From contig JAFRPL010000005.1 of NCBI GenBank assembly GCA_017429165.1, positions 1 to 64,000 of the forward strand: DNA of 64,000 nucleotides. The letters run 5' to 3'. A program made the translations under genes and the position numbers. The notes beneath the pieces were generated by a model. That model had not been told where the DNA came from. It ran no database searches and saw only the letters and a list, made by a program, of their open reading frames with translations. Position 1 is the stretch's first letter. The number at the start of each line of letters is the position of its first letter. The DNA comes from Clostridia bacterium. Lineage in GTDB: Bacteria; Bacillota; Clostridia; Oscillospirales; CAG-382. Below are positions 1 to 64,000 of this stretch, in pieces.

Positions 1-360
1 CAGATTCCCGGCTATTGTACGTTGATACGAAATCTGATCATTGCTCAAAACATCTGCTGCCTTCCGATATGCTTCATATGCAGCAGGGTAATTGCTGCAA
101 CGCTCGTGGATAATGCCCATGTTGTAATAGGCAGAATAAGTCGGGAACCAAGTATCAGGGAATTTCTCTAAAGCCCATTGTATCAGGTCAATTCCTTCTT
201 GTGACCGCTTGATCGGAAACTGAACGGCTGTGGTGTAGCAGTGCTGAAGACGATGGAAATTACCCCGGACTCGTTTTAAGAGTGTTTCATACTCAGCATA
301 GGCCTCTTTGGGCGTTCCTTCTTTGATGAGTTTGTTCTCATATGCTTCAATCTTCGTCAC
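1..360 (-). CDS. TPR-like protein, partial at window edge
   Basis: An open frame runs from a GTG start at 358-360 to the left window edge, showing the first 120 residues. AGGTG lies five bases before the GTG and supports this start. The protein is soluble and helical, with TPR-like segments such as YYNMGIIHERC and AAYEAYRKAADVL; it has no membrane segment. I do not recognise a specific family, and a role in protein-protein contacts is only inferred. It lies outside the duplicated rlmD end at 390-441, so it is probably cargo of an element integrated downstream of rlmD. Base composition is more AT-rich than the backbone. Confidence 0.6.
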   Translation of the reverse strand, partial: MTKIEAYENKLIKEGTPKEAYAEYETLLKRVRGNFHRLQHCYTTAVQFPIKRSQEGIDLIQWALEKFPDTWFPTYSAYYNMGIIHERCSNYPAAYEAYRKAADVLSNDQISYQRTIAGNL

Positions 361-389
361 AGTATCACCTCACTTTTTTTACATCTACC

Positions 390-441
390 CTGTAGCCTCA
401 ACTCAGGCTCGAGACATCAACACGACTGATTCCACATGCCT
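390..441 (-). repeat. duplicated rlmD 3' end (candidate attachment site)
   Basis: Matches 927-978 at 41 of 52 positions by eye, including an unbroken run at 400-413. Read on the minus strand it encodes RHVESVVLMSRA followed by TGA, a canonical RlmD/RumA C-terminus and arguably closer to the family consensus than the end of the resident gene. This is what an integrase leaves when it inserts in the 3' end of a gene and restores the reading frame. The 170-base gap 361-529 around it holds nothing else that I can recognise. Confidence 0.7.
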
Positions 442-529
442 TGAGACAATAACGTGAATAAAAATGGCAAATATCTATTCTATAGTCACGACTATCGACG
501 TAAAATATGCCGTTGATCACATATTAGCG

Positions 530-901
530 TCAAGTCTCAATATGCGGATAACTAACGGTTTTAAAGCCGCCCTTCGTTGTAATTGTTATGGTGTTTTTCA
601 TTTCGTCTATTAACAATTCATTTGATATACTTCCGCCAACAGTTATAACAAAAATAGATACAGTATCTTCTTGAACCGGGACTTCCATAATCTGACCATT
701 TTTGATGCGAATTCCTATTTGATCGAGTTCAGAGACTTCAATTCTCGATATTGGCTGACCCCATTTATCATGATCACACAAGTCTCCCACAAATCCATGT
801 GATTGTAAAAAACTGGTTTTAGGGATTTTGGAAAAAACAATCCAATATGGCATAAGTGCAGAAGCAAAAGAACGTTTTCTTATTACTTTAATGCTTTTCA
901 T
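530..901 (-). CDS. hypothetical protein between two rlmD-end repeats
   Basis: 123 residues from the ATG at 899-901; GAGGA lies six bases upstream, which favours this over the TTG two codons earlier. No signal peptide or clear membrane helix. The N-terminus is basic (KSIKVIRKRSF) and the rest alternates hydrophobic and polar residues, suggesting a small beta-rich domain. I do not recognise the family. It sits alone between the two copies of the rlmD 3' end (390-441 and 927-978), so it behaves as a single-gene cargo unit of a small inserted segment. Its AT-rich composition differs from the backbone. Confidence 0.55.
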   Translation of the reverse strand: MKSIKVIRKRSFASALMPYWIVFSKIPKTSFLQSHGFVGDLCDHDKWGQPISRIEVSELDQIGIRIKNGQIMEVPVQEDTVSIFVITVGGSISNELLIDEMKNTITITTKGGFKTVSYPHIET

Positions 902-926
902 TTTCAATCCTCAAAACATATCCAAT

Positions 927-978
927 CTGTAGCCTTAACTCAGGCTCGAGTGATCAACGTAACTACCTCAACATGGCT
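927..978 (-). repeat. rlmD 3' end, resident copy of the repeat
   Basis: The last codons and stop of rlmD plus 13 bases downstream. It is the partner of 390-441 at an offset of 537 bases, and encodes SHVEVVTLITRA-stop. The most conserved part around the stop contains AGCCT and AGGCT as short inverted arms, as expected of a tyrosine-recombinase core site. Confidence 0.65.
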
Positions 979-2289
979 CGTCCGCGGGAAGAGGTCGAAC
1001 AGCGCGGCGCGTTCAACTGCAAAGCCGAAGCTCGAGAGCGCCTTTACATCACGGGCGAGAGTATCGGGATTGCACGATATATAAACGAACTTTTCAACGC
1101 CGCTTTCGCCGACGGCGTTCACGGTACGGGGCGAAAGCCCTTTTCGAGGCGGATCGACGATAAGCGTATCTATGCGTCCGTATTCTCGTTTGCACGCGGC
1201 GATACCTTCGGAAGCGTCGGCGCAGTCGTAGCGAAAACGTTCCCTTCCGTCGGCGAGCGCGTTGGCGCGCGCGTTTTCCACCGCTTCGGGGATGATATCG
1301 CACCCGTACAGCGCGCAGTCGGGCGGCGACACGCAAATCCCCACGGTGCCGGTGCCGCAGTAGAGGTCCAGAAAAACCCCGCCGCCGCATTCCGCGTATT
1401 CCGCGGCTTTGTAGTAAAGCAGCTCGGCGGTCTCGGTATTGACCTGGAAAAACGAGCGCGGAGAAATGAGGAACCGCTTGCCGCATATATTTTCGTACAA
1501 CGGTTTGTTTTCGCAGAGCGTAAACGTTTTTTCGCCGAAGATGACGTTGGTCTTTTCGGCGTTCAAATTTGCGTAAACGCCGCAGACGCTATTTATGCGC
1601 GCGATACGTCCGGCGGCAGACGCAAGCTTTGCCGAAACAGCGCCGGAGTTTACAACTATGCAGACCGAAACGTCGTTTTCGCGGTTGCAGCGCAGACACA
1701 TAAAACGAAGTTCGCCGTTGCCCGTCGATTCGTCGTATACCGAAAAGCCGTAACCGTTAAGGATATCAAGCGTATGCGCAAGCACTTTATCAAAGCATTC
1801 TTTCTGCGCAAGGCATTTTTCGACCTTTACCAGTCGGTGGCTCGATTCGGAATAAAAACCTGCGATGATTTTGCCGTTTTCGTCTTTGCCCAGCGGAAAG
1901 CGCACGTTGTTGCGGTAGCGGTCGCTTTTATACGTGACCACGGGTTCGGGGTCGATATCGACGCATGCGATCTTTTTGAACGCGTTCACTACGTAGTCGC
2001 GCTTTATCTGTTTTTCGAGCTTGTAATCTATATGCCTGAAAACGCATCCGCCGCACTTCTTGTACGGCTCGCAAAGATCACGCACTCTGTATTCGGATTC
2101 GATTTCCGCGCTGCGTGCCGCCGCGACGGAATATGCGGCGGTCTCTTTGATTATCTCGATATCCAGCACGTCGCCGGTAACGCCGTTCTTCACAAAAACC
2201 ACGCGCCCGTCGGGAAGCTTTCCGACTCCAGCGCCGAGATTTGTCATATTCTCAATTCTGATTCCGCAAAATATCTGTTTTTTTGACAT
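940..2289 (-). CDS. rlmD: 23S rRNA (uracil-5-)-methyltransferase RlmD/RumA-type
   Basis: 449-residue RNA m5U methyltransferase that uses S-adenosylmethionine. An N-terminal TRAM-like domain is followed by an iron-sulfur cysteine group (CEPYKKCGGC), the SAM motif DLYCGTGTVGI, the catalytic DPPRKG segment and the catalytic cysteine in ISCNPDTLARDV. The start at 2287-2289 (MSKKQ) has AAAGGG just upstream; a longer frame to 2307 lacks a site. RlmD and the related RlmCD or TrmFO-independent TrmA enzymes cannot be separated by eye, so the target uridine is uncertain. Its 3' end is the repeat unit described at 927-978 and 390-441, marking it as an integration target. It is transcribed divergently from the metallohydrolase gene. 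Confidence 0.9.
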   Translation of the reverse strand: MSKKQIFCGIRIENMTNLGAGVGKLPDGRVVFVKNGVTGDVLDIEIIKETAAYSVAAARSAEIESEYRVRDLCEPYKKCGGCVFRHIDYKLEKQIKRDYVVNAFKKIACVDIDPEPVVTYKSDRYRNNVRFPLGKDENGKIIAGFYSESSHRLVKVEKCLAQKECFDKVLAHTLDILNGYGFSVYDESTGNGELRFMCLRCNRENDVSVCIVVNSGAVSAKLASAAGRIARINSVCGVYANLNAEKTNVIFGEKTFTLCENKPLYENICGKRFLISPRSFFQVNTETAELLYYKAAEYAECGGGVFLDLYCGTGTVGICVSPPDCALYGCDIIPEAVENARANALADGRERFRYDCADASEGIAACKREYGRIDTLIVDPPRKGLSPRTVNAVGESGVEKFVYISCNPDTLARDVKALSSFGFAVERAALFDLFPRTSHVEVVTLITRA

Positions 2290-2340
2290 TGGTATTCCCT
2301 TTTGCAAAAACTTGTGCTATAATAAACGCGGTGATGAAAA

Positions 2341-3264
2341 ATGCGCTCCGGCGAGAAAAAGAACAGAATAAATAAAAAGCGTATAGTGATAGCAATCGTC
2401 TGCGTATTGCTCATCGCCGCCGTCGCTCTTACGCTGTATTTTTTACTATTTCGCGGCAAAAACGCCGACCGTTCTAACGAGACAGACCCTGTTGCCCGCG
2501 GAGTTCTGACCGTTCGGGCACTCGACGTCGGGCAAGGTGACAGTATACTGATCACTACGGCGGAAAGCAAGAATATCCTTATAGACACCGGGTATTATTT
2601 TTCGGACAACACTATGATGAATCTGCTCATACGGTACGGCGTTGACGAAATAGAATATATGGTGCTCACTCATCCGCACGGCGACCACATAGGCAACGCC
2701 AAAAAGGTACTGCAGAATTTTAAGACCAAAAACGTGATAATGATAAATATGGTCGGCGCTTCGTATTCTTACGGAGAACTGCTCGATGAGCTCGAAAAGC
2801 AAAAAGACATAAACGTCATAGAAGGCAAGGCCGGCTATACGTTCAATGTCTCCGGCGCCGAATTCAGGATCCTTTCGCCTCAGACGCTTTCGGAAGACAT
2901 CAACGAATCGAGCATAGTAATGCGTATGACTTACGGCGTCAACTCCATGATATTCATGGCGGACGTCGGCGAAGTGACCGAACAGTGGCTGATGCGCAAC
3001 TACACGGCGAGCGAGCTTAGATCGGACGTCATAAAAATAGGTCATCACGGCTCTAAATACTCCAGCACGCGCGCGTTCCTGCGAACGGTATCGCCGAAAT
3101 ACGCTGTCATTTCGTGCGGAAAAGACAACGATTACGGTCATCCGCACAGCCGTGTGACGAACACGCTGATATCGCTCGGAATAAAAACGCTCCGCACGGA
3201 TATGGAGGGCACGGTGAGTTTCTATTTTTACGGGGATCACGTATCTACAGAGCCGCCGCGTTGA
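2341..3264 (+). CDS. ComEC-like metallo-beta-lactamase-fold hydrolase
   Basis: 307 residues. An N-terminal hydrophobic helix (about residues 14-37) anchors or exports the protein, followed by a metallo-beta-lactamase fold: LDVGQGDSILI, IDTGY, the metal motif HPHGDHIGN, a later ADVG and KIGHHGSKYSS, and GHPHSR near the end. This is the arrangement of the free-standing ComEC C-terminal domain, whose members are thought to act on nucleic acids or phosphoesters outside the membrane; the substrate here is unknown. No ComEC channel or other competence gene is nearby. GGTGAT lies just before the ATG, and a TATAAT at 2318-2323 could be its -10. The 3' end converges on the next gene, overlapping it by 20 bases. 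Confidence 0.8.
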   Translation: MRSGEKKNRINKKRIVIAIVCVLLIAAVALTLYFLLFRGKNADRSNETDPVARGVLTVRALDVGQGDSILITTAESKNILIDTGYYFSDNTMMNLLIRYGVDEIEYMVLTHPHGDHIGNAKKVLQNFKTKNVIMINMVGASYSYGELLDELEKQKDINVIEGKAGYTFNVSGAEFRILSPQTLSEDINESSIVMRMTYGVNSMIFMADVGEVTEQWLMRNYTASELRSDVIKIGHHGSKYSSTRAFLRTVSPKYAVISCGKDNDYGHPHSRVTNTLISLGIKTLRTDMEGTVSFYFYGDHVSTEPPR

Positions 3265-3802
3265 CGAACACTTCGCTCATCAGAAAGATAAGCGTCAGAC
3301 ATGCGATAACGGGTGCGCAAAGATCGGCGAGCAGGTATAACAAAATGCCGCTTCCGGTCGCGCGCACTTTTGATTTGAGCGAATACAGCGCCGTATTGGC
3401 CGCCGCGGGCAGCAGCGCCGCGGTCCCGAACGCTATTGCGTTGAGGACGGTGCCGGTCCGTTCGCCGAAAAACCTTACGGCGTATATCGCCGCGGCTGAC
3501 TGAAGCAGTATTGCGAATACGACAAACGCCGAAACGCGTTTTTTGAATGCAAAGAATTCCAGGAGGAAGAAAACGAGCGCAAAACCCGCACAGACGAGCA
3601 GCTGAAGAATCAAGTCGCCGTCGCGTTCCAGGTACAGACTTCCCCACAGCGCGGCAGAAACCGATATGACCGGATACAGCACGGATCTTATATATGATAT
3701 ACCGAGGGCGGCGTCTTTGCCGCCCTGTTTCAATATGCGGCCGAATATGAGTTCAGCGGCGAACGCGATCAAGCCGATAACGGCGGAAAGAATAAATATC
3801 AT
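3245..3802 (-). CDS. multi-pass membrane protein in the rnfC-rnfD operon
   Basis: 185 residues with about five to six hydrophobic helices and short loops. It overlaps the rnfD stop by four bases, so it is the third gene of an rnfC-rnfD-X operon. Size and helix count resemble RnfA/RnfE (about 190-200 residues, six helices), but I cannot find their conserved half-helix signature, so I do not assign it. It could be a replacement membrane subunit of the same complex, or an unrelated co-transcribed membrane protein. Confidence 0.6.
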   Translation of the reverse strand: MIFILSAVIGLIAFAAELIFGRILKQGGKDAALGISYIRSVLYPVISVSAALWGSLYLERDGDLILQLLVCAGFALVFFLLEFFAFKKRVSAFVVFAILLQSAAAIYAVRFFGERTGTVLNAIAFGTAALLPAAANTALYSLKSKVRATGSGILLYLLADLCAPVIACLTLIFLMSEVFVNAAAL

Positions 3803-4782
3803 AACGTTTTCCTCACATGGGCGCCGAATACCGTAGGATAAGTGTGCTTTTCTATAATGGGGCTCAGCACGTTAAGTACGAGTACCGCAAAGAACTCGCA
3901 GTAATCCACCATGCCGAAAGCGCGCACCGCGAAAATGGCTCCGGCAGCAAGAGCGGCGAATATCAGCCGCCCGATACTGGTCGTAGGTGTGGTCGTATAA
4001 TCGTTGAGCATAAATGTCAGCACAAACATCAGATTGCCCGAAAGCAGCTGAAGTTCCATAAACTGGGTAGGTTCATAATCGGCGTAACAGAACGTAAGCG
4101 ACAAAAGCGTATACACCAGCAAAAACGCCAGCGCGGAATTGAAATGGACCGTGCGCGTGAGCAGCAAATAGACGAGTCCTATAAAAAGCATAAGCGCCGA
4201 AACGGTCCCGATACTGCCCGGAACCAATCCGTACAGTTCTTCTGAAATGCAGGTGGGATCTACGACCCCGGCGCGCAGGTTTTCGAAAGAAGTGACTGTG
4301 CGCGCGGAATCCAGCATTTCGCCGGGGATCTCGATATAAAACGCCGGCAAAACCGCAAACGGTTTGGTAAACGCAGTCATATATCCGCCGAATGTCAAAT
4401 ATGAAAAACATATCCCCAGCGCGGCGGGATTGAAAAGGTTTCCGCCGGTGCCGCCGAAGAAGATCTTGCCTACGATCACGGCAAAAGCGCTCGCCGCGGC
4501 GGGAAGCCAAAGCGGAACGCTCACGGGCATCGCCATGCCTACCAAAACGCCGGTGACCACGCAGGAAAGATCGAATCTGACTTTTCTGCTTATAAGGATA
4601 TCTCCAACGGTATGAAGGACCATGGCGCTGAGCGTCGCCGCGGCGCACACCGAAATACTTCTGAAGCCGAAGACGTAAACGCTCCAGCACAGCGCAGGGA
4701 GCATGGCGATTAGGACGTTCACCATTACGGTGTTTATGGTGTCGCGGCGCTTGAAAAGCAGCGGAGTGTTATTCGTTGTCAT
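3799..4782 (-). CDS. rnfD: RnfD-like membrane subunit of an electron-transport complex
   Basis: 327 residues from the ATG at 4780-4782 (MTTNNTPLL), which lies inside the end of rnfC (14-base overlap). A longer open frame upstream is only the rnfC region read in another frame. Eight to ten membrane helices are visible, with the family segment GKIFFGGTGGNLFNPAA. DSARTVTSFENL lies where RnfD/NqrB proteins carry the threonine that binds FMN covalently; the alignment is by eye. In the classical complex RnfD couples electron flow from ferredoxin to NAD with Na+ or H+ transport. RnfA, B, E and G are not in this operon. Confidence 0.8.
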   Translation of the reverse strand: MTTNNTPLLFKRRDTINTVMVNVLIAMLPALCWSVYVFGFRSISVCAAATLSAMVLHTVGDILISRKVRFDLSCVVTGVLVGMAMPVSVPLWLPAAASAFAVIVGKIFFGGTGGNLFNPAALGICFSYLTFGGYMTAFTKPFAVLPAFYIEIPGEMLDSARTVTSFENLRAGVVDPTCISEELYGLVPGSIGTVSALMLFIGLVYLLLTRTVHFNSALAFLLVYTLLSLTFCYADYEPTQFMELQLLSGNLMFVLTFMLNDYTTTPTTSIGRLIFAALAAGAIFAVRAFGMVDYCEFFAVLVLNVLSPIIEKHTYPTVFGAHVRKTL

Positions 4783-6400
4783 CTTTCTTCTCCGCCTCGC
4801 TTTCTTCCGACGCGTCTGTTTCCCCGGCTGTTTCCGCCGCCGTATCGACAGCGGGCGCGGGGATGTCTTCGCCTGCGTTTTCTTCGATTTTACCGTCATC
4901 CGGCTCAAGCGCCGTTATTTCAGCCGTTTCTTCGACATGTTCTTCTGCAGCTTCTTCAACAGTATCTTCTGCGGCTTCTTCAACTGTTTCGACCGGAACT
5001 TCATCTTCGGAAATCGAAGAAAGAATACCGTCCGCCACAGCGTCAAGTATCTCTTCGGCGCTGGATTCGTGGTCGAGCGGCTTTTCTTCCTCTGCCGACA
5101 CGGCGTTTTCGTCGGACGTATCGGAAATAGTTTCCGGCTGTTCCTCAGCGAGTTCCTCGGGCGCGTTGAGCGCAGATTTCTGAGCGCGGATCTCGGCCAG
5201 CAGATCGATCTTACCCACGCAGACATACGTACAGATGCCGCATTCTATGCAATTATACAGACCTCTGCCCACGACGTCGGAATACCTGCCGACGGAATAA
5301 CTGTCGTGGAACAGGAACGGGACAAGATCCATGGGGCAAAACGAAGTGCATCTGGCACAGCGTATGCAAGTCCCGTCGGAAGGTTTTTTGGATTTATACG
5401 CGAGCAGCATATTGGTATTGCGCTCAAGGAACGATCCGCGGTCAACCGGCACTGAACGCAGCGGTCCGCCGAAAGCGAACGAAACGTCGAACTTTTCGGT
5501 CGTGCCTATAAAATCGGCAAGATCTGCCACAGCGCACCCCTGCGGCACTCTTACCGCGTACGGTTTGGAAAACCCTTTGCCCGCGACCGTAAGAACCTTG
5601 TATATCGAAGGCAGCCCCGAACGCAACGCGTTGAAAAGTTCGCAGACGGTTTCGGCGGAAAAAACGGGATACCCCGATTCCGCCGTGGAACGCGAGCGGG
5701 AAATTTCTTTACCGTAAACGGCGTTCAGCAACAGATACTCGTTGCCCACAGGGTATTTTTCTTTTATTCCGGCGATCACCATACCGGGGACATCGGAGAT
5801 GTGCTCTTTGATTGCGGAAGCCGCCGCACTGTACGACGCGCCGAGCGCAAATACGCATTTTTTGACGCCCATTCCTATCATAAGTATCTTGGCGCCGAGA
5901 ACGATCTCTTTTGCGTGTGCGCATACAAGCGCTCTGACATGACCGCTGTAAGGATCGGATTCTATGCAGTTGATGATTATGCGCGAACACTTGCCGTACG
6001 CGCCGCTTATTTTGCGGTAAAGCGGAACGCCCGAATAAGCGCCCGTTATACCGTAACGGCGGCTGTATTCTATAAGCGATTCGTAATTGATATCATCTAT
6101 GGTGCGCGGTTTGTTGGCGTCACTTTCGGCGGTCTTCTGCGACATATCGTTTTCTATGATTATGCGGTCTTTTGCGCAGACGGTCACTTTGCCGGGTATG
6201 GAAGCATAAACCGAAAAACCGTCCTCGCCGCACGCGACTTTTTGATACCGCCGTACGTATTCGCCTTTTTCGACAACGGGGGCGCAAAGTTCGGGCAGAC
6301 GGATCTCCGCCAGCGCAGGACAGTCGTACAATAATATTTCGTCTTTGGAAGGATTCTTTGTTTTGGGGAGAACGATCCCTCCCGTTGATCTCAAAGCCAT
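4769..6400 (-). CDS. rnfC: RnfC-like iron-sulfur subunit with long acidic tail
   Basis: 543 residues. The N-terminal barrel-sandwich region is followed by the flavin/NADH domain, a SLBB-type segment, two 4Fe-4S clusters (CIRCARCTSFCP and CIECGICTYVC, about residues 340-400) and a Glu/Ala/Asp-rich tail of about 130 residues. The glycine-rich GLGGAGFPT loop of ordinary RnfC is replaced by GAYSGVPLY, and GAECEPY by CIESDPY, so flavin or NADH binding may be changed. Start at 6398-6400 with AAAGGAG upstream and a promoter at 6426-6454. First gene of rnfC-rnfD-X. Annotation as RnfC is firm at the fold level, less so for activity. Confidence 0.8.
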   Translation of the reverse strand: MALRSTGGIVLPKTKNPSKDEILLYDCPALAEIRLPELCAPVVEKGEYVRRYQKVACGEDGFSVYASIPGKVTVCAKDRIIIENDMSQKTAESDANKPRTIDDINYESLIEYSRRYGITGAYSGVPLYRKISGAYGKCSRIIINCIESDPYSGHVRALVCAHAKEIVLGAKILMIGMGVKKCVFALGASYSAAASAIKEHISDVPGMVIAGIKEKYPVGNEYLLLNAVYGKEISRSRSTAESGYPVFSAETVCELFNALRSGLPSIYKVLTVAGKGFSKPYAVRVPQGCAVADLADFIGTTEKFDVSFAFGGPLRSVPVDRGSFLERNTNMLLAYKSKKPSDGTCIRCARCTSFCPMDLVPFLFHDSYSVGRYSDVVGRGLYNCIECGICTYVCVGKIDLLAEIRAQKSALNAPEELAEEQPETISDTSDENAVSAEEEKPLDHESSAEEILDAVADGILSSISEDEVPVETVEEAAEDTVEEAAEEHVEETAEITALEPDDGKIEENAGEDIPAPAVDTAAETAGETDASEESEAEKKDDNE

Positions 6401-6425
6401 AAAACCGCTCCTTTATATAAATAGT

Positions 6426-6454
6426 ATTATATACTATCAACGATAAAAAAGCAA
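6426..6454 (-). promoter_or_regulatory. sigma-A promoter of the rnfC operon
   Basis: Minus strand TTGCTT, 17 bases, TATAAT, about 26 bases before the rnfC start codon. Confidence 0.6.
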
Positions 6455-6468
6455 CATAAAAATTTTAC

Positions 6469-6497
6469 TTGTTTTTTTAACATTCTTGCTATATAAT
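6469..6497 (+). promoter_or_regulatory. sigma-A promoter of the DUF4364 gene
   Basis: TTGTTT, 17 bases, TATAAT; the start codon follows 40 bases after the -10. Confidence 0.55.
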
Positions 6498-6536
6498 ACT
6501 ATACAGAGTATTTTAGTCTCATTTTTGAGGTGTGCC

Positions 6537-7082
6537 ATGGATATACAGTTGACGGAAAAAACCGACATAAAAGTGTTCATTCTTTATTTGTTGAAAAACA
6601 TAAAAGAACCGCTTGAGTTTTCGACCATTAACGACATCGTCCTGCAGGACGGGTTCGTCAATTACTTTGACTTTTCGATTTGTTTCGGCGAACTTGTCGA
6701 AGGAGGTCAGATCGAAGAGCTTGACGGCGAAAAAGGCAGTGTTTACAAAATATCGCAGCGCGGTGAAGAAGCCGTAAGCAACGTGGAAATGCGCCTTTTC
6801 AACACAGTGCGCGTAAAAGCGCTGCGTTCCGCGCTGCGTCTGCTCGCATTTTACAAGAGCGGCAGCCGTATAAAATCCAGCGTGACCGAGACCGAAGGCG
6901 GGTATATACTCAACTGTATAATAGAAGACAGCAAACGCAAACTGCTCGATCTAAACGTCTTCCTGACCGAAAAATACTACGCCGAAACGCTTCGCAACAA
7001 TTATGAAGAGCGCGCCGAAAATATTTACAAAGGAGTATTGGCTTTGCTTTCCGGCGACGTCAATTACATATTCGATGACTGA
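6537..7082 (+). CDS. DUF4364 family winged-helix protein
   Basis: 181 residues from the ATG at 6537, five bases after GAGGTG. The frame is open further upstream, to 6486, but that extension overlaps the promoter. The first 75 residues (IKVFILYLLKNIKEPLEF through VYKISQRGEEAV) form a winged-helix-like domain, and the rest resembles DUF4364, a family typical of Clostridia with no assigned function; a transcription-factor role is inferred from the fold. The stop overlaps the start of nth by eight bases, so the two are translationally coupled. Confidence 0.75.
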   Translation: MDIQLTEKTDIKVFILYLLKNIKEPLEFSTINDIVLQDGFVNYFDFSICFGELVEGGQIEELDGEKGSVYKISQRGEEAVSNVEMRLFNTVRVKALRSALRLLAFYKSGSRIKSSVTETEGGYILNCIIEDSKRKLLDLNVFLTEKYYAETLRNNYEERAENIYKGVLALLSGDVNYIFDD

Positions 7083-7704
7083 GGCGCAAAAGATAGAACG
7101 CGCGCTTGCTGAGCATTATCCTGATGAAAAATGCGGTCTGGAAGCGGGAGAAGATCCGTTCAAACTGCTGGTAATGGCCATCCTATCCGCTCAATGTACC
7201 GACAAGCGCATAAACGAAATATCGCCCGCGCTGTTTGCGCGCTTCCCCGACGCGCGATCCATAGCCGAATCAGAACCCGGCGAGCTGGAAAAATACATAT
7301 ATTCAGTCGGGCTTTATAATTCCAAAGCCAGGTCGATCAGGGCGTGCTGCGCCACTCTTGTCGAAAAGTTCGGAGGTAAAGTCCCTTCGGATATGGATGC
7401 CCTGCTCACGCTCGGGGGAGTCGGCAGAAAGGTCGCCAATCTCATACGCGGCGACGTTTTCGGCCTCGGCGGCATAGTCGCCGACACGCACTGCATAAGG
7501 ATTTCGAACCGTTTAGGGCTTGCGCATTCGACAGATCCGAAAAAGGTCGAATTCGAACTCGACCCGCTTATCGCGCGCGAGAATCAATCGGCTTTCTGCC
7601 ACCGTCTTGTGGTCTTCGGGCGCGATATCTGCACCGCGCGTTCGCCTAAGTGCGAAACATGTTTTCTGCGCGAAAAAAGTCTTTGCAAAGGAGAACCCAA
7701 ATGA
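7075..7704 (+). CDS. nth: endonuclease III (DNA glycosylase/AP lyase)
   Basis: 209 residues. Removes oxidised pyrimidines and cuts at abasic sites in base excision repair. Visible are the helix-hairpin-helix LGGVGRKVAN with catalytic Lys119, catalytic Asp137 in VADTHCIRISNRLGL, and the 4Fe-4S loop CTARSPKCETCFLREKSLC. The last cysteine spacing is seven residues rather than the usual five, a small deviation. The ATG at 7075 is chosen because it overlaps the DUF4364 stop and gives the family N-terminus. Its stop overlaps the next gene by four bases (ATGA). Confidence 0.93.
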   Translation: MTEAQKIERALAEHYPDEKCGLEAGEDPFKLLVMAILSAQCTDKRINEISPALFARFPDARSIAESEPGELEKYIYSVGLYNSKARSIRACCATLVEKFGGKVPSDMDALLTLGGVGRKVANLIRGDVFGLGGIVADTHCIRISNRLGLAHSTDPKKVEFELDPLIARENQSAFCHRLVVFGRDICTARSPKCETCFLREKSLCKGEPK

Positions 7705-8642
7705 TATACCGTATAGAAGACGAATATCTTTCAGTCGAATTCAGCGATTTCGGCGGAAGGATCACGAGTATCAGGTCGGCTTTCTGCGATTACGAACTCG
7801 TGCTCGGCCACAGCGAAGAGATCGCCTATTATGACGACGATATGTATCTGGGCGCTTTGATAGGCAGATACGCCAACCGGATCGGTGGCGCGGCGTTCGA
7901 GCTCGACGGCAAAAGATATCCGCTCGACAAAAATGACGGCGAAAACTGCCTTCACGGCGGTTTTGCAACGTACGCAAACAAACGCTTCGCGGTCCAGGCG
8001 TCGCATTCCACCGCCCTGCTCACGCTTGAAGATCCTGCCGGCGCGTTTCCCGGCGACGTGAAAGTGAAAGTGAAATATTCTGTAATCGGTTCTTCGTTTA
8101 TTATACAATATCTGGCGGAATGCAGCGAAAGCACGTTCATCAACCTCACTAACCACACGTATTTCGCGCACAACGGAGATATCAAAGACTGCGTCGCATA
8201 TTTTGACGCCGACAGTTTTACGCCTGTTGATCAGGCGCTTATCCCGACCGGAGAGATCCGTCCTGTCGCCGGTACCGTTTTTGATTTTACATACCCGAGA
8301 TATATCGGCGACGGCATCGATTCCGACGACGTACAGATAAGTTATGCGGGTGGATACGATCACAATTACGTCATCAACGGCAGCGGTCTCAGACGCGCGG
8401 CGTCGGTATATATGCCGGTAAACGACATTACCGTTTCGGTGACTACGAACGCGCCGGGCATTCAGTTCTACACCGGCAATTTTATACACGAACCCAAAGA
8501 AAAAAGAGAAGCATTCTGTCTGGAAACACAATACTTCCCCGATACTCCCAACAAGCCCGGATTTCCGCAGTGTCTGTGCTCTCCGGAAAAGCCGTTCAGG
8601 TCAAAGACCATATATTCGTTCGCAAAAGGAAAAACGTTTTAA
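7701..8642 (+). CDS. galM: aldose 1-epimerase (galactose mutarotase) family
   Basis: 313 residues. Interconverts alpha and beta anomers of aldoses. Family landmarks: GALIGRYANRIGGAAF, the histidines in NCLHGG and NLTNHTYFAHNG, and the C-terminal CLETQYFPDTPN with the catalytic glutamate. AAAGGAG precedes the ATG at 7701, and an ATGA overlap ties it to nth, an odd metabolic partner that suggests only operon packing. It meets the ROK kinase gene head-on; the two stop codons share bases 8640-8641. Confidence 0.88.
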   Translation: MIYRIEDEYLSVEFSDFGGRITSIRSAFCDYELVLGHSEEIAYYDDDMYLGALIGRYANRIGGAAFELDGKRYPLDKNDGENCLHGGFATYANKRFAVQASHSTALLTLEDPAGAFPGDVKVKVKYSVIGSSFIIQYLAECSESTFINLTNHTYFAHNGDIKDCVAYFDADSFTPVDQALIPTGEIRPVAGTVFDFTYPRYIGDGIDSDDVQISYAGGYDHNYVINGSGLRRAASVYMPVNDITVSVTTNAPGIQFYTGNFIHEPKEKREAFCLETQYFPDTPNKPGFPQCLCSPEKPFRSKTIYSFAKGKTF

Positions 8643-9565
8643 CCTTCGCGCTCGCGTTTTATGAGCGCGGCTCCTATGAGCCCCGCATTGCCTTGAAGAG
8701 GCGAAAGAGAGCAATTCACAAAAGGCATGAAGTGCGGGGCGAGCATTTGCGTTATAATGGGCCCTTCGTTCATTATTCCGCCCGTAAGGACTATCATTTC
8801 GGGCTGGAACATCTTTGCGAGACTGTTGATCCCCGCGGCGAGATGACATATGTACTCATCTATCACGCCGCGCGCGACCTCGCAGCCGCGATACATAGCG
8901 TAAAACGGCAGCCTCCCGCCTATGCGCGAAGGATCGCCCTGCGCCATATCATAAAGAATGCTGTCTTTGTGTTCGCTTGCCGCTTTGCGCGCCGCTTTTA
9001 CGAATGCGGTCACCGAAGCGAACTGTTCAAAACATCCGCGCAATCCGCACGAACACGGTTCTCCGTTGATATCCATAATAAAATGACCCAATTCGCCCGC
9101 TCTTCCGTTATGGCCGCGGTAACACTTTCTACCTATCATTATGCCGCCGCCGACTCCGGTGCCTATGGTGAGCACGAGCATATCCGAAAGATTTTTCCCT
9201 GCGCCCGCGAATTTTTCGCCGTACAGCGCGCAGTTGGCGTCGTTATCCAGATACACCGGCAGGCCGGTCTTTTGCTCGATGATATCGGCGCACGGGGTAT
9301 TGTCGTAAGCGATATTTCCGGCTTCTATCACCGTGCGGTTGTCTTCTATCCTGCCGGGCGAACCCACGCCGATATAATCGAATCTGTATTTTTCCGCCAG
9401 GCCGCGTATAACGCCGCATATCGAACCGAGCATCGCATCGACGTCGTCTTTTTCGGTCTTGAACTTGATGAATTCCCTGACGTTGTATTCTCTGTCGATA
9501 ACGCCTATCTTTACGTTGGTCCCGCCTATATCGACACCCAGAAGATCAGTTGATGCGTTCTTCAT
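8639..9565 (-). CDS. ROK family sugar kinase
   Basis: 308 residues. ATP-binding GVDIGGTNVKIGV at the N-terminus, catalytic aspartate in DNDANCALYGE, phosphate loop TIGTGVGGGI, and the ROK zinc motif with its histidine in GHFIMD and the cysteines of GEPCSCGLRGCFEQ. It is a sugar kinase rather than a ROK repressor, as no HTH precedes the kinase fold. It follows nagA with a 20-base overlap, so its likely substrate is an amino sugar (GlcNAc or ManNAc) or glucose; this is inferred from context. GGAGGAG stands eight bases before the ATG. Confidence 0.88.
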   Translation of the reverse strand: MKNASTDLLGVDIGGTNVKIGVIDREYNVREFIKFKTEKDDVDAMLGSICGVIRGLAEKYRFDYIGVGSPGRIEDNRTVIEAGNIAYDNTPCADIIEQKTGLPVYLDNDANCALYGEKFAGAGKNLSDMLVLTIGTGVGGGIMIGRKCYRGHNGRAGELGHFIMDINGEPCSCGLRGCFEQFASVTAFVKAARKAASEHKDSILYDMAQGDPSRIGGRLPFYAMYRGCEVARGVIDEYICHLAAGINSLAKMFQPEMIVLTGGIMNEGPIITQMLAPHFMPFVNCSLSPLQGNAGLIGAALIKREREG

Positions 9566-10676
9566 ATACGTCTCCTCCGATCATTGTCAGCGCTATATTG
9601 TAGTTGCGGTCCAAAACGCAGATATCCGCCGCGCGCTTTTCGATGAGCATTCCGGCTCTGTGCGAGATGCGCAGCGTATCGGCGGGGTTTTTGCAAGCCG
9701 CTTTCCACACGCGCATCGGATCGAAACCGGCTTTGAGCAGGTTCCGCACGCCGTGGTAGAGCGTAAAGCAGCTCCCGGCGATCCTGCCGTTATCGAGCGT
9801 GCAGATCCCGTCCCTGACATGCCTTCTCTGCCCCGCGACCACAAAATCTCCGTCGCCCATTCCGGCGAAAACGCCAGAATCGCTTACCATATTTACATAT
9901 TCATCGCCCTTTGCCGCGAAGATGAGTTTGACTGTCAAAAGGTCTAAATGAACGAGATCGCAAATCGCTTCACATTTGAAATCCGGCTTTGCAAGCGCAA
10001 ATCCTACGGCGTTGGGGCTGCGGTGATGGAACTGCGCGCAGGCGTTGAAAGTGTGAGTGAATTGCCTTGCGCCGAGAAGATACGCGTGCAGCGCCTGCTG
10101 TTTGTCGGCGCCGGTATGTCCCAGCGATACGGTGACGCCGAGCTCTTTTGCTTTGAGTATGAGCGCGTCCGCGCCCTTGAGTTCAGGCGCGACGGTTATT
10201 ATTTTGAGCAAGCCGTGGGATGCATCATAGAATTCCTGAAGTATATCCGGATCCGGATCGACCATATCTTTTACGTTCATACTGCCGGAGTATTCGGGCG
10301 AGACGAACGGTCCTTCAAGGTGGATACCTTCGATCCTCGCGCCGCTCGGCTTGCGTTTATATTCGCGTACTATGTTCTTGATGGCGGCGATCGTTTCGTC
10401 GACCGGAAGGCACCTGACGGTACAGCAGACTCCGGTGACGCCGTAATGCGCTTCGCCGGTGAGTCCGCCGTCAAAACGCTCTTTAGGCGCCGAAAATTCC
10501 GTGCCGAACCCGCCGTGAATATGCGTGTCTATAAAGCCGGGGAAAGCCAGCATCCCCGTACAGTCCATCCCTTTATTATGCGAATGGAATATCTCCGCGA
10601 TCTTGCCGTTCTCTATAGTGATATCGGTCTGTATTATGCCGAAAGGAGTCACGGCGCCTACGTCTTTTAGTACCAT
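9546..10676 (-). CDS. nagA: N-acetylglucosamine-6-phosphate deacetylase
   Basis: 376 residues of the amidohydrolase superfamily; converts GlcNAc-6-P to GlcN-6-P plus acetate in the cytosol. Metal and catalytic residues are seen in FIDTHIHGG, GIHLEGPF, SLGHTGA, THTFNA and SDSG. The ATG at 10674-10676 follows AAAGGTG by six bases; a GTG three codons earlier overlaps the ribosome-binding site. First gene of nagA-ROK, driven by the promoter at 10695-10723 with a palindrome in its spacer. No nagB lies in the window. Confidence 0.92.
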   Translation of the reverse strand: MVLKDVGAVTPFGIIQTDITIENGKIAEIFHSHNKGMDCTGMLAFPGFIDTHIHGGFGTEFSAPKERFDGGLTGEAHYGVTGVCCTVRCLPVDETIAAIKNIVREYKRKPSGARIEGIHLEGPFVSPEYSGSMNVKDMVDPDPDILQEFYDASHGLLKIITVAPELKGADALILKAKELGVTVSLGHTGADKQQALHAYLLGARQFTHTFNACAQFHHRSPNAVGFALAKPDFKCEAICDLVHLDLLTVKLIFAAKGDEYVNMVSDSGVFAGMGDGDFVVAGQRRHVRDGICTLDNGRIAGSCFTLYHGVRNLLKAGFDPMRVWKAACKNPADTLRISHRAGMLIEKRAADICVLDRNYNIALTMIGGDVYEERIN

Positions 10677-10694
10677 ATCGATCACCTTTAAAAT

Positions 10695-10723
10695 AGATTA
10701 TCACAACGCGCGCGTTTTGTCAA
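10695..10723 (-). promoter_or_regulatory. nagA promoter with 12-bp palindrome in the spacer
   Basis: Minus strand TTGACA, 17 bases, TAATCT. The spacer holds the perfect palindrome AACGCGCGCGTT at 10705-10716, a candidate operator. The regulator is unknown. Confidence 0.5.
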
Positions 10724-10798
10724 CACTAAAAACCGCCGGGCTATTTGAGACAAATACGCGCCTACGCTGTTCACAGACATATTTAGGAGTGCAATGAT

Positions 10799-12712
10799 TT
10801 GAAAGCCAAAACTGTTTACCTTATCCTTTTTTGCATGCTGATTTCGCTTTTCGCCGGCGCATGCGCAGCTAAAAACCCCGAAGAGACGGAATCCGCCGAC
10901 GTAAGCGAAGCGCCGTATACCCCGTCAGCCGAAACTTCTTCACAGGAATCTTCGGAAACGGACGAAGAAATAAGCGAGGAGACGAGTGAAGAGATCCCGG
11001 CAGAAAAACCCGATCTCCCTACCGTATTCTGCAACATTGCGATGGGCAAAAAGTACACTGTGGCAACGGATGCATACAGAGCAGACGATTTCGGCGACTT
11101 TGAAGACACGGAAGGCAAAACGCCGCGTTACAAACTCACCGACGGACAAATCGCTTCAAACGGGAATTCAGTTTCAATCGGCGGTTATTCCGTAAACAGG
11201 ATATCGGTTGTGATAGACCTCGAGAGCGTCTGCGGTTTACAAAAGGTAGACGCGGATATCTACGGGGGCCAATGGGGCATCTCGACCCCGGACAAAATCA
11301 GAATGACCGTATATACTTCGCCGGACGACATAAAATACACCGAACGCGGTACGATCTCGCCGTCTCTCGGCAACGCGTCGATAAGCGACAAAGGCGAATG
11401 GAAGTATTCTCTTTTTGAACTCGCCTTGGACGATATCGAGGCTCGTTATATACGTGTGGATATAACGTCGCCTGATCACATATGGACCTCCGAGATCAGA
11501 GTATTCGGTACCCCCGGAGAAGAAGTTGAGATCTCAAAAATAAGCAAAATCTATATAGAAACTATCGGCGGAGATCGCGTTCACAGATCGAGCTACCACG
11601 GCTGCCGTATAGTTGTCTACGATCCGAGCGGAAAGAGTCAGTTTATTGACGATCCGAACGGCCAGATAAAGATACGCGGCAACTCCACTTCTTCCGGCGC
11701 GAAACAGCCGTATAACATAAAGTTCGAAACAAAACAAAACGTACTCGGCCTGGGAAATGCAAAAAAATGGTATCTGCTTGCCAATATGTACGACAAAACG
11801 CAGCTGCGCAACATACTCGCCTTCACGCTGGCGCAGGAAATGGGAATGGCTTACGTGCAGAATTCCACGTTCGCCGAGCTGTATCTTAACGGCGAATACC
11901 GCGGGATATATCAAATATGTGAGTCGATAGGCGTCGGCAGCACGCGAGTAGACTTGGATACCGAATCGAACGAATTTCTGCTTGAATTCGAACCGTGGCC
12001 GCAGTATTCGAACCCGGAATGGATCGTTACTCCGCGGTACAACATCACGCTCGGCTTCAACGATCCGGAATCCCCTACCGAAGAGCAGCGCAAATATATA
12101 GAAGATTTCTTTGCCAAGGCCGAGAAGGCGATCGCTTCCTATAACTTTGAAGAAATAAGCAAGTACCTCGATATCGAATCGTTCGTCGACGCGTTCATAG
12201 TGCAGGAATTCTTTAAGCAGGTCGATTACGCCACAAGTTCCACGCGTTTTTATATCAAGGACGGCAAACTTTACGAAGGCCCGGTATGGGATTTCGACCT
12301 TTCTTCCGGAAACTGCTCTTCTTCGTATTACAAAAGCTACAACAACGTAAACACCACCGGACTTTCGTGGCAGGGCGATTACTGCTACGGAATATGGAAT
12401 GCCCGGCTGTTCCGCTGTAAAGAGTTCGAAACGCTGGTAAAAGAGCGCTACAAAGAACTGCAACCGCTTATCATAAACGTTTATAAAGATAACGAGATCG
12501 GCAAAAACCTTATCGATTCCCTGCTCGACGAATTCAGAGATGACATAGACAGGAACTACGCAGTATGGTCGACGAAAGCGGTCTACAGCGAACTTGAGAA
12601 GATACCCGAAGACGGAACGTATGATTCCGAGATAGCATACCTGCGCGACTGGCTCGAAAGCCGCAACGCCTGGATGTGCGAACGCTACGGTATAAACGCC
12701 GACGCACCCTGA
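10799..12712 (+). CDS. CotH-type spore/surface kinase-like lipoprotein
   Basis: 637 residues starting with TTG at 10799; TAGGAG stands about ten bases upstream, and the nearby ATG at 10795 stops at once. The N-terminus is a lipoprotein signal ending FAGAC, followed by a Ser/Glu/Thr-rich linker (about 25-70), a discoidin-like carbohydrate-binding region (about 85-240), and a CotH domain from about 250 with IKIRGNSTS, KKWYLLANMYDKTQLRN and VWDFDLSSGN. CotH proteins are atypical protein kinases first known from Bacillus spore coats; clostridial secreted versions are of unknown target. Monocistronic, followed by a strong terminator. Confidence 0.8.
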   Translation: MKAKTVYLILFCMLISLFAGACAAKNPEETESADVSEAPYTPSAETSSQESSETDEEISEETSEEIPAEKPDLPTVFCNIAMGKKYTVATDAYRADDFGDFEDTEGKTPRYKLTDGQIASNGNSVSIGGYSVNRISVVIDLESVCGLQKVDADIYGGQWGISTPDKIRMTVYTSPDDIKYTERGTISPSLGNASISDKGEWKYSLFELALDDIEARYIRVDITSPDHIWTSEIRVFGTPGEEVEISKISKIYIETIGGDRVHRSSYHGCRIVVYDPSGKSQFIDDPNGQIKIRGNSTSSGAKQPYNIKFETKQNVLGLGNAKKWYLLANMYDKTQLRNILAFTLAQEMGMAYVQNSTFAELYLNGEYRGIYQICESIGVGSTRVDLDTESNEFLLEFEPWPQYSNPEWIVTPRYNITLGFNDPESPTEEQRKYIEDFFAKAEKAIASYNFEEISKYLDIESFVDAFIVQEFFKQVDYATSSTRFYIKDGKLYEGPVWDFDLSSGNCSSSYYKSYNNVNTTGLSWQGDYCYGIWNARLFRCKEFETLVKERYKELQPLIINVYKDNEIGKNLIDSLLDEFRDDIDRNYAVWSTKAVYSELEKIPEDGTYDSEIAYLRDWLESRNAWMCERYGINADAP

Positions 12713-12726
12713 AACGTATAAAACAA

Positions 12727-12765
12727 AAGAACGCAAAGCGAAACGCTTCTGCGTTCTTATTTTTT
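12727..12765 (+). terminator. intrinsic terminator after the CotH gene
   Basis: AAGAACGCA (12727-12735) pairs with TGCGTTCTT (12750-12758), with a further AAGCG/CGCTT inside, followed by a T-rich tail. Confidence 0.8.
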
Positions 12766-13270
12766 ACACTCTGCCTGACATTCCCATCTTTTGAGCCATA
12801 CCGCAAAGGCTTTCAGTATACTGCGCTTTGGTGATCGCTCCGGCTGAAAGCAGAGTTCCGAGCGTTTCGCGCTGAGAGCGGAACAGTAAATCCTTTTTTA
12901 TTATGCGGTCGAGTATCTCCACGTCCGCGGGGCAGAATTCATAATCCGATATCTCGTCGGCGCTTATCCACGCGAACGCGCTGTGTTCGAGCATCTGCGG
13001 TTCGCAATTAACAAAAACCGCGTCAAACACAGTGAGTTCCACGGTGAGATCGGAATATTCATGCGTGACGCGGGCGAATTCTTCTTTTACCTCCACCGTC
13101 GCGCCCAGCTCCTCGGCGCATTCGCGCACGAGCGCGTCGCCGAGCGTTTCGCCCGGTTCGGCTTTTCCGCCCGGGAATTCCCAAAGCAGAGCGCGCGCCT
13201 TGCCGGCGGGGCGGCGGCATATAAAGAATTTATCGCCATTCCAGACCAACGCGGCGGCGACAAGGACCAT
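12764..13270 (-). CDS. Nudix (MutT-like) hydrolase with C-terminal SHOCT-like tail
   Basis: 168 residues. The Nudix box runs from GGKAEPGE through RECAEELGA at residues about 35-58, preceded by RALLWEFPGG, the MutT-type sequence of (d)NTP pyrophosphohydrolases. The last 35 residues (LLSAGAITKAQYTESL, ending QKMGM) resemble the short SHOCT oligomerisation motif found at the ends of many clostridial proteins, not a usual MutT tail. Third gene of gtrA-exonuclease-Nudix. Likely role is sanitising oxidised nucleotides; the exact substrate is open. Confidence 0.85.
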   Translation of the reverse strand: MVLVAAALVWNGDKFFICRRPAGKARALLWEFPGGKAEPGETLGDALVRECAEELGATVEVKEEFARVTHEYSDLTVELTVFDAVFVNCEPQMLEHSAFAWISADEISDYEFCPADVEILDRIIKKDLLFRSQRETLGTLLSAGAITKAQYTESLCGMAQKMGMSGRV

Positions 13271-13289
13271 TTCTCTTTTACCTCTTTTC

Positions 13290-13826
13290 TTATTTGACGA
13301 GCCGGAACGTGCGGATGAAGCTGTTAACGTCGGCGCAAGTCTCCATACACTTTATAAGAATACCGGCGCACGCGGCGCTGTCGCTGTCGGCGCGATGATG
13401 ATCGAGCTCGATCCCGAAATGATCGCACAGCGTGTTGAGCTTATGATCCCTTACCGACGGGAACACGCTGCGCGAAAGCCGCACTGTGCAAAGATACGGC
13501 ACCGTGTCGCGCCACACGATATTATAGGCGTTAAGGCATTTTGCAAGCACGCACAAGTCGAACACGGCATTGTGCGCGACAATCACGCCGCTTTCGAGTA
13601 TAGGTCTGAGTATATGCCACAGGTCGCCGAAAGTCGGCATTCCGCAGACAGATTCGGGGTTTATGCCGGTGAGCTGCACATTGAACGGCGAAAAGTACGT
13701 TTCCGGATCGATAAGCGTACCGAATCTGTATACGATCTCGCGGTTTTCGACCACAACTATCCCGATCGAACTCATCCGGTCGTTAGCCATATTGGGTGTT
13801 TCGGTATCTATGACCACATAGCGCAT
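13290..13826 (-). CDS. DEDDh 3'-5' exonuclease (DnaQ-like)
   Basis: 178 residues from the ATG at 13824-13826, with AGAGGA ten bases upstream. DEDDh motifs: VVIDTETPN (Asp, Glu), VAHNAVFDLCVL (Asp) and HHRADSDSAACA (His, Asp). It is a free-standing domain like the polymerase III epsilon proofreader but shorter than PolC-linked forms, so it may act in repair or RNA/DNA turnover. It lies between gtrA and the Nudix gene in one operon. Confidence 0.87.
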   Translation of the reverse strand: MRYVVIDTETPNMANDRMSSIGIVVVENREIVYRFGTLIDPETYFSPFNVQLTGINPESVCGMPTFGDLWHILRPILESGVIVAHNAVFDLCVLAKCLNAYNIVWRDTVPYLCTVRLSRSVFPSVRDHKLNTLCDHFGIELDHHRADSDSAACAGILIKCMETCADVNSFIRTFRLVK

Positions 13827-13865
13827 TTTTGTATTATCCTCTTGAGTGCGCACGCGAAAGCGATC

Positions 13866-14315
13866 TTACGCCTGCTCGGGTCCGGACTCTTCTTCTTTTT
13901 CTTCTTTTACAGCGGTGTCGACACTGGCGCGGAACACGTAGAACCGCTGCCAAAGGTATTCGGTGACGAAATTGATGACCATATTCATAGCAGTTACGAG
14001 ATATTCGTTCCAGCCGTTTTTATCAGCAAGCCAGTATTCCAAAAGCAGCGAAAGCGGAGTGAATACCGCGTAATACGCAGCGACCTTGAGCATCGCCACG
14101 GGGACGTTCGCCGCGGATTTGAACGTGAATTTGCGGTTGAAAGTAAAATTCCACAACACCGAAAGGACGAGCGCGATCCCGTATGAAACCCAGTACGGCA
14201 GGTTCAGCGCTTCGTTCAGAAGCGTAAATGAAGCGATCTGTATCACGCCGGCGCTTATCGAAAAGAAAAGAAATTTGAGCGCGCGCCATATTTCGGTCTT
14301 TTTTGTATCAGTCAT
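13866..14315 (-). CDS. GtrA family membrane protein
   Basis: 149 residues with four membrane helices (about 13-35, 42-62, 72-92, 103-120) and family pattern LSVLWNFTFNRKFTFK, ending in an acidic cytoplasmic tail. GtrA proteins are small flippase-like carriers of lipid-linked sugars, often paired with a GtrB glycosyltransferase; none is present here. First gene of the operon with the exonuclease and Nudix genes; promoter at 14356-14384. Confidence 0.85.
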   Translation of the reverse strand: MTDTKKTEIWRALKFLFFSISAGVIQIASFTLLNEALNLPYWVSYGIALVLSVLWNFTFNRKFTFKSAANVPVAMLKVAAYYAVFTPLSLLLEYWLADKNGWNEYLVTAMNMVINFVTEYLWQRFYVFRASVDTAVKEEKEEESGPEQA

Positions 14316-14355
14316 CAGTCACACCTGTCTTTTGAGTTGGTTTACATCAAAAAGT

Positions 14356-14384
14356 ATTATAACGCGGCGGCGCGATATTGTCAA
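14356..14384 (-). promoter_or_regulatory. sigma-A promoter of the gtrA operon
   Basis: Minus strand TTGACA, 17 bases, TATAAT: full consensus. Confidence 0.75.
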
Positions 14385-14404
14385 TATCCAATGCGCGCCG
14401 CAAT

Positions 14405-14441
14405 AAACAAAAGCGCCCCGGATTGCTTAAACGGGCGCTTT
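14405..14441 (-). terminator. terminator of the XRE/zinc-ribbon gene
   Basis: AAGCGCCC (14411-14418) pairs with GGGCGCTT (14433-14440); on the minus strand it is followed by TTTTGTTTATT. Confidence 0.7.
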
Positions 14442-14459
14442 ATGACGCTTGTGAACAAA

Positions 14460-15224
14460 TTATCTTTTTTTATAGATCACGAGTTCGGGATCGCTCCCAC
14501 CTTCGCCGTACGTAACAACAAGCAGGAACTCCATATTGGCGAGTATGCCGAAGCACCTGTCGCCGCCTAATTCGCATTCGTACTGATTCCCCAAGTAAGT
14601 GGCGCCGTCGTCGAGGAATTTCACCTTCTGTCCGTTCGGCAGCCGGTATTCCAGATTCACGTAAGATCCCACCAGCGCGTTTAGCTTTTCCACTTTGGGC
14701 AGTCCTTCCACGTGCAGCGCGTTGAATTCGTCCATAAGCTGCTTTTTGAACTCTTCAAACTTTTTTCCGCCGCCGAGCTCGTCGTAGCGTTTCCAGTAAT
14801 CGAGCTTGGGAAGCATATCTTTTAGATAAGCGCGGGCCTGTTCTTCGGTAAATCCCTCGCTTGCCATATGCGGAACGCAGACGTCGATGAGGTCGTCCAT
14901 ATCGCTGTATGTGTATTCTCCGTCGGCGTAGCACCATTTACAATAATCTTCGTTGAACGCGCCGTCTTTTTCTTTGCTTATAACAGCGTCCTCGAGCGGC
15001 ATCCCGCAGCACTGGCAGTACAGCTTGCGCGGCGAGCCGAGCAGCGTGTTGATGGAAACGTCAAAGAATTCAGAAAGCAGTTTGAGCGTTTCGGTGTTGG
15101 GAACTGTCTCGCCCGTCTCCCAGCGCGACACCGCCTGCCTTGTTACGAATACTTTTTCCGCAAGCTCGTCCTGCGAAAGTCCTTTCTTGGTCCTCAGATC
15201 AAAAATAACGTCTTTTGTATTCAT
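14460..15224 (-). CDS. XRE-family regulator with zinc-ribbon and C-terminal domain
   Basis: 254 residues. An N-terminal XRE helix-turn-helix (LRTKKGLSQDELAEKVFVTR, QAVSRWETGETVPN) is joined to a putative zinc ribbon with CQCCGMPL and YCKWCYADGEYTY at about residues 70-105. A charged helical region and a beta-rich C-terminal domain of about 70 residues follow. Fusions of XRE to this zinc ribbon are common in Clostridia; the ligand and targets are unknown. Single gene with its own promoter containing the palindrome TTTGCGCAAA, which suggests autoregulation. Confidence 0.85.
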   Translation of the reverse strand: MNTKDVIFDLRTKKGLSQDELAEKVFVTRQAVSRWETGETVPNTETLKLLSEFFDVSINTLLGSPRKLYCQCCGMPLEDAVISKEKDGAFNEDYCKWCYADGEYTYSDMDDLIDVCVPHMASEGFTEEQARAYLKDMLPKLDYWKRYDELGGGKKFEEFKKQLMDEFNALHVEGLPKVEKLNALVGSYVNLEYRLPNGQKVKFLDDGATYLGNQYECELGGDRCFGILANMEFLLVVTYGEGGSDPELVIYKKR

Positions 15225-15244
15225 TCTTTCTACCTCCGTGCCGT

Positions 15245-15273
15245 ATTATACCATGCTTTGCGCAAAATGTCAC
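15245..15273 (-). promoter_or_regulatory. promoter of the XRE gene with internal palindrome
   Basis: Minus strand GTGACA, 17 bases, TATAAT. TTTGCGCAAA at 15257-15266 is a perfect palindrome in the spacer and a candidate operator for the XRE protein itself. Confidence 0.5.
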
Positions 15274-15297
15274 GCAACCCGTTGTTGCTGCCATACA

Positions 15298-15588
15298 CTA
15301 TTTCTCGGATATTCGATTTTCCAGCGAACGGTATTCGTCGAGCAGATCGTAAACGCCGTCTTCCGAAAGCACTCCTCTTTTGAGTTCTTTAGGAATAAGG
15401 CCGGCTTCGTCGTCAGCGAAATCCTTTTTCCAAAGTCTGCCGGTATAGTATTTTTCCAGCGAAACGGCTTTCGCCTTTGCGGAAACGAACAAGGCGATAG
15501 CCGATTTGAGATCTTCGTTAGCCTGCCTGATCTCGTCGCAAACGCGTTCGTAGCGCGCGATCCTGTTTACCTGTGCCGTGTTTTTCAT
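15298..15588 (-). CDS. DUF4298 family protein
   Basis: 96 residues from the ATG at 15586-15588, behind AAAGG. A charged helical protein with the pattern VNRIARYERVCDEI at the start and WKKDFADDEAGLIPKELKRG, LSEDGVYDLLDE near the end, as in DUF4298. Function unknown. It follows the CDF exporter by 22 bases and is probably its operon partner. Confidence 0.75.
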   Translation of the reverse strand: MKNTAQVNRIARYERVCDEIRQANEDLKSAIALFVSAKAKAVSLEKYYTGRLWKKDFADDEAGLIPKELKRGVLSEDGVYDLLDEYRSLENRISEK

Positions 15589-15610
15589 GATGTCGCCTTT
15601 CATTTGTGAT

Positions 15611-16750
15611 TCAATCAGAAACGTCCGTGTCGGGGATAATGGTCATATTATATTCCGGGTACATTGCGCCGATCTCTTTGTACAGCGTTTCCACGGCTTC
15701 CTTGCGGTCGACATCGAAGCTCAGCACCACGTCGAAGCGGAGCGTCTTATTTTCGGTGTCCGCGTAAAAGCCGTGCATCTGCAAAGCCCAGTCGTGCGTC
15801 ATCACCGCTTTTTGCACTGCGTTGCGCATCTGCGCCGCTTCGTCGTTTGAAGTGTTGTGCGAGTATACGCCTATACCGGTAAGGATTATTCCCGTCTTGC
15901 GGTAAACGTCGGTCTGTATCCTGCGCGTGATCCTGTCGACGTCGTCGACGCTCATAGTGTCGGGCAGTTCAATGTGGACCGAGCCGTAGTTCTTATTTGG
16001 CCCGTAATTGAAAAGCGTGACGTCATAGGCGCCGAGCACGGATTCTTCTTCGCAGATTATACTTTTGAGTTCCTTGCTCGTTTCGGCGTTTTCCCGTTTA
16101 CCGATTATATCGTTCAAAGTCTCGATCATCATTTCTATGCCTGCTTTGATGATGAATATTGCGATAACGACGCCCACGTATGCTTCCAGTGACACGCCCC
16201 AGAGGAGGAAGACGATCGCCGACGCGAGCACCGACGCAGAAAGCACGGCGTCGAACATAGCGTCCGAACCCGAGGCGACGAGCGAGCCGGAATTGACAGT
16301 TTTGCCCTGCTTTTTAACGTAAAGTCCGAGTACGAGTTTGACTGCGATCGCCACGGAAATGATCACGATCGCCGCCGTATCGTATTCCGCCGCTTCCGGG
16401 TGGATGATCTTTTTGACCGATTCGACAAGCGCCGTCAAACCCGCGTAAAGGACGAGCGCTGCGACCACCATAGAGCTTATGTATTCGATCCTGCCGTAGC
16501 CGAGCGGATGCTTTTTATCCGGCTGCTTTGCGCCAAGCTTGGCGCCGATTATCGTCACTACAGATGAAAGCGCGTCGGAAAGGTTGTTCACCGCGTCGAG
16601 TATGACCGATATCGAATTTGATACCAGCCCAACGAACGCCTTGAACCCCACTAGCAGCAGATTCGTGATTATGCCTATGACGCTCGTCTTGACTATCGTC
16701 TTTTCCCTTTTTGCCGCAAGGACCGCGATATCGTTGTTTTGTTCCGCCAT
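15611..16750 (-). CDS. cation diffusion facilitator (CDF) family metal exporter
   Basis: 379 residues: six membrane helices in the first 215 residues and a cytoplasmic domain, with a longer C-terminal extension than simple CDFs. The metal site is formed by DAVNNLSDALSS in helix 2 (Asn-x3-Asp) and SDAMFDAVLS in helix 5 (Asp-x3-Asp). An Asn-Asp/Asp-Asp set is more like manganese-type CDFs than the zinc His/Asp sets, so Mn export is a reasonable guess. First gene of the operon, promoter at 16807-16835. Confidence 0.85.
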   Translation of the reverse strand: MAEQNNDIAVLAAKREKTIVKTSVIGIITNLLLVGFKAFVGLVSNSISVILDAVNNLSDALSSVVTIIGAKLGAKQPDKKHPLGYGRIEYISSMVVAALVLYAGLTALVESVKKIIHPEAAEYDTAAIVIISVAIAVKLVLGLYVKKQGKTVNSGSLVASGSDAMFDAVLSASVLASAIVFLLWGVSLEAYVGVVIAIFIIKAGIEMMIETLNDIIGKRENAETSKELKSIICEEESVLGAYDVTLFNYGPNKNYGSVHIELPDTMSVDDVDRITRRIQTDVYRKTGIILTGIGVYSHNTSNDEAAQMRNAVQKAVMTHDWALQMHGFYADTENKTLRFDVVLSFDVDRKEAVETLYKEIGAMYPEYNMTIIPDTDVSD

Positions 16751-16806
16751 ACTGTTGTTCCTCCGGATGTCTTATAAGTTAAGTGGCCTGATTATTTAAC
16801 GATATA

Positions 16807-16835
16807 ATTATAGCACCGGCGTGCGCAAAATGCAA
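16807..16835 (-). promoter_or_regulatory. CDF promoter flanked by an inverted repeat
   Basis: Minus strand TTGCAT, 17 bases, TATAAT. GCACCGGC (16813-16820) and its complement GCCGGTGC (16846-16853) bracket the -35, a possible operator; no T-run follows, so it does not look like a terminator. Confidence 0.5.
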
Positions 16836-16895
16836 GCGCAAAAGTGCCGGTGCCGTAAAACGTTATTGTTATCTGATTATTTTGAACTCAGCCGC

Positions 16896-18398
16896 TCATC
16901 TGCGGAACATACTCGTGTCTCCCGTGCCTTCCACTCCGATAAGACGTCCGTCGGGATCGAAAGTGTAGCGGTACACCTTGCAGCTTCCGCCTATTGTAAA
17001 CGAGCTGGTCATCGGCGAAAATAACGACCATTCAATACTTTCGACCATCCATTCGAGCTGACCGGAACCGTTCACGGCAAGCCCCGAACCGAGCGCGCCT
17101 TTGACCGAAACGAATTTTTCGGGCGCGCCGCCTTCCGGATCGCATATCAAAAGCACCGCCGTGTAGTTTTCGCGCAGCAACGGCGTAAGCTCCTCGTCCG
17201 TTACGAACGGCTCTTCGCCGCCGCCTAACATCCGCGAGAAAGCGTACTCAAGGATATCGTTGATCTCGCCTCTCTTGCCGAGCCCGTATTTTTGCTCCTG
17301 TTTCGGCACGGCGTACGCCGAAAGATACACGCGTCCGCCGAATTCGATCATATCGGTCATAACGTAAACGCTGTCGTCGCTTTCGTAGGAAAAGCTTTCG
17401 CTGATATTGCCCTTTCGGTCCATTTTGGCGATATAATCGCTTTCTTTGGCTTCAAGGCCGTAGCTTTCCACCTGTACCAGATATCCGTCGCCGAGCAGCA
17501 CGGCGTTGCGCACGCAGTATTTCCCTACGGCGATCTTTGAAAAACTCAGTTCGTTTCCCTGCTGATCATAAATACCGAGGCCTATATATCTGTTGCCGCC
17601 GCGGCTGAAGGCAGAGAACGTGCCGTCGCGGTTATCGACTACGAAGTCTATAATCTCGAAACGTTCGAATCCGTGGTTAAAGTATTTTTCCCAGACGATC
17701 GCGCCCTTATCGTCCACGAGCGCCAGGACGGCACGCCTTGTTTCCGCCGAAGATGTAACGTAGGTCTCGCCGGCTATTACAGTGCCGAATCCGGTATAAG
17801 TGTAAAAATCCATATGATAATCGTCGCTCGGTTCCGCGCACCAGAGCAGTTCGTCGCCGCGGTAACACCGCAGATAATACTTCACATGGTACGGATCCGT
17901 TTTTTCAACGTACTCCGAAACGTATCTTATCCCCGCCGAGCCGTTCGTTTTGTACGACTTGTCGTAAATCACGTGGCAATAAGTGTCCCATTCCATGGCG
18001 AGGTTTTCGGGGGTCGGGTCGGTCAGGACGATCTCCGCGCCGGGGACCGCTTTTTTTATGACTTCGGCGGTCTTGCCGTTTGTAAAACTGCGCGTGGTGA
18101 TATCGCGGTAGACTTCTTTTATTTCGGTACGGCTCAGCCCTTCGGTAGAAAGCCCGTTTTCTTCAAAGAATTCAACCGCGGCGGCGTATTCGCGCGCTTC
18201 CGCGGCGACCGCGAAACCGGCGATACACGCCGTGACCGCGATGACGAGGCACGCCGCGGCGGCAGCCCATTTGTAAAGGGCGGTCTTTCTGCGCGGGAGC
18301 GTTTTCACTTCCGCGCGTGACGCGGCGAATTCAGCCGCTTCGGAGGTATATTTTTCGTCTATATTGTCAAGTGCTTCGTAAAACGTGTCGTTTTTCAC
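16896..18398 (-). CDS. membrane-anchored anti-sigma factor-like sensor
   Basis: 500 residues. A short cytoplasmic N-terminus (about 1-40, basic LPRRKTALYKW near the membrane), one transmembrane helix (about 43-67), then about 430 exported residues with repeated beta-strand units (DDKGAIVWEKYF, DQQGNELSFSKI, DRKGNISESFSY) that look like a propeller-type sensor. It overlaps the stop of the ECF sigma gene by four bases, the standard layout of sigma/anti-sigma pairs; no zinc-binding HxxxCxxC motif is seen, so the sigma-binding region is of another type. Signal unknown. Confidence 0.7.
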   Translation of the reverse strand: MKNDTFYEALDNIDEKYTSEAAEFAASRAEVKTLPRRKTALYKWAAAAACLVIAVTACIAGFAVAAEAREYAAAVEFFEENGLSTEGLSRTEIKEVYRDITTRSFTNGKTAEVIKKAVPGAEIVLTDPTPENLAMEWDTYCHVIYDKSYKTNGSAGIRYVSEYVEKTDPYHVKYYLRCYRGDELLWCAEPSDDYHMDFYTYTGFGTVIAGETYVTSSAETRRAVLALVDDKGAIVWEKYFNHGFERFEIIDFVVDNRDGTFSAFSRGGNRYIGLGIYDQQGNELSFSKIAVGKYCVRNAVLLGDGYLVQVESYGLEAKESDYIAKMDRKGNISESFSYESDDSVYVMTDMIEFGGRVYLSAYAVPKQEQKYGLGKRGEINDILEYAFSRMLGGGEEPFVTDEELTPLLRENYTAVLLICDPEGGAPEKFVSVKGALGSGLAVNGSGQLEWMVESIEWSLFSPMTSSFTIGGSCKVYRYTFDPDGRLIGVEGTGDTSMFRR

Positions 18399-18952
18399 AG
18401 AGTAACTCCTTTCCCTGCCAAGTGCTTTTTCAGTTTTCCGCGTATGCGTGAAAGACGCACGGAAACAGCGTGGCGGCTTATGCCGAACATCTCGGATATC
18501 TGTTCTACCGTATCGGAATACCAGTACCGCCTTACGAACATGACACGGCTTTCTTTATCCAGCGTTTCGAGGAAACTTTCGATATTCCGCGTAAGCTCGG
18601 CGGCGGCGAATTCGTCTTCGACCGAACCGGGCGAAGAAATGCATTCGCCGATCTCTTCGTAGACCGCGTCGCAAACGCCGCTGCGCTTCTGCGCCGTGTT
18701 GGAACGGTATTTCTTTACGGCGATATTGCGCGTGATGCGGCAGACGTAGCCGGCAAGCGAATCCGGACGTTCGGGCGGGACTTTTTCCCACACGCCGAGA
18801 TACGCGTCGTTCACGCATTCTTCGGCGTCCTGTTTGCTGCCCGTTATGTTTTCGGCGATCTTAAGGCACAGCGCGCCGTATTTTTCAGACAGCTCGGAAA
18901 TCGCCTGCTCCGAGCGCTCGAAGAACAATTCAATTATCCTGCTGTCTTCCAA
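18395..18952 (-). CDS. ECF-type RNA polymerase sigma factor
   Basis: 185 residues starting with TTG at 18950-18952, seven bases after GGAGG. Region 2 is seen in AEECVNDAYLGVWEKVPPER and LAGYVCRITRNIAVKKYR, region 4 in FVRRYWYSDTVEQISEMFGI and SRHAVSVRLSRIRGKLKKHL. It is coupled to the membrane-anchored partner downstream and probably transcribes its own operon. Stress or envelope response is inferred. Confidence 0.88.
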   Translation of the reverse strand: MEDSRIIELFFERSEQAISELSEKYGALCLKIAENITGSKQDAEECVNDAYLGVWEKVPPERPDSLAGYVCRITRNIAVKKYRSNTAQKRSGVCDAVYEEIGECISSPGSVEDEFAAAELTRNIESFLETLDKESRVMFVRRYWYSDTVEQISEMFGISRHAVSVRLSRIRGKLKKHLAGKGVTL

Positions 18953-18974
18953 GCGGCCGCCTCCTTTCGCCTAC

Positions 18975-19012
18975 ACCTATACAGTACGCAAACGCCTGCG
19001 AAAATCTCACGT
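18975..19012 (-). promoter_or_regulatory. candidate ECF autoregulatory promoter
   Basis: No sigma-A promoter is visible before the sigma gene. The minus strand has GTGAGATTTT and, about 12 bases on, GCGTACTG, which resembles ECF -35/-10 pairs. Inference only. Confidence 0.3.
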
Positions 19013-19061
19013 TTTTTTCATTAAACCAAAAATCCCGTCGTTACAGACGGGATAAGACTTG

Positions 19062-19087
19062 AAAAGCCCCGCATACGCGGGGCTTTT
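19062..19087 (-). terminator. terminator after the tandem tRNA-Ser genes
   Basis: AAAAGCCCCGC (19062-19072) pairs with GCGGGGCTTTT (19077-19087), directly downstream of the tRNA 3' end. A second inverted repeat without a T-run (ATCCCGTC/GACGGGAT, 19032-19053) lies just beyond. Confidence 0.8.
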
Positions 19088-19088
19088 C

Positions 19089-19178
19089 TGGCGCGGAAGA
19101 AGAGATTTGAACTCTTGCGCCGGTAACCCGACCTACACCCTTAGCAGGGGCGCCTCTTCACCACTTGAGTACTTCCGC
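19089..19178 (-). tRNA. tRNA-Ser(GCT)
   Basis: 90 nt with long variable arm, acceptor GCGGAAG/CTTCCGC, anticodon loop CTGCTAA (anticodon GCT, reads AGC/AGU), encoded CCA. Co-transcribed with tRNA-Ser(TGA). Confidence 0.95.
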
Positions 19179-19220
19179 ATTCACAGTGTTGGTAAATAAA
19201 GTTATTCGTTTTGGGAGAGT

Positions 19221-19309
19221 TGGCGGAGAGAGTGGGATTCGAACCCACGGGTCATTGCTGACTCACTGGTTTTCAAGACCAGCTCCTTAAACCGCTCGGA
19301 CATCTCTCC
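19221..19309 (-). tRNA. tRNA-Ser(TGA)
   Basis: 89 nt, acceptor GGAGAGA/TCTCTCC, anticodon loop CTTGAAA (anticodon TGA, reads UCN), long variable arm, encoded CCA. First gene of the two-tRNA transcript. Confidence 0.95.
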
Positions 19310-19323
19310 GCGTCGCAAAGTGA

Positions 19324-19352
19324 ATTGTAACATAACGAGCTATTTTTGTCAA
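19324..19352 (-). promoter_or_regulatory. promoter of the tRNA-Ser pair
   Basis: Minus strand TTGACA, 17 bases, TACAAT, ending 15 bases before the tRNA. Confidence 0.75.
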
Positions 19353-19453
19353 GAGTTATTTTGATTATATTTGGCGTTTTCATTTTTTTCTTATAATCGC
19401 CGAATTGAATAAAATGTTTTTATCTTTTATATGCGATTTGTATAATAGAATCG

Positions 19454-19482
19454 TTGACAAATATCGCGAACGCATATATAAT
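19454..19482 (+). promoter_or_regulatory. promoter of the ZIP transporter gene
   Basis: TTGACA, 17 bases, TATAAT: perfect consensus, 30 bases before the start codon. Confidence 0.8.
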
Positions 19483-19512
19483 TAAATCAATAAACGACAA
19501 GGACGTTCAAAT

Positions 19513-20358
19513 ATGGATATCATCGTATGGGTAATAATCATCACAGCTGTTGCTGGAATCTTCGGCACGGGACTCGGCGGAGTGGTCTCCGCCATGTTCA
19601 AACGCGATTCGCGCAAGACGGTCAGTCTGCTTTTGAGCTTTGCCGCGGGGATAATGCTCGCAGTGGTGTGCTTTGATCTTATTATAGACGCCATAACGCC
19701 AGAGGAAGGAGCCAAGACGAGCATTTTCGTGGTGATACTGGGCATAGTATTCGGGTATTTCTGCGTTTATCTGCTCAATACCTGGATCGACAAAAAGACC
19801 AATCACGAAATAGAGCATATCGACAAAGACCATCCGCAGACCGCTGACGACCTTGACGAGCTCATCCACGCCGACCATCTGGAAGCCCATAAACAAAGCA
19901 ATTCGTCGCTGTTCATAGCCGGAGTCGTAATGGCGTGCGCCATAGCGCTGCACAATCTGCCCGAGGGTATGGTCATAGGCGCCTCGTTCGCCGCCGACCC
20001 TTCGCAGCTTTTCGGCGGCAGCAGATTCATCCTGGCGGTCATAATCGGTCTGCACAACATCCCCGAAGGCATGGCGATATCCGTACCGCTTATGTCCGGC
20101 GGCATGAGCAAACCAAAATCCATACTCATCACGGCGCTTTCGGGCGCGCCGACCGTGCTGGGTGCGCTGCTCGGGTATCTCATAGGCACCGTCGGTCCGC
20201 TCGCGCTGACGATATCGCTGGCGTTCGCAAGCGGCGCGATGATATACGTCGTGCTCGGCGAACTGCTTCCGGAATCGATCCTTATGTGGCGTTCCAAGCT
20301 GCCCGCCACCGCCACTCTTCTGGGAATGATGGTGGGCCTTATAGTTATTTATATCTGA
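19513..20358 (+). CDS. ZIP family metal transporter
   Basis: 281 residues, about eight membrane helices. The metal pathway motifs HNLPEGMVIG (helix 4) and HNIPEGMAIS (helix 5) are clear, and a His/Asp-rich cytoplasmic loop (about residues 98-130, with HEIEHIDKDH and HADHLEAH) is typical for zinc or iron binding. Imports divalent metal, probably zinc or iron. AAGGAC precedes the ATG. Stands alone between a consensus promoter and a terminator; highly expressed by promoter strength, no Zur or Fur box recognised. Confidence 0.9.
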   Translation: MDIIVWVIIITAVAGIFGTGLGGVVSAMFKRDSRKTVSLLLSFAAGIMLAVVCFDLIIDAITPEEGAKTSIFVVILGIVFGYFCVYLLNTWIDKKTNHEIEHIDKDHPQTADDLDELIHADHLEAHKQSNSSLFIAGVVMACAIALHNLPEGMVIGASFAADPSQLFGGSRFILAVIIGLHNIPEGMAISVPLMSGGMSKPKSILITALSGAPTVLGALLGYLIGTVGPLALTISLAFASGAMIYVVLGELLPESILMWRSKLPATATLLGMMVGLIVIYI

Positions 20359-20372
20359 AAATAAAAAACGAC

Positions 20373-20405
20373 GCCTGCTTTGCGTTTTGCAAAGCAGGCT
20401 TTTTT
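20373..20405 (+). terminator. terminator of the ZIP gene
   Basis: GCCTGCTTTGC (20373-20383) pairs with GCAAAGCAGGC (20389-20399), then six T. Confidence 0.85.
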
Positions 20406-20419
20406 GCGTTATTATATCA

Positions 20420-21037
20420 TCAAACTTGATCAACGCCGGCGTTTTTCAGCTTGGGGTACGAATTTACGGGCACGCCGTCTACGCGATATATCTTTAAGTT
20501 TCCGTCAAAAGCGATATCGCGCAGCGCTTTTTCATATTCTTCAACGGTTTTATAAGTTTTTTCTTTGACGTAATACTCTTTATCAAAGAACTGCACCTTG
20601 CGGCCCCTGTCATAATCGGAACTTGCCCCGAACCGCACCGTTCTGCCGGCCGCTATCGCCTCAAACTCGATCACATCACATTCTTCGGTCAACGCGACGA
20701 CTGATCCGACAGGCACGTCTTTGCTATTTTTCAGATTCTTCGCGACCGCGCTTTGTGATTTTCCCTTAGATCTTTCGCGATTATCGGAAACATAGAGCAG
20801 TTCACAGATAGAAACAACGATACACACCAAAGAAGCTATTCCGACAAATATGAAAAGCAAGTGAAAAATTCCGCCGATCAGCGTACCGTCCGTCAACGAA
20901 AGGTCCGGGCCGAATATATTTTTTCCGTTTACCACAAAAATGATAAGCAATACGCAGATCACTATTTTTACTATGGGATATGTATAGGACTCTAACGTAG
21001 TGTCGACGCGAAATATGTTATGCTTGAAAATGTTCAT
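20420..21037 (-). CDS. hypothetical membrane protein downstream of galE
   Basis: 205 residues. Two hydrophobic helices (about residues 20-37 and 52-82) are followed by a basic linker and a soluble domain of about 100 residues with VPVGSVVALTEECDVIEFEA. I do not recognise the family. It begins at the base next to the galE stop, so it is co-transcribed with galE, though no functional link is evident. Confidence 0.6.
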   Translation of the reverse strand: MNIFKHNIFRVDTTLESYTYPIVKIVICVLLIIFVVNGKNIFGPDLSLTDGTLIGGIFHLLFIFVGIASLVCIVVSICELLYVSDNRERSKGKSQSAVAKNLKNSKDVPVGSVVALTEECDVIEFEAIAAGRTVRFGASSDYDRGRKVQFFDKEYYVKEKTYKTVEEYEKALRDIAFDGNLKIYRVDGVPVNSYPKLKNAGVDQV

Positions 21038-22027
21038 TTATCTGTCTTTTGCGTAATTCCAGGCGTCGCGGCACATATCCTCTATACCGTGTACGGCTTT
21101 GAAACCGAGTTCGCGTTCGGCTTTGGAAGGATCGGCGTAGCAGGCGGCTATATCGCCCGGGCGGCGGTCTGCTATGACGTAAGGTACCTTTACCCCGTTG
21201 ACGCGCTCGAAGGTATTTATGATCTCGAGCACTGAAAAGCCGCTCCCGGTCCCCAGATTATACACGAACACACCGGGCTTGCCGGCGTTTTTGAGCGCAG
21301 CGGTATGGCCGGCGGCGAGGTCGCAGACGTGGATATAGTCGCGGACTCCGGTGCCGTCGGGAGTGTCGTAGTCGTTGCCGAAGACGTTGAGCGTGAGCTC
21401 GCCCTTGGCGGCTTTCATAACAACGGGAAGCAGATTATTGGGGATGCCGTTGGGATCTTCGCCCAGCAGCCCGGTAGGATGCGCGCCTATGGGGTTGAAA
21501 TACCTGAGCAGCGTGACCGAACACTCTTTGTTTGCAAACTGAAAATCCCTGAGTATGCGCTCTATCATCAGCTTGGTGGTCCCGTACGGGTTGGTGGTGG
21601 AAAGCGGAAAATCTTCTTTTATGGGGAGCGACGCGGGGTCGCCGTAAACCGTTGCGGAAGAAGAAAAGATAATGCATTTGCAGCCGTTTTCGCGCATGCA
21701 TTCTAAAAGCGTAATGGTGGAAAGCAGGTTGTTTTTATAATATTCAAGAGGCAAACGCACGGATTCGCCCACCGCTTTGAGTCCCGCGAAATGGATGCAC
21801 GCGGCGAAATCGTGGGTCTTGAACACCTGCGAAAGCGCCGCTTTGTCGCACACGTCGAGTTCGTAAAACTCGGGCCTTACGCCCGATATCTTCTCTATGC
21901 CATCCAAAGCCGTAATCTTGGAATTGGAAAGGTTATCCACGATGACCGGCGTGTGGCCGTATCTTATTAGTTCAATAACGGTATGGGATCCTATATATCC
22001 CGTTCCGCCCGTAACGAGTATCTGCAT
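21038..22027 (-). CDS. galE: UDP-glucose 4-epimerase
   Basis: 329 residues, extended SDR fold. Interconverts UDP-glucose and UDP-galactose using bound NAD. Visible: GGTGYIGSHT near the N-terminus, the Ser/Tyr/Lys triad in FSSSATVYG and NPYGTTKLM, and RYFNPIGAHPTG. GGAGGT touches the first ATG (22031-22033) but lies six bases before the second (22025-22027), so the latter (MQILVTGG) is preferred. Promoter at 22066-22094. Confidence 0.92.
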   Translation of the reverse strand: MQILVTGGTGYIGSHTVIELIRYGHTPVIVDNLSNSKITALDGIEKISGVRPEFYELDVCDKAALSQVFKTHDFAACIHFAGLKAVGESVRLPLEYYKNNLLSTITLLECMRENGCKCIIFSSSATVYGDPASLPIKEDFPLSTTNPYGTTKLMIERILRDFQFANKECSVTLLRYFNPIGAHPTGLLGEDPNGIPNNLLPVVMKAAKGELTLNVFGNDYDTPDGTGVRDYIHVCDLAAGHTAALKNAGKPGVFVYNLGTGSGFSVLEIINTFERVNGVKVPYVIADRRPGDIAACYADPSKAERELGFKAVHGIEDMCRDAWNYAKDR

Positions 22028-22065
22028 ATTCATACCTCCGTCAGAAAGAATCGTTATCTTTTATA

Positions 22066-22094
22066 AATATAACACATCAAAGCGTTTTAATCAA
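22066..22094 (-). promoter_or_regulatory. sigma-A promoter of galE
   Basis: Minus strand TTGATT, 17 bases, TATATT. Confidence 0.65.
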
Positions 22095-22172
22095 TAGTAA
22101 ATTTGATATATTTTGTTATTTCTCCACATATGTTTTAACAAAAGTGAATTCTCAAAAAAGGGGGAGGAAAAC

Positions 22173-22445
22173 ATAATATACGACACCGACGAACGGGCGG
22201 TAAGGATAGCGGAATACCTTACCGAGCATAATTCAACGGTCAGAAAGGCAGCGCTTGTTTTCGGGGTCTCAAAATCCACCGTCCACAAGGATGTGACGAC
22301 CCGGCTCAAATACATAAACCGTCCGCTTTACGAACGCACCGCGCGTCTTATGGAGACCAACAAAAACGAACGGCATCTGCGCGGAGGGATGGCAACGAAG
22401 CTCAAATATCTGGCTCTGAAGGAAAACACGGAAAATAACAGTTGA
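22173..22445 (+). CDS. spoIIID: sporulation transcription factor SpoIIID
   Basis: About 91 residues. The helix-turn-helix TVRKAALVFGVSKSTVHKDV and the basic tail match SpoIIID, which acts in the mother cell during sporulation as activator and repressor of sigma-E genes. A very strong GGGGGAGG is followed five bases later not by ATG but by ATA (22173) and a second ATA (22176). Starting there gives the usual SpoIIID length (93 in Bacillus subtilis). The only conventional start in frame is a TTG at 22113, which would add 20 unrelated residues upstream of the strong site. Divergent from galE. Confidence 0.85.
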   Translation: MIYDTDERAVRIAEYLTEHNSTVRKAALVFGVSKSTVHKDVTTRLKYINRPLYERTARLMETNKNERHLRGGMATKLKYLALKENTENNS

Positions 22446-22470
22446 CAACGCGCTGAAAATGCGATAAAAT
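22442..22470 (+). promoter_or_regulatory. promoter of the PfkB kinase gene
   Basis: TTGACA, 17 bases, TAAAAT. The -35 overlaps the spoIIID stop codon. Confidence 0.75.
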
Positions 22471-22496
22471 AAAGAAAAAAGTACGGAGGCGCAAAA

Positions 22497-23432
22497 ATGG
22501 ACGCTCGTATACTCGTTACCGGTTCTTCTAATATCGATTTTGTTCTTAAAACAAGCTATGTCCCCGCATCCGGCGAAACGCTGGTGACCGACGGCAGCTA
22601 CGGCTTTGTTCCGGGCGGTAAAGGCGCAAACGCCGCCGTGGCGGCAGCCAAACTCGGCGGGCAGGCGATCCTTTGTTCACGCGTGGGCGACGACGCTTAC
22701 GGCGACCGTCTCTTACAGATCCTTTCGGAAAACGGCGTTGACAGACGGTTCGTCAGAGTCGACGAGACCGAGCAGACCGGTCTTGCCGCAGTTATGGTAG
22801 AAAAAGACGGCAGCAACCGCATTATCGTTTATTCCGGCGCCAACAGGAACATAGGCGAATCCGATATAGAAAACGCCATGCGTTCCTACCCCGACATAAT
22901 AATGGCCAATCTCGAAATAAGCAACATGGCGGTCGAATTCCTTTCGCGCTATGCGCAGGCGAAAGGCTATCCGCTCGTACTCGACTGCGGCGGCGTATCG
23001 CGCTCGTTCGACCTGAGCAGGATCAAAAAAGCCGAGATCATATCGCCCAATGAGAACGAAACACAGATCCTCACCGGCATACATCCCAATTCGCTCGACG
23101 ACTGCCTCAAAGCGTGCATGGCGCTTTACTCGATGACCGAAGTCAAATACATAGTGCTCAAGCTCGGCGCCAGAGGATCGTTCATATACGACGGCAAGTA
23201 CTGCGACATCTGCGGCCCGTACGAAGTCGAAGCCGTCGACTCCACCGCTGCCGGCGACGCGTTCACCGCCGCGCTGACGCTTGAATATTACCGCTCCGGC
23301 GGCGACATCCACGCCGCGTGCAGGTACGGCAACGCCGCAGGCGCGCTGACCGTCACAAAGCCCGGCGCGCTGACTTCCCTGCCTTCCAAAGACGAAGTTG
23401 AGCTGTTTATGGAAACTCACTCGCAGACGTAA
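22497..23432 (+). CDS. rbsK: PfkB-family carbohydrate kinase, ribokinase-like
   Basis: 311 residues. Substrate motif GGKGANAAVAAAKLGG and the C-terminal DSTAAGDAFTAAL with the catalytic aspartate define the PfkB family; overall it is nearest to ribokinase (ribose to ribose-5-phosphate). No ribose transporter or other pentose gene is adjacent, so substrate remains an inference. GGAGG precedes the ATG by eight bases. Single gene between its own promoter and a terminator. Confidence 0.82.
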   Translation: MDARILVTGSSNIDFVLKTSYVPASGETLVTDGSYGFVPGGKGANAAVAAAKLGGQAILCSRVGDDAYGDRLLQILSENGVDRRFVRVDETEQTGLAAVMVEKDGSNRIIVYSGANRNIGESDIENAMRSYPDIIMANLEISNMAVEFLSRYAQAKGYPLVLDCGGVSRSFDLSRIKKAEIISPNENETQILTGIHPNSLDDCLKACMALYSMTEVKYIVLKLGARGSFIYDGKYCDICGPYEVEAVDSTAAGDAFTAALTLEYYRSGGDIHAACRYGNAAGALTVTKPGALTSLPSKDEVELFMETHSQT

Positions 23433-23451
23433 ACAAACAAATATGCAAAGA

Positions 23452-23483
23452 CCTCTTTCACTTTTACGGCGAAAGAGGCTTTT
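23452..23483 (+). terminator. terminator between the PfkB kinase and mnmA
   Basis: CCTCTTTC (23452-23459) pairs with GAAAGAGG (23471-23478), followed by CTTTTT; it lies between convergent genes. Confidence 0.7.
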
Positions 23484-23487
23484 TGTT

Positions 23488-24558
23488 TCAGTTGAACCCG
23501 CTTATCACGCCGCCGCCTATGACGCATTCGTTTTCGTCATAAAAGACGGCCGATTGTCCGGGGGTGGCGGCTCTTACCGGCTCGCGGAAAGCGATCCTCA
23601 CTTCGCCGCCGTCGGATGCTTCTATCACCGCCGCCTGCCCTGCGTGCTGATAACGTATCTTGACTGTGCATTCGAGCTTTTCGCCCGCGCCAAGGCACGG
23701 GATACTCATATAGTTGACGTCGCGGCAGACGATGCGTTCGCAATAAAGCGCGCTTTCGTCGCCCAGAACGACTTCGTTGGTACCGGCGCGTATCTCTTTG
23801 ACGTACGCCGGGCGCCCGAGCGCGATCCCCAGCCCTTTGCGCTGACCGACAGTATAATGAATGATCCCTTTGTGTTTGCCGAGTATCCTGCCGTCTTCGT
23901 CGACGAACAGGCCTTCTTTTGCCGCGTCCGGTCCCGCGGCGCTTTCTATAAAATCCGCGTAGCCCCCGTCCGCGACAAAGCATATCTCCTGCGAATCCGG
24001 CTTTGAAGCCACGGGAAGCCCGACTTTTTCCGCTATGCTCCTGACTTCGCTTTTTGAAAGCCCTCCAAGAGGCATAAGCGTGGAAGCGAGCTGTTCCTGG
24101 GTGAGCTTATACAGCATATAAGTCTGGTCTTTTTGCGAATGCGCGGCTTTTTTGACGGTATATCTGCCGTTTTCGAGCTTGGTGACATACGCGTAATGGC
24201 CTGTGGCGATATAATCCGCGCCCAGCGCCTTTGCATAATAGAGCAGCTTATCCCATTTCACGTAACGGTTGCAGACCACGCAGGGATTGGGCGTCAACCC
24301 GTGCAAATAATCGCTTGTGAAAGGTTCGACGACGTATTTTTGAAAATCCTGCGTGCAGTTAACGGGGACGTATTTTATCCCCAGCTTATTCGCGATCAAA
24401 CGCGCGTCATCGATATCGCAGCAGCGGCCGTCCGAGCCGTCTTCGGATTGCCAGGTGCGCAGCGTGACGCCGATAACTTCGTGGCCGGATTCTTTGAGCA
24501 AATACGCAGCAACGGCGCTGTCTACGCCGCCCGACATCCCGACTATCACCTTCGCCAT
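23488..24558 (-). CDS. mnmA: tRNA-specific 2-thiouridylase
   Basis: 356 residues. Adds sulfur to U34 of Lys, Glu and Gln tRNAs. PP-loop SGGVDSAV at the N-terminus, catalytic cysteines in PNPCVVCNRYVKW and SQEICF, and the C-terminal beta-barrel with HYTVGQRKGLG. The ATG at 24556-24558 has AAGGAGGTG upstream; a GTG two codons earlier falls inside that site. Single gene, promoter at 24595-24623; no cysteine desulfurase is next to it. Confidence 0.95.
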   Translation of the reverse strand: MAKVIVGMSGGVDSAVAAYLLKESGHEVIGVTLRTWQSEDGSDGRCCDIDDARLIANKLGIKYVPVNCTQDFQKYVVEPFTSDYLHGLTPNPCVVCNRYVKWDKLLYYAKALGADYIATGHYAYVTKLENGRYTVKKAAHSQKDQTYMLYKLTQEQLASTLMPLGGLSKSEVRSIAEKVGLPVASKPDSQEICFVADGGYADFIESAAGPDAAKEGLFVDEDGRILGKHKGIIHYTVGQRKGLGIALGRPAYVKEIRAGTNEVVLGDESALYCERIVCRDVNYMSIPCLGAGEKLECTVKIRYQHAGQAAVIEASDGGEVRIAFREPVRAATPGQSAVFYDENECVIGGGVISGFN

Positions 24559-24594
24559 ACGCACACCTCCTTAAAACTGAACTTTTGCAATATG

Positions 24595-24623
24595 ATTATA
24601 ACACGGCGGAATGGATAATTCAA
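24595..24623 (-). promoter_or_regulatory. sigma-A promoter of mnmA
   Basis: Minus strand TTGAAT, 17 bases, TATAAT. Confidence 0.7.
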
Positions 24624-24647
24624 TACCGCTTTCGCGCGCTTTTCGTA

Positions 24648-25721
24648 TCAGACGCCTGCGGCGGCGGATTTCATATCCGACATAAACTCTTCGAACGCCT
24701 TTGCGTCTTTAGCGTCCCTGCAGCTGAGGATGACGAGCACTCTGTCGGCGTCGACAAACCGCCTGAGCAGCGTGCGGTAACCCGGATAATCCCCGCCGTG
24801 GCTTACCGCGAGACCGAGATGCGGGTATTTCAGAATATCCCAGCCGAATCCGTAGCCGACTTCTTCTTTTTCCTCGCCGAAACCGCCGGTCCTACCGTCG
24901 TTGAGCAGACCCGGCGTGTACATCGTCCGCTGTTCTTCGAGCGTGAGCACGGTTTCGTTTTTGAGCGCCCTGTCCCACGCGAACAGGTCGAATATGTTGG
25001 AATAAACGTGCCCGGCACCGTGTCCGCCGTCGAGCCAGATCACCCATTCGTCGGGTTTGGAATCGTCAGCCAAAACATAGCCGCCTTCTTGCGGCACCAG
25101 GCCGTAAGCCATATTCGGGATCGCTATCCCGTCCTTACGGGTATGACAGACCTGCGTGGAATACATCCCCGCGGGCTCAAAGACGTTTTTTTTCATAAAT
25201 TCTTCGAACGGTATGCCCGAAGCGACCTGCACTGTCTGAGCGAGCAGGCAGTACGCCGTATTGCAGTATCCGAACTTTTCGCCCGGGGCAAACACGGGAC
25301 CTTTTCCGCTTTCGCGCAGGAACCTCACGACCATACCGTTATCGGGGATGGCGTTTTCCTTTTTTGCAGTCGCCGCAGACCAGTTTTCGTAATAAGGAAG
25401 TCCGCTCGTATGTATGAGCATATGGCGAATCGTCACGCCTTTAAAAGGTACATCCGGGAAATACCCGGTTATGTCGTCGTCAAGATCAAGCAACCCCATG
25501 CGGCGGGCGAGCATCACGGCGGTCGCCGTGAACTGCTTGCTTACCGAGGCGAGATAGAATATGCTGTCTTCGCGCAGCGGCAGCGTATCCGCCGCGTCGC
25601 GGAAACCTAACGCGCCCTTTGTGACGATCTTGCCTTGTTCGGCGTAAAGCCAGGTGCCGGTGAACACGCCGTTTTCGTGCGCGTGAGAAACGAGTTTTTC
25701 AATAGTACTTTTCTTATCCAT
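24648..25721 (-). CDS. serine hydrolase of the beta-lactamase/penicillin-binding fold
   Basis: 357 residues. Catalytic SVSK (Ser-x-x-Lys, about residue 60), YCN (Tyr-x-Asn) and HGG near the C-terminus give the class C beta-lactamase/esterase fold. No signal peptide or anchor is visible, so the protein appears cytosolic and is more likely an esterase or peptidase than a resistance enzyme. It follows the P-loop kinase gene by about 20 bases in the same direction. Confidence 0.82.
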   Translation of the reverse strand: MDKKSTIEKLVSHAHENGVFTGTWLYAEQGKIVTKGALGFRDAADTLPLREDSIFYLASVSKQFTATAVMLARRMGLLDLDDDITGYFPDVPFKGVTIRHMLIHTSGLPYYENWSAATAKKENAIPDNGMVVRFLRESGKGPVFAPGEKFGYCNTAYCLLAQTVQVASGIPFEEFMKKNVFEPAGMYSTQVCHTRKDGIAIPNMAYGLVPQEGGYVLADDSKPDEWVIWLDGGHGAGHVYSNIFDLFAWDRALKNETVLTLEEQRTMYTPGLLNDGRTGGFGEEKEEVGYGFGWDILKYPHLGLAVSHGGDYPGYRTLLRRFVDADRVLVILSCRDAKDAKAFEEFMSDMKSAAAGV

Positions 25722-25742
25722 AACTTTTTCTCCTGTATAAGA

Positions 25743-26258
25743 TTATTGCCTGACTGCCGGCGCCCGTTTTAACGATTCAAGAAAAGCAGTCGCTTCTTCC
25801 CTGTTTTTGAAGATATGGATCTCACGATCTGAAAACCTTTCCAGCCGCTCCAGAACCGCGGGGCGGTTTATTTTGTTGTAATTCAGCACCGTGTTTACAA
25901 AATCTTCGTCGATATCGTCGTGCGATTCTACCCACGGCAAATCCGGACGGACCGTGCCGCGACGTTTCATTATACTTTCATAACACAATTCGGTAGGATA
26001 ATCGAGAAAAAATATTGTGTCGCAATAAGTCATACGCAGTTCCATGGTGGAGCCGTAATTGCCGTCGATTATCCACTCATCCTCAGCGAATATCTCCATA
26101 AGCCGTTCTATCAGCTGCTCGCGCGGGATAAACGTTTTGTCCGGTCGCCATCTTATCATGTCCAGCGGATAAAGCGGCAGCCCGGTTATTTCGTGCAGCT
26201 CACGCGAAAACACGCTTTTTCCGCTGCCGGGGCAGCCGATCACGATCACTTTTTTCAT
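25743..26258 (-). CDS. P-loop kinase-like protein (adenylate-kinase/topology-modulation type)
   Basis: 171 residues from the ATG at 26256-26258 with AAGGAG eight bases upstream. Walker A GCPGSGKS at residues 8-15, followed by FSRELHEITGLPLYPLDMI and DGNYGSTMELR, the pattern of small nucleotide/shikimate-kinase-like proteins often called DNA topology modulation protein. The true substrate is unknown. Part of a run of small cytosolic enzymes on the minus strand (26547 to 24648). Confidence 0.75.
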   Translation of the reverse strand: MKKVIVIGCPGSGKSVFSRELHEITGLPLYPLDMIRWRPDKTFIPREQLIERLMEIFAEDEWIIDGNYGSTMELRMTYCDTIFFLDYPTELCYESIMKRRGTVRPDLPWVESHDDIDEDFVNTVLNYNKINRPAVLERLERFSDREIHIFKNREEATAFLESLKRAPAVRQ

Positions 26259-26292
26259 TATCGAACTCCTTTTTTCGCCGTACTCATAAAAA

Positions 26293-26547
26293 TCACGAAC
26301 CGAACTTCCACTTGAACGCTTCTTTGAAATCTTCACAGCATTCCGGACATATCCAGAACGCCTTTTTGCTGTTTTCCGGTTCGGTACAGTAACCTTCGTG
26401 CAGATCTCCTTCGCGTTCTGAAAACTTTGCCCAGCAGAACGCGCAATGCTCGTGATCCCATTCGTCGGACAGCTTAATGAATTTGATCCGGTACAGCGTT
26501 TTCCCCGACAAGTATTCTTCCTGCCCCATAAGTCTCCAATCATTCAT
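26293..26547 (-). CDS. small cysteine-rich probable zinc protein
   Basis: 84 residues, with cysteine/histidine clusters EHCAFCWAKF, HEGYC and ICPECCEDF that should bind one or two zinc ions; the C-terminus is basic-aromatic (FKWKFGS). Cytosolic, function unknown. The gene sits 34 bases before the P-loop kinase gene and may be its operon leader. Confidence 0.7.
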   Translation of the reverse strand: MNDWRLMGQEEYLSGKTLYRIKFIKLSDEWDHEHCAFCWAKFSEREGDLHEGYCTEPENSKKAFWICPECCEDFKEAFKWKFGS

Positions 26548-26619
26548 AAAACAACACCCTCTTTTGAAACGCGAAGAATAAGACGATAAATATGCAAAAA
26601 ACCTCTTGATAACACGCGT

Positions 26620-27162
26620 TTACGTTCTTTCGTCCGTGACGATATGTTCGATACCGCAGTGTTCCGTGTTCAGATATTCCTTTATAAACGAAGGGAACGC
26701 CTTGTATTTGCCGAGCTCCTCAATAGGTATCCAATACATAGACTCCCTGACGCCCATCGTATAACTGTCGCTTTTCAGTACCCGAGTCCCTCTCGGTTTC
26801 ATCAAATAATAAAGCGCTACTTCATGACAATCCAGCTTTTCGTCCAAGCCGAAAGTATCGTAAAAGAAATTCTCGTGGATCACGGCGAGGCGGTCGACCT
26901 CGTATTTCACGCCGGTTTCTTCGAACACTTCTCTTTTTACTGCATCTTCCGCCGTCTCGCCCGCATGGACCGCGCCGCCTATGGAATACAAATAGTCCGC
27001 CTTTTCGTTGCCGGCGAACAAGACCTGTCCGTCTTCCACGATTATGGCGGCAGCACGGTATCTGAACCACTTGTTGCCCACGCAGAACGCGCAGTTGCAT
27101 TCCGCTGTGTCGCGATCTATGTACTCTTGCTTCAGTTTGGAACTATCCTCTGTTTTACTCAT
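26620..27162 (-). CDS. Nudix hydrolase
   Basis: 180 residues. Nudix box with GGAVHAGET and REVFEETGV at about residues 62-84, preceded by a short CNCAFCVGNKWFRYRA segment with two cysteines. A MutT-type hydrolase of a nucleotide or nucleotide-sugar; the substrate cannot be read from sequence. The upstream gap to the tRNA terminator is short (about 60 bases) and has GGAGGATACC before the ATG. Confidence 0.82.
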   Translation of the reverse strand: MSKTEDSSKLKQEYIDRDTAECNCAFCVGNKWFRYRAAAIIVEDGQVLFAGNEKADYLYSIGGAVHAGETAEDAVKREVFEETGVKYEVDRLAVIHENFFYDTFGLDEKLDCHEVALYYLMKPRGTRVLKSDSYTMGVRESMYWIPIEELGKYKAFPSFIKEYLNTEHCGIEHIVTDERT

Positions 27163-27222
27163 TGGTATCCTCCGGAAAAACGATTTGAAACGGAATCAGC
27201 AAAAATGGCGGGATCGATATAC

Positions 27223-27258
27223 AAAAAACCTCTTTTGCATCGGAAGACAAAAGAGGTT
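27223..27258 (-). terminator. terminator after tRNA-Ser(GGA)
   Basis: AACCTCTTTTG (27227-27237) pairs with CAAAAGAGGTT (27248-27258); on the minus strand a T-run follows. Confidence 0.8.
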
Positions 27259-27265
27259 CTCTGTA

Positions 27266-27357
27266 TGGCGGAAAGACAGGGATTCGAACCCTGGTTGGGG
27301 TATTAGCCCAAACACGATTTCCAGTCGTGCGCCTTAGACCAGCTCAGCCATCTTTCC
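27266..27357 (-). tRNA. tRNA-Ser(GGA)
   Basis: 92 nt with long variable arm; acceptor GGAAAGA/TCTTTCC; anticodon loop CTGGAAA (anticodon GGA, reads UCC/UCU); encoded CCA. Confidence 0.95.
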
Positions 27358-27380
27358 AAGCCGCTCTTCAGAGCGACGTA

Positions 27381-27409
27381 ATTATATCATAACGATTTTG
27401 AAAAGTCAA
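27381..27409 (-). promoter_or_regulatory. promoter of tRNA-Ser(GGA)
   Basis: Minus strand TTGACT, 17 bases, TATAAT. Confidence 0.75.
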
Positions 27410-27436
27410 TAGTTTAATCGCAAAAATCGGCGCCGA

Positions 27437-28039
27437 TTATTCCATTACGAATTCGGCGAAACACTCCGGCCGATGAAAATCCGGCTCGGGAGCGGTTATG
27501 GGATTATAAGAACCGAAATGCGGAACGTCGGTATCGTCCCCGCATTTGAAGAAATTGCCCCTGAAGGTATAGCCCGAAGGAAACTCGCTCACGCCGAAAA
27601 CGTCGCGTATGACGTCAAGCGGATAGAGATATTCGACATACCAGCGGTCGGCTTCCCTGACGCCTTTGACTTTGATGCGGCTGACGTCGATGATCTGATC
27701 GAGTGGGACTTTATCCTTGCGGCATGTGCGTTTTGCGGCGAGGAACGCGCCGTTGGAATTGGTCTCGAGGTTTACATAATATGGCGATCCGCTGTTGAAC
27801 GCCGCAAAGAATTCCAGCGCGCTGTCTTTGTAAACCGGATCGTTATAGTTGTGATACAACGCCTTTGGGTCGGATTCAAAGCAGGTGAGCCGCACGGCGA
27901 ACCCTTTGCCGGGAACGAACGCGAGCTGCGCGTATGAGACCGGCCTGTAATCCCCGCCCCAGGGATATTCGTCTATATACGCTTTGGGAACGGTATCCCA
28001 ATCGGGTTTTTCTGCGGTTATGACTGTATAACGTTTCAT
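27437..28039 (-). CDS. carbohydrate-binding family 9-like protein
   Basis: 200 residues without signal peptide. The C-terminal HFGSYNPITAPEPDFHRPEC and the RWYVEYLYPLDVIRDVF segment match the CBM9-like/DOMON-type module that occurs alone in many Clostridia. The module binds reducing-end sugars in secreted enzymes, but this copy lacks any export signal, so its role in the cell is unclear. Its ATG overlaps the stop of the coiled-coil membrane gene by four bases. Confidence 0.75.
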   Translation of the reverse strand: MKRYTVITAEKPDWDTVPKAYIDEYPWGGDYRPVSYAQLAFVPGKGFAVRLTCFESDPKALYHNYNDPVYKDSALEFFAAFNSGSPYYVNLETNSNGAFLAAKRTCRKDKVPLDQIIDVSRIKVKGVREADRWYVEYLYPLDVIRDVFGVSEFPSGYTFRGNFFKCGDDTDVPHFGSYNPITAPEPDFHRPECFAEFVME

Positions 28040-28671
28040 TCTTTAGGCGTCTTCCTTCTGAGCAGAATAGCGAGCGCGAGCGCAAGTATCATAAGCACGA
28101 CGGCGGCGAACAGTACCACTCCGCCCCACACGGACGGCTCTTTGAGGAATTCTTTGATATCGTCGACAAGATACAGCGCCGCGGGCAGGAACACCAGTGT
28201 GAGGAACGCGACAAAGCACACCGTATACGCAAGTATGCGGATGACGCGCGTCGAGGTGTTGATGGCCCTGAACTTTTTCGCCTGTTTTTCTATGGTCTCG
28301 TTCTGCATACGGTAAAGCTCTTCGTATTCCTTGAGCTTGTTCGCAGTCAGCTCGGAAACCGTGCTCAGGACGGATTCTTTTAACGATTCCTGCCATTCGC
28401 CGAACATATCGGTCTTAATGCGTTCTATCTTTTCGTCTATGCTGTCGGAAAGCGCCTGGTCGATCTTGCGAGTCTGTTCAAGACTGTCTTCCATCTGGCG
28501 CACTATCTCAAGCTGTTTCTGGCGCAGTGCAAGTTCTTCTTCTTTCAGACGGTTGAACTCCTCGCGCGATTCCATGAGATGCTTTTCAAGCAGCGTCACT
28601 TTATAACGGGCGTCTTCGCGCTCGTATATAGCGTCGAATTCGCTTTTTGCGTTCTTGACCTCATTATCCAT
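28036..28671 (-). CDS. coiled-coil protein with C-terminal membrane anchor
   Basis: 211 residues. Residues about 15-135 are a long charged coiled coil (LLEKHLMESREEFNRLKEEE), then two membrane helices (about 142-168 and 182-204) and a basic tail RRKTPKE. Family not recognised. First gene of an operon with the CBM9-like gene; promoter and overlapping inverted repeat just upstream. Topology suggests a membrane-tethered cytosolic scaffold. Confidence 0.65.
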   Translation of the reverse strand: MDNEVKNAKSEFDAIYEREDARYKVTLLEKHLMESREEFNRLKEEELALRQKQLEIVRQMEDSLEQTRKIDQALSDSIDEKIERIKTDMFGEWQESLKESVLSTVSELTANKLKEYEELYRMQNETIEKQAKKFRAINTSTRVIRILAYTVCFVAFLTLVFLPAALYLVDDIKEFLKEPSVWGGVVLFAAVVLMILALALAILLRRKTPKE

Positions 28672-28674
28672 AAA

Positions 28675-28724
28675 AATATCCTCCCTTACAGGAGGATATT
28701 AACACATTTTTTCGCGTATGTCAA
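28675..28724 (-). promoter_or_regulatory. promoter with overlapping inverted repeat
   Basis: Minus strand TTGACA, 17 bases, TAATAT (28696-28724). AATATCCTCC (28675-28684) and GGAGGATATT (28691-28700) form a 10-bp inverted repeat that overlaps the -10, the expected start point and the ribosome-binding site: a candidate operator. Confidence 0.55.
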
Positions 28725-28815
28725 GCCGATTTTCCCGCAAGGAGCGACATCCTTGCCGTTTTGCCGACAGAAAAATCTTCATTTCGGCTCCGAAAACGGG
28801 AAAACGGCGTGCCGC

Positions 28816-29460
28816 TCAAACGCCGAAGAATCTCGCAGGATCGCCCGTTTCGCCTTCATATACCCAAAGAAGCGTTCCGCTTTTTACTTCTATGCGCGCC
28901 CTGTCGCCGGTGAATTCGTTGCTTACCCCAAGCGGAAAAGAGAGCTTTATTGTTCCGGAAAACGGGAATTTCAGATCTTTGAGCGTCACTTCGCATTCGG
29001 GAGATACGGCAAATACCGAAATGAAACCCCGCTCTTCAGCGGCGAAAACCGCGCTCCCGCTTTCCAGCAGAGCTGCACAGGTCTTTTTACCGCACAGGAT
29101 CCCTTCGGCACCGTGATCGCGAAGAAACATAAGAAGCGAGATATTCGCCAAGGAATGCGAAATCCTCGCGCCGCCCAAAGCTCCGTGCAGGATGAAACGC
29201 GTATACCCTTTTTCAAGCCCCAGCTTGAGCGCATAAGCGCTGTCGGTATCGTCCTTGCGCCTGGGAAGAAAAACGACGTTTTCGACGGCAGGCGTTTGGT
29301 CGTATGAATCAAAATCCCCTACGGTCAGATCCGGAACGGTCCCGCATTTTTCAAGATGAAACAATCCGGCGTCGCATGCGATGACAAAATCGCCATCACG
29401 GGGTGAAAAGCAATCTTCGTCAAAATCGCCGGCGCATACGATATGGCATACCGGCCTCAT
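28816..29460 (-). CDS. thiN: thiamine pyrophosphokinase
   Basis: 214 residues. Transfers pyrophosphate from ATP to thiamine to make TPP. Family motifs: CDAGLFHLEKCGTVPDLTVG, DFDSY, RKDDTDSAYAL, GALGGARISHSLANI and GVSNEFTG. Overlaps the thiT stop by four bases. With thiT under a TPP riboswitch it forms a complete thiamine salvage unit: import followed by activation. The 140-base gap upstream of the next operon contains only the promoter described there. Confidence 0.93.
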   Translation of the reverse strand: MRPVCHIVCAGDFDEDCFSPRDGDFVIACDAGLFHLEKCGTVPDLTVGDFDSYDQTPAVENVVFLPRRKDDTDSAYALKLGLEKGYTRFILHGALGGARISHSLANISLLMFLRDHGAEGILCGKKTCAALLESGSAVFAAEERGFISVFAVSPECEVTLKDLKFPFSGTIKLSFPLGVSNEFTGDRARIEVKSGTLLWVYEGETGDPARFFGV

Positions 29461-30062
29461 GATTTATTTACCTTGGTGAACGGAAGACCGTTTTGTTCGA
29501 ACACAAGATTCTTGACAGCGGAGATCTTCAGCAGGAAGAACAGCGTCACACCGGTCATGATCAGTTCGGGCAGCATAAACAGCCCGTTATAGCTTATGGC
29601 ATACAAAAACGGGCTCGACCAGTTTTCCGGCATCCAGATATCAAAGAAAATGGTACCGGATATGACGTGCGAAACAAAGCGCAGGAACATTGCCAGACAC
29701 GCGCCGAGCAGCGCGCCGAGTTCTTTTTTGCGGCGAAAGATCCCCGCAAGCCCCAGGACGGTAAAAGCGACCAAATAGTCGAACACTATCATACCCACCC
29801 ATACCGTGGGCGTGAGTCCCCATCCCATTGCTTCAGGCAGATCGAACATAAGCTGGATGGTGGCATACACGAAAGCGCTGCCGAGCCCCCACCTGAGGCC
29901 GAACATGACCGAAATCAGACATATAGGCAGCATAGATAGAGGCGTCACCGAGCCGCCGAGCGGCATTTTCCACAGTTTTATAAGCGAAAGCGCCGCCGCG
30001 AGCGCGATAAGCACCGCGCATTCGGTGAGCGTATACAGATGTTTACGGTTTTCGTTTTTCAT
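29457..30062 (-). CDS. thiT: ECF thiamine transporter S component
   Basis: 201 residues, six membrane helices, with the ThiT-type region LGLRWGL-like (MFGLRWGLGSAFVYATIQLM) and GWGLTPTVW in the middle. It is the substrate-binding membrane subunit that works with the shared EcfA/EcfA'/EcfT energising module, which is encoded elsewhere. Directly downstream of a TPP riboswitch and terminator, which fixes the substrate as thiamine. Confidence 0.92.
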   Translation of the reverse strand: MKNENRKHLYTLTECAVLIALAAALSLIKLWKMPLGGSVTPLSMLPICLISVMFGLRWGLGSAFVYATIQLMFDLPEAMGWGLTPTVWVGMIVFDYLVAFTVLGLAGIFRRKKELGALLGACLAMFLRFVSHVISGTIFFDIWMPENWSSPFLYAISYNGLFMLPELIMTGVTLFFLLKISAVKNLVFEQNGLPFTKVNKS

Positions 30063-30080
30063 TACGTTTTCCTTTCAGGC

Positions 30081-30114
30081 AAAAAGCCGCCTGACCCGTA
30101 ACGGATAGGCGGCA
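30081..30114 (-). terminator. riboswitch-controlled terminator before thiT
   Basis: GCCGCCT/AGGCGGC stem (30086-30091 with 30108-30113) followed on the minus strand by a run of T at 30081-30085. It lies between the TPP aptamer and the thiT start, as needed for transcriptional control. Confidence 0.75.
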
Positions 30115-30125
30115 AAAAAGCGTTA

Positions 30126-30197
30126 TATTCCCTACGCCGGCATTATCCGAACAGGTTCATCGGGTATGATCTCAGCCGCGCTTTCGCGGCACCCCGT
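30126..30197 (-). promoter_or_regulatory. TPP riboswitch (THI element)
   Basis: The minus strand carries the conserved aptamer blocks GGGGTGCC, CTGAGATCATACCC, GAACCTG, GGATAATGCCGGCG and TAGGGAA in the right order. Binding of TPP should favour the terminator at 30081-30114 and shut off thiT-thiN. Confidence 0.93.
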
Positions 30198-30226
30198 TTT
30201 TTGGCTTTATTATTTTTTTGGCTTTA

Positions 30227-31621
30227 TTATTTTATTTCGTGGATATTGACGTAATACTTCGCGTCGTCGTTGGTGATGTTCTTTATCTTGCGGTTTTCAA
30301 AGAACTTGAGCGCCACCTGATCGAACAGCGCATAGGTGAGAACGTCTTCGTCCTGTTCGATATACTCTGCGATCTCGGCGCGGAGCTTATCGAGTTCGGG
30401 AGCGAGGTCGTCGGCGGGACGGTAATCCTTGACCTTTTCGTCGCCGATGATCTTTTTGGTGAATTCGGGCGAGATGGGCGAAGGAGTCTTGCCGTAATCG
30501 CCGCGGACTATGCCTTTGAATTCCTTGGTGCAGCTCTTGTATCTTTCGCCGGTCAGAACGTTGAACACCGCCTGGGTGCCTACGATCTGAGAAGAAGGAG
30601 TGACGAGGGGAGGATAACCGACGTCTGCTCTTACGCGGGGCACTTCTTCGAGCACCGCCTGGAGCTGATCGATCTTGCCCGCCTGCTTGAGCTGGGACAC
30701 GAGGTTGGAAAGCATTCCGCCGGGCACCTGATAGATGAGGGCGTTTATGTTGACTTTCATGACCTTGGGATCGAGTTGGCCGGATTTGAGATATTTTTCA
30801 CGCAAAGTATCGAAATACTTGGTGACTTCGTCGAGCTTGTTGAGGTCGAGCCCGGTGTCGAACGGAGTTCCCTGCAGAGTCGCCACGATAGGTTCCGTAG
30901 GCGGCTGGGACGTGCCGAGCGCCATAGGCGAGATAGCGGTATCGACTATGTCGACGCCGGCTTCGCAAGCTTTGAGGATAGTCATCGAAGCGAGACCCGC
31001 GGTATAATGGGTGTGGAGCTGTACGGGGATCTTGACCTTGGATTTGATCGCTTTGACAAGATCGTACGCGTCGTACGGCTTCAGGAGGCCGGCCATATCT
31101 TTTATACAAATGGAATCGGCGCCCATTTCTTCGAGCTGTTTTGCATAATTTGCAAAATATTCGTTTCCGAACACGGGGCCCGTGGTGTATGACATCGCCG
31201 CCTGAACGTGGCCGCCTTCTTTTTTGGTGGCGTTGATAGCGGTCTTGAGGTTGCGCGGATCGTTGAGCGCGTCGAATATACGTATGATATCTATACCGTT
31301 GGCGATGGATTTCTGAACGAAATATTCGACCACGTCGTCGGCATAATGACGGTAGCCGAGAATGTTCTGACCGCGGAACAGCATCTGGAGCTTGGTGTTC
31401 TTGACGTTTTCTCTTATAACGCGAAGGCGTTTCCAGGGATCTTCGTTAAGGAAGCGCAGGCACGCGTCGAAAGTGGCGCCGCCCCATGCCTCGAGCGAAT
31501 GATAGCCGATGCCGTCGAGAGTCTTGAGTATGGGAAGCATTTCCTCAGTGGTCATTCTCGTCGCGATGAGCGACTGATGGGAGTCACGCAATACTGTTTC
31601 TGTTATTTTGACTTTTGCCAT
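30227..31621 (-). CDS. oadA: oxaloacetate decarboxylase alpha subunit (carboxyltransferase)
   Basis: 464 residues. HMGL-like TIM barrel with LRDSHQSLIATRM, EAWGGATFDACLRFL, metal-binding and catalytic KDMAGLLKPYDAY and QLHTHYT segments, and the conserved carboxylase region VPGGMLSNL. It moves the carboxyl group of oxaloacetate to biotin. The biotin domain present in the long form is absent; it is supplied by the separate gene at 32861-33235. Fourth gene of gamma-biotin carrier-beta-alpha. Methylmalonyl-CoA decarboxylase uses similar partners but not this alpha subunit. Confidence 0.92.
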   Translation of the reverse strand: MAKVKITETVLRDSHQSLIATRMTTEEMLPILKTLDGIGYHSLEAWGGATFDACLRFLNEDPWKRLRVIRENVKNTKLQMLFRGQNILGYRHYADDVVEYFVQKSIANGIDIIRIFDALNDPRNLKTAINATKKEGGHVQAAMSYTTGPVFGNEYFANYAKQLEEMGADSICIKDMAGLLKPYDAYDLVKAIKSKVKIPVQLHTHYTAGLASMTILKACEAGVDIVDTAISPMALGTSQPPTEPIVATLQGTPFDTGLDLNKLDEVTKYFDTLREKYLKSGQLDPKVMKVNINALIYQVPGGMLSNLVSQLKQAGKIDQLQAVLEEVPRVRADVGYPPLVTPSSQIVGTQAVFNVLTGERYKSCTKEFKGIVRGDYGKTPSPISPEFTKKIIGDEKVKDYRPADDLAPELDKLRAEIAEYIEQDEDVLTYALFDQVALKFFENRKIKNITNDDAKYYVNIHEIK

Positions 31622-31647
31622 ATCGTATAATTGCTCCTTTCAAACGT

Positions 31648-32820
31648 TTACTGGAACAGAGCCAGGAACACGCCCGCGGCGACAGCGGAACCGATGACGC
31701 CTGCGACGTTAGGACCCATAGCATGCATGAGCAGGAAGTTCGAGGGGTTTTCTTTCTGACCTACGACCTGCGAGACGCGAGCGGCCATGGGAACGGCGGA
31801 AACGCCTGCAGAACCGATGAGCGGATTGACTTTGCCGCCCGTTACCCAGTACATGATGTTGCCGAACATCACGCCGCCGAAGGTGGCAAACGCGAAAGCG
31901 GCAAGACCGAGCGCGATTATGTAAAGAGTCTGAGGTTTAAGGAAGTTTTCGGCGCTGCAGGTGGCTCCCACGGAAACGCCGAGCATTATGGTGACGATAT
32001 TTATGAGCTCGTTCTGAGCGGTCTTGGAAAGACGTTCGGTGACGCCGCAGACCTTGAAAAGGTTACCCAGCATAAGCATGCCCACAAGCGGAGCCGCATC
32101 GGGAAGTATAAGGCTGGTGATGAGAGCGACGACGATCGGGAAAATGACCTGCTCCGCTTTGGAAACGGGGCGAAGCTTATCCATAACGACTTTTCTGGAC
32201 TTTTTGCTGGTGAACGCTTTCATTATAGGCGGCTGTATGAACGGCACGAGCGCCATATACGAATACGCCGCAATTGCGATAGCGGGCAGCAGCGAAGGAT
32301 CGAGCGTCTTGGTGACTTGGATGGCCGTAGGACCGTCCGCGCCGCCGATGATTCCGATACAAGCGGCCGAAACGACCGAGAAACCAAGAAGCAGCGCGCC
32401 GATAAAAGCGACGAACACGCCGAGCTGCGCGGCTGCGCCGAGCAGGATCGATTTGGGATTGGCTATAAGCGGAGAGAAATCGGTCATTGCGCCGACGCCC
32501 AGGAATATGAGCGGCGGATAGATGCCGAGCTTGACGCCAAGATAGAGGAAGTCAATAAGTCCCCCGTCGTGCGCAAGAGCGCCCCAGTCGATGGCGCCGG
32601 CGTCATTGATGAAGATCCCGGTATGATAAAGTCCGGCGAGAGGAAGATTCGCAAGCAGCATGCCGAAAGCAATCGGCACGAGAAGAAGCGGTTCGAACTT
32701 TTTGACGATAGCCAGATAGAAGAGGACGCCGACGATGACGTACATCACAACGGTCTTCCAGTCGACGGCTGCGAAACCGGATCTTTCAAATATGAGTTTG
32801 AAAGAGTTGATTATTTCCAA
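31648..32820 (-). CDS. oadB: Na+-pumping decarboxylase beta subunit
   Basis: 390 residues with about ten membrane helices. Family segments: GMLLANLPLAGLYHTGIF, IFLGVGAMTDFSPL, GGADGPTAIQVT with the functional aspartate, and MLGVSVGATCSAENFL. It decarboxylates carboxybiotin and exports Na+. Start is TTG at 32818-32820, seven bases after AAGGGG. Lies between the biotin carrier and alpha genes. Confidence 0.93.
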   Translation of the reverse strand: MEIINSFKLIFERSGFAAVDWKTVVMYVIVGVLFYLAIVKKFEPLLLVPIAFGMLLANLPLAGLYHTGIFINDAGAIDWGALAHDGGLIDFLYLGVKLGIYPPLIFLGVGAMTDFSPLIANPKSILLGAAAQLGVFVAFIGALLLGFSVVSAACIGIIGGADGPTAIQVTKTLDPSLLPAIAIAAYSYMALVPFIQPPIMKAFTSKKSRKVVMDKLRPVSKAEQVIFPIVVALITSLILPDAAPLVGMLMLGNLFKVCGVTERLSKTAQNELINIVTIMLGVSVGATCSAENFLKPQTLYIIALGLAAFAFATFGGVMFGNIMYWVTGGKVNPLIGSAGVSAVPMAARVSQVVGQKENPSNFLLMHAMGPNVAGVIGSAVAAGVFLALFQ

Positions 32821-32860
32821 AACTATACCCCTTTTCAGTTATTTTAGAATAGAACGCCTG

Positions 32861-33235
32861 TCAGCCTATAACGAAAATGAGATCGCCGGTGTTGACGGTG
32901 GCGCCTTTGGCGGCGGCGGATTTGACGGTGCCGTCGCAAGGGGCAAGAACTTCGTTTTCCATCTTCATGGCTTCGAGTATGCAGAGGACATCGCCTTTTT
33001 TGACGGCGTCGCCCACAGCGAAGTTGACTTTGAGTATATTGCCGGGAAGCGGCGCGTTGACTTTTGCGCCTTCGCCGGACACGGCGGGAGCGGCTTTGGT
33101 AGCTTCGGCTTTGGGAGCTTCGGCTTTGGGGGCTTCCTGTTTGGGAGCAGCGGGAGCGTAAGTTGCGTTGGGATCCGCTTCTTCAACTGCTACTTCGTAT
33201 TTGGTTCCGTTAACGGTCACTATGTACTTTTTCAT
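32861..33235 (-). CDS. biotin carboxyl carrier protein of the decarboxylase
   Basis: 124 residues. A short N-terminal domain, an Ala/Pro/Lys-rich flexible linker with repeated APKAEAPKAEATKA, and a biotinyl domain whose lysine is in EAMKMENE. It shuttles the carboxyl group from the alpha subunit to the membrane beta subunit. The linker repeat at about residues 31-50 is also a short DNA repeat and could vary in length between strains. Confidence 0.92.
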   Translation of the reverse strand: MKKYIVTVNGTKYEVAVEEADPNATYAPAAPKQEAPKAEAPKAEATKAAPAVSGEGAKVNAPLPGNILKVNFAVGDAVKKGDVLCILEAMKMENEVLAPCDGTVKSAAAKGATVNTGDLIFVIG

Positions 33236-33255
33236 TTGTATATCTCCTTAATAAT

Positions 33256-33609
33256 TTAATCGATTTTTCTGATCGAAACGATCCTGAACGCGGCGTCGGA
33301 ATCGTTGCGGGCTGCAGCGATGGCCGCGGTAGCTATGGCTACGGTAAGTTCTTCGTCGTCCGCGCCCGTATTTGCGGCAGGGGCCGCGGGCTGAACGGCA
33401 GGCTGCGCCTTTTTCTTTTGCGAAAGCTTATAGTAAAGCTTGAACAGGTAAAGGACGCCGCAAAGAATCAGGAGCACAGCGAAAACGATGAGCATACCGA
33501 TTGCGCAGACGCGCAGACCGTAAAGCAAACGATCGGTAAAAGTCGCGTTTTCAGCGAGATTTTCAAAACCGGATTTTGTGAATGCTTCTTGCAATGTAAT
33601 CAGGTCCAT
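33256..33609 (-). CDS. oadG: decarboxylase gamma chain (OadG family)
   Basis: 117 residues from the ATG at 33607-33609 with AAAGGA upstream; the frame runs further but overlaps the promoter. One membrane helix (about 33-58), then a basic/Ala-Pro-rich linker and a C-terminal region (VAIATAAIAAARND, FRIVSIRKID) typical of clostridial OadG-like subunits. It assembles alpha and beta at the membrane. First gene of the operon. Confidence 0.82.
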   Translation of the reverse strand: MDLITLQEAFTKSGFENLAENATFTDRLLYGLRVCAIGMLIVFAVLLILCGVLYLFKLYYKLSQKKKAQPAVQPAAPAANTGADDEELTVAIATAAIAAARNDSDAAFRIVSIRKID

Positions 33610-33663
33610 GTTTGTTCCTTTCCGGACGGAACCCTCATTCCATCCCATTTTAATAACAATGCT

Positions 33664-33692
33664 ATAATACACCTCTTTCACCGAAAATTCAA
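33664..33692 (-). promoter_or_regulatory. sigma-A promoter of the decarboxylase operon
   Basis: Minus strand TTGAAT, 17 bases, TATTAT. Confidence 0.65.
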
Positions 33693-33741
33693 TAGCATTT
33701 TCTCTTTTTTGATCAATTTCTCCGATTTTGACAGTAGTATG

Positions 33742-33770
33742 TTGACAAATAAACTTTAATGTAGTAAAAT
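33742..33770 (+). promoter_or_regulatory. sigma-A promoter of hpt
   Basis: TTGACA, 17 bases, TAAAAT; 30 bases before the ATG. Confidence 0.75.
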
Positions 33771-33800
33771 ATACAAAAATTCGTGAAAGGCGTGATTCAT

Positions 33801-34346
33801 ATGTCTTCTGTGCATCCGGACGTTCAGGAGATCCTTATTTCAGAAGAGGAGCTTGCCAAGACCGTGCGTTCGCTCGGAGAACAAATCAGCCGCGACTATG
33901 CCGGCAAGAACCTTTTGCTCGTAGGTATCCTCAAGGGATCCGTGCTCTTTATGTCCGACCTCATGCGCAATATCTCGCTCGATTGCAACATCGATTTCAT
34001 GCGCGTTTCATCATACGGCGCCGGCACGTCGAGTTCCGGCAAAATCAATATCGAGCTCGATCTGCGCCGTTCGGTAAAGGGCTACGACGTCCTTATAATC
34101 GAAGACATTCTCGATTCCGGCAACACGCTTTCGCTGCTGAAAGAGCTGCTGATCCAACGCGGACCCGAAAGCGTAAAGATCTGCACACTGCTCGACAAGC
34201 CGGAGCGCCATATGACCGATATAAAACCCGATTACATCGGCAAGGTCATACCTAACTATTTCGTTATCGGCTACGGACTCGATTACGACGAAAAATATCG
34301 CAATCTTCCCTATGTCGGCATACTCAGACCCGAAGTCTACGAATAA
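33801..34346 (+). CDS. hpt: hypoxanthine phosphoribosyltransferase
   Basis: 181 residues. Makes IMP and GMP from hypoxanthine/guanine and PRPP. The PRPP loop VLIIEDILDSGNTL (about residues 95-108) and LLVGILKGSVLF, SSYGAGTSSSG are diagnostic. The ATG at 33801 is chosen over a GTG at 33783 that overlaps the ribosome-binding region. Single gene between its own promoter and a terminator. Confidence 0.92.
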   Translation: MSSVHPDVQEILISEEELAKTVRSLGEQISRDYAGKNLLLVGILKGSVLFMSDLMRNISLDCNIDFMRVSSYGAGTSSSGKINIELDLRRSVKGYDVLIIEDILDSGNTLSLLKELLIQRGPESVKICTLLDKPERHMTDIKPDYIGKVIPNYFVIGYGLDYDEKYRNLPYVGILRPEVYE

Positions 34347-34364
34347 TCAGTACGTATTCTTTTT

Positions 34365-34400
34365 CGCGGCGCCCGCAAAGCGCCGCGGTATTGTTTTTTT
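34365..34400 (+). terminator. terminator of hpt
   Basis: CGCGGCGC (34365-34372) pairs with GCGCCGCG (34380-34387), then a T-rich stretch. Confidence 0.8.
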
Positions 34401-34422
34401 GTATAATATACGAAGAAAATCA

Positions 34423-34451
34423 TTGACAATCACATAAAAATATGATAGAAT
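34423..34451 (+). promoter_or_regulatory. recA promoter
   Basis: TTGACA, 17 bases, TAGAAT, 60 bases before the recA ATG, with the LexA box directly behind it. Confidence 0.8.
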
Positions 34452-34456
34452 AAAGT

Positions 34457-34468
34457 GAACATTAGTTC
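34457..34468 (+). promoter_or_regulatory. LexA (SOS) box of recA
   Basis: GAACATTAGTTC, an exact GAAC-N4-GTTC Firmicutes-type LexA site over the expected transcription start. The cognate lexA is the seventh gene downstream. Confidence 0.88.
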
Positions 34469-34510
34469 GGGTGTTGTTTTTTTGAATTATAAAAAAGGAA
34501 GGTATAAATT

Positions 34511-35566
34511 ATGGCTGAAAACGATATAAGCAGAGAGAACAAAAGAAAAGCGCTGGAGACCGCGCTCGCGCAGCTTGAGAAGAAAGAAGGCAAAGGCATT
34601 GTAATGCGTTTGGGCGACAATGCCAATATGGAAGTAAAAGCCGTTTCCACAGGCAGTCTTTCGCTCGACCTGGCGCTCGGAATTGGCGGCGTTCCCAAGG
34701 GCAGGATCGTAGAGATATTCGGGCCGGAATCTTCCGGCAAAACGACTGTCGCGCTTCATATGATAGCCGAAGTTCAGAAAGACGGCGGATCCGCCGTGTT
34801 CATCGACGCCGAGCACGCGCTGGATCCCGTTTACGCCCAGGCGCTGGGCGTAAACATAAACGACCTGCTCGTTTCGCAGCCCGATGACGGCGAGACCGCG
34901 CTTGAAGTGTGCGATTCCCTCGTCCGTTCAGGCGCCGTGGATATCGTCGTTATCGACTCGGTCGCCGCGCTCGTTCCCCGGAGCGAAATCGAAGGCGACA
35001 TGGGTGCTTCGCACGTCGGTCTGCACGCCAGACTTATGTCGCAGGCGCTGCGCAAACTTTCCGGCGCCATATCAAAATCCAACTGTATCGTCATTTTCAT
35101 TAACCAGCTGCGCGAAAAAGTGGGCATCGTCTACGGCAATCCCGAAGTCACAACCGGCGGCAGAGCGCTCAAATTCTACGCTTCCGTGCGCATAGACGTC
35201 CGCAAAGGCGAACAGCTCAAAGACGGCAGCGAATCGGTTGGCAACCACGTCAAATGCAAAGTCGTCAAAAACAAAGTCGCTCCTCCCTTCCGCAGCGCGG
35301 AATTCGATATAATCTACGGCAAAGGCATTTCCAAGCAGAGCGAGCTCTGCGACCTTGGCGTTCAGTTCGGCATACTCGAAAAAGCCGGTTCGTGGTTCTC
35401 GTACAACGGCCAGCGTCTGGCGCAGGGCAAGGACAACGTGAGAAAGATGTTTGAGGAAAACTCCGAACTTGCGGAAGAGGTCGAAAAGAAGATCCGCGCC
35501 GCATATTCAAAATCCAACGGCTTCGGCGCCTCGTTCGACGACGAAGACGCGGGCGAAGAATTCTGA
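34511..35566 (+). CDS. recA: RecA recombinase
   Basis: 351 residues. Forms filaments on single-stranded DNA, drives strand exchange and triggers LexA self-cleavage. Walker [11 protein letters not shown], the [11 protein letters not shown] Walker B region, [17 protein letters not shown] and a short acidic C-terminus (DDEDAGEEF) are all intact. AAGGAAGG lies upstream of the ATG. First gene of an overlapping block to lexA, under an SOS box; its stop shares one base with the recX start. Confidence 0.98.
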
Positions 35567-36183
35567 TGCAGCTACCCGTAACGTCCGTATCGGCCGATCA
35601 GGCAAAACACGAAATAACCGTGGAATGCGGCGGAACGTTCATTATTACCGAATCGGATTTTCTTGCCCTTGATATTGCGCAAACCGCTACTGCCGACCCG
35701 GAAAAGCTGTCATTCTGCGCCGATAAGCTCGCCTGTATAAAGAAAAGTGAAAACTATCTTTCGTACGGCGACCTTTCGGAACGCAAACTCAGGGAAAAAC
35801 TCAAAGACAAGTTCGAACCGCGTGTTATCGACACCGTGGTCAATATGCTTAGAGACAAGGGCTATATCGATGACGCTTCGCTCGCCGAACGTTACGCATC
35901 CGAGCTTGCGCGCACGCGGCTGTGGGGCGTCAAACGCATTTCCCAATACCTTTACGCAAAAGGTTTCAGACGCGAAGATATAGCGGGCGCCTGCGATTCG
36001 CTCGACGCGGAATCGATGCGCGCCTATTTGCGCGAACTTATAGAAAAAACGGCGCCGAAAGCCGATCTTTCAACTCCGAAAGCGGTTTCGGCATACGGCG
36101 CCAAACTTTACAGACTCGGCTGGGACTGGGACGAGATAAAACCCGCCATTGCCGAATATTCAAAGGAGCAATCATGGCTATAA
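35566..36183 (+). CDS. recX: regulatory protein RecX
   Basis: 205 residues. Inhibits or modulates RecA filaments. The usual three tandem helical repeats are visible: YLSYGDLSERKLREKLKDKF, a second around DDASLAERYASELAR and WGVKRISQYLYAKGF, with an N-terminal beta-rich extension of about 55 residues. Starts on the last base of the recA stop (TGATG), so translation is coupled; ends inside rimO by ten bases. Confidence 0.9.
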   Translation: MQLPVTSVSADQAKHEITVECGGTFIITESDFLALDIAQTATADPEKLSFCADKLACIKKSENYLSYGDLSERKLREKLKDKFEPRVIDTVVNMLRDKGYIDDASLAERYASELARTRLWGVKRISQYLYAKGFRREDIAGACDSLDAESMRAYLRELIEKTAPKADLSTPKAVSAYGAKLYRLGWDWDEIKPAIAEYSKEQSWL

Positions 36184-37538
36184 AAGTCGGATTCGTATCT
36201 TTGGGCTGCCCGAAGAACCTTATAAATACCGAAACGATGATCGCACAATGCGCCGCCGCCGGCTTTGACGTAGTAGCCGAAGACATAGACGCCGACGTTA
36301 TGGTGATAAACACCTGCGCGTTCATTCAATCGGCAAAGCAGGAAGCGATAGACAACATACTCGATATCGCCTGGCTCAAAAAGAACCGCAATCTAAAAGG
36401 CATAGTAGTCGCCGGATGTCTCGCGCAGCGCTACGGCAAAGAGATATTCGACGAGCTTCCCGAAGTGGATGCAGTCATAGGCACCGGCGCTTACGACGAC
36501 GTCGTGACAGCCGTAAAGGACGCTTACGAAGGCACAAAGCATTTTAAGCTCGACGATCCGTGCCGCACTCCGCTCGGAGGCGACCGCGTCGTGACGACTC
36601 CCGAACATTTTGCCTATATTCAGATCGCCGAAGGCTGCAGCAACAACTGCACCTACTGCATCATACCCAAACTGCGCGGCAAATACCGCAGCCGTGAAAT
36701 GAGCGAAATCATCGGTGAAGCGCAGGACCTGGCCGCCATAGGCGTCAAAGAGATATGCCTTATCGCTCAGGACACCACCAATTACGGCGCCGACATATAC
36801 GGCTCGCCGTGCCTCGACGCGCTGCTCGATTCGCTTTCGGAAATCGACGGCATCGAATGGATCCGCATTCTTTACTGCTATCCCGAAAAGATCACCGACG
36901 GGCTTATCAAAACGATAGCCGATAATCCCAAAGTCGTAAAGTACATAGATATGCCCATACAGCATATAAACGACGATATCCTGCGCCGCATGAACCGCCG
37001 CGGCAATTCCGCGCTCATAAAGAACGTCATAGCCAAACTGCGCGCCGCAGTCCCGGGGATCGCGCTGCGCACGTCGCTCATAACCGGGTTCCCCGGCGAG
37101 ACCGACGACCAGTTCGCCGAACTGCTTCAGTTCGTCAAGGATACGGAATTTGAACGGCTGGGCGTTTTTGAATACTCCTGCGAAGAAGATACTCCGGCCG
37201 CCTGTTTTCCCGATCAGGTGCCCGAAAAGGTAAAGAAAAAGCGCTGCGACGCCGTTATGCGCGCCCAGAAGCAGATCCACGCAAAGCACAACAAACAGTT
37301 TTTGGGCAAGATTTTAAAAGTAATATGCGAAGGTTACGACAACGTTTCGGAATGCTTTTTCGGCAGAAGCGAATACGACTGCCCCGATATAGACGGTAAA
37401 ATATATTTCTTCTCTTCGCGCAACGTCAAAGAGGGAGAATTTGTCAACATCAAAATCAACGAAGCCGCTGACTACGATCTGATCGGCAGCGCGGTCTTTA
37501 CGGAGGATGAAAATGGGAAAGATCAACCTGCCGAATAA
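36174..37538 (+). CDS. rimO: ribosomal protein S12 methylthiotransferase RimO
   Basis: 454 residues. Radical-SAM enzyme that methylthiolates an aspartate of S12. N-terminal UPF0004 domain with cysteines in LGCPKN, NTCAFI and AGCLAQRYG; radical SAM motif CSNNCTYCIIPKLRG; C-terminal TRAM-like domain. The ATG at 36174 lies seven bases after AAAGGAG and gives the family N-terminus MAIKVGFVSLGC; the longer open frame upstream is inside recX. Confidence 0.95.
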   Translation: MAIKVGFVSLGCPKNLINTETMIAQCAAAGFDVVAEDIDADVMVINTCAFIQSAKQEAIDNILDIAWLKKNRNLKGIVVAGCLAQRYGKEIFDELPEVDAVIGTGAYDDVVTAVKDAYEGTKHFKLDDPCRTPLGGDRVVTTPEHFAYIQIAEGCSNNCTYCIIPKLRGKYRSREMSEIIGEAQDLAAIGVKEICLIAQDTTNYGADIYGSPCLDALLDSLSEIDGIEWIRILYCYPEKITDGLIKTIADNPKVVKYIDMPIQHINDDILRRMNRRGNSALIKNVIAKLRAAVPGIALRTSLITGFPGETDDQFAELLQFVKDTEFERLGVFEYSCEEDTPAACFPDQVPEKVKKKRCDAVMRAQKQIHAKHNKQFLGKILKVICEGYDNVSECFFGRSEYDCPDIDGKIYFFSSRNVKEGEFVNIKINEAADYDLIGSAVFTEDENGKDQPAE

Positions 37539-38130
37539 ACTCACCATCCTGCGCGGAATACTCGTACCGTTTTTCGTCTTTTTCATGGTGTACTCGGTTT
37601 TCGACAACGGCAACGAATTCTGGGCGCGTATCGTTTCCGCTGCGATCTTCATAATCGCAGCCGTCACCGATTTTCTCGACGGAAGGATCGCACGCAGCCG
37701 CAAGCTCGTCACGCGGTTCGGTAAGTTCATGGATCCGCTCGCCGATAAATTCATGGTATTCGCCGCGCTCATCGCGATCAACTTTTCCGGGTATATTTTC
37801 CCCATAGATTCGGAAATGTCGGCAAAAGTGCTCAAAAATCTGTTTTTCTGGATGTCGATAGTCATCGTGTTCCGCGAACTGATGGTCACTTCCCTTCGCC
37901 TGGTCGTCGCGTCGGGCGAACAGCAGATCGCCATCCCCGCCAACATCTGGGGCAAGATCAAGACCGTTTCACAGATGCTATGTATTATCGTCGTCATACT
38001 CGAGCCGCTCCTGCTGCCCAGCGAAGGTTTCGTGTCGCTGGTGCTGATGATCGTCACGACCGCGTTCACGCTGTTTTCGGCGTACACTTATATACGCGAA
38101 TACTGGAAATATATAGACCCTACCGTTTAA
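37513..38130 (+). CDS. pgsA: CDP-diacylglycerol-glycerol-3-phosphate 3-phosphatidyltransferase
   Basis: 205 residues, membrane enzyme of phosphatidylglycerol synthesis. The CDP-alcohol motif is complete: DGRIARSRKL followed by GKFMDPLADK. About five hydrophobic helices. GGAGG touches an ATG at 37507 but lies six bases before the ATG at 37513, so the latter is chosen (MGKINLPNKLT). It begins within the last 26 bases of rimO. Confidence 0.93.
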   Translation: MGKINLPNKLTILRGILVPFFVFFMVYSVFDNGNEFWARIVSAAIFIIAAVTDFLDGRIARSRKLVTRFGKFMDPLADKFMVFAALIAINFSGYIFPIDSEMSAKVLKNLFFWMSIVIVFRELMVTSLRLVVASGEQQIAIPANIWGKIKTVSQMLCIIVVILEPLLLPSEGFVSLVLMIVTTAFTLFSAYTYIREYWKYIDPTV

Positions 38131-38146
38131 GAAGGTGCATTCTTTT

Positions 38147-39562
38147 ATGAAAATCTACAACTCGCTGACAAGAAATAAAGATGAATTTGCCCCGCAGGGC
38201 AACACCGTGCGTATGTACACCTGCGGCCCTACCGTATATCACTTTGCGCATATCGGCAACCTGCGCACTTATATCGCCGAAGACGTGCTCGAAAAATACC
38301 TGCGCTATTCGGGTTACGACGTCAAGCGCGTTATGAATATCACCGACGTCGGCCACCTCACCGGGGACAGCGACGACGGCGAAGATAAAATGCTGCTCGG
38401 CGCCAAGCGCGAAAAGAAAACGGTGATGGAGATAGCAAAGTTTTACGAAGACGCGTTTTTCGCCGACTGCAAAGAGCTCAATATCCGCAAGCCCGACACA
38501 GTCGTCCCCGCGACTTCCCGTATCGCCGATTTTATCGATATGATCACCGTACTGCTCGAAAAAGGTTACGCGTATACCGCAGGCGGTAACGTGTATTTCG
38601 ACACTTCAAAGCTTAATGAATACTATAAGTTTTCCAAGCACAACGCCGAAGACCTCGAAGTCGGCGTGCGCGAAGGAGTCGGCGAAGACGCGAACAAACG
38701 CAACAAAAACGATTTTGCGCTTTGGTTCACCAAATCCAAATTCGATTCGCAGGAACTCAAATGGGATTCACCATGGGGCGTCGGTTATCCCGGCTGGCAC
38801 ATAGAATGCTCCGCCATCAGCTTAAAAGAGCTGGGCCCGCATCTGGATATCCACTGCGGCGGCATAGACAACGCATTCCCGCACCACACCAACGAGATCG
38901 CGCAAAGCGAATCGTATCTGGGTCACCACTGGTGCGACCTTTGGTTCCACGTGCGCCATCTCAACGACGAGACCGGCAAAATGTCAAAATCCAAAGGCGA
39001 ATTTCTCACCGTTTCCCTGCTCAAGGAAAAAGGGTTCGATCCCATGGTATACAGGTATTTCTGCCTGATGTCGCATTACCGCAAAGTGCTGGTCTTTTCC
39101 TGGTCGGCAATGGAAAATGCCTCCGTATCGTACGACAAGCTCATTTCCAGGATCGCTCAGATACTGCCTGAAGGAGAAATCGACGGAGAAGCTTACGAAA
39201 AATACGATTCAAAGTTCCGCGAAGCGCTGGATAACGACCTCAACACCTCGCTCGCGGTCACCGCGCTGTACGACGTGATAAAGGCGGATATCAACGGCGC
39301 GACCAAGCTTGCGCTCATAGCGTCGTTCGACAAAGTGCTTTCGCTCGATCTGCTCGCACACGCCGAAAAGAAACGAGTTTCCGAGCAGGAACCCAAAGAA
39401 CTTTCCGGCGAAGAAGCCGAGATCGAGGCGATGCTCGCCGAGCGCACGCAGGCGAAAAAAGACAAAAACTGGGCGCGCGCCGACGAGATAAGAAATATTC
39501 TGAAAGATCGCGGCATTATTGTCGAAGACACGCCGCAGGGACCGAAATGGAAGAGAATCTGA
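38147..39562 (+). CDS. cysS: cysteinyl-tRNA synthetase
   Basis: 471 residues, class I synthetase. Zinc cysteine and HIGH-type motif in TCGPTVYHFAHIGN, WHIECSAIS zinc ligand region, HHTNEIAQSE and KMSKSKGEF. The C-terminal helical DALR-like end carries EIEAMLAERTQAKKDKNWA. ATG at 38147 preferred over a GTG at 38135. Overlaps mrnC by 16 bases. Confidence 0.96.
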   Translation: MKIYNSLTRNKDEFAPQGNTVRMYTCGPTVYHFAHIGNLRTYIAEDVLEKYLRYSGYDVKRVMNITDVGHLTGDSDDGEDKMLLGAKREKKTVMEIAKFYEDAFFADCKELNIRKPDTVVPATSRIADFIDMITVLLEKGYAYTAGGNVYFDTSKLNEYYKFSKHNAEDLEVGVREGVGEDANKRNKNDFALWFTKSKFDSQELKWDSPWGVGYPGWHIECSAISLKELGPHLDIHCGGIDNAFPHHTNEIAQSESYLGHHWCDLWFHVRHLNDETGKMSKSKGEFLTVSLLKEKGFDPMVYRYFCLMSHYRKVLVFSWSAMENASVSYDKLISRIAQILPEGEIDGEAYEKYDSKFREALDNDLNTSLAVTALYDVIKADINGATKLALIASFDKVLSLDLLAHAEKKRVSEQEPKELSGEEAEIEAMLAERTQAKKDKNWARADEIRNILKDRGIIVEDTPQGPKWKRI

Positions 39563-39948
39563 AAAAAGCCAACGGCTATTCGCCGCTCGTGCTGGCGTAT
39601 ATCGGCGATTCGTATTTTGAATTGCTGGTGCGCGACCGGATCGTCAACGGCGGCAACTGCAATATTTCCGAACTGTTCGGAAAAGCCAAAAAGTTCGTTA
39701 CCGCCGTGTCGCAGTCTTCCGCGGTGGACCGGCTGACGCCGCTGCTCACCGAAGAGGAAGAAGCGATATACAAGCGCGGGCGCAACGCAAAGACCAATCA
39801 CACGCCGCGTTCGGCAGACAGTAACGAATATCACCGCGCCACCGGACTGGAAACGCTTTTCGGCTGGCTGTATGTAAGCAATCAGGAAGCAAGGGCTAAG
39901 CAGTTGTTCGAACTGTGCTTCCCTGCAGAAACGGAGGAAACGAAATGA
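39547..39948 (+). CDS. mrnC: mini-ribonuclease III
   Basis: 133 residues; an RNase III catalytic domain without the double-stranded RNA-binding domain, used to mature 23S rRNA in Firmicutes. Signature YIGDSYFELLVRDRI and the second acidic cluster in EYHRATGLETLFGWLY. cysS-mrnC order is the normal Firmicutes pairing. Overlaps lexA by four bases (ATGA). Confidence 0.93.
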   Translation: MEENLKKANGYSPLVLAYIGDSYFELLVRDRIVNGGNCNISELFGKAKKFVTAVSQSSAVDRLTPLLTEEEEAIYKRGRNAKTNHTPRSADSNEYHRATGLETLFGWLYVSNQEARAKQLFELCFPAETEETK

Positions 39949-40553
39949 ACGAACTCACAACAAAAGAGCAGCGCGTACTCGATTTTGTGCAGCAGACTAT
40001 AGAAAACGAAGGCTACGCGCCTTCGGTGCGCGACATCTGCGCTTCGCTCGGTATTAAATCCACCTCCACCGCGCATTCGTATCTCAGAAAGCTTAACGAA
40101 AAGGGGTATATCCGCAAAAACGACGGAAAATCAAGAGCCGTCGCGCTTGAACATACCCGCTTTTCCGGCGGCGAGAATATGATCCGCGTCCCCCTGCTCG
40201 GCAAAGTCACTGCGGGCCTCCCCATAACCGCCATACAGAATTATGACGGTTACGTGGATTACCCCGCGAGTATGAGCGTCACCAACGCAAACCTTTTCGC
40301 GCTGCGCGTTATGGGCGAGAGTATGAAAGACGCCGGGATACTCGACGGCGACATAGTCGTGGTCGAAAGCCGTCAGTACGCAGAGGACGGCGAGATAGTA
40401 GTCGCAATGATAGACGACGAAGCGACTGTCAAACGCTTCTTCCGCGAAAAAGGACGTATAAGGCTGCAGCCGGAAAACCCCGCCATGAGCCCTATATACG
40501 CGCGCGACGTCACAGTTCTGGGCAAGGTCATAGCCAATTTCCGCTTTTATTGA
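39945..40553 (+). CDS. lexA: LexA repressor
   Basis: 202 residues. Winged-helix DNA-binding domain (YAPSVRDICASLGIKSTSTA), autocleavage site Ala90-Gly91 in KVTAGLPI, catalytic Ser126 (GESMKDAG) and Lys163 (EATVKRF). Represses SOS genes, most obviously the recA box at 34457-34468. CGGAGG precedes the ATG. Last gene of the recA-to-lexA overlapping block; no separate LexA box was found directly upstream, so it probably depends on the recA promoter. Confidence 0.95.
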   Translation: MNELTTKEQRVLDFVQQTIENEGYAPSVRDICASLGIKSTSTAHSYLRKLNEKGYIRKNDGKSRAVALEHTRFSGGENMIRVPLLGKVTAGLPITAIQNYDGYVDYPASMSVTNANLFALRVMGESMKDAGILDGDIVVVESRQYAEDGEIVVAMIDDEATVKRFFREKGRIRLQPENPAMSPIYARDVTVLGKVIANFRFY

Positions 40554-40627
40554 ACCGTTTTATATAATAACCAAGTTTTTCGCCCGGTTTATTGTGCAAC
40601 TTTTTGCGCCAAACCCAAAAAAAGTTC

Positions 40628-40656
40628 TTGACAAATCGCCTCCGTTGTGTTATTCT
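40628..40656 (+). promoter_or_regulatory. promoter of tRNA-Lys
   Basis: TTGACA, 17 bases, TATTCT, ending 19 bases before the tRNA. Confidence 0.75.
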
Positions 40657-40675
40657 ATTGAGGCTGTCGAGAAAT

Positions 40676-40751
40676 GATCCACTAGCTCAGCCGGTAGAGC
40701 ACATGACTTTTAATCATGGTGTCCGGAGTTCGATTCTCCGGTGGATCACCA
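40676..40751 (+). tRNA. tRNA-Lys(TTT)
   Basis: 76 nt; acceptor GATCCAC with GTGGATC, anticodon loop CTTTTAA (anticodon TTT), T-loop TTCGATT, encoded CCA. Substrate of the MnmA encoded at 23488-24558. Confidence 0.95.
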
Positions 40752-40755
40752 GCGA

Positions 40756-40783
40756 AAAGCGCCGCATAAGCGGCGCTTTTTTT
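40756..40783 (+). terminator. terminator of tRNA-Lys
   Basis: AAAGCGCCGC (40756-40765) pairs with GCGGCGCTTT (40770-40779) and runs into more T. Confidence 0.85.
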
Positions 40784-40891
40784 ACGTATTTTCCCGGTTT
40801 TTGACGTTTTTATTTTTTATAATAAAAAATGTTGACTTTTGGCATAAACTGTTATACATTAAATCTATCAATCGCCGGAGGAATAAAACAA

Positions 40892-41518
40892 ATGAATTAT
40901 GATAATAAATCATGTGCGCAAAGACGCGGATTCACCCTGATCGAACTGGTGATAGTCATAGCTGTGATAGCGGTGCTCGCCGCGGTGCTCATCCCCGCTT
41001 TTTCCGGTATCATACAAAGGGCAAAACACAGCGCGGCGCTTCAGGAAGCGCGCGGCGCGCTGACTGCTTTCGCGGTAAATACCGCCGCGCAGACCGGCGC
41101 GGGCGGCTGCGACGTATATCTGGTCACCGACTTTGAAGACAGCCCGTTTTACTTCACCTGCGAAAGCGGCGAACTGAAAGACGCGCCCGAAGGTTCGCTG
41201 AATCGATCGCTTGAAGACGGCGAAATAATAAGAGTCGCGGTGGATGATTCTTATTTGATCGAGGGAGAAACCGGATTGGAAATGAGCGACGCGCTTTCAT
41301 CCGCGCTCGCTGAGATCTTCGGTCAGGAGCCCCAACTTAATCAACACGACGATAAAGCATTCGTTTCTTTAGGCGGCAAAACGTTGGAAATCGCCTCCCA
41401 GCCGAACCTCGGCGATACTATGGTGTTTGTTTCGTCGGTTAGTCTCGCCGGCACTTCTGCTTCATCAGGCGACGTATATAACGATTATGAAATAAGGTAC
41501 GCTATAGAAAACAAGTAA
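40892..41518 (+). CDS. type IV pilin/pseudopilin-like protein
   Basis: 208 residues from the ATG at 40892, preceded by GGAGG. The prepilin cleavage site is RRGFTLIELV (cut after Gly, with Glu at +5), followed by one hydrophobic helix and a soluble, Asp/Glu-rich domain of about 170 residues. It should be processed by a prepilin peptidase and placed on the cell surface or in a pseudopilus. No pilus assembly genes are nearby. The next gene also encodes an exported structural-looking protein. Confidence 0.8.
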   Translation: MNYDNKSCAQRRGFTLIELVIVIAVIAVLAAVLIPAFSGIIQRAKHSAALQEARGALTAFAVNTAAQTGAGGCDVYLVTDFEDSPFYFTCESGELKDAPEGSLNRSLEDGEIIRVAVDDSYLIEGETGLEMSDALSSALAEIFGQEPQLNQHDDKAFVSLGGKTLEIASQPNLGDTMVFVSSVSLAGTSASSGDVYNDYEIRYAIENK

Positions 41519-41581
41519 GAACAGTCATGATATTACATGCTATTCTGGTATTGTTTTTCTATCCAACACGAAATCATATTA

Positions 41582-41610
41582 TTGACTTTTTCAAATTGAA
41601 GATGTATAAT
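41582..41610 (+). promoter_or_regulatory. promoter with a 160-base untranslated leader
   Basis: TTGACT, 17 bases, TATAAT. The start codon at 41776 is about 160 bases further on. The leader (41617-41775) has a GC-rich core around 41690-41715 and then an almost pure A/C/T stretch before GGAGG; no known riboswitch could be matched. Confidence 0.65.
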
Positions 41611-41775
41611 AATTGTCGAATTAGTCAAATAATATGTAATATTGTCGTCTTATTCGGCATAGTCTATTATCCGTAGAAAGAAATAGAAACGGTTACGCTA
41701 CCGAGAAGCGCAGGCAGCAAAACAAAATAAAAACAATAATAAAATAAAAAAACAAAACATTTCGGAGGCATAAAA

Positions 41776-42627
41776 ATGAATTCCAAAAAGACAAGCAAAT
41801 CGTTAGTTTTATCACTCGTTTCACTGCTGGTATGCATGTTTTTGCTTATCGGCTCGACGTTTGCGTGGTTTTCGACTTCAGTCACGTCCAATACTAACGT
41901 GATCATGACCGGCGCGTTCAACATAAGCGTCGATTTCTGCAATAATTTCAGCGGAGCTGAAGACGATTGGACTTCGATGGAAAACAATACGCTATTTAAC
42001 AACGTCATCCTCAATCCCGGCGACAACACCGGCGTTATGTATATAAGAATTACCAACAGCAACAATTATCCCGTTTCGGTCAACGCTTCGCTGATCGAGA
42101 AAACAGTCACCGATAACAACACAGAGCTCAGATTCTACAGCAAGAAAGTGACCGAGGCGACAAGCGCAGACGATCTGCTCGCCGAAACGCCCGTCAGTCT
42201 TGTTTCCGCCGCAAAGTTTGTGGAAGGCGAGGAAATAGACGCCAATTCGAAGCTTTACGTCGCTATTTTAGTCGATTGCGTGGGCGAAGACAGCACGCCT
42301 TCCACGCAGGACATAACAGCTCAGTTCAAGATATTCCTTTCCGCCGCACAGCTCGCGGCCGGACCGCTGCCTGAATACGTAACTTTGACTGATGCAGGTA
42401 ATTGTATAGATGCCGCCTATATAATGGGCAATAATGGTAGTACTCTGATTACTGATTATAATAATATTGAAGCTGGAACTCATATAAACATAGCTATTTA
42501 CCGCGGAATAAACGCATACGCAACAATGGGCGGGAATACTTATAGCATTGAAACAGACAGCAACGGTGGCCCTGTAATCATTATTCCGTACGTTACCGGA
42601 GATATCGTTATTCAGAAACTCAATTAA
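41776..42627 (+). CDS. SipW-dependent/TasA-like exported protein
   Basis: 283 residues. The signal region LLIGSTFAWFSTSVTS followed by NVIMTGAFNISV is the hallmark of proteins processed by a SipW-type signal peptidase, the class that includes the biofilm fibre TasA. A beta-rich body follows with two parts, about residues 40-200 and 205-283; the second looks like a separate small beta domain (YVTGDIVIQKLN at the end). No sipW or second tasA is in the window. GGAGG lies eight bases before the ATG. Confidence 0.75.
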   Translation: MNSKKTSKSLVLSLVSLLVCMFLLIGSTFAWFSTSVTSNTNVIMTGAFNISVDFCNNFSGAEDDWTSMENNTLFNNVILNPGDNTGVMYIRITNSNNYPVSVNASLIEKTVTDNNTELRFYSKKVTEATSADDLLAETPVSLVSAAKFVEGEEIDANSKLYVAILVDCVGEDSTPSTQDITAQFKIFLSAAQLAAGPLPEYVTLTDAGNCIDAAYIMGNNGSTLITDYNNIEAGTHINIAIYRGINAYATMGGNTYSIETDSNGGPVIIIPYVTGDIVIQKLN

Positions 42628-42643
42628 TCATATATCGATCATA

Positions 42644-42674
42644 AAAAGCGGAAGGGGTTTTTCCTTCCGCTTTT
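42644..42674 (+). terminator. bidirectional terminator between convergent genes
   Basis: AAAAGCGGAAGG (42644-42655) pairs with CCTTCCGCTTTT (42663-42674). Confidence 0.85.
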
Positions 42675-42689
42675 CGCTTTTAGATACTG

Positions 42690-43811
42690 TCATTTATCGA
42701 ACGGGCCGAGCACTGAGCAGGCGCGTTCGAGATGTTCCCGAATATTTATATGCTGGGGGCAGACGCTTTCGCACGAACCGCACTGGATACACATATCGGC
42801 GTGATTCTTTTTGTTTATAAAAAGCTGTCTGCTTTCGTACGCGCGGGCGAACTGTTTGTTGTTATACATCGCAAACATATTCAGCGCGTTCAACGTGGGC
42901 GATATGCCGATTTCCGAAGGGCATACCTCGGCGCAGTAGTTGCAGCCGGTACACGGGACCGTCGGTATGCTTTTAAGCGCCAGACGAGCCTTTTCTATGA
43001 CTTTTTGTTCTTCTTCGTTAAGCGGTTTGAAATCCGCCATAAAAGCGACGTTGTCTTTGACCTGATCGACACTGCTCATTCCCGAAAGCACCACCGCCAC
43101 GCCTTCAAGGCTGGCGACGAAACGGATCGCCCAGGAGGCGAACGACGCGTCCGGATCGGCAGATTTGAACACTTCGGCAACGCTTGCGGGAGGATCGGCG
43201 AGCAAGCCGCCCTTGACGGGTTCCATAACTACGACAGGCACTCCGTATTTGCGCGCAGTCTCGTAACACTCGCGCGACTGGACGCGCCCGTCTTCCCAAT
43301 CGGCGTAGTTGATCTGCAGCTGCACGAAATCTACGTCCGGGTGAGAAGCGAGCACTTTATCAAGCGCGGCGGCGTTCGAATGGAACGAAAAACCGTAATT
43401 TCTGATCTCGCCCTTCGCTTTCTTTTCTTTTACAAAATCCCAAAGCCCGAAATCATCATAAAGCGGCGTGCGCGCGTCGCCAAGATTGTGCAGCAGGTAA
43501 TAATCGAAATAACCGGCGCCGGTCTGTTCGAGCGACGTTTCGAACTGTTTGAGCGAAAACTCGCGCGTTTTTTCGCCCGCCCACGCAGACATCTTTGTGG
43601 CGACGGTGAAACTTTCACGCGGATAACGCTTGACGAGCGCTTCGCGCATGGCGATTTCCGAACCGTTATACGCCCACGCCGTGTCAAAATACGTAAAACC
43701 GGCGTTCATATAGATATCGACCATCTCTTTGACTTGTTCGATATCGATCTTGTTATCGTTTTTGGGTAATCTCATAAGCCCGAAACCGAGCTTTTTTGCA
43801 GGAAGATCCAT
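42690..43811 (-). CDS. aldo/keto reductase with ferredoxin-type domain
   Basis: 373 residues. The N-terminal TIM barrel (to about 280) has FDTAWAYNGSEIAMREAL with the catalytic Asp/Tyr region; the C-terminal part carries two 4Fe-4S motifs, CTGCNYCAEVCP and CIQCGSCESVCP. This fused form is common in anaerobes and probably couples the reductase to ferredoxin rather than only NADPH. Substrate unknown. Lies behind the flavin reductase gene on the same strand. Confidence 0.88.
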   Translation of the reverse strand: MDLPAKKLGFGLMRLPKNDNKIDIEQVKEMVDIYMNAGFTYFDTAWAYNGSEIAMREALVKRYPRESFTVATKMSAWAGEKTREFSLKQFETSLEQTGAGYFDYYLLHNLGDARTPLYDDFGLWDFVKEKKAKGEIRNYGFSFHSNAAALDKVLASHPDVDFVQLQINYADWEDGRVQSRECYETARKYGVPVVVMEPVKGGLLADPPASVAEVFKSADPDASFASWAIRFVASLEGVAVVLSGMSSVDQVKDNVAFMADFKPLNEEEQKVIEKARLALKSIPTVPCTGCNYCAEVCPSEIGISPTLNALNMFAMYNNKQFARAYESRQLFINKKNHADMCIQCGSCESVCPQHINIREHLERACSVLGPFDK

Positions 43812-43839
43812 ATTTCCCCTCTCAGTCTTTATGTACGGA

Positions 43840-44352
43840 TTATTGTTTTTTTAAGATCTTTATGATCTTGCCTATGTAAAGATAATGAAAATCGCCTTCG
43901 GGATAATGACCGGCAAGCGCCTTTTTGTCGAGTATGCCTTCGGGCTCCAGGAAAAATCTGCCCGTCTTTTCGCAAATGACGGCGAAATCGGATTCCGCAA
44001 AGAACGGCACGCCGTCGTCATAAGCGAGCGTAAGCCCCGAAGCGGCTATCTTGTCGCAATAGCGCCCCGACACCCTGCCGAGATACGCCAGCTGTTTTCT
44101 GTATTTTTCGCCGTTTGGGAAGCTTAACGAAAAGCGGCCGGACGAATCCATAAATTCCTTTGTGAATCTGCTTTCACGCACGAAACAGCAGGCGACGTCA
44201 GTGCTCCAAAGCACGCCGAAACCGCCCCACGAAGCGGTCATCGTATTGGCTTTGCCGTCTTTTTCGGCGGTTATGAGCATCCAGTTTTTCCCTATCGATT
44301 CAAATACGTTGAAATCCGCCTCTTCGGGCGATATGGTTTTGAATTCCGCCAT
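43840..44352 (-). CDS. flavin reductase family protein
   Basis: 170 residues from the ATG at 44350-44352 with GGAG nine bases upstream; a longer frame crosses the promoter. FMN-binding split-barrel features: NWMLITAEKDGKANTMTASW and FVRESRFTKEF, ending HYLYIGKIIKILKK. May bind FMN and act in electron transfer; partner unknown. Probably co-transcribed with the aldo/keto reductase 28 bases downstream. Confidence 0.82.
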   Translation of the reverse strand: MAEFKTISPEEADFNVFESIGKNWMLITAEKDGKANTMTASWGGFGVLWSTDVACCFVRESRFTKEFMDSSGRFSLSFPNGEKYRKQLAYLGRVSGRYCDKIAASGLTLAYDDGVPFFAESDFAVICEKTGRFFLEPEGILDKKALAGHYPEGDFHYLYIGKIIKILKKQ

Positions 44353-44383
44353 AATAAACACTCCGTCACATCTTTGTATATTT

Positions 44384-44412
44384 ATTGTATCATTATGCAA
44401 GCCAAATGTCAA
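44384..44412 (-). promoter_or_regulatory. promoter of the flavin reductase gene
   Basis: Minus strand TTGACA, 17 bases, TACAAT. Confidence 0.75.
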
Positions 44413-44460
44413 CAGTATTCTTCCGCGCAAAAAATCCCGCTCAAAAAAACGCATCGGCAC

Positions 44461-44489
44461 TTGAAAGCGTGCGGAAGTTGTGATATAAT
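44461..44489 (+). promoter_or_regulatory. promoter of the acyltransferase gene
   Basis: TTGAAA, 17 bases, TATAAT. Confidence 0.7.
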
Positions 44490-44536
44490 ACGAAACGGCC
44501 GTTTACGGTAAAACTACTTTGGATTCCGGTAAAGAA

Positions 44537-45322
44537 ATGAAGAGAAACATTTTCTACGGTCTGGTCTGGACCTGCGGCAGGGTCGCTTTCAGGCGTTCAA
44601 AGACCGTGTGGGAACAGCCGCCCGCAGATGACGAACCCGCAGTATTCGTCTGCAATCACGCGGGAATACGCGGTCCGGCGATAATGACGCTGGATTTCAA
44701 GCGCAAGCACAAGACGTGGACTATTTGCTACACGTTAAACAGATCCACCTGCCCTAACTTTGCTTTTCACGATTTTTTCGCGGGTGAGAGCCGCAAGCAC
44801 AAAAAAGCGTGGTGGGCTCTTTCACGCGCGGTGGGGATCGCGATGCCGCATCTGTTCGGCGTGGGCGACGTGATACCGCTCTACCACGACGAACGGCTGG
44901 TAAACACGCTGCGCGACAGCCTCGAAACGCTGAAATCAGGCGAAGACATAGTGATATTCGCCGAATCGCCGGTGAGGTTTTCGGAATACGTAAACGAACT
45001 TCAATGCGGTTTCGCCGACCTTGGGTATCTGTATCGCCTCAAAACCGGCAAAAATCTTAAGTTTTACCCGGTATACGCCGAAAAGAAGAACCGGACCATA
45101 GCGATCGGCGCGCCGATAGAATATGATCCGTCAGTCCCGGCGCGGATCCAACGCGAACAGATAAGCGCGTACGTCAGGGACGGTATCGACAGGATGGGAA
45201 GAACGCTCAAAAAGCACAAGCCGGTGCCCTTCCTTCCGCAGCGCTGGTATGATCATTACGGTCAGTACGAACACGACCTGCAATCGTACTGGAAACTGTT
45301 TGAAATACCGGAAGATAAATAA
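44537..45322 (+). CDS. PlsC-like lysophospholipid acyltransferase family protein
   Basis: 261 residues from the ATG at 44537; a TTG at 44519 is an alternative, neither has a strong ribosome-binding site. VFVCNHAGIRGPAIM resembles the first acyltransferase motif and VIFAESPVRFSEYVNE the third (usual FPEG-x-R). The classical HX4D aspartate is a glycine here, so activity is uncertain. No strong membrane helix apart from the first 20 residues. Could act in phospholipid assembly or be a divergent non-catalytic relative. Confidence 0.65.
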   Translation: MKRNIFYGLVWTCGRVAFRRSKTVWEQPPADDEPAVFVCNHAGIRGPAIMTLDFKRKHKTWTICYTLNRSTCPNFAFHDFFAGESRKHKKAWWALSRAVGIAMPHLFGVGDVIPLYHDERLVNTLRDSLETLKSGEDIVIFAESPVRFSEYVNELQCGFADLGYLYRLKTGKNLKFYPVYAEKKNRTIAIGAPIEYDPSVPARIQREQISAYVRDGIDRMGRTLKKHKPVPFLPQRWYDHYGQYEHDLQSYWKLFEIPEDK

Positions 45323-45330
45323 AACAATAC

Positions 45331-45360
45331 GCCTCTTCGAACGTATCGAAGAGGCTTTTG
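45331..45360 (+). terminator. terminator of the acyltransferase gene
   Basis: GCCTCTTCGA (45331-45340) pairs with TCGAAGAGGC (45346-45355), then TTTT. Confidence 0.8.
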
Positions 45361-45415
45361 TAAATGTTATTATTTCATCGTTTGGCGCTGCAAGAAAAAA
45401 TGATTATACCATACC

Positions 45416-46231
45416 TCAGATTGATTTGATAAAACCATTTATGATTCTTGGAAAAACCTCTCTCCTAACGAATAATCGATATTCATCCTCGTTTTTTGTG
45501 GTTTCGTTAATGAGCGATTTCCTTGCGACAGTATTATCCGTGACGTTCAAAAGAGCAACAATCGGTTTATTCATCAGTTTAGCTGATCTAAATGCCACCG
45601 CTGTTTCCATATCTATGGAGTTGCACCCTGTGCTGATTATCGTGTCAACGTGGGCAAATTCAGCAAAGATCGTATCTGTGCAAAAAGTCCTTCCAATATG
45701 CCATTTAGTGTTGGTTTCTTTGCAAATCTTTTCTGTTTCAAGTTTTAGTTGATTAAGCAAAGAAGCGTCAGGGCACATTTTTTCGCCAAAGACATCTTTA
45801 TCAAGAGCATTTGAAGCGATATATCGACTTGCTCCATCTCCGGTGATAGAGTACTCAGGGATAACAATATCTCCTATACTGATATTAGCGTCAACAGCAC
45901 CTACGGAACTGACAAAAATGATATTCTCACAATCCGAGACGCCAAGAGACAGCAACGCATCCATAAGAATGGGGGCACCGCAGCCCGTTTGAATATAAGT
46001 TATTTCTTCATCGCCGGTATTTATATTCCACACATTCAACGAACCATACAGCGCGCCTGAGGCAATAAGCTCGGGGTTACCGAGCGCCGGCATTCTTTCA
46101 GGTTTCCAACCCGGTGAAATCACTACATTTCTTTGAATTCTTTTAGATTCTACACCGAGAAAGCGGGCGCAAATATCCGTACCATCGTCAACGAAGCGAT
46201 AAATACCTGAAATCAAGTCATCATACTGCAT
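45416..46231 (-). CDS. nucleoside phosphorylase (PNP/UDP family)
   Basis: 271 residues. IQTGCGAPILMDALLSLGVS, IIFVSSVGAVD and the C-terminal CNSIDMETAVAFRSA with the ribose-binding Met-Glu are the PNP/UDP phosphorylase pattern; GGAAGG lies six bases before the ATG. Cleaves purine nucleosides or uridine in salvage; the base cannot be read. Composition is more AT-rich than the neighbours up to 45300, which suggests later acquisition together with the next genes. Confidence 0.8.
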   Translation of the reverse strand: MQYDDLISGIYRFVDDGTDICARFLGVESKRIQRNVVISPGWKPERMPALGNPELIASGALYGSLNVWNINTGDEEITYIQTGCGAPILMDALLSLGVSDCENIIFVSSVGAVDANISIGDIVIPEYSITGDGASRYIASNALDKDVFGEKMCPDASLLNQLKLETEKICKETNTKWHIGRTFCTDTIFAEFAHVDTIISTGCNSIDMETAVAFRSAKLMNKPIVALLNVTDNTVARKSLINETTKNEDEYRLFVRREVFPRIINGFIKSI

Positions 46232-46310
46232 AACATACCTTCCGTGTCCTATTTACTATATTTCACTTGAATCCATATTAATTCATTCCCTGCAGATCAA
46301 CTGTAATTCT

Positions 46311-46427
46311 TTATTCCTCGTCCTCACTAAATTCGACAATATCGTCAAGCGTACAATCCAACACCGCGCAGATTTTTTCAAGCGTTTCAAGCGGCACTGA
46401 TTCGTTGCGTCCGAGATTCGCTATGAC
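46311..46427 (-). pseudogene. truncated copy of the neighbouring HTH gene 3' part
   Basis: Read on the minus strand it encodes NLGRNESVPLETLEKICAVL and on to VEFSEDEE-stop, the C-terminal half of the HTH protein at 47224-47469. By eye about 12 differences over about 103 bases. It has no start and follows the methyltransferase stop by six bases. It probably keeps the original C-terminus of the HTH family. Confidence 0.8.
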
Positions 46428-46433
46428 GTATTC

Positions 46434-47237
46434 TTAATTTCTGCTTTGTTTTTTTCTACATATTAACAGCGCATGATTACTCATGCCGGTGCAGCTTTCA
46501 TGGAATGCCATTTGATCGTACAAAGGTTTGATAAGCTCGAATTTTTCATCAGACGCCCTATCGACGTATTTCATGATGATAAAGAAATCAACTCCTAAGT
46601 TACGACTCTTTTCAAACCCGTGCTCTTGTGTCAGGCTTTCCATGTCCTCAGGCGTGGTATACCAGTAAAGCCCGGGCTTTTCATAATCATATCCGTCCTC
46701 TAATGTTTTGTTGCCCAGCTCATTCGGATAATCCGTAAATTCCGTACTGATACACGCGCCGGCATAAAGCCCGATTTTGTTTATGTAGGAAAACGCCGCA
46801 ATACCGTTCGGCTTACAGACGCGACGGCATTCTTTAATTACCGCCTCTCTTTCGTCAGGTGACAAATGATAAAGCGGGCCGAGGCAAAGAACGACGTCAT
46901 AACTGTTGTCTTCAACCTCTTTAATATCTGTGGCGTCACCGACAGAACATGTCAGATTGCCGTAACCTGATTCCTCGATTTTCTTTTTAAATATCTCGAT
47001 ATGCGACGGAACTATATCAATACCGTAGTATTCTTTACATTTATCCGCGTAATACATACCGTAATATCCCGTGCCACATCCTATTTCCAAGATTTTTGTT
47101 TCTTTGGTTATATACGGCTCCAAGTGTTTTTTAGTGTAATGGAATTCCAAAGAAGACGCGCGCGACCTTTTGTGACGGTTTTCTTCTTTGATTCCATCGC
47201 CGTATTGTTTCAATATCAAATCTTTATTCTTTGCCAT
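46434..47237 (-). CDS. class I SAM-dependent methyltransferase
   Basis: 267 residues from the ATG at 47235-47237 with AGAGGA upstream. Motif I LEIGCGTGYYGMYYAD, motif II/post-I YGIDIVPSH, motif III VVLCLGPLYHL. Small-molecule or lipid methyltransferase type; substrate unknown. It overlaps the end of the HTH gene by 14 bases and is bracketed by two copies of that gene's 3' part, so it looks like an insertion behind the HTH gene. Confidence 0.85.
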   Translation of the reverse strand: MAKNKDLILKQYGDGIKEENRHKRSRASSLEFHYTKKHLEPYITKETKILEIGCGTGYYGMYYADKCKEYYGIDIVPSHIEIFKKKIEESGYGNLTCSVGDATDIKEVEDNSYDVVLCLGPLYHLSPDEREAVIKECRRVCKPNGIAAFSYINKIGLYAGACISTEFTDYPNELGNKTLEDGYDYEKPGLYWYTTPEDMESLTQEHGFEKSRNLGVDFFIIMKYVDRASDEKFELIKPLYDQMAFHESCTGMSNHALLICRKKQSRN

Positions 47238-47469
47238 TTTGCTTTCCTCTTTCTGGACATTCAGCATCATCCTCACTGAATTCGACAATATCGTCAAGCG
47301 TACAATCCAGCACAGCGCAGATTTTCTCCAGCGTTTCAAGCGGTACAGATTCATTTCGCCCGAGATTTGCCATAGCGTTGGTGGATATTCTCGCTTTTTT
47401 TGTCAGCTCGGTTTTATTGATCTCTTTGTCGATCATCAGCTTCCATAATTTCTTATAAGATCGAGACAT
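47224..47469 (-). CDS. small XRE-family transcriptional regulator
   Basis: 81 residues from the ATG at 47467-47469 with GGAGG upstream. Helix-turn-helix region KTELTKKARISTNAMANLGR, then VPLETLEKICAVLDCTLDDI, the compact Cro-like family common in Firmicutes. After SED the protein runs into 15 extra residues (DAECPERGKQNGKE) not expected for the family and absent from the duplicated fragment at 46311-46427: its true end seems to have been displaced by the methyltransferase insertion. Confidence 0.82.
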   Translation of the reverse strand: MSRSYKKLWKLMIDKEINKTELTKKARISTNAMANLGRNESVPLETLEKICAVLDCTLDDIVEFSEDDAECPERGKQNGKE

Positions 47470-47506
47470 TTTGATTCCTCCCGATAGGTACAACTCTACA
47501 ATTACA

Positions 47507-47535
47507 AGTATACCATATCGCGGCTGAAATAGCAA
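47507..47535 (-). promoter_or_regulatory. promoter of the HTH-methyltransferase operon
   Basis: Minus strand TTGCTA, 17 bases, TATACT. Confidence 0.6.
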
Positions 47536-47589
47536 TAGCTGATTTTGAATTTTTCAAGAATATTTACATTTTTCGTTTTTGAATCGTTT

Positions 47590-49377
47590 TTATTTTATAA
47601 GCTGAGTTATGAACAATCCGCCGACCACGGTGCGGTTCCTGAAGCCCACGCATTTTCCGCTTTCGGTGTCGTACCAGTCGGTGAGCGGCACTCTGTCGGG
47701 CGTTTCGCGTATCATCCGCGCGATATGCGCGAAGACGCTTCTGAGATAATCCTCGTCGCCCATCACCGAAGTCCAAGCCAGCCAGTCGAGCTTGGTGTAA
47801 GCGGCGCGGCTGTCGAGCGGCGTGCCGTATGCGTTGGATTTTTCGGCATAAAGCGCGGTCTCGGAATCGTACGCCTCTTCGCCGAAAAGCCCCAACGAAT
47901 AAATCTTATCCCACACTATGTTATATTTCAGGCTCCAGCCGTCGCGGTCGAACGTCAGCGCGCTGGCGGTCCCGTTTTTGGTGTCGCGCACCCAGTTCGC
48001 GGCGAATTCGCGCGCCTTAGCCGAATACTCTTCCACTCCGAACAGCTTACCGAGGCAGGCGAGCGCGACGATCGCTTTTAAACTGAGGTTACAGTTCTTA
48101 TCCAGATGCCCCGCAAAATCGTCGGTACAGAGCTGATTTGCCGGGCAATAGCCGAATTCCGTGAGGAAGCGCGCCCATTTTTCGAAGAGCTCGCGGTATT
48201 CGTTAGCAAACGACATATCGCCGTCTTCGAACGCCGCGGCGGCGGCACAGATTATGGCGTTCCCGCACTCTTCGACCGGCATCTGCAGATCGAATATGTA
48301 CTTGCCGTCCTTGCCGAGACCGTAGACCTGCTTTTCCAAAAGTGGGAACTGTCCGCAGTCGTGCGGCGCGAAATCGAACGTCCAGATATCGCTCTTTGCA
48401 AATTCGAACAGCGGTCTGAGCATACCGCGCACGAGTTCGGGCGCGTAGCGCAGATAAAGCGGGATAGACGGATAAGTGACGTCGAGCGTAGCGGCGCAGC
48501 CGTTGCTGAAGCATTCTTTTGAAACAAAGAACGCTTTGCCGTCTTTTTGCGCCAGCTTATGCGCGCCGACCGACTGTCTGCACGCCAGCGTGAGCGCGAC
48601 CGCGTGGTCTTCGCCGTGTTCGAGCAGGCACGACTCGAGTTCGGTATCGAAAACCGACGCCTTGGCGTGCTTTATTGCGAATTCTTTGTCGTACGCGCAG
48701 ATCATATCGGCGAAATCGGCGTATTTGCTCTTATAGTACCCGTCGAGCTTTTCGCCCATAAAGGATATGGCTTTTACGCTGTCGTATCCGAGCGTAAAAT
48801 GGTCATTTTCCTTATTCGTGCGCGCGCCTATGTATCCTTTTTCGGCAAACGCGTTTTCGTGGACTATATGCAGATATCCCCATTTTGCGGTGCAGTCGTC
48901 GCCGCTTTCGCAAAGCACGTTCTGAGTGAGCGGCGAAAGCACTGCGTCGCCGCAGGCGCACGATGTCACGGGATGTTCGCAGCTGAGAAGGCTGCCGTCC
49001 AGTTCAATGACGAGCTCAAATTCGCTTTTGCAATGGACTTCGGTATAGATATAACTTACAGGAGAAGTGACCGAGCTGAGCTCATCGAAGAAATAAGGCG
49101 TGAAAAACCCGACCTTCAGCGCATATTCCGGCTGCTCGAAAAAGTATTCGGTTGTATGCGCCGAAAACCGCATCATAGTCTGTTTGAGTGTTTCGCTTTC
49201 GCCGGCTTCGCCCATGAAAACGAACTTTTTGCCGCCGAATACGATATATCCGCGCAGTCCGGCGGGCCTGCCGGTCCAATGGCGTGTGCTTTCGGCAAGC
49301 TTGTCACCGAACGACCATACGCTGAAAAACGGGTCGCAGGTTATTAGGGGAACGGCGGGTATCCTTGAATGCAGCAT
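47590..49377 (-). CDS. DUF4965/glutaminase A-like glycosidase-fold protein
   Basis: 595 residues, no signal peptide. N-terminal beta domain starting VPLITCDPFFSVWSFGDKLA, then an (alpha/alpha)6-barrel region with NGTASALTFDRDGWSLKYNI and YGTPLDSRAAYTKLDWLAW. This is the arrangement of DUF4965/DUF1793 proteins, named after fungal glutaminase A but probably carbohydrate-active in gut bacteria. Last gene of a minus-strand run with the HerA-like and glycosidase-like genes. Confidence 0.8.
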   Translation of the reverse strand: MLHSRIPAVPLITCDPFFSVWSFGDKLAESTRHWTGRPAGLRGYIVFGGKKFVFMGEAGESETLKQTMMRFSAHTTEYFFEQPEYALKVGFFTPYFFDELSSVTSPVSYIYTEVHCKSEFELVIELDGSLLSCEHPVTSCACGDAVLSPLTQNVLCESGDDCTAKWGYLHIVHENAFAEKGYIGARTNKENDHFTLGYDSVKAISFMGEKLDGYYKSKYADFADMICAYDKEFAIKHAKASVFDTELESCLLEHGEDHAVALTLACRQSVGAHKLAQKDGKAFFVSKECFSNGCAATLDVTYPSIPLYLRYAPELVRGMLRPLFEFAKSDIWTFDFAPHDCGQFPLLEKQVYGLGKDGKYIFDLQMPVEECGNAIICAAAAAFEDGDMSFANEYRELFEKWARFLTEFGYCPANQLCTDDFAGHLDKNCNLSLKAIVALACLGKLFGVEEYSAKAREFAANWVRDTKNGTASALTFDRDGWSLKYNIVWDKIYSLGLFGEEAYDSETALYAEKSNAYGTPLDSRAAYTKLDWLAWTSVMGDEDYLRSVFAHIARMIRETPDRVPLTDWYDTESGKCVGFRNRTVVGGLFITQLIK

Positions 49378-49403
49378 ATAGAACTTCCTTCCTTTTAGCA
49401 GAA

Positions 49404-50942
49404 TTATTTAGATTTTCCAAAAAGCGTTTCGAGCAGACCTCTGCCCAGAGTCGAACCAAGGTTACCGCCCAGTTTTTTGCCAAGACTGCCGAAATTGGAA
49501 CCGAGCAGTTTGCCGGCTTCTCTGCCGAGAGTGCTTCCCGTCGTCCTTGCCGTCTTGGAAAGCGTGCTCTTTTTGGCAGTTTTCTTCTTTGAAGTCCCTT
49601 TTTCTTCTTTTTCCTTTTTCTTGGCTTCTTCGTCGGCTTGCTGCTGTTCGGCGTTGATCTGTGTTATGGTCTCGTAAGCCGATTCGTTATCGACCGATTT
49701 TGCGTATTTGCCGTACAGCGGAGTCGCATAGATCCCGTAAGCGCGTTCCTCGTCCGTCACGGCGCCGAAAGAACACCTGGGCGGAAGGATATACGCCTTC
49801 TCCGCGATACCCGGGATCCCGCGTTCGTCCAAAAACGACACGATCGCTTCGCCCGTACCGAGATTGAGTATTTCGTCGTAAGTTTTGAATTTGGGATTTA
49901 TACGGAACGATTCCGCCGCCGCGCGCACCGCTTTCTGGTCGGACGGGGTATAGGCACGCAGACCGTGCTGGATCTTGTTATTAAGCTGCGCGAGCACGCC
50001 GTTGGGGATATCGCGCGGGTTCTGAGTGCAGAAGTATATACCTATTCCCTTTGAGCGGATGAGCTTTACCACCTGCTCTATCTTTTCGAGAAGAGCTTTT
50101 TGCGCGTCCTTGAAAAGCAGATGAGCTTCGTCGAAGAAAAACACCAGTTTGGGCTTTTCGGGATCGCCGACTTCGGGCATGGTTTCGAACAGTTCCGAAA
50201 GCATCCAGAGCAAAAACGTGGAATAGAGTTTTCCGTTGTTGATGAGCGATGAGCAGTCGAGCACGTGGATAACGCCCCTGCCTTCGCCGTCGGTGTTTAT
50301 CCAGTCGGTTATGTCGAGTCCGGGTTCGGCGAAGAACGTATCGCCGCCTATGGATTCGAGCGCGACTATTGAACGCGTTATCACGCCCACGGACGCGCTG
50401 CTTATCTTGCCGTAGTCTTCGGCGAAATCATTTGCGTGGCGGTCGACATAGGCGAGCAACGACTTGAGGTCCTTGGTATCTATGAGCAAAAGGTCGTTGT
50501 CGTCGGCTATTTTGAACACCACCGAAAGGATGTCGGTCTGCGTGTCGTTCAGGCCGAGTATGCGCGCAAGCAGCAGCGGTCCCATTTCAGATACCGTAGT
50601 GCGCAGCTGGATCCCTTTTTTGCCGTACACATCCCAGAATGTTACAGGATAACCGATATATTCGAACCCGGCTTCCGCCAGTTTAAAACGTTCTATGCGC
50701 TTTTGCATATCGGCGGTGTCGGCGCCGGGATTCATAAGCCCCGCGATATCGCCTTTGACGTCCGCCATAAACACGGGCACGCCCATTTCGCTGAACGTTT
50801 CGGCAAGCACTTTGAGCGTTACGGTCTTGCCCGTGCCGGTCGCGCCGGAAACGAGCCCGTGGCGGTTCGCCATAGACGGAAGCATAAATATATTTTCGCC
50901 TTCGGCGTTGTTAGCCACCCAGATCCTGTTGTCTTTGAGCAT
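49404..50942 (-). CDS. HerA-like P-loop ATPase (DUF853 family)
   Basis: 512 residues. Walker A GATGTGKT at residues 33-40, Walker B LVFFFDEAHLL, arginine-finger-like region IYFCTQNPRDIPNGVL; the C-terminal 110 residues are a Lys-rich linker and Gly/Leu repeats (KLLGSNFGSLGKKLGGNLGS). FtsK/HerA-superfamily motor. The usual NurA nuclease partner is absent, so a DNA-processing role is uncertain. Lies between two carbohydrate genes, an unexplained location. Confidence 0.85.
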   Translation of the reverse strand: MLKDNRIWVANNAEGENIFMLPSMANRHGLVSGATGTGKTVTLKVLAETFSEMGVPVFMADVKGDIAGLMNPGADTADMQKRIERFKLAEAGFEYIGYPVTFWDVYGKKGIQLRTTVSEMGPLLLARILGLNDTQTDILSVVFKIADDNDLLLIDTKDLKSLLAYVDRHANDFAEDYGKISSASVGVITRSIVALESIGGDTFFAEPGLDITDWINTDGEGRGVIHVLDCSSLINNGKLYSTFLLWMLSELFETMPEVGDPEKPKLVFFFDEAHLLFKDAQKALLEKIEQVVKLIRSKGIGIYFCTQNPRDIPNGVLAQLNNKIQHGLRAYTPSDQKAVRAAAESFRINPKFKTYDEILNLGTGEAIVSFLDERGIPGIAEKAYILPPRCSFGAVTDEERAYGIYATPLYGKYAKSVDNESAYETITQINAEQQQADEEAKKKEKEEKGTSKKKTAKKSTLSKTARTTGSTLGREAGKLLGSNFGSLGKKLGGNLGSTLGRGLLETLFGKSK

Positions 50943-50957
50943 AGCGGTCTTCCTTTC

Positions 50958-53138
50958 TTATTCAAGGGCCGCGAGCAGATAGCCCGCAAAAGTCCCTTTG
51001 GGGATTTCGATATAAACCCTGCCGTCTTCGCATCTGATATCCGCGGACTTCTCGCCTTCGAATTCGGGCGAATACAGTTTTGCAAGCGTGTACGCCCGTC
51101 CGCCGGAATTGACCGAAGCTGTCACTGCGCCGATCTTTTCCGCGCCTTTTTCGAACGGCGGGACCGGAAGGTGCGAATTGGTGAATGAATCGCGGTCTTC
51201 GATGAATCCTTTTGTGTTCACGAAATGCAGCACGGTGCCGCATTCCGTTTCGAACGCCGAAACTATAACGTTTTCGTCGCTGCAGGACGTGAAACCGCCG
51301 CCTATGAGCAATTTGAGCAGCGCGCCGTCGTACGCGCGCATTTCGCCGATATACGAACGGTCGCAAGGCGTCTTTTCTCCGTGCGGCCACACCGCAGGCT
51401 GTATGGGATGATCGGAAACGTCGGACGCGTGATATATGACGCTGCCCTTTCCGATCTTTTCTTCCACACAAAGGATTTCGCCGTTTTCGCCGCGGGCGGC
51501 GACTTCGCCGCAGACCGTATCGAAGACGTATCTGCTGAACGCGTTTTCGAACACGTCGCTGAAAATGTATTCGCGGCCGCAATAATCAGCTCGTTTCAAA
51601 GTTGAGTTCATACCCAGAAGGCGTGTCTTCTCTTTTATTCCGCGTTCGGCGCAGTTTTCATCTCTGCCGGCGAATTCGCCCAGCACTATAAGTCTGCCGC
51701 CGTTATACACGTAATCCCTGAGTTTTTGGGCTTCGGCATCGCTTACCGAATAAACGTAAGGCATAATTATGACCGGAAACGTCGACAGCATATCCGCGCC
51801 GTCCGTACCGAAGACCATATCGCAGCAGATGCCGCTGACGTACGCCGATTCGAGATACGCCATAAACGGTTTCATATACTTCTGCGGCGCGTCTTTATCG
51901 GAATAGTCGCGCGTTTCGGGCGAAAACCAGAACGCGGCGTCGGCGCGCTTGCGCGGGTCGCAAAACAGCGCGGTATGTTTCTTTTCAAAATCGCGCATCG
52001 GGCGGTCGAACACCGAGCGAGGGTCGCCGCCAGTGCCGGTGTAAAGCTGCCCCCACGAGCGGCACAGCGCCCATGCAGCGTAAGCCGAGCCGGCCGTCTG
52101 CGGATACATAAGCGCCATGGGCGGCTTGCCGTTGCGCTTTGCCATCGCAAAACGGTGGATCGCCTCGCCTGCGAAGCAAACGAACGAATCCTTTATTATC
52201 CCGCAGCATTCCTGAAATATAAAATCCCAGAGCTTCTGCGCGGGTTCGAAGCCGTAACAGGTGGTGTCGAACGGCAGCACCTCGGCGCAGTACGCCGGGC
52301 GCATAGGATCGAATCCTATACTTTTGTAGCGCTCGTCCATACGGAAATGAAAATCGCCGCTCTGTTTCTTTTTGAACTTCTTCCACGCTATGTAATCGGG
52401 TCGCTCGTAATGCTCGAAAAACTCGCTCCAATGCTCTTTGCCTGGCAGCTCGTACCCGGTCTCTTCGCGAAATTTGGCGCGGCAGTATTCGCAGGTGCAG
52501 GAGTTGCCGCCGCCGAACCACTGCACGTCGTCGTTCATTATACCGTCTATGTGCGCTTTTTCTATAATTCTGCGTACATGTCCCCAGTACGCCTCTTCGT
52601 AGGCGGGATGATTGAAGCAATGCGCGTTGCCGTCATAATGCTTGAATATCCAGTGAACATCTTTGCCTTCTGTATGGATATACGAAGAAAGACAGGGCTT
52701 TCCGGTGGAACCGTCGATTTGCGCGAATTCGTCCGGATGAACGCCCGAAGGAGTGAGACAGGTCTCGCAGTTTTTGCGGAAATCCGGATAACTCGCAAAC
52801 TGCGTTCCGGGAGCGAGATTCTTTTCCCAGAACGTTTCGGGATCTACCGGGCGATAGGTCAGATGCGTGGAATGATGCTCGATGACCTTGATGCCTTTTT
52901 TATGGAACGCGAGCGTAAACCGCGCTATGAAATCTTCTATATCGCTCCAGTACGCCATAAACGAAAAACGAAAATGGGCGCCGAACAGTATGACCGCCGT
53001 CACGCCGTTGGCGGAATACAGCTCAGCGGCGTCGTCGAGGTCTTTTTCGGTGAATTCATATATCGCTCTGCCGTCGTAGTGATACCAGCCGAAACGCTCT
53101 TCCCAGGGGGTGGATCGCGCCGCGTTTTTGTTTAGCAT
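50958..53138 (-). CDS. glycoside hydrolase-like protein with GATase-type domain
   Basis: 726 residues from the ATG at 53136-53138 with GGAGG seven bases upstream; a much longer open frame is spurious. N-terminal TIM-barrel-like part with HIDGIMNDDVQWFGGGN and a zinc-type CTCEYCRAKF, similar to GH42-type enzymes, then a domain like the beta-galactosidase trimerisation/GATase fold (LSTFPVIIMPYVYSVSDAEA, NGGRLIVLGEF) and a C-terminal beta domain. No signal peptide, so it acts on imported sugars. Exact family not assigned. Confidence 0.7.
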   Translation of the reverse strand: MLNKNAARSTPWEERFGWYHYDGRAIYEFTEKDLDDAAELYSANGVTAVILFGAHFRFSFMAYWSDIEDFIARFTLAFHKKGIKVIEHHSTHLTYRPVDPETFWEKNLAPGTQFASYPDFRKNCETCLTPSGVHPDEFAQIDGSTGKPCLSSYIHTEGKDVHWIFKHYDGNAHCFNHPAYEEAYWGHVRRIIEKAHIDGIMNDDVQWFGGGNSCTCEYCRAKFREETGYELPGKEHWSEFFEHYERPDYIAWKKFKKKQSGDFHFRMDERYKSIGFDPMRPAYCAEVLPFDTTCYGFEPAQKLWDFIFQECCGIIKDSFVCFAGEAIHRFAMAKRNGKPPMALMYPQTAGSAYAAWALCRSWGQLYTGTGGDPRSVFDRPMRDFEKKHTALFCDPRKRADAAFWFSPETRDYSDKDAPQKYMKPFMAYLESAYVSGICCDMVFGTDGADMLSTFPVIIMPYVYSVSDAEAQKLRDYVYNGGRLIVLGEFAGRDENCAERGIKEKTRLLGMNSTLKRADYCGREYIFSDVFENAFSRYVFDTVCGEVAARGENGEILCVEEKIGKGSVIYHASDVSDHPIQPAVWPHGEKTPCDRSYIGEMRAYDGALLKLLIGGGFTSCSDENVIVSAFETECGTVLHFVNTKGFIEDRDSFTNSHLPVPPFEKGAEKIGAVTASVNSGGRAYTLAKLYSPEFEGEKSADIRCEDGRVYIEIPKGTFAGYLLAALE

Positions 53139-53166
53139 AGTGGCCTCCGTATTTTCTGCTTTCGGT

Positions 53167-53661
53167 TCAGTTTTCGAATCTACCGCCGCATTCGGGGCAG
53201 AATTTTGCACCTTCCGCCCTGCGCGTGCCGCACATACGGCAGAATCTATCCGCGCCCGCGGTGGCTTTTTCGCCCGCGGCGGGGTCTGCGCAGTATGCGC
53301 GCCCGAATTCTTTTGCAAACGCCTGTTCAGAATCCGGCGTGAGCCAGAACGCGCGCACGTCGACCGACGCGGCGACGTCGAGTTTTTCGAGTTCGGATGA
53401 AAGCAGTCCGGCAAGCACAGACTCTTTTTCGGCGCAGCGCGCCACGCCGTTGCCATTTGGAAAAGCGGAAAGGCCCTTGCTTATGAGCGCGGATAATCCG
53501 GAGAGCAATTCGCTTTTTAAGGCTTCAAAGTTTTCGTAACGGTCTTTGTCATATTCACGGATTTCCGCCTCGAGAGCGACGAACGCCTCGAGCTCCAACC
53601 CGGCTTTTTCGGCAAATTTTACCGGTTCGGGAGTCCCGAATTTTATAACAGGATACGCCAT
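53167..53661 (-). CDS. zinc-ribbon protein
   Basis: 164 residues: a helical N-terminal part of about 130 residues and a C-terminal zinc ribbon, CRMCGTRRAEGAKFCPECGG. Function unknown; such ribbons usually mediate protein or nucleic-acid contacts. First gene of the minus-strand run to 47590, promoter at 53724-53752. Confidence 0.7.
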   Translation of the reverse strand: MAYPVIKFGTPEPVKFAEKAGLELEAFVALEAEIREYDKDRYENFEALKSELLSGLSALISKGLSAFPNGNGVARCAEKESVLAGLLSSELEKLDVAASVDVRAFWLTPDSEQAFAKEFGRAYCADPAAGEKATAGADRFCRMCGTRRAEGAKFCPECGGRFEN

Positions 53662-53723
53662 ATGTATTCCCTTTCGTGTTCCGGCGCGCAGGACGCCGTC
53701 TATAATCTGAAATATGCATTATC

Positions 53724-53752
53724 ATTATACATATAACGCGCGGCAAAATCAA
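53724..53752 (-). promoter_or_regulatory. promoter of the zinc-ribbon gene cluster
   Basis: Minus strand TTGATT, 17 bases, TATAAT. Confidence 0.7.
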
Positions 53753-53803
53753 TGCAAAAAGCATATATTTACGCAAAAATTCAGCAAAAAACAAACAAGG
53801 TTA

Positions 53804-53832
53804 TTGAAAACCCCGCAAACGGATGATATAAT
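53804..53832 (+). promoter_or_regulatory. promoter of the 53875 gene
   Basis: TTGAAA, 17 bases, TATAAT. Confidence 0.7.
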
Positions 53833-53874
53833 TATCGCAGACGGACAGAAACAGGCGAAACGGAGATACGCTAT

Positions 53875-54300
53875 ATGAGCGAACTGAAATTCAAATACGT
53901 GCGCATACAGGGCAAAGAACTTGCAAAAAACACCATGCACGCAAAAGGCGTTTTCAGTATGTGCTGGCAGCTTATTCAAAACGACGTTATGAACGAAGAA
54001 GACGCTTCGCTATTTAAGGAAATAGACGCCTGGTTTGCCGAAAACCTTCCCTGGCCGCCCCAATGCAAAAACCGCGAGCCCGTGGTCTGCTGGTTCAAGA
54101 CCGAAAATTCGGTGGAGATGCTCAAAATGATACGCCCCGCGCTTTGGCTGCTGGAGCGTTACGATCACCCGTATTTTTTGGTCTATACCAATTCCCCGGG
54201 CGAGATTGTTTATGAAGACCAGTATCAGATAGCCGCCAAAGCGGACGGTTACCTGACTATAGAAGAGCTCCAGCCTTCGTGGTCACCAGAGGACGAATAA
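53875..54300 (+). CDS. conserved-looking hypothetical protein
   Basis: 141 residues, soluble, no signal peptide. Tryptophan-rich central part (EIDAWFAENLPWPPQCKNRE, VVCWFKTENS) and a C-terminal YFLVYTNSPGEIVYEDQYQI. I do not recognise the family. Single gene with its own sigma-A promoter and terminator, so it is a real, independently expressed unit. Confidence 0.7.
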   Translation: MSELKFKYVRIQGKELAKNTMHAKGVFSMCWQLIQNDVMNEEDASLFKEIDAWFAENLPWPPQCKNREPVVCWFKTENSVEMLKMIRPALWLLERYDHPYFLVYTNSPGEIVYEDQYQIAAKADGYLTIEELQPSWSPEDE

Positions 54301-54317
54301 GCGCATAATGAATCAAG

Positions 54318-54340
54318 GCGGGGAGATATCCCCGCATTTT
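54318..54340 (+). terminator. terminator of the 53875 gene
   Basis: GCGGGGA (54318-54324) pairs with TCCCCGC (54329-54335), followed by ATTTTT. Confidence 0.75.
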
Positions 54341-54354
54341 TCGGTTTATCAGGT

Positions 54355-55263
54355 TCATTTCGCTTTAACTGTTTCTTCCCTGCCGGAGTTCACTTTATTT
54401 ACGGCGCCTTTTGTGAATTCGATCAGCCCGTCGATGTCGCGCAGGGCGCGTTTGCATTTTTTATTGATCTTGGGGTACCCCCAGCCGCCGAAAAGCTTGC
54501 TCGGACCCGCAACGCTTCCCCGGGGCAGGTCGTTTGTGAGTATGAACGGGGCGGAAAGCGAAGATTTTTCGGTGGAATTGAACGGCATCATTTTTGCCAG
54601 AACGTACCATTTGCCGAAAATATGCGAAGCTATCTGCGTGATCGTGATCCCCGGGTGGCTCATAAAAACGCGTATATTCGTGCCTTCGTACATTTTTGCA
54701 AGATATTCCGTATAGCGCGCAAGGCAGAGCTTGGAACGCGCGTACGATCCCTTTTCGCTGAAAAAGCGGTCGTATCTGACCTTTGCTACTTTGTGGATAA
54801 TGGATATGGTGTTGATATAGACCACGTCGTGGCCGCAGCGTTCGAGCTTTGGCAGCACTTTTTCGCCCAGGTAATAAACGCCCATATAGTTGGTGCCCAT
54901 CACCATTTCGAAGCCGTCTTTCGTCTTTTCGCCCGGTCGGTGGAATACGCCGGCGTTGTTGATGAACGCGTCCACATCTGGCAGCTCGTTTGCAAAAGAA
55001 TCTATTGAAGAAAAATCGGCGATATCGAGCCGCATAACCCGTATATCGGCGTCAGGGTATTCCGCAAGCAGCTTCTCGCGGGCGGAGGACGCCTTTTCCA
55101 AACTGCGGCACGCCATTATCACGCGCGCGCCGAGGTATATGAGTATCTCGGCCGTTTTGTATCCCACGCCGCTGTTCGCGCCGGTGATGAGCACGGTCAT
55201 CCCTTCGAGCGAACGCGTGCATTTCTTGTTTATGAATTTTAACGTTTTCTTTGAAAGTCCCAT
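54355..55263 (-). CDS. short-chain dehydrogenase/reductase
   Basis: 302 residues. NAD(P)-binding TGANSGVG, NNAG, and catalytic Tyr/Lys in SYARSKLCLARY. The overall pattern is that of retinol-dehydrogenase-like SDRs; substrate unknown. Ends with a basic tail. Own promoter at 55318-55346. It is the last clear backbone gene before the tRNA-Leu remnant. Confidence 0.85.
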   Translation of the reverse strand: MGLSKKTLKFINKKCTRSLEGMTVLITGANSGVGYKTAEILIYLGARVIMACRSLEKASSAREKLLAEYPDADIRVMRLDIADFSSIDSFANELPDVDAFINNAGVFHRPGEKTKDGFEMVMGTNYMGVYYLGEKVLPKLERCGHDVVYINTISIIHKVAKVRYDRFFSEKGSYARSKLCLARYTEYLAKMYEGTNIRVFMSHPGITITQIASHIFGKWYVLAKMMPFNSTEKSSLSAPFILTNDLPRGSVAGPSKLFGGWGYPKINKKCKRALRDIDGLIEFTKGAVNKVNSGREETVKAK

Positions 55264-55317
55264 AGAAGCATGTCCTTATGCAAAAGAATATAACGATACT
55301 GCCTTTTTGCAAAAAAT

Positions 55318-55346
55318 ATTATAATGTAACGCGGCCTAAAAAGCAA
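55318..55346 (-). promoter_or_regulatory. promoter of the SDR gene
   Basis: Minus strand TTGCTT, 17 bases, TATAAT. Confidence 0.65.
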
Positions 55347-55419
55347 GAGCCAAATAAAGTGTTCCGCCTCGTGATGCAGACGAACGGAGTATATAATACG
55401 CGTTTATTTGTCACGGGAA

Positions 55420-55530
55420 AAATGATATATCGCACAAAACGCGGAATGATATATTGCTCCTTCGTCGCAATAAAATATGATATCCGTTCCTTCATACGCG
55501 AAGCGGATATCATTCCTGCAGGGTATATCA
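55420..55530. repeat. nested palindromic (MITE-like) element
   Basis: Contains ATGATATCCG (55477-55486) and CGGATATCAT (55504-55513) as inverted arms, with further related TGATATAT units to the left and TATATCAT to the right, so the whole stretch can fold back on itself. It resembles the short palindromic repeats scattered in clostridial intergenic regions. No gene in 55264-55928. Confidence 0.5.
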
Positions 55531-55552
55531 TCCATTTCGGTAAGAAACGGAT

Positions 55553-55600
55553 GGCACCAGCAAAAAGCACTTGCGTCTGCAAGTGCTTTTTGCTGGTGCC
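55553..55600 (-). terminator. 22-bp perfect hairpin, tRNA-Leu terminator
   Basis: 55553-55574 is the exact inverse complement of 55579-55600 with a four-base loop. On the minus strand it stands right behind the tRNA-Leu 3' end and contains GCACTTGC/GCAAGTGC with a T-run. The palindrome extends into the last bases of the tRNA itself (GGCACCA). Confidence 0.75.
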
Positions 55601-55650
55601 GGTGGCGGGGGTCGAACCCGCACGGGTTATTAGCCCAACGGATTTTGAGT
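55594..55650 (-). other. 3' half of tRNA-Leu(CAA), attachment-site remnant
   Basis: Reading the minus strand: ACTCAAAATCCGT (anticodon loop with CAA and 3' stem), variable arm TTGGGCTAATAACCC, T arm GCGGGTTCGACCCCCGC, acceptor CACCGGC, A, CCA. Upstream of the anticodon loop the sequence stops resembling a tRNA: D arm and 5' acceptor strand are missing. A truncated tRNA 3' half of this sort marks the end of an element integrated in a tRNA gene. Confidence 0.82.
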
Positions 55651-55801
55651 TTTCCGGTCGCATCGGACCATAACGGACGCAAGGTCGTTTTGGAGGACGG
55701 TACTTCCCGCCGGAAAAGCCAGTCCCGACAAGGAAAAAACGCCGAAAATCGTCGAAAACCCTTGTGGTAAAATCATTTGCGCTTGTTTTGATTTTTCTGA
55801 A

Positions 55802-55837
55802 ATCGACCTCCGAATGAGGCTGAAATCGGAGGTCGAT
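55802..55837. repeat. 12-bp inverted repeat near the attachment site
   Basis: ATCGACCTCCGA (55802-55813) and TCGGAGGTCGAT (55826-55837), followed directly by another GGAGGTCGA (55840-55848). Candidate binding sites for an integrase or excisionase, or an operator for the next gene. Confidence 0.5.
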
Positions 55838-55928
55838 TGGAGGTCGAAGCAGGCAAAGTCAAACGTAACAAACATCAACCAAATCCGTATTATCTGCCAT
55901 CGACACAATAACGAATTTGGAGGATATT

Positions 55929-56168
55929 ATGACAAGAAGCGATTACGAAAAGAAGTTCAGATCGTTCCCCGACGTGGTAACGATCAATGAGTTTCGCGTC
56001 ATGCTCGGAGGTATATCTGAATGCACGGCGAGAAAACTGATCAATCAGAATCACGTCAAACACTTTTATATCCGTTGCACCTTTTACATACCCAAGCAGT
56101 ACGTGATTGATTATCTGCTCAGCGACCACTTTATGAAATACAGATTCAAGCTGAAACACAAAATATAA
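55929..56168 (+). CDS. excisionase-like helix-turn-helix protein
   Basis: 79 residues from the ATG at 55929, five bases after GGAGG. The pattern VVTINEFRVML, CTARKLINQNHVKHFYI, FYIPKQYVIDYLLS is that of the small MerR/Xis-type proteins found in clostridial integrative elements. Expected to bend DNA at att sites or regulate element genes. First gene inside the tRNA-Leu remnant; no integrase is next to it. Confidence 0.75.
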   Translation: MTRSDYEKKFRSFPDVVTINEFRVMLGGISECTARKLINQNHVKHFYIRCTFYIPKQYVIDYLLSDHFMKYRFKLKHKI

Positions 56169-56295
56169 TAGAATGAAACCTTCCTCAAGTCATCCGCGCC
56201 CTACGCGGATCTGACAGAGGACAAAGGCTGAAAATCGCATAATTTACAAGGGTCCTCCTCTGCGGTACAATGTGGTCGCAAAGGAGGATTTTGCT

Positions 56296-56592
56296 ATGAA
56301 AGATAACTTAAACGGCGTAGGAATTTGGGGACAAAGGCACTATCAGTATTTGAAAGAAAACAAACCGCGCGTGATCGGTGTGATGCTACTGAAAGGTACG
56401 CTGAACTCGTATTTGAAGGAAGTGAACGAACAGGCGGATGAAATGTCTTTTCAACTAGTAAAACAACTCGCCAAACAGGAAGGCATAACCGAAGAACTGA
56501 AACGCCGCGATCAAATGGCGTGGGTTGGTGCGATGAACAATATACGTGACCGTGTTAACGAGATCGTTCTGAATGAGGTGGTTTTCGCATGA
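56296..56592 (+). CDS. tnpV: TnpV-like transposon-encoded protein
   Basis: 98 residues from the ATG at 56296 with AAAGGAGG upstream. VGIWGQRHYQYLKENKP, LKGTLNSYLKEVNEQADEM and WVGAMNNIRDRVNEIVLNEV match TnpV of Tn4451-type and related clostridial elements; its function is not known. Followed by a relic and a strong terminator. A broken second copy lies at 61236-61499, so tnpV-related sequences flank the Hachiman and GIY-YIG genes. Confidence 0.8.
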   Translation: MKDNLNGVGIWGQRHYQYLKENKPRVIGVMLLKGTLNSYLKEVNEQADEMSFQLVKQLAKQEGITEELKRRDQMAWVGAMNNIRDRVNEIVLNEVVFA

Positions 56593-56660
56593 CGATGTCG
56601 AAGGATCTATAGTACGGCAACATCAACTCAAACGAAACCTTAGAGACGGTTAGTAGATCA
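56589..56660 (+). pseudogene. relic resembling a DUF6809 gene start
   Basis: Overlapping the tnpV stop, the frame reads MTMSKDL, a TAG stop, then YGNINSNETLETV. The pattern DLYYGNI-P is how many DUF6809-type element proteins begin, so this looks like a decayed start of such a gene. The rest, to 56730, holds nothing I can place. Confidence 0.3.
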
Positions 56661-56732
56661 GCCTGCGTGAATTCTTCGATTCTCCACTGGTCGACGGGCT
56701 GGAGCAGGAGATACAGCATTCGCTTTTATACG

Positions 56733-56783
56733 ATCGCCACCTTATCAGAGCAAGGTGCTTTGATAAGGTGGCGATTATTTTTT
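56733..56783 (+). terminator. strong terminator after tnpV
   Basis: A 15-bp perfect stem (56733-56747 with 56761-56775), followed by TATTTTTTG. Confidence 0.85.
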
Positions 56784-56898
56784 GAACATAAAACTTGAAA
56801 CTTAGCGTTCGGTATTATTCATCGTAAAGCCAAAGCGATGAACGATCAGCTCGCTCAGTCAATCTAATTTTGCTTTTCTCACCCTAATCAATAGTTAA

Positions 56899-59499
56899 TC
56901 AAACAAATATCTCAGGATAATTAATTCTTACAGTTTCCAATGCATCCGACAAATCTTGAGAAGCTATTTTCATAATCTCACTATTAATTTGTAATTCGTT
57001 TTCGGTCATTTTGATGTATGGTGAATATGGTATCTTAAATAACAGCAATGCCTGTTCTCGTGTGAAACCATGCTTCTGAAGCTCAATTACAAAATTGTTA
57101 TTTGTTCCATATTCAACGTAATCATACCAATCATTTTTTAACGCTTCTTCCCCTCGAACCTTAATAATTGCTTCGGAGAATCTCAAAAAATACATCGAAA
57201 ACTTGTAATTAATAACATGCTCTATATCTTTCATTACTTCATTAATAATTTGATTCTTGTGTCTTACAGATCCATCGTAAGTCTCTAAATGATAATTAGG
57301 AGTATATGAGACAAGTTTTCCGCCAAATCGATCATAGTAGTCAATGGCGCCTCTTATAATCTCATGCATTCCTTTGCTAGACATCCATTGTGTCAATATA
57401 ACTGTATAATAATTGAGACTGTCCCCTTTTCCGAGAGTATCTTTTTCATATATTCTCCATTGGAAAATTTCAGCTAACTTTTTAAGAAACTGGAGACAAT
57501 CTTGATACTCTAATGATTGTGGGTAATCAATCTCACTCTGCTTTATTGCTTTAAATAATGATTCTTTTTGCTTAGCAGAAACATTAATGTCATCATCTTC
57601 TTGAACGATACTAGAAAACAGATTTCTAATATCTATGATGTTTTGTGGTTGTAAAACGCCGCTTTTTCGGAAATCTCTTACTATATAGCTGTCTCTTTTT
57701 GAACACAAATCATGTAATAACATATTCAAGCACTTACTGGCATACTCGTATGTTACTTCTGAAAACCCATGATCAGCATATCTTTCTCCCTCTTGAAGGA
57801 GATTTGTTCTGCCTTGTAGCAGAGTCTCAACTATGTATTTTTTGTGTTTCCTTTCCAATGCTTTTTGCGGCAAAAGAGATTGCTTAGGTAACGGTGAAAG
57901 CAAAACATCATTGAAGAAACCTTGATCACGGTCATTTTCAATTACCAAAAAAACGTTTCCAAACTCATTAAGTGTAACTCTTCCTGCTCGTCCAATTAAA
58001 TTGAACGCGTCAATTACAGATAATTTTGCAGAACCTTTTTTGTTATCGAAAACAAACAAATTGTCAACGGGAACATTAACGCCTTCTAGTAATGTACTGG
58101 TGCAAAAACAATACCTAATATAGCCTTTTCTAAGGAGCCGCTCAATCTGAATGCGGATTTCAGCAGGCAAGGCTCCTATGTGAAATGCTATCCTTCTGCG
58201 AATCAAATTGGCTAAATAATAATCTTTATGTATCTTTTGTTCTATTTGCCCTGCAACATCATCTAACTCTTTATTAATATCTGCATTCGTATCGAGTATA
58301 TCATCATCGGTTATCAATTCCAAGAATTTGTTTGCATACTCTACAGCTTTATTTGCAGATGAAACATAAATCAAATTGCATTTTTTGCGTCCCAAAGAAC
58401 GAAGCGCATGCATTTTATCTAAAATAATATTATTCAAACTGCCGCACACAACAAGATTTTGGGAGACATTATTGATGATAGAATACTCTTTTGTTCTAAA
58501 ATCCAAATATAGTTTGTTCTGCACCACTGGCGAAAAGGAAAAAGAATGTCCTGCAGATTGATTTTCTGACTGGGTATAAAAATCTGTCAGCTCTAGGTAA
58601 ATATCTGGATTTGGAATTACCGGAGATGAAAAATAAATATTGGTATCTGTCTTACCTTTAAGCATCTCTAAAATCTTATAATAAGTAACACTCCGTTTGT
58701 CTTTATCAGATATTTTATGCGCTTCGTCAATAAAAATATAGCTAAAATGGATTGTAGGTTGCTTCAAAAGCGCGTAGTACAATCTTTCGGGTGTCAATAC
58801 TGCAATAAACTTATCGCCATTTCGAACAGATGCAATATTAGTTACTACTTTGTGCTTATTCAGCCCAAGATTGTCTTTTAAATCCAAAATAAAACCATTT
58901 GCAATTTCTGATAATAATGCTCTAGTCGGCACGACTATGACATAGTTTTGACAATCACCATTTGACAACTTGTTTTTTATAAAAGCTTTTATTACAAAAG
59001 TTTTTCCCATCGAAGTTGGAGCCGAAAAGCTATAAAATTGATTTTTATTTAATTCGTTCATCACCTGCTTTTGTGTATCAAACATAGAATTTTCTTTGTC
59101 AGGCGAAAGATTTTCTATTATGTGTTGTTCAATTTCTATTTCTCTTAAAAACTCGTATCCTGCACCAGAAAGCATATTTTGCCTCTTTAACAATGAGTAC
59201 GATGCAAAATTGGATACATTTTGATACACGCTTTCTTTAACAAGCTTTACCTCTTCGTTTTGTGGGAAAATCTGCGATAATATGATCACTATTTGCTGAG
59301 CAATGTTGTTATGGCCTTCTTCTTTTGAAAGTGATAATAGATCGGCATAGTTTAATAAAACCCGATACTCATCTTTGAAATCAAGTTTTTCATTAACTAT
59401 TAGTGATTTTGCGTAGTTGCGCAGCAAATTCTCATATGAATTGCGCAATTCGGGGTCACTTAATATGTCCTTAAAAACCAGATTTGCAAACTTATCCAT
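56899..59499 (-). CDS. hamB: Hachiman defence helicase HamB
   Basis: 866 residues, SF2 helicase: motif I APTSMGKT (160-167), Ia VVPTRALLSE, Ib TPERL, motif II DEAH (258-261), SSP for motif III, and TSTLLEGVNVP plus LIGRAGRVTLNEFG for motifs V and VI. N-terminal 150 residues and C-terminal 350 residues are helical and specific to the family. Overlaps hamA by eight bases. HamB is the helicase of the anti-phage Hachiman system and keeps the HamA nuclease inactive until it senses DNA. AT-rich relative to the backbone. Confidence 0.88.
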   Translation of the reverse strand: MDKFANLVFKDILSDPELRNSYENLLRNYAKSLIVNEKLDFKDEYRVLLNYADLLSLSKEEGHNNIAQQIVIILSQIFPQNEEVKLVKESVYQNVSNFASYSLLKRQNMLSGAGYEFLREIEIEQHIIENLSPDKENSMFDTQKQVMNELNKNQFYSFSAPTSMGKTFVIKAFIKNKLSNGDCQNYVIVVPTRALLSEIANGFILDLKDNLGLNKHKVVTNIASVRNGDKFIAVLTPERLYYALLKQPTIHFSYIFIDEAHKISDKDKRSVTYYKILEMLKGKTDTNIYFSSPVIPNPDIYLELTDFYTQSENQSAGHSFSFSPVVQNKLYLDFRTKEYSIINNVSQNLVVCGSLNNIILDKMHALRSLGRKKCNLIYVSSANKAVEYANKFLELITDDDILDTNADINKELDDVAGQIEQKIHKDYYLANLIRRRIAFHIGALPAEIRIQIERLLRKGYIRYCFCTSTLLEGVNVPVDNLFVFDNKKGSAKLSVIDAFNLIGRAGRVTLNEFGNVFLVIENDRDQGFFNDVLLSPLPKQSLLPQKALERKHKKYIVETLLQGRTNLLQEGERYADHGFSEVTYEYASKCLNMLLHDLCSKRDSYIVRDFRKSGVLQPQNIIDIRNLFSSIVQEDDDINVSAKQKESLFKAIKQSEIDYPQSLEYQDCLQFLKKLAEIFQWRIYEKDTLGKGDSLNYYTVILTQWMSSKGMHEIIRGAIDYYDRFGGKLVSYTPNYHLETYDGSVRHKNQIINEVMKDIEHVINYKFSMYFLRFSEAIIKVRGEEALKNDWYDYVEYGTNNNFVIELQKHGFTREQALLLFKIPYSPYIKMTENELQINSEIMKIASQDLSDALETVRINYPEIFV

Positions 59500-60439
59500 T
59501 CTTTATCTCACCCCACTTTAAATGAGGACTTCCCGCTGTTAGCGACTCTATTATAATTTTGCGATCACGCATAGCATTGTGAAATGGTAAAAAATAAAAA
59601 TTAAATTCATAATTGCTAATGTTATATTGATTTATATAGTCGATTATTTCTACTTGATGCTCAAGAACTTGCTTTATATTCTCGTCTATGATTCTTTTAT
59701 CGTATTCATCAGGGATATCGCCTTCGCCGTTATAATCTATACTGTAACCGATAAATATACCAAATAGTGTTTCTTTTTTCTTTCTAGGAACAGATAAGAT
59801 ATACTCTTTAAGAATTCTCGCCTCTTCTTCATCAATCAACTGACTTGTTAGATGCGTATCTAATAGGTTTCTGTCCTGAATATTTTCAGTTAAATATGTA
59901 TTGACAGAAGCAAACGCTGCTTTAATTCCATCTGATAGCTTGTTTTGTATCTTAGCTTCGCCAACAACAAGCTGTAATACCTTTTTCCCATCAGGTGTTT
60001 CTCTAAATCTAAAATGTATGCCGTCACTGCCTTTAATATAATCCCTTGCCCCGGTTTTCAATTCAACCTTACTAAACAATTTCGGGGCTTGCAGATCTTG
60101 TTCTAGGAACAAATATAGTAATATTTCTCCTAATTCTCCTCCAGCCCCTTTGTCCTTATCAGATGTAATATCTCTTAGATGGCTGATAGCCTCAAGGGTG
60201 GCTTGATTTCTTTTTAGCGGATCGTTCTCAATCTCCGTGTTCTTTCTTCTGTCAAAAACATATTTGACTATATTAGATAGAACATACCGATACAATTCGT
60301 CATAATTAAACAGCTTATTCTCTGTATTCAACATAAACAGTCTGAGTTTGTTTTTATTCACAACGTCAAACTCCACTTCGGAAACTTTGTTGAATATCCC
60401 AAACCCTTCAGAAAAAGATGTGTTCTTGAAATCAGCCAT
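59492..60439 (-). CDS. hamA: Hachiman nuclease HamA (DUF1837)
   Basis: 315 residues. DUF1837 core with GAGGELGEILLYLFLE (about 98-113), LFSKVELKTGARDYIKGSDG (121-140) and LVVGEAKIQNKLSDGIKAAF (157-176); Asp139, Glu161 and Lys163 fit a PD-(D/E)XK nuclease site. The order hamA-hamB with an eight-base overlap is the standard Hachiman operon. HamA degrades DNA upon release from HamB during infection (known for the family). All likely catalytic residues are present, so the system appears intact. Confidence 0.9.
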   Translation of the reverse strand: MADFKNTSFSEGFGIFNKVSEVEFDVVNKNKLRLFMLNTENKLFNYDELYRYVLSNIVKYVFDRRKNTEIENDPLKRNQATLEAISHLRDITSDKDKGAGGELGEILLYLFLEQDLQAPKLFSKVELKTGARDYIKGSDGIHFRFRETPDGKKVLQLVVGEAKIQNKLSDGIKAAFASVNTYLTENIQDRNLLDTHLTSQLIDEEEARILKEYILSVPRKKKETLFGIFIGYSIDYNGEGDIPDEYDKRIIDENIKQVLEHQVEIIDYINQYNISNYEFNFYFLPFHNAMRDRKIIIESLTAGSPHLKWGEIKNG

Positions 60440-60536
60440 TTATAAACTCCTTTTGATGTATCAGCATTCTATCGCGTAGACACACTGCCGATAACTAACC
60501 TACAATTCAATCCGATCCGTCAAACAATTGTTGCGT

Positions 60537-61193
60537 TTATTGTAGGGGTTTACTTCTTATATTGTTCAGCCACTCACCTTTGTATTTGAAATATCGAGGA
60601 CCGGCTAACGGCTTTTTTCCTGTAAAGAATTGTGCTAAGGCAGTTAGTGACCATGTTTCGTTTCGATACTCGACGTGCTTATCATCGATTACCGTGCAGA
60701 TTGTGCCGTCATTTTCATTTCCCTTGCAAGAAAACTCAATCTGCTCTCCGACAGCAATATTGCACATGGAAAAAGCAAACGGGGCAAGGCGCTCCTGATG
60801 TGCTTCGCTGATTTCTTTTGCGGTTTCTTCCTCTTTTTGCTCTTCGTTGGTGGCTTTCCACTTTTTCAGTCGGTGCTTAAAGCCGTTGATTTCAGCAATC
60901 GCGTCGAGAATATCGTAGGCGTCCTCCGGCGTCATGGCATAGAACTCCCGCACGCGCTTCTTGCCGTTGATTTCTTCAGTAGAGCGAAGCTCCGGATTCA
61001 GCTTGTCCAAAATGGAATGTAGTTTTTTATCAGAAAGCTCAGAATCGACTTCATATGTAGCATAAATACGGAAGGCAAACGGTACCGCTGAACTGCGGTT
61101 CAGCTCGTCAAGCCGCTGCTTAACGTCTTTTGCATACCCGATCTTTACATATTCCGGAAATGACGGGTTTGTCATAACGTAAACGTAACCCAT
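60537..61193 (-). CDS. GIY-YIG nuclease (T5orf172 type) with C-terminal extra domain
   Basis: 218 residues from the ATG at 61191-61193; GGAGG lies five bases upstream. The N-terminal 90 residues (GYVYVMTNPSFPEYVKIGYA, KDVKQRLDELNRSS) form the T5orf172/MUG113 subtype of the GIY-YIG fold. A charged linker leads to a C-terminal domain of about 65 residues (CTVIDDKHVEYRNETWSLTA, RYFKYKGEWLNNIRS) seen on other nucleases of defence islands. It precedes hamA by about 98 bases on the same strand and could be an accessory of it or a separate function. Confidence 0.78.
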   Translation of the reverse strand: MGYVYVMTNPSFPEYVKIGYAKDVKQRLDELNRSSAVPFAFRIYATYEVDSELSDKKLHSILDKLNPELRSTEEINGKKRVREFYAMTPEDAYDILDAIAEINGFKHRLKKWKATNEEQKEEETAKEISEAHQERLAPFAFSMCNIAVGEQIEFSCKGNENDGTICTVIDDKHVEYRNETWSLTALAQFFTGKKPLAGPRYFKYKGEWLNNIRSKPLQ

Positions 61194-61235
61194 AAAAACC
61201 TCCACTTATTTCGTATCAAAAAGAATTGCAGAACA

Positions 61236-61499
61236 CGTGACCAGCGCAGGCTGCGCTATCTCGGGGAGATCGCCCCATAATACCAGCTTGAAAACCATCG
61301 GCCAGCTCCATTCCCACCTCGCCGACGTCGAAGAACAAGCCAACGCTCTCTTACTGCGGTTAGTCAAAGACTATGCCGCATCCGAAGACGTCACCGAGCA
61401 GCTCAAGGCGCAGGATCCCACAAAGTGGGACGGTGGATGAATGGCATTAAGGCGAGAACGATTGATGTAGTAAATGATACTCTTGTATATGGCAGTTGA
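61236..61499 (+). pseudogene. degenerate tnpV
   Basis: Pieces of TnpV in different frames: RRLRYLGEIAP with a TAA stop, then GQLHSHLADVEEQANALLLR through EDVTEQLKAQDPTKW, and after a frame change MNGIKARTIDVVNDTLVYGS-stop. At least two frameshifts and one stop. Same orientation as the intact tnpV at 56296. Confidence 0.75.
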
Positions 61500-61505
61500 T
61501 ACTCT

Positions 61506-63206
61506 TTATGAAATATCGCTCGAAAGCATTCTCTCTAATAATGATGCGAGCCCATATATAAACCCAGATTTTTCCTTAATTAGAACATCATCTATGTTCT
61601 CAATAATCTCTGGTATTGATTCAGCCACAGCCATTTTTATGTTCTTTTCGATTGTATCTGTCCATCTACCACCCTGTCGCGTCCTGACATCTCTAATTCT
61701 ATCCGACCATTTTTTGTTATTCCGAAACTCTGGGACATTTATGTTTATGCCGAATTTACTGTTCAGGATATCTTCATATACTGTCTTATTAATGCAGTCT
61801 TCAAATTCTGACTCTGGTGATCCCGGACAGCTAGTGACTTTATAGTTTGCCTCTGATAGCAACCCAGCATTTATTGCTTTTTCTATGGCTAAGAGTCCAG
61901 CATTATCGTTATCTAGAAGAGCGACATACTGACAAAGACTATTCCTTAAATCCAATAAATCATGTGCCAAATTACTTGCTCCGAATAAAGGCTTAATAAT
62001 CAGTTTATTGCTTTTCAATGCCAGCCCCACTGTTTCACTAACAACAGGTAATATTCTAGCTAAAGATAGTTTGTCATCCTCTCCTTCAACGACCAAAACA
62101 TATCTTGCATTTCTTAGATTATCAGATGGTAAAACTCCTAGGATGCTTCTGATCTCTTCAATTGATTTGGCTGATTGAGCAGTTCCGTTGTTTACAATTA
62201 CATTTGATTTTACACTGTTCTGCTGGACAAAAAGAGGATTGTGGGTAGTAATTATAACTTGATTGTTCTTAGATATTTCGTTTATTACCTCAACCAACTC
62301 ATGTATAGCACCAGAATGAAGGTGTGATTCTGGTTCTTCTATTGCAATAATAGAAGCTGGAACATCAGAACGACGATCTTTAAGAATTGCAAGTGCAACC
62401 AGACTCTTTATTCCATCACCTTTATAGCTTATGCTGGTTGGTATTCCATCATCAATGATCACATCGATATCATTACGCAAGAGCCTTGTGATATTATTCT
62501 CATATTCTTTTGTGATTTTTACACTCTTTAATTGCGGAAGAAAGACCTTCAAAGGAGCATAGAGTTTTTCTGAAATATTATTGAGAATGTCTTGTTGGAG
62601 TGAATTGATTTTACTAAGCGCTTCATTATATTCGGTATTGTTAGCAAGAGTTCTAAGCTCATCATAGATTACATCTTGCAATCCATTAAAAGCCATGTTT
62701 TCTGTTCTTACAGCCTTTATGTAATTAAATGAAATACGCTGAGAAATAAAACTAGCAATTTGCGCTGACTTTTTATTATATGAGGATGAACCTCTTTTGG
62801 GCACCTCAATTTTAGGTGAATTAGCTTTTCCGATCTTTACTACAATAGGAATATCCTCGTTGCCACGTATACCTGTTAAATTATGAAATTCCAGTAATTC
62901 ATCACTTTCCAGCCTGAATTCCATTCTAAAGATTGATTCTAATCCACTTTTTCTGTTCTTTAATTGAACCGGGAAATCGCGTTCCCATTCATATATATCA
63001 CGAGTACAAAAAGGACGAAATGCACCTTGATTTCCAGGAATTCTACTGTGGAACATAAGTAGTGTCATTGAAGCGTTTAGCGCAGTCAGTAGATTTGACT
63101 TTCCTTCATTATTCTTGCCAACAAGCACAGTTAGGCTTTGTAGATTAATCTTATGAGCTGTAGTAATACTTCTATAGTTTGTTACAGAAAAACTAATAAG
63201 TTTCAT
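61506..63206 (-). CDS. OLD-family ATPase with TOPRIM nuclease domain (GajA-like)
   Basis: 566 residues. ABC-type ATPase: Walker A GKNNEGKS (30-37), signature-like YKGDGIKSLVALAIL, Walker B IIAIEEPESHLHSG, switch His in IITTHNP. The C-terminal TOPRIM domain has VLVVEGEDDKLSLARIL and ALLDNDNAG. This is the architecture of class 1 OLD nucleases and of Gabija GajA. A GajB helicase is not adjacent, so it may be a stand-alone OLD nuclease or work with the restriction genes to its right. GGGAG precedes the ATG. Confidence 0.85.
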   Translation of the reverse strand: MKLISFSVTNYRSITTAHKINLQSLTVLVGKNNEGKSNLLTALNASMTLLMFHSRIPGNQGAFRPFCTRDIYEWERDFPVQLKNRKSGLESIFRMEFRLESDELLEFHNLTGIRGNEDIPIVVKIGKANSPKIEVPKRGSSSYNKKSAQIASFISQRISFNYIKAVRTENMAFNGLQDVIYDELRTLANNTEYNEALSKINSLQQDILNNISEKLYAPLKVFLPQLKSVKITKEYENNITRLLRNDIDVIIDDGIPTSISYKGDGIKSLVALAILKDRRSDVPASIIAIEEPESHLHSGAIHELVEVINEISKNNQVIITTHNPLFVQQNSVKSNVIVNNGTAQSAKSIEEIRSILGVLPSDNLRNARYVLVVEGEDDKLSLARILPVVSETVGLALKSNKLIIKPLFGASNLAHDLLDLRNSLCQYVALLDNDNAGLLAIEKAINAGLLSEANYKVTSCPGSPESEFEDCINKTVYEDILNSKFGININVPEFRNNKKWSDRIRDVRTRQGGRWTDTIEKNIKMAVAESIPEIIENIDDVLIKEKSGFIYGLASLLERMLSSDIS

Positions 63207-63322
63207 CTTGATCGCTCCCTTCTTTGATGTTTTACAGCATGAGCATTACCTGTTAGCTTGATCTTTTACAAGTCCAAGCACCTAGATTTATTGAGTCGCT
63301 TCCTGAGAAGAAATATCACGTA

Positions 63323-64000
63323 TTATTTTGCATAAATCACTTCATCATCCATTATCTTTAATGCTTGTTGCTCCAGTTTATATGCCTCATAGCGTTTTTC
63401 ATTTGCTGCAAGCGCAAGATCATTGATTCGCTTTTGCGCTTCTTTGTTTTTGAGCAACGGAATGGGGATTTGGCGAACATGGTTGTCATCTATCTCGTCA
63501 ACAACAGAACCATAAGTGTATCGAGTAATGAGTTCATATCCGTAATCGGAGCCCATGAAAACATATAGATATCCCGCAATATCATTCGTAGTGGGAATAA
63601 CACGAATAATATGATCTGAGGGAATCCAATGTTCCCAGTGCTTTGGGACAAAAGCAACCTTACCGATTGTTCCGCTACGTGTTATTAGCACCGTGTTCTG
63701 AAGAACTTCAAGCTGATCTAAAAGTTTCTTATGTTTTGTATTTGAAAGATATTTTTTGCCTGATGGATCAAGTTCATATATTTGCTTTCCTCCAATAAGA
63801 ACACGCCCATATCCTTCGTCTACATATACTCGTGCGAAGCGCGGCGGCAAAATAACACTTTTACTTATTCTTGTATCTCCTACCGTCGTTACCTCTCCGG
63901 CATATTTTTTCATATGCTCAACAATAGCATCAACAATAGGGACATGATAAGAAGCGTCAGCGCGACCGTTCATATCACTAAGTTTTACGCTGAATGTTTC
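63323..64000 (-). CDS. hsdS: type I restriction specificity subunit HsdS, N-terminus beyond window
   Basis: 226 residues visible, open to the right edge (reads ETFSVKLSDM before the first internal Met). One target-recognition-type domain with VLITRSGTIGKVAFVPKHW, the conserved pattern of HsdS, SVVDEIDDNHVRQIPIPLL and a C-terminal coiled-coil helix (AQKRINDLALAANEKRYEAY). The methylase hsdM and motor hsdR are expected to the right. Same strand and direction as the OLD gene, 117 bases upstream of it. Confidence 0.8.
   Translation of the reverse strand, partial: ETFSVKLSDMNGRADASYHVPIVDAIVEHMKKYAGEVTTVGDTRISKSVILPPRFARVYVDEGYGRVLIGGKQIYELDPSGKKYLSNTKHKKLLDQLEVLQNTVLITRSGTIGKVAFVPKHWEHWIPSDHIIRVIPTTNDIAGYLYVFMGSDYGYELITRYTYGSVVDEIDDNHVRQIPIPLLKNKEAQKRINDLALAANEKRYEAYKLEQQALKIMDDEVIYAK

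Follow-up and report, generated by a model that had tools for sequence, protein, structure and literature searches.

Single-gene cassette arrays at the 3' end of rlmD: an integron-like gene store in Firmicutes without an integron integrase

The window, that is, the whole stretch of 64,000 nucleotides analysed here, lies on contig C35 of a draft MAG of 2.16 Mb (G000) and begins at base 1 of that contig. Its left end carries the following features, all on the minus strand.

940..2307, minus strand: rlmD, encoding a 23S rRNA uracil-C5 methyltransferase of 455 aa (open reading frame; Pfam tRNA_U5-meth_tr at 2.5e-20, and TRAM; 92% identical in G045)
968..969, minus strand: most likely crossover core GA between rlmD and cassette 1, within CATGTT-GA (HVE codons) (comparison of cassette contexts)
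431..967, minus strand: cassette 1, 537 bp from core to core (found at full length behind the rlmD of L131, 89% DNA identity)
913..967 (approximate extent), minus strand: right arm of cassette 1, an rlmD-tail mimic with stop, EVVTLITRA*, and the motif CTCGAGCC..GGCTACAG (motif common to G045, G007, G347 and others)
530..907, minus strand: open reading frame of cassette 1, 125 aa (list of open reading frames; present in L131)
415..516, minus strand: inter-cassette block, the left arm of the site, ending GGCATGTG-GA (blastn 82% to the consensus; profile match of 56.7 bits)
431..432, minus strand: most likely crossover core GA between cassette 1 and cassette 2 (comparison of cassette contexts)
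370..430 (approximate extent), minus strand: right arm of cassette 2, an rlmD-tail mimic, ESVVLMSRA*, and the motif CTCGAGCC..GGCTACAG..TAGATG (same arm directly behind rlmD in L136)
1..360, minus strand: start of the open reading frame of cassette 2, a TPR protein, which runs on into contig C31 (14-bp overlap with continuous frame; TPR match)

The 125-aa protein of cassette 1 matches no Pfam family and was not found in the 393 other genomes of the order (394 in the set), and the complete relative of cassette 2 in L136 encodes a TPR protein of 224 aa.

A preliminary description of this DNA had claimed that the end of rlmD recurs at 390-441, in frame and with its stop, and this repeat is real: positions 390-441 and 927-978 agree at 41 of 52 bases, ungapped and in the same strand and frame, the next-best 52-mer anywhere in the window on either strand reaching 27 of 52 matches and the best in 50 base-composition shuffles of the window at most 33 of 52. 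The 23-mer TGTAGCCTNAACTCAGGCTCGAG from the inner part of the repeat occurs at just these two sites in the 2.16-Mb genome with up to three mismatches allowed, and a repeat search lengthens the pair to 383-441 and 920-978 at 76% identity. A chance repeat was ruled out by the shuffles and by the genome-wide uniqueness of the 23-mer. Read on the minus strand, both copies give an RlmD C-terminus followed by a stop (SHVEVVTLITRA and RHVESVVLMSRA).

A third copy of the block and tail is present on contig C31 of the same genome, about 0.3 kb from the contig end, and the genes beside it stand in the same order in the sister species G045 with 91-94% identity. C35 and C31 share 14 bases at their ends (TAGCCGGGAATCTG), with the TPR frame unbroken across the join; L136, in which the whole joined unit occurs uninterrupted (876 bp, 94%), supports this join. 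From rlmD outward, the locus thus consists of cassette 1 (125 aa), cassette 2 (TPR), the displaced rlmD end and the chromosome, the displaced original end on C31 being CATGTTGAGACGGTTGTTTTATTACGTCGG (HVETVVLLRRKTHQN*) and the far side of the locus having been traced via G047. The sister species carries the same locus and the same displaced rlmD end with different cassettes in between, of which the first holds a 129-aa open reading frame and the last a GNAT protein. The further att copy that had been predicted to the left thus exists, and it is this third copy, not the outer copy at 390-441, that represents the original rlmD end; the outer copy is the junction between cassettes 1 and 2. An integrase gene had also been expected to the left, and none is found in the whole joined C35 and C31 array of two cassettes. 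What had been called a nested integration site is thus an integration site, and the nested or truncated ICE gives way to two successive single-gene cassettes, the first of 537 bp. A truncated ICE at the contig end was ruled out by C31, by the 14-bp overlap and by the full-length match in L136.

Assembly tends to break at this place. rlmD was found in three genomes of the genus, in each of which the contig stops 350-950 bp behind the gene, and contigs end less than 1 kb behind rlmD in G000, G045, G047, G013, G014, G035 and G059; such frequent breaks are probably due to variable or repeated units there. In G046, a member of the same genus rated 100% complete, neither an rlmD match at E 1e-60 nor a block was found, and its rlmD may be split across contigs. 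All genomes used here are draft MAGs; a binning artefact is unlikely because long contigs hold host genes together with cassettes (C35, 68 kb; L136, 145 kb; L175, 75 kb).

The position of the crossover emerges from four cassettes that were compared in different contexts. When the same cassette stands behind rlmD in one genome and follows a block or integrase gene in another, the base before GA, the third of the Val codon, differs between the two settings, and from GA on the sequence follows the cassette; the crossover core is therefore most likely the GA in CAYGTN-GA, and about 2-3 bp (GA, GAR) are shared by every junction. To the right of the core, each cassette encodes an RlmD-like tail with a stop, so that RlmD is complete again after every insertion. 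To the left lies a conserved block of about 110 nt (TATTCACGCT.TTGTCCCAAGGCAYGTN) that closes in GGCAYGTNGA, where the next unit starts, and ahead of the block the sequence is more variable and contains inverted repeats. The preliminary description was right in taking the repeat for the trace of site-specific integration in the 3' end of rlmD, and also in suggesting that the resident rlmD end may come from a mobile element: cassette 1 supplied the last codons of the gene, starting at the GA core.

Both cassettes of the window recur elsewhere. Cassette 1 is first behind rlmD in L131 (89% DNA identity), and cassette 2, second in the window, is first behind rlmD in L136 (94% DNA identity), with a relative at 70% also in first place behind the rlmD of L153, while the RlmD protein of G000 has just 33-34% aa identity to those of the L131 and L136 hosts. 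Likewise, G347, a genome of another family, has the 129-aa cassette of G045 at 95% identity, there standing behind a serine integrase, and a 1081-bp GNAT cassette is 98% identical between L175 and L194. In such shared-cassette pairs, homology runs from core to core save for a few bases at the ends. As judged from sequence comparison, these cases show the same cassettes in distantly related Firmicutes and at different positions, and we are nearly certain that the rlmD locus is an array of mobile single-gene cassettes.

The arrangement extends well beyond the genus. For example, G007, from another genus, has three single-ORF units behind rlmD with the conserved block between units, and the 105-nt block consensus has matches at 80-95% in genomes from several of the order's families. 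An exact 27-nt block pattern was found in 72 stretches among GTDB genomes, mostly from ruminants and belonging to Oscillospiraceae, Lachnospiraceae, Ruminococcaceae, Erysipelotrichaceae and others; neither this pattern nor the tail pattern matched viral contigs, no block was found in plasmid records, the block gave one match of 26 nt in phage records, covering the rlmD-like end only, and an Rfam search of the blocks returned no known RNA family. A profile built from the matches to the 27-nt pattern revealed loci with two or three blocks, all in the same orientation. The upstream context could be judged at 35 testable loci, with rlmD upstream of the block at 23 and a large serine integrase with an rlmD-type 3' end at two (L134 and L194); L143, the third match to the integrase query, is a small resolvase only, and neither rlmD nor an integrase lies upstream at nine, some of which are in a separate GNAT island. 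Blocks away from rlmD were seen at L181:6502-7460, L197, L179, L162 and L148 (block forward), in a shared unit that is 84-95% identical between genomes and in which a promoter-like leader (TTGATT..TATAAT) is followed by one GNAT gene, the block and another GNAT gene; these loci are a second kind of home for cassettes, and no tRNA genes were found at them.

The 44 complete cassettes have a median length of 832 bp and contain exactly one ORF in 35 cases, the main ORF pointing away from rlmD, co-directionally with it, in 43 of the 44. The units span 0.55-1.9 kb and hold intact single genes, with a cargo that includes GNAT acetyltransferases, a methyltransferase, TPR proteins, a CPT-like kinase, a trypsin-like protease, DUF2716, DUF4279, DMP19 and DUF6998, and with no family for about half of the sample. 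In L127 and L180 the first unit behind rlmD has two genes, and its second half matches a stand-alone cassette of G007 without a left arm of its own; these units seem to be fused cassettes. At about 2040-2200 of L098 (G065:C20), an rlmD 3' fragment of about 50 codons lies between two cassettes, which looks as though a cassette had carried a longer stretch of rlmD along with it. A long C-terminal extension of rlmD (..YEEIKDYVLKTTGLKVSSLYISQVKRK..) was observed in L024 and L054 (G043) and in L199 (G347), and the same extension stands behind several serine integrases (L209, L211, L216); it is another mobile rlmD tail.

Integration into the 3' end of this gene has a precedent, correctly invoked in the preliminary description, in the ICEs of rumA, whose two att sites lie in rumA and in the integrase gene, respectively, with the 3' ends being exchanged (PMC4701971). 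Elements that carry a large serine integrase aimed at rumA/rlmD, be they ICEs, IMEs or prophages (PMC4701971, PMC5704250), share with the cassettes the same target end, the crossover in the HVE codons and the exchange of C-termini, and homologous integrases end in rlmD-like tails; the cassettes, on the other hand, measure 0.5-2 kb, carry one gene without integrase or transfer genes, and are arrayed. Insertion in the rlmD 3' end with exchange of C-terminal codons is thus seen for the cassettes, and a serine integrase of their own at the element end is absent from the two-cassette array. Accretion of CIMEs at one site is also known (PMC5704250), and the arrays might be read as decayed ICEs or IMEs of this kind, stacked in tandem at rlmD with the att sites alone left, an account close to that of the preliminary description. 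CIMEs resemble the arrays in being integrase-less, att-flanked units stacked at one site, also without transfer genes; rumA/rlmD is a known ICE site, and an rlmD-type integrase adjoins cassettes in G347 and L194. The cassettes differ from CIMEs, however, in being intact single genes that share one standard block of about 110 nt across unrelated cargo and occur as whole, separate units in different hosts. No ICE gene remnants that would betray origin from an ICE or IME by gene loss were found in the cassettes, conjugation or integrase remnants are absent from most arrays, and the window array consists of two cassettes and nothing else, all of which makes decay very unlikely, although a conservative reading would describe the rlmD arrays as an extreme variant of CIME-type accretion.

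The hallmark of integrons, whose prevalence is highest among Proteobacteria, is the gene-cassette array. A true integron array in Firmicutes, of the CALIN kind, would account for tandem single-gene cassettes in one orientation and for clusters without an integrase, and the likeness goes further: in both systems the units are non-replicating, have one recombination site each, carry about half of their cargo as unknowns and are exchanged between species. The criterion for an integron was an IntI in the genome, an on-site IntI not being required for CALIN, and IntI (TIGR02249) scored above the curated cut-off in none of 14 array genomes (best 84 bits against a cut-off of 265). The rlmD arrays also lack an attC core, GTTRRRY being present at the core of one of 88 sites, and have a 2-bp GA core instead; unlike integron cassettes, they land in the 3' end of a coding gene whose C-terminus is rebuilt by each cassette. 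Support for an attC-like folded site was uneven, single-strand folding of five blocks being not consistently better than that of shuffles (z +1.3, -0.3, -0.9, -1.6 and -4.1). We consider a true integron array extremely improbable.

Which enzyme moves the cassettes is the weakest step of the model. A 2-bp core suits a serine recombinase, and tyrosine recombinases usually have an overlap of 6-8 bp. The integrase P0001 of G347 has Resolvase, Recombinase and Zn-ribbon domains and ends ...DETVVLITRAGS at its own att site, most of its homologues having rlmD-like tails at their ends; rlmD lies about 11 kb upstream of P0001 and a cassette directly behind it, and integrase gene and cassettes therefore share the core, the block arm and the integrase-gene arm being similar only next to it. 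The viral contig L257 (IMGVR_UViG_3300010278_000408) encodes an integrase that shares 76% identity with P0001 and has an rlmD-type C-terminus (QVETVVLLAKTSV*); the contig is without the cassette block and is likely a prophage user of the rlmD site. The recombinases of the window genome comprise six of the large serine type, none with the rlmD-type 3' end of a cognate integrase, and five tyrosine recombinases. Such an end is likewise missing from all large serine recombinases that were examined across 13 array genomes, five of which have no Recombinase-domain protein. The integrase would therefore have to work in trans or for a short time only, unless a different enzyme is responsible. One such alternative keeps the same mobile cassettes and assigns them to a dedicated unrecognised recombinase or to Xer-type tyrosine recombinases, with homologous recombination between blocks reshuffling the arrays. 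It is consistent with G169, G181 and G021, array genomes that have Xer-like proteins and no Recombinase-domain protein, and with blocks of about 110 bp at 80-95% identity, between which recombination is possible. The 2-3 bp shared by the junctions are, however, shorter than a tyrosine recombinase overlap, and homologous recombination alone cannot put unrelated units behind the rlmD of unrelated hosts; we regard this alternative as unlikely, though it is the strongest of the three. Movement by serine-type recombination is probable, and we lean slightly toward rumA-type integrases of other elements moving the cassettes in trans.

In the mechanism that we propose, a cassette would form a circle in which the block, as left arm, and the rlmD mimic, as right arm, make up an attP-like site. 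A large serine integrase targeting rumA/rlmD, supplied in trans by incoming ICEs or prophages, would insert this circle into the 3' end of rlmD (attB), the array would grow through repeated insertion, and the cassettes may be transcribed from rlmD or from their own signals. To the model as a whole, an rlmD cassette array with crossover at GA and a rumA-type serine integrase acting in trans, we assign a probability of about 0.7.

No earlier description of such arrays was found in the open-access papers searched. The rlmD cassette arrays appear as an integron-like gene store without an integron integrase, shared across families. On balance, they probably represent an integron-independent form of gene capture in rumen and gut Firmicutes, in which large serine integrases handle single-gene cassettes at a landing site in the rlmD end and the host gene is kept intact by the last codons that each cassette carries. 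If this is true, the Firmicutes of the gut and rumen would have a gene-shuffling store of their own, a second system beside integrons, with a standard block, single-gene cargo and exchange across families at no cost to the integrity of the host gene, which would also account for the frequent assembly breaks behind rlmD and would open to test the birth of cassettes, the nature of their carriers and the ability of large serine integrases to drive an integron-like system.
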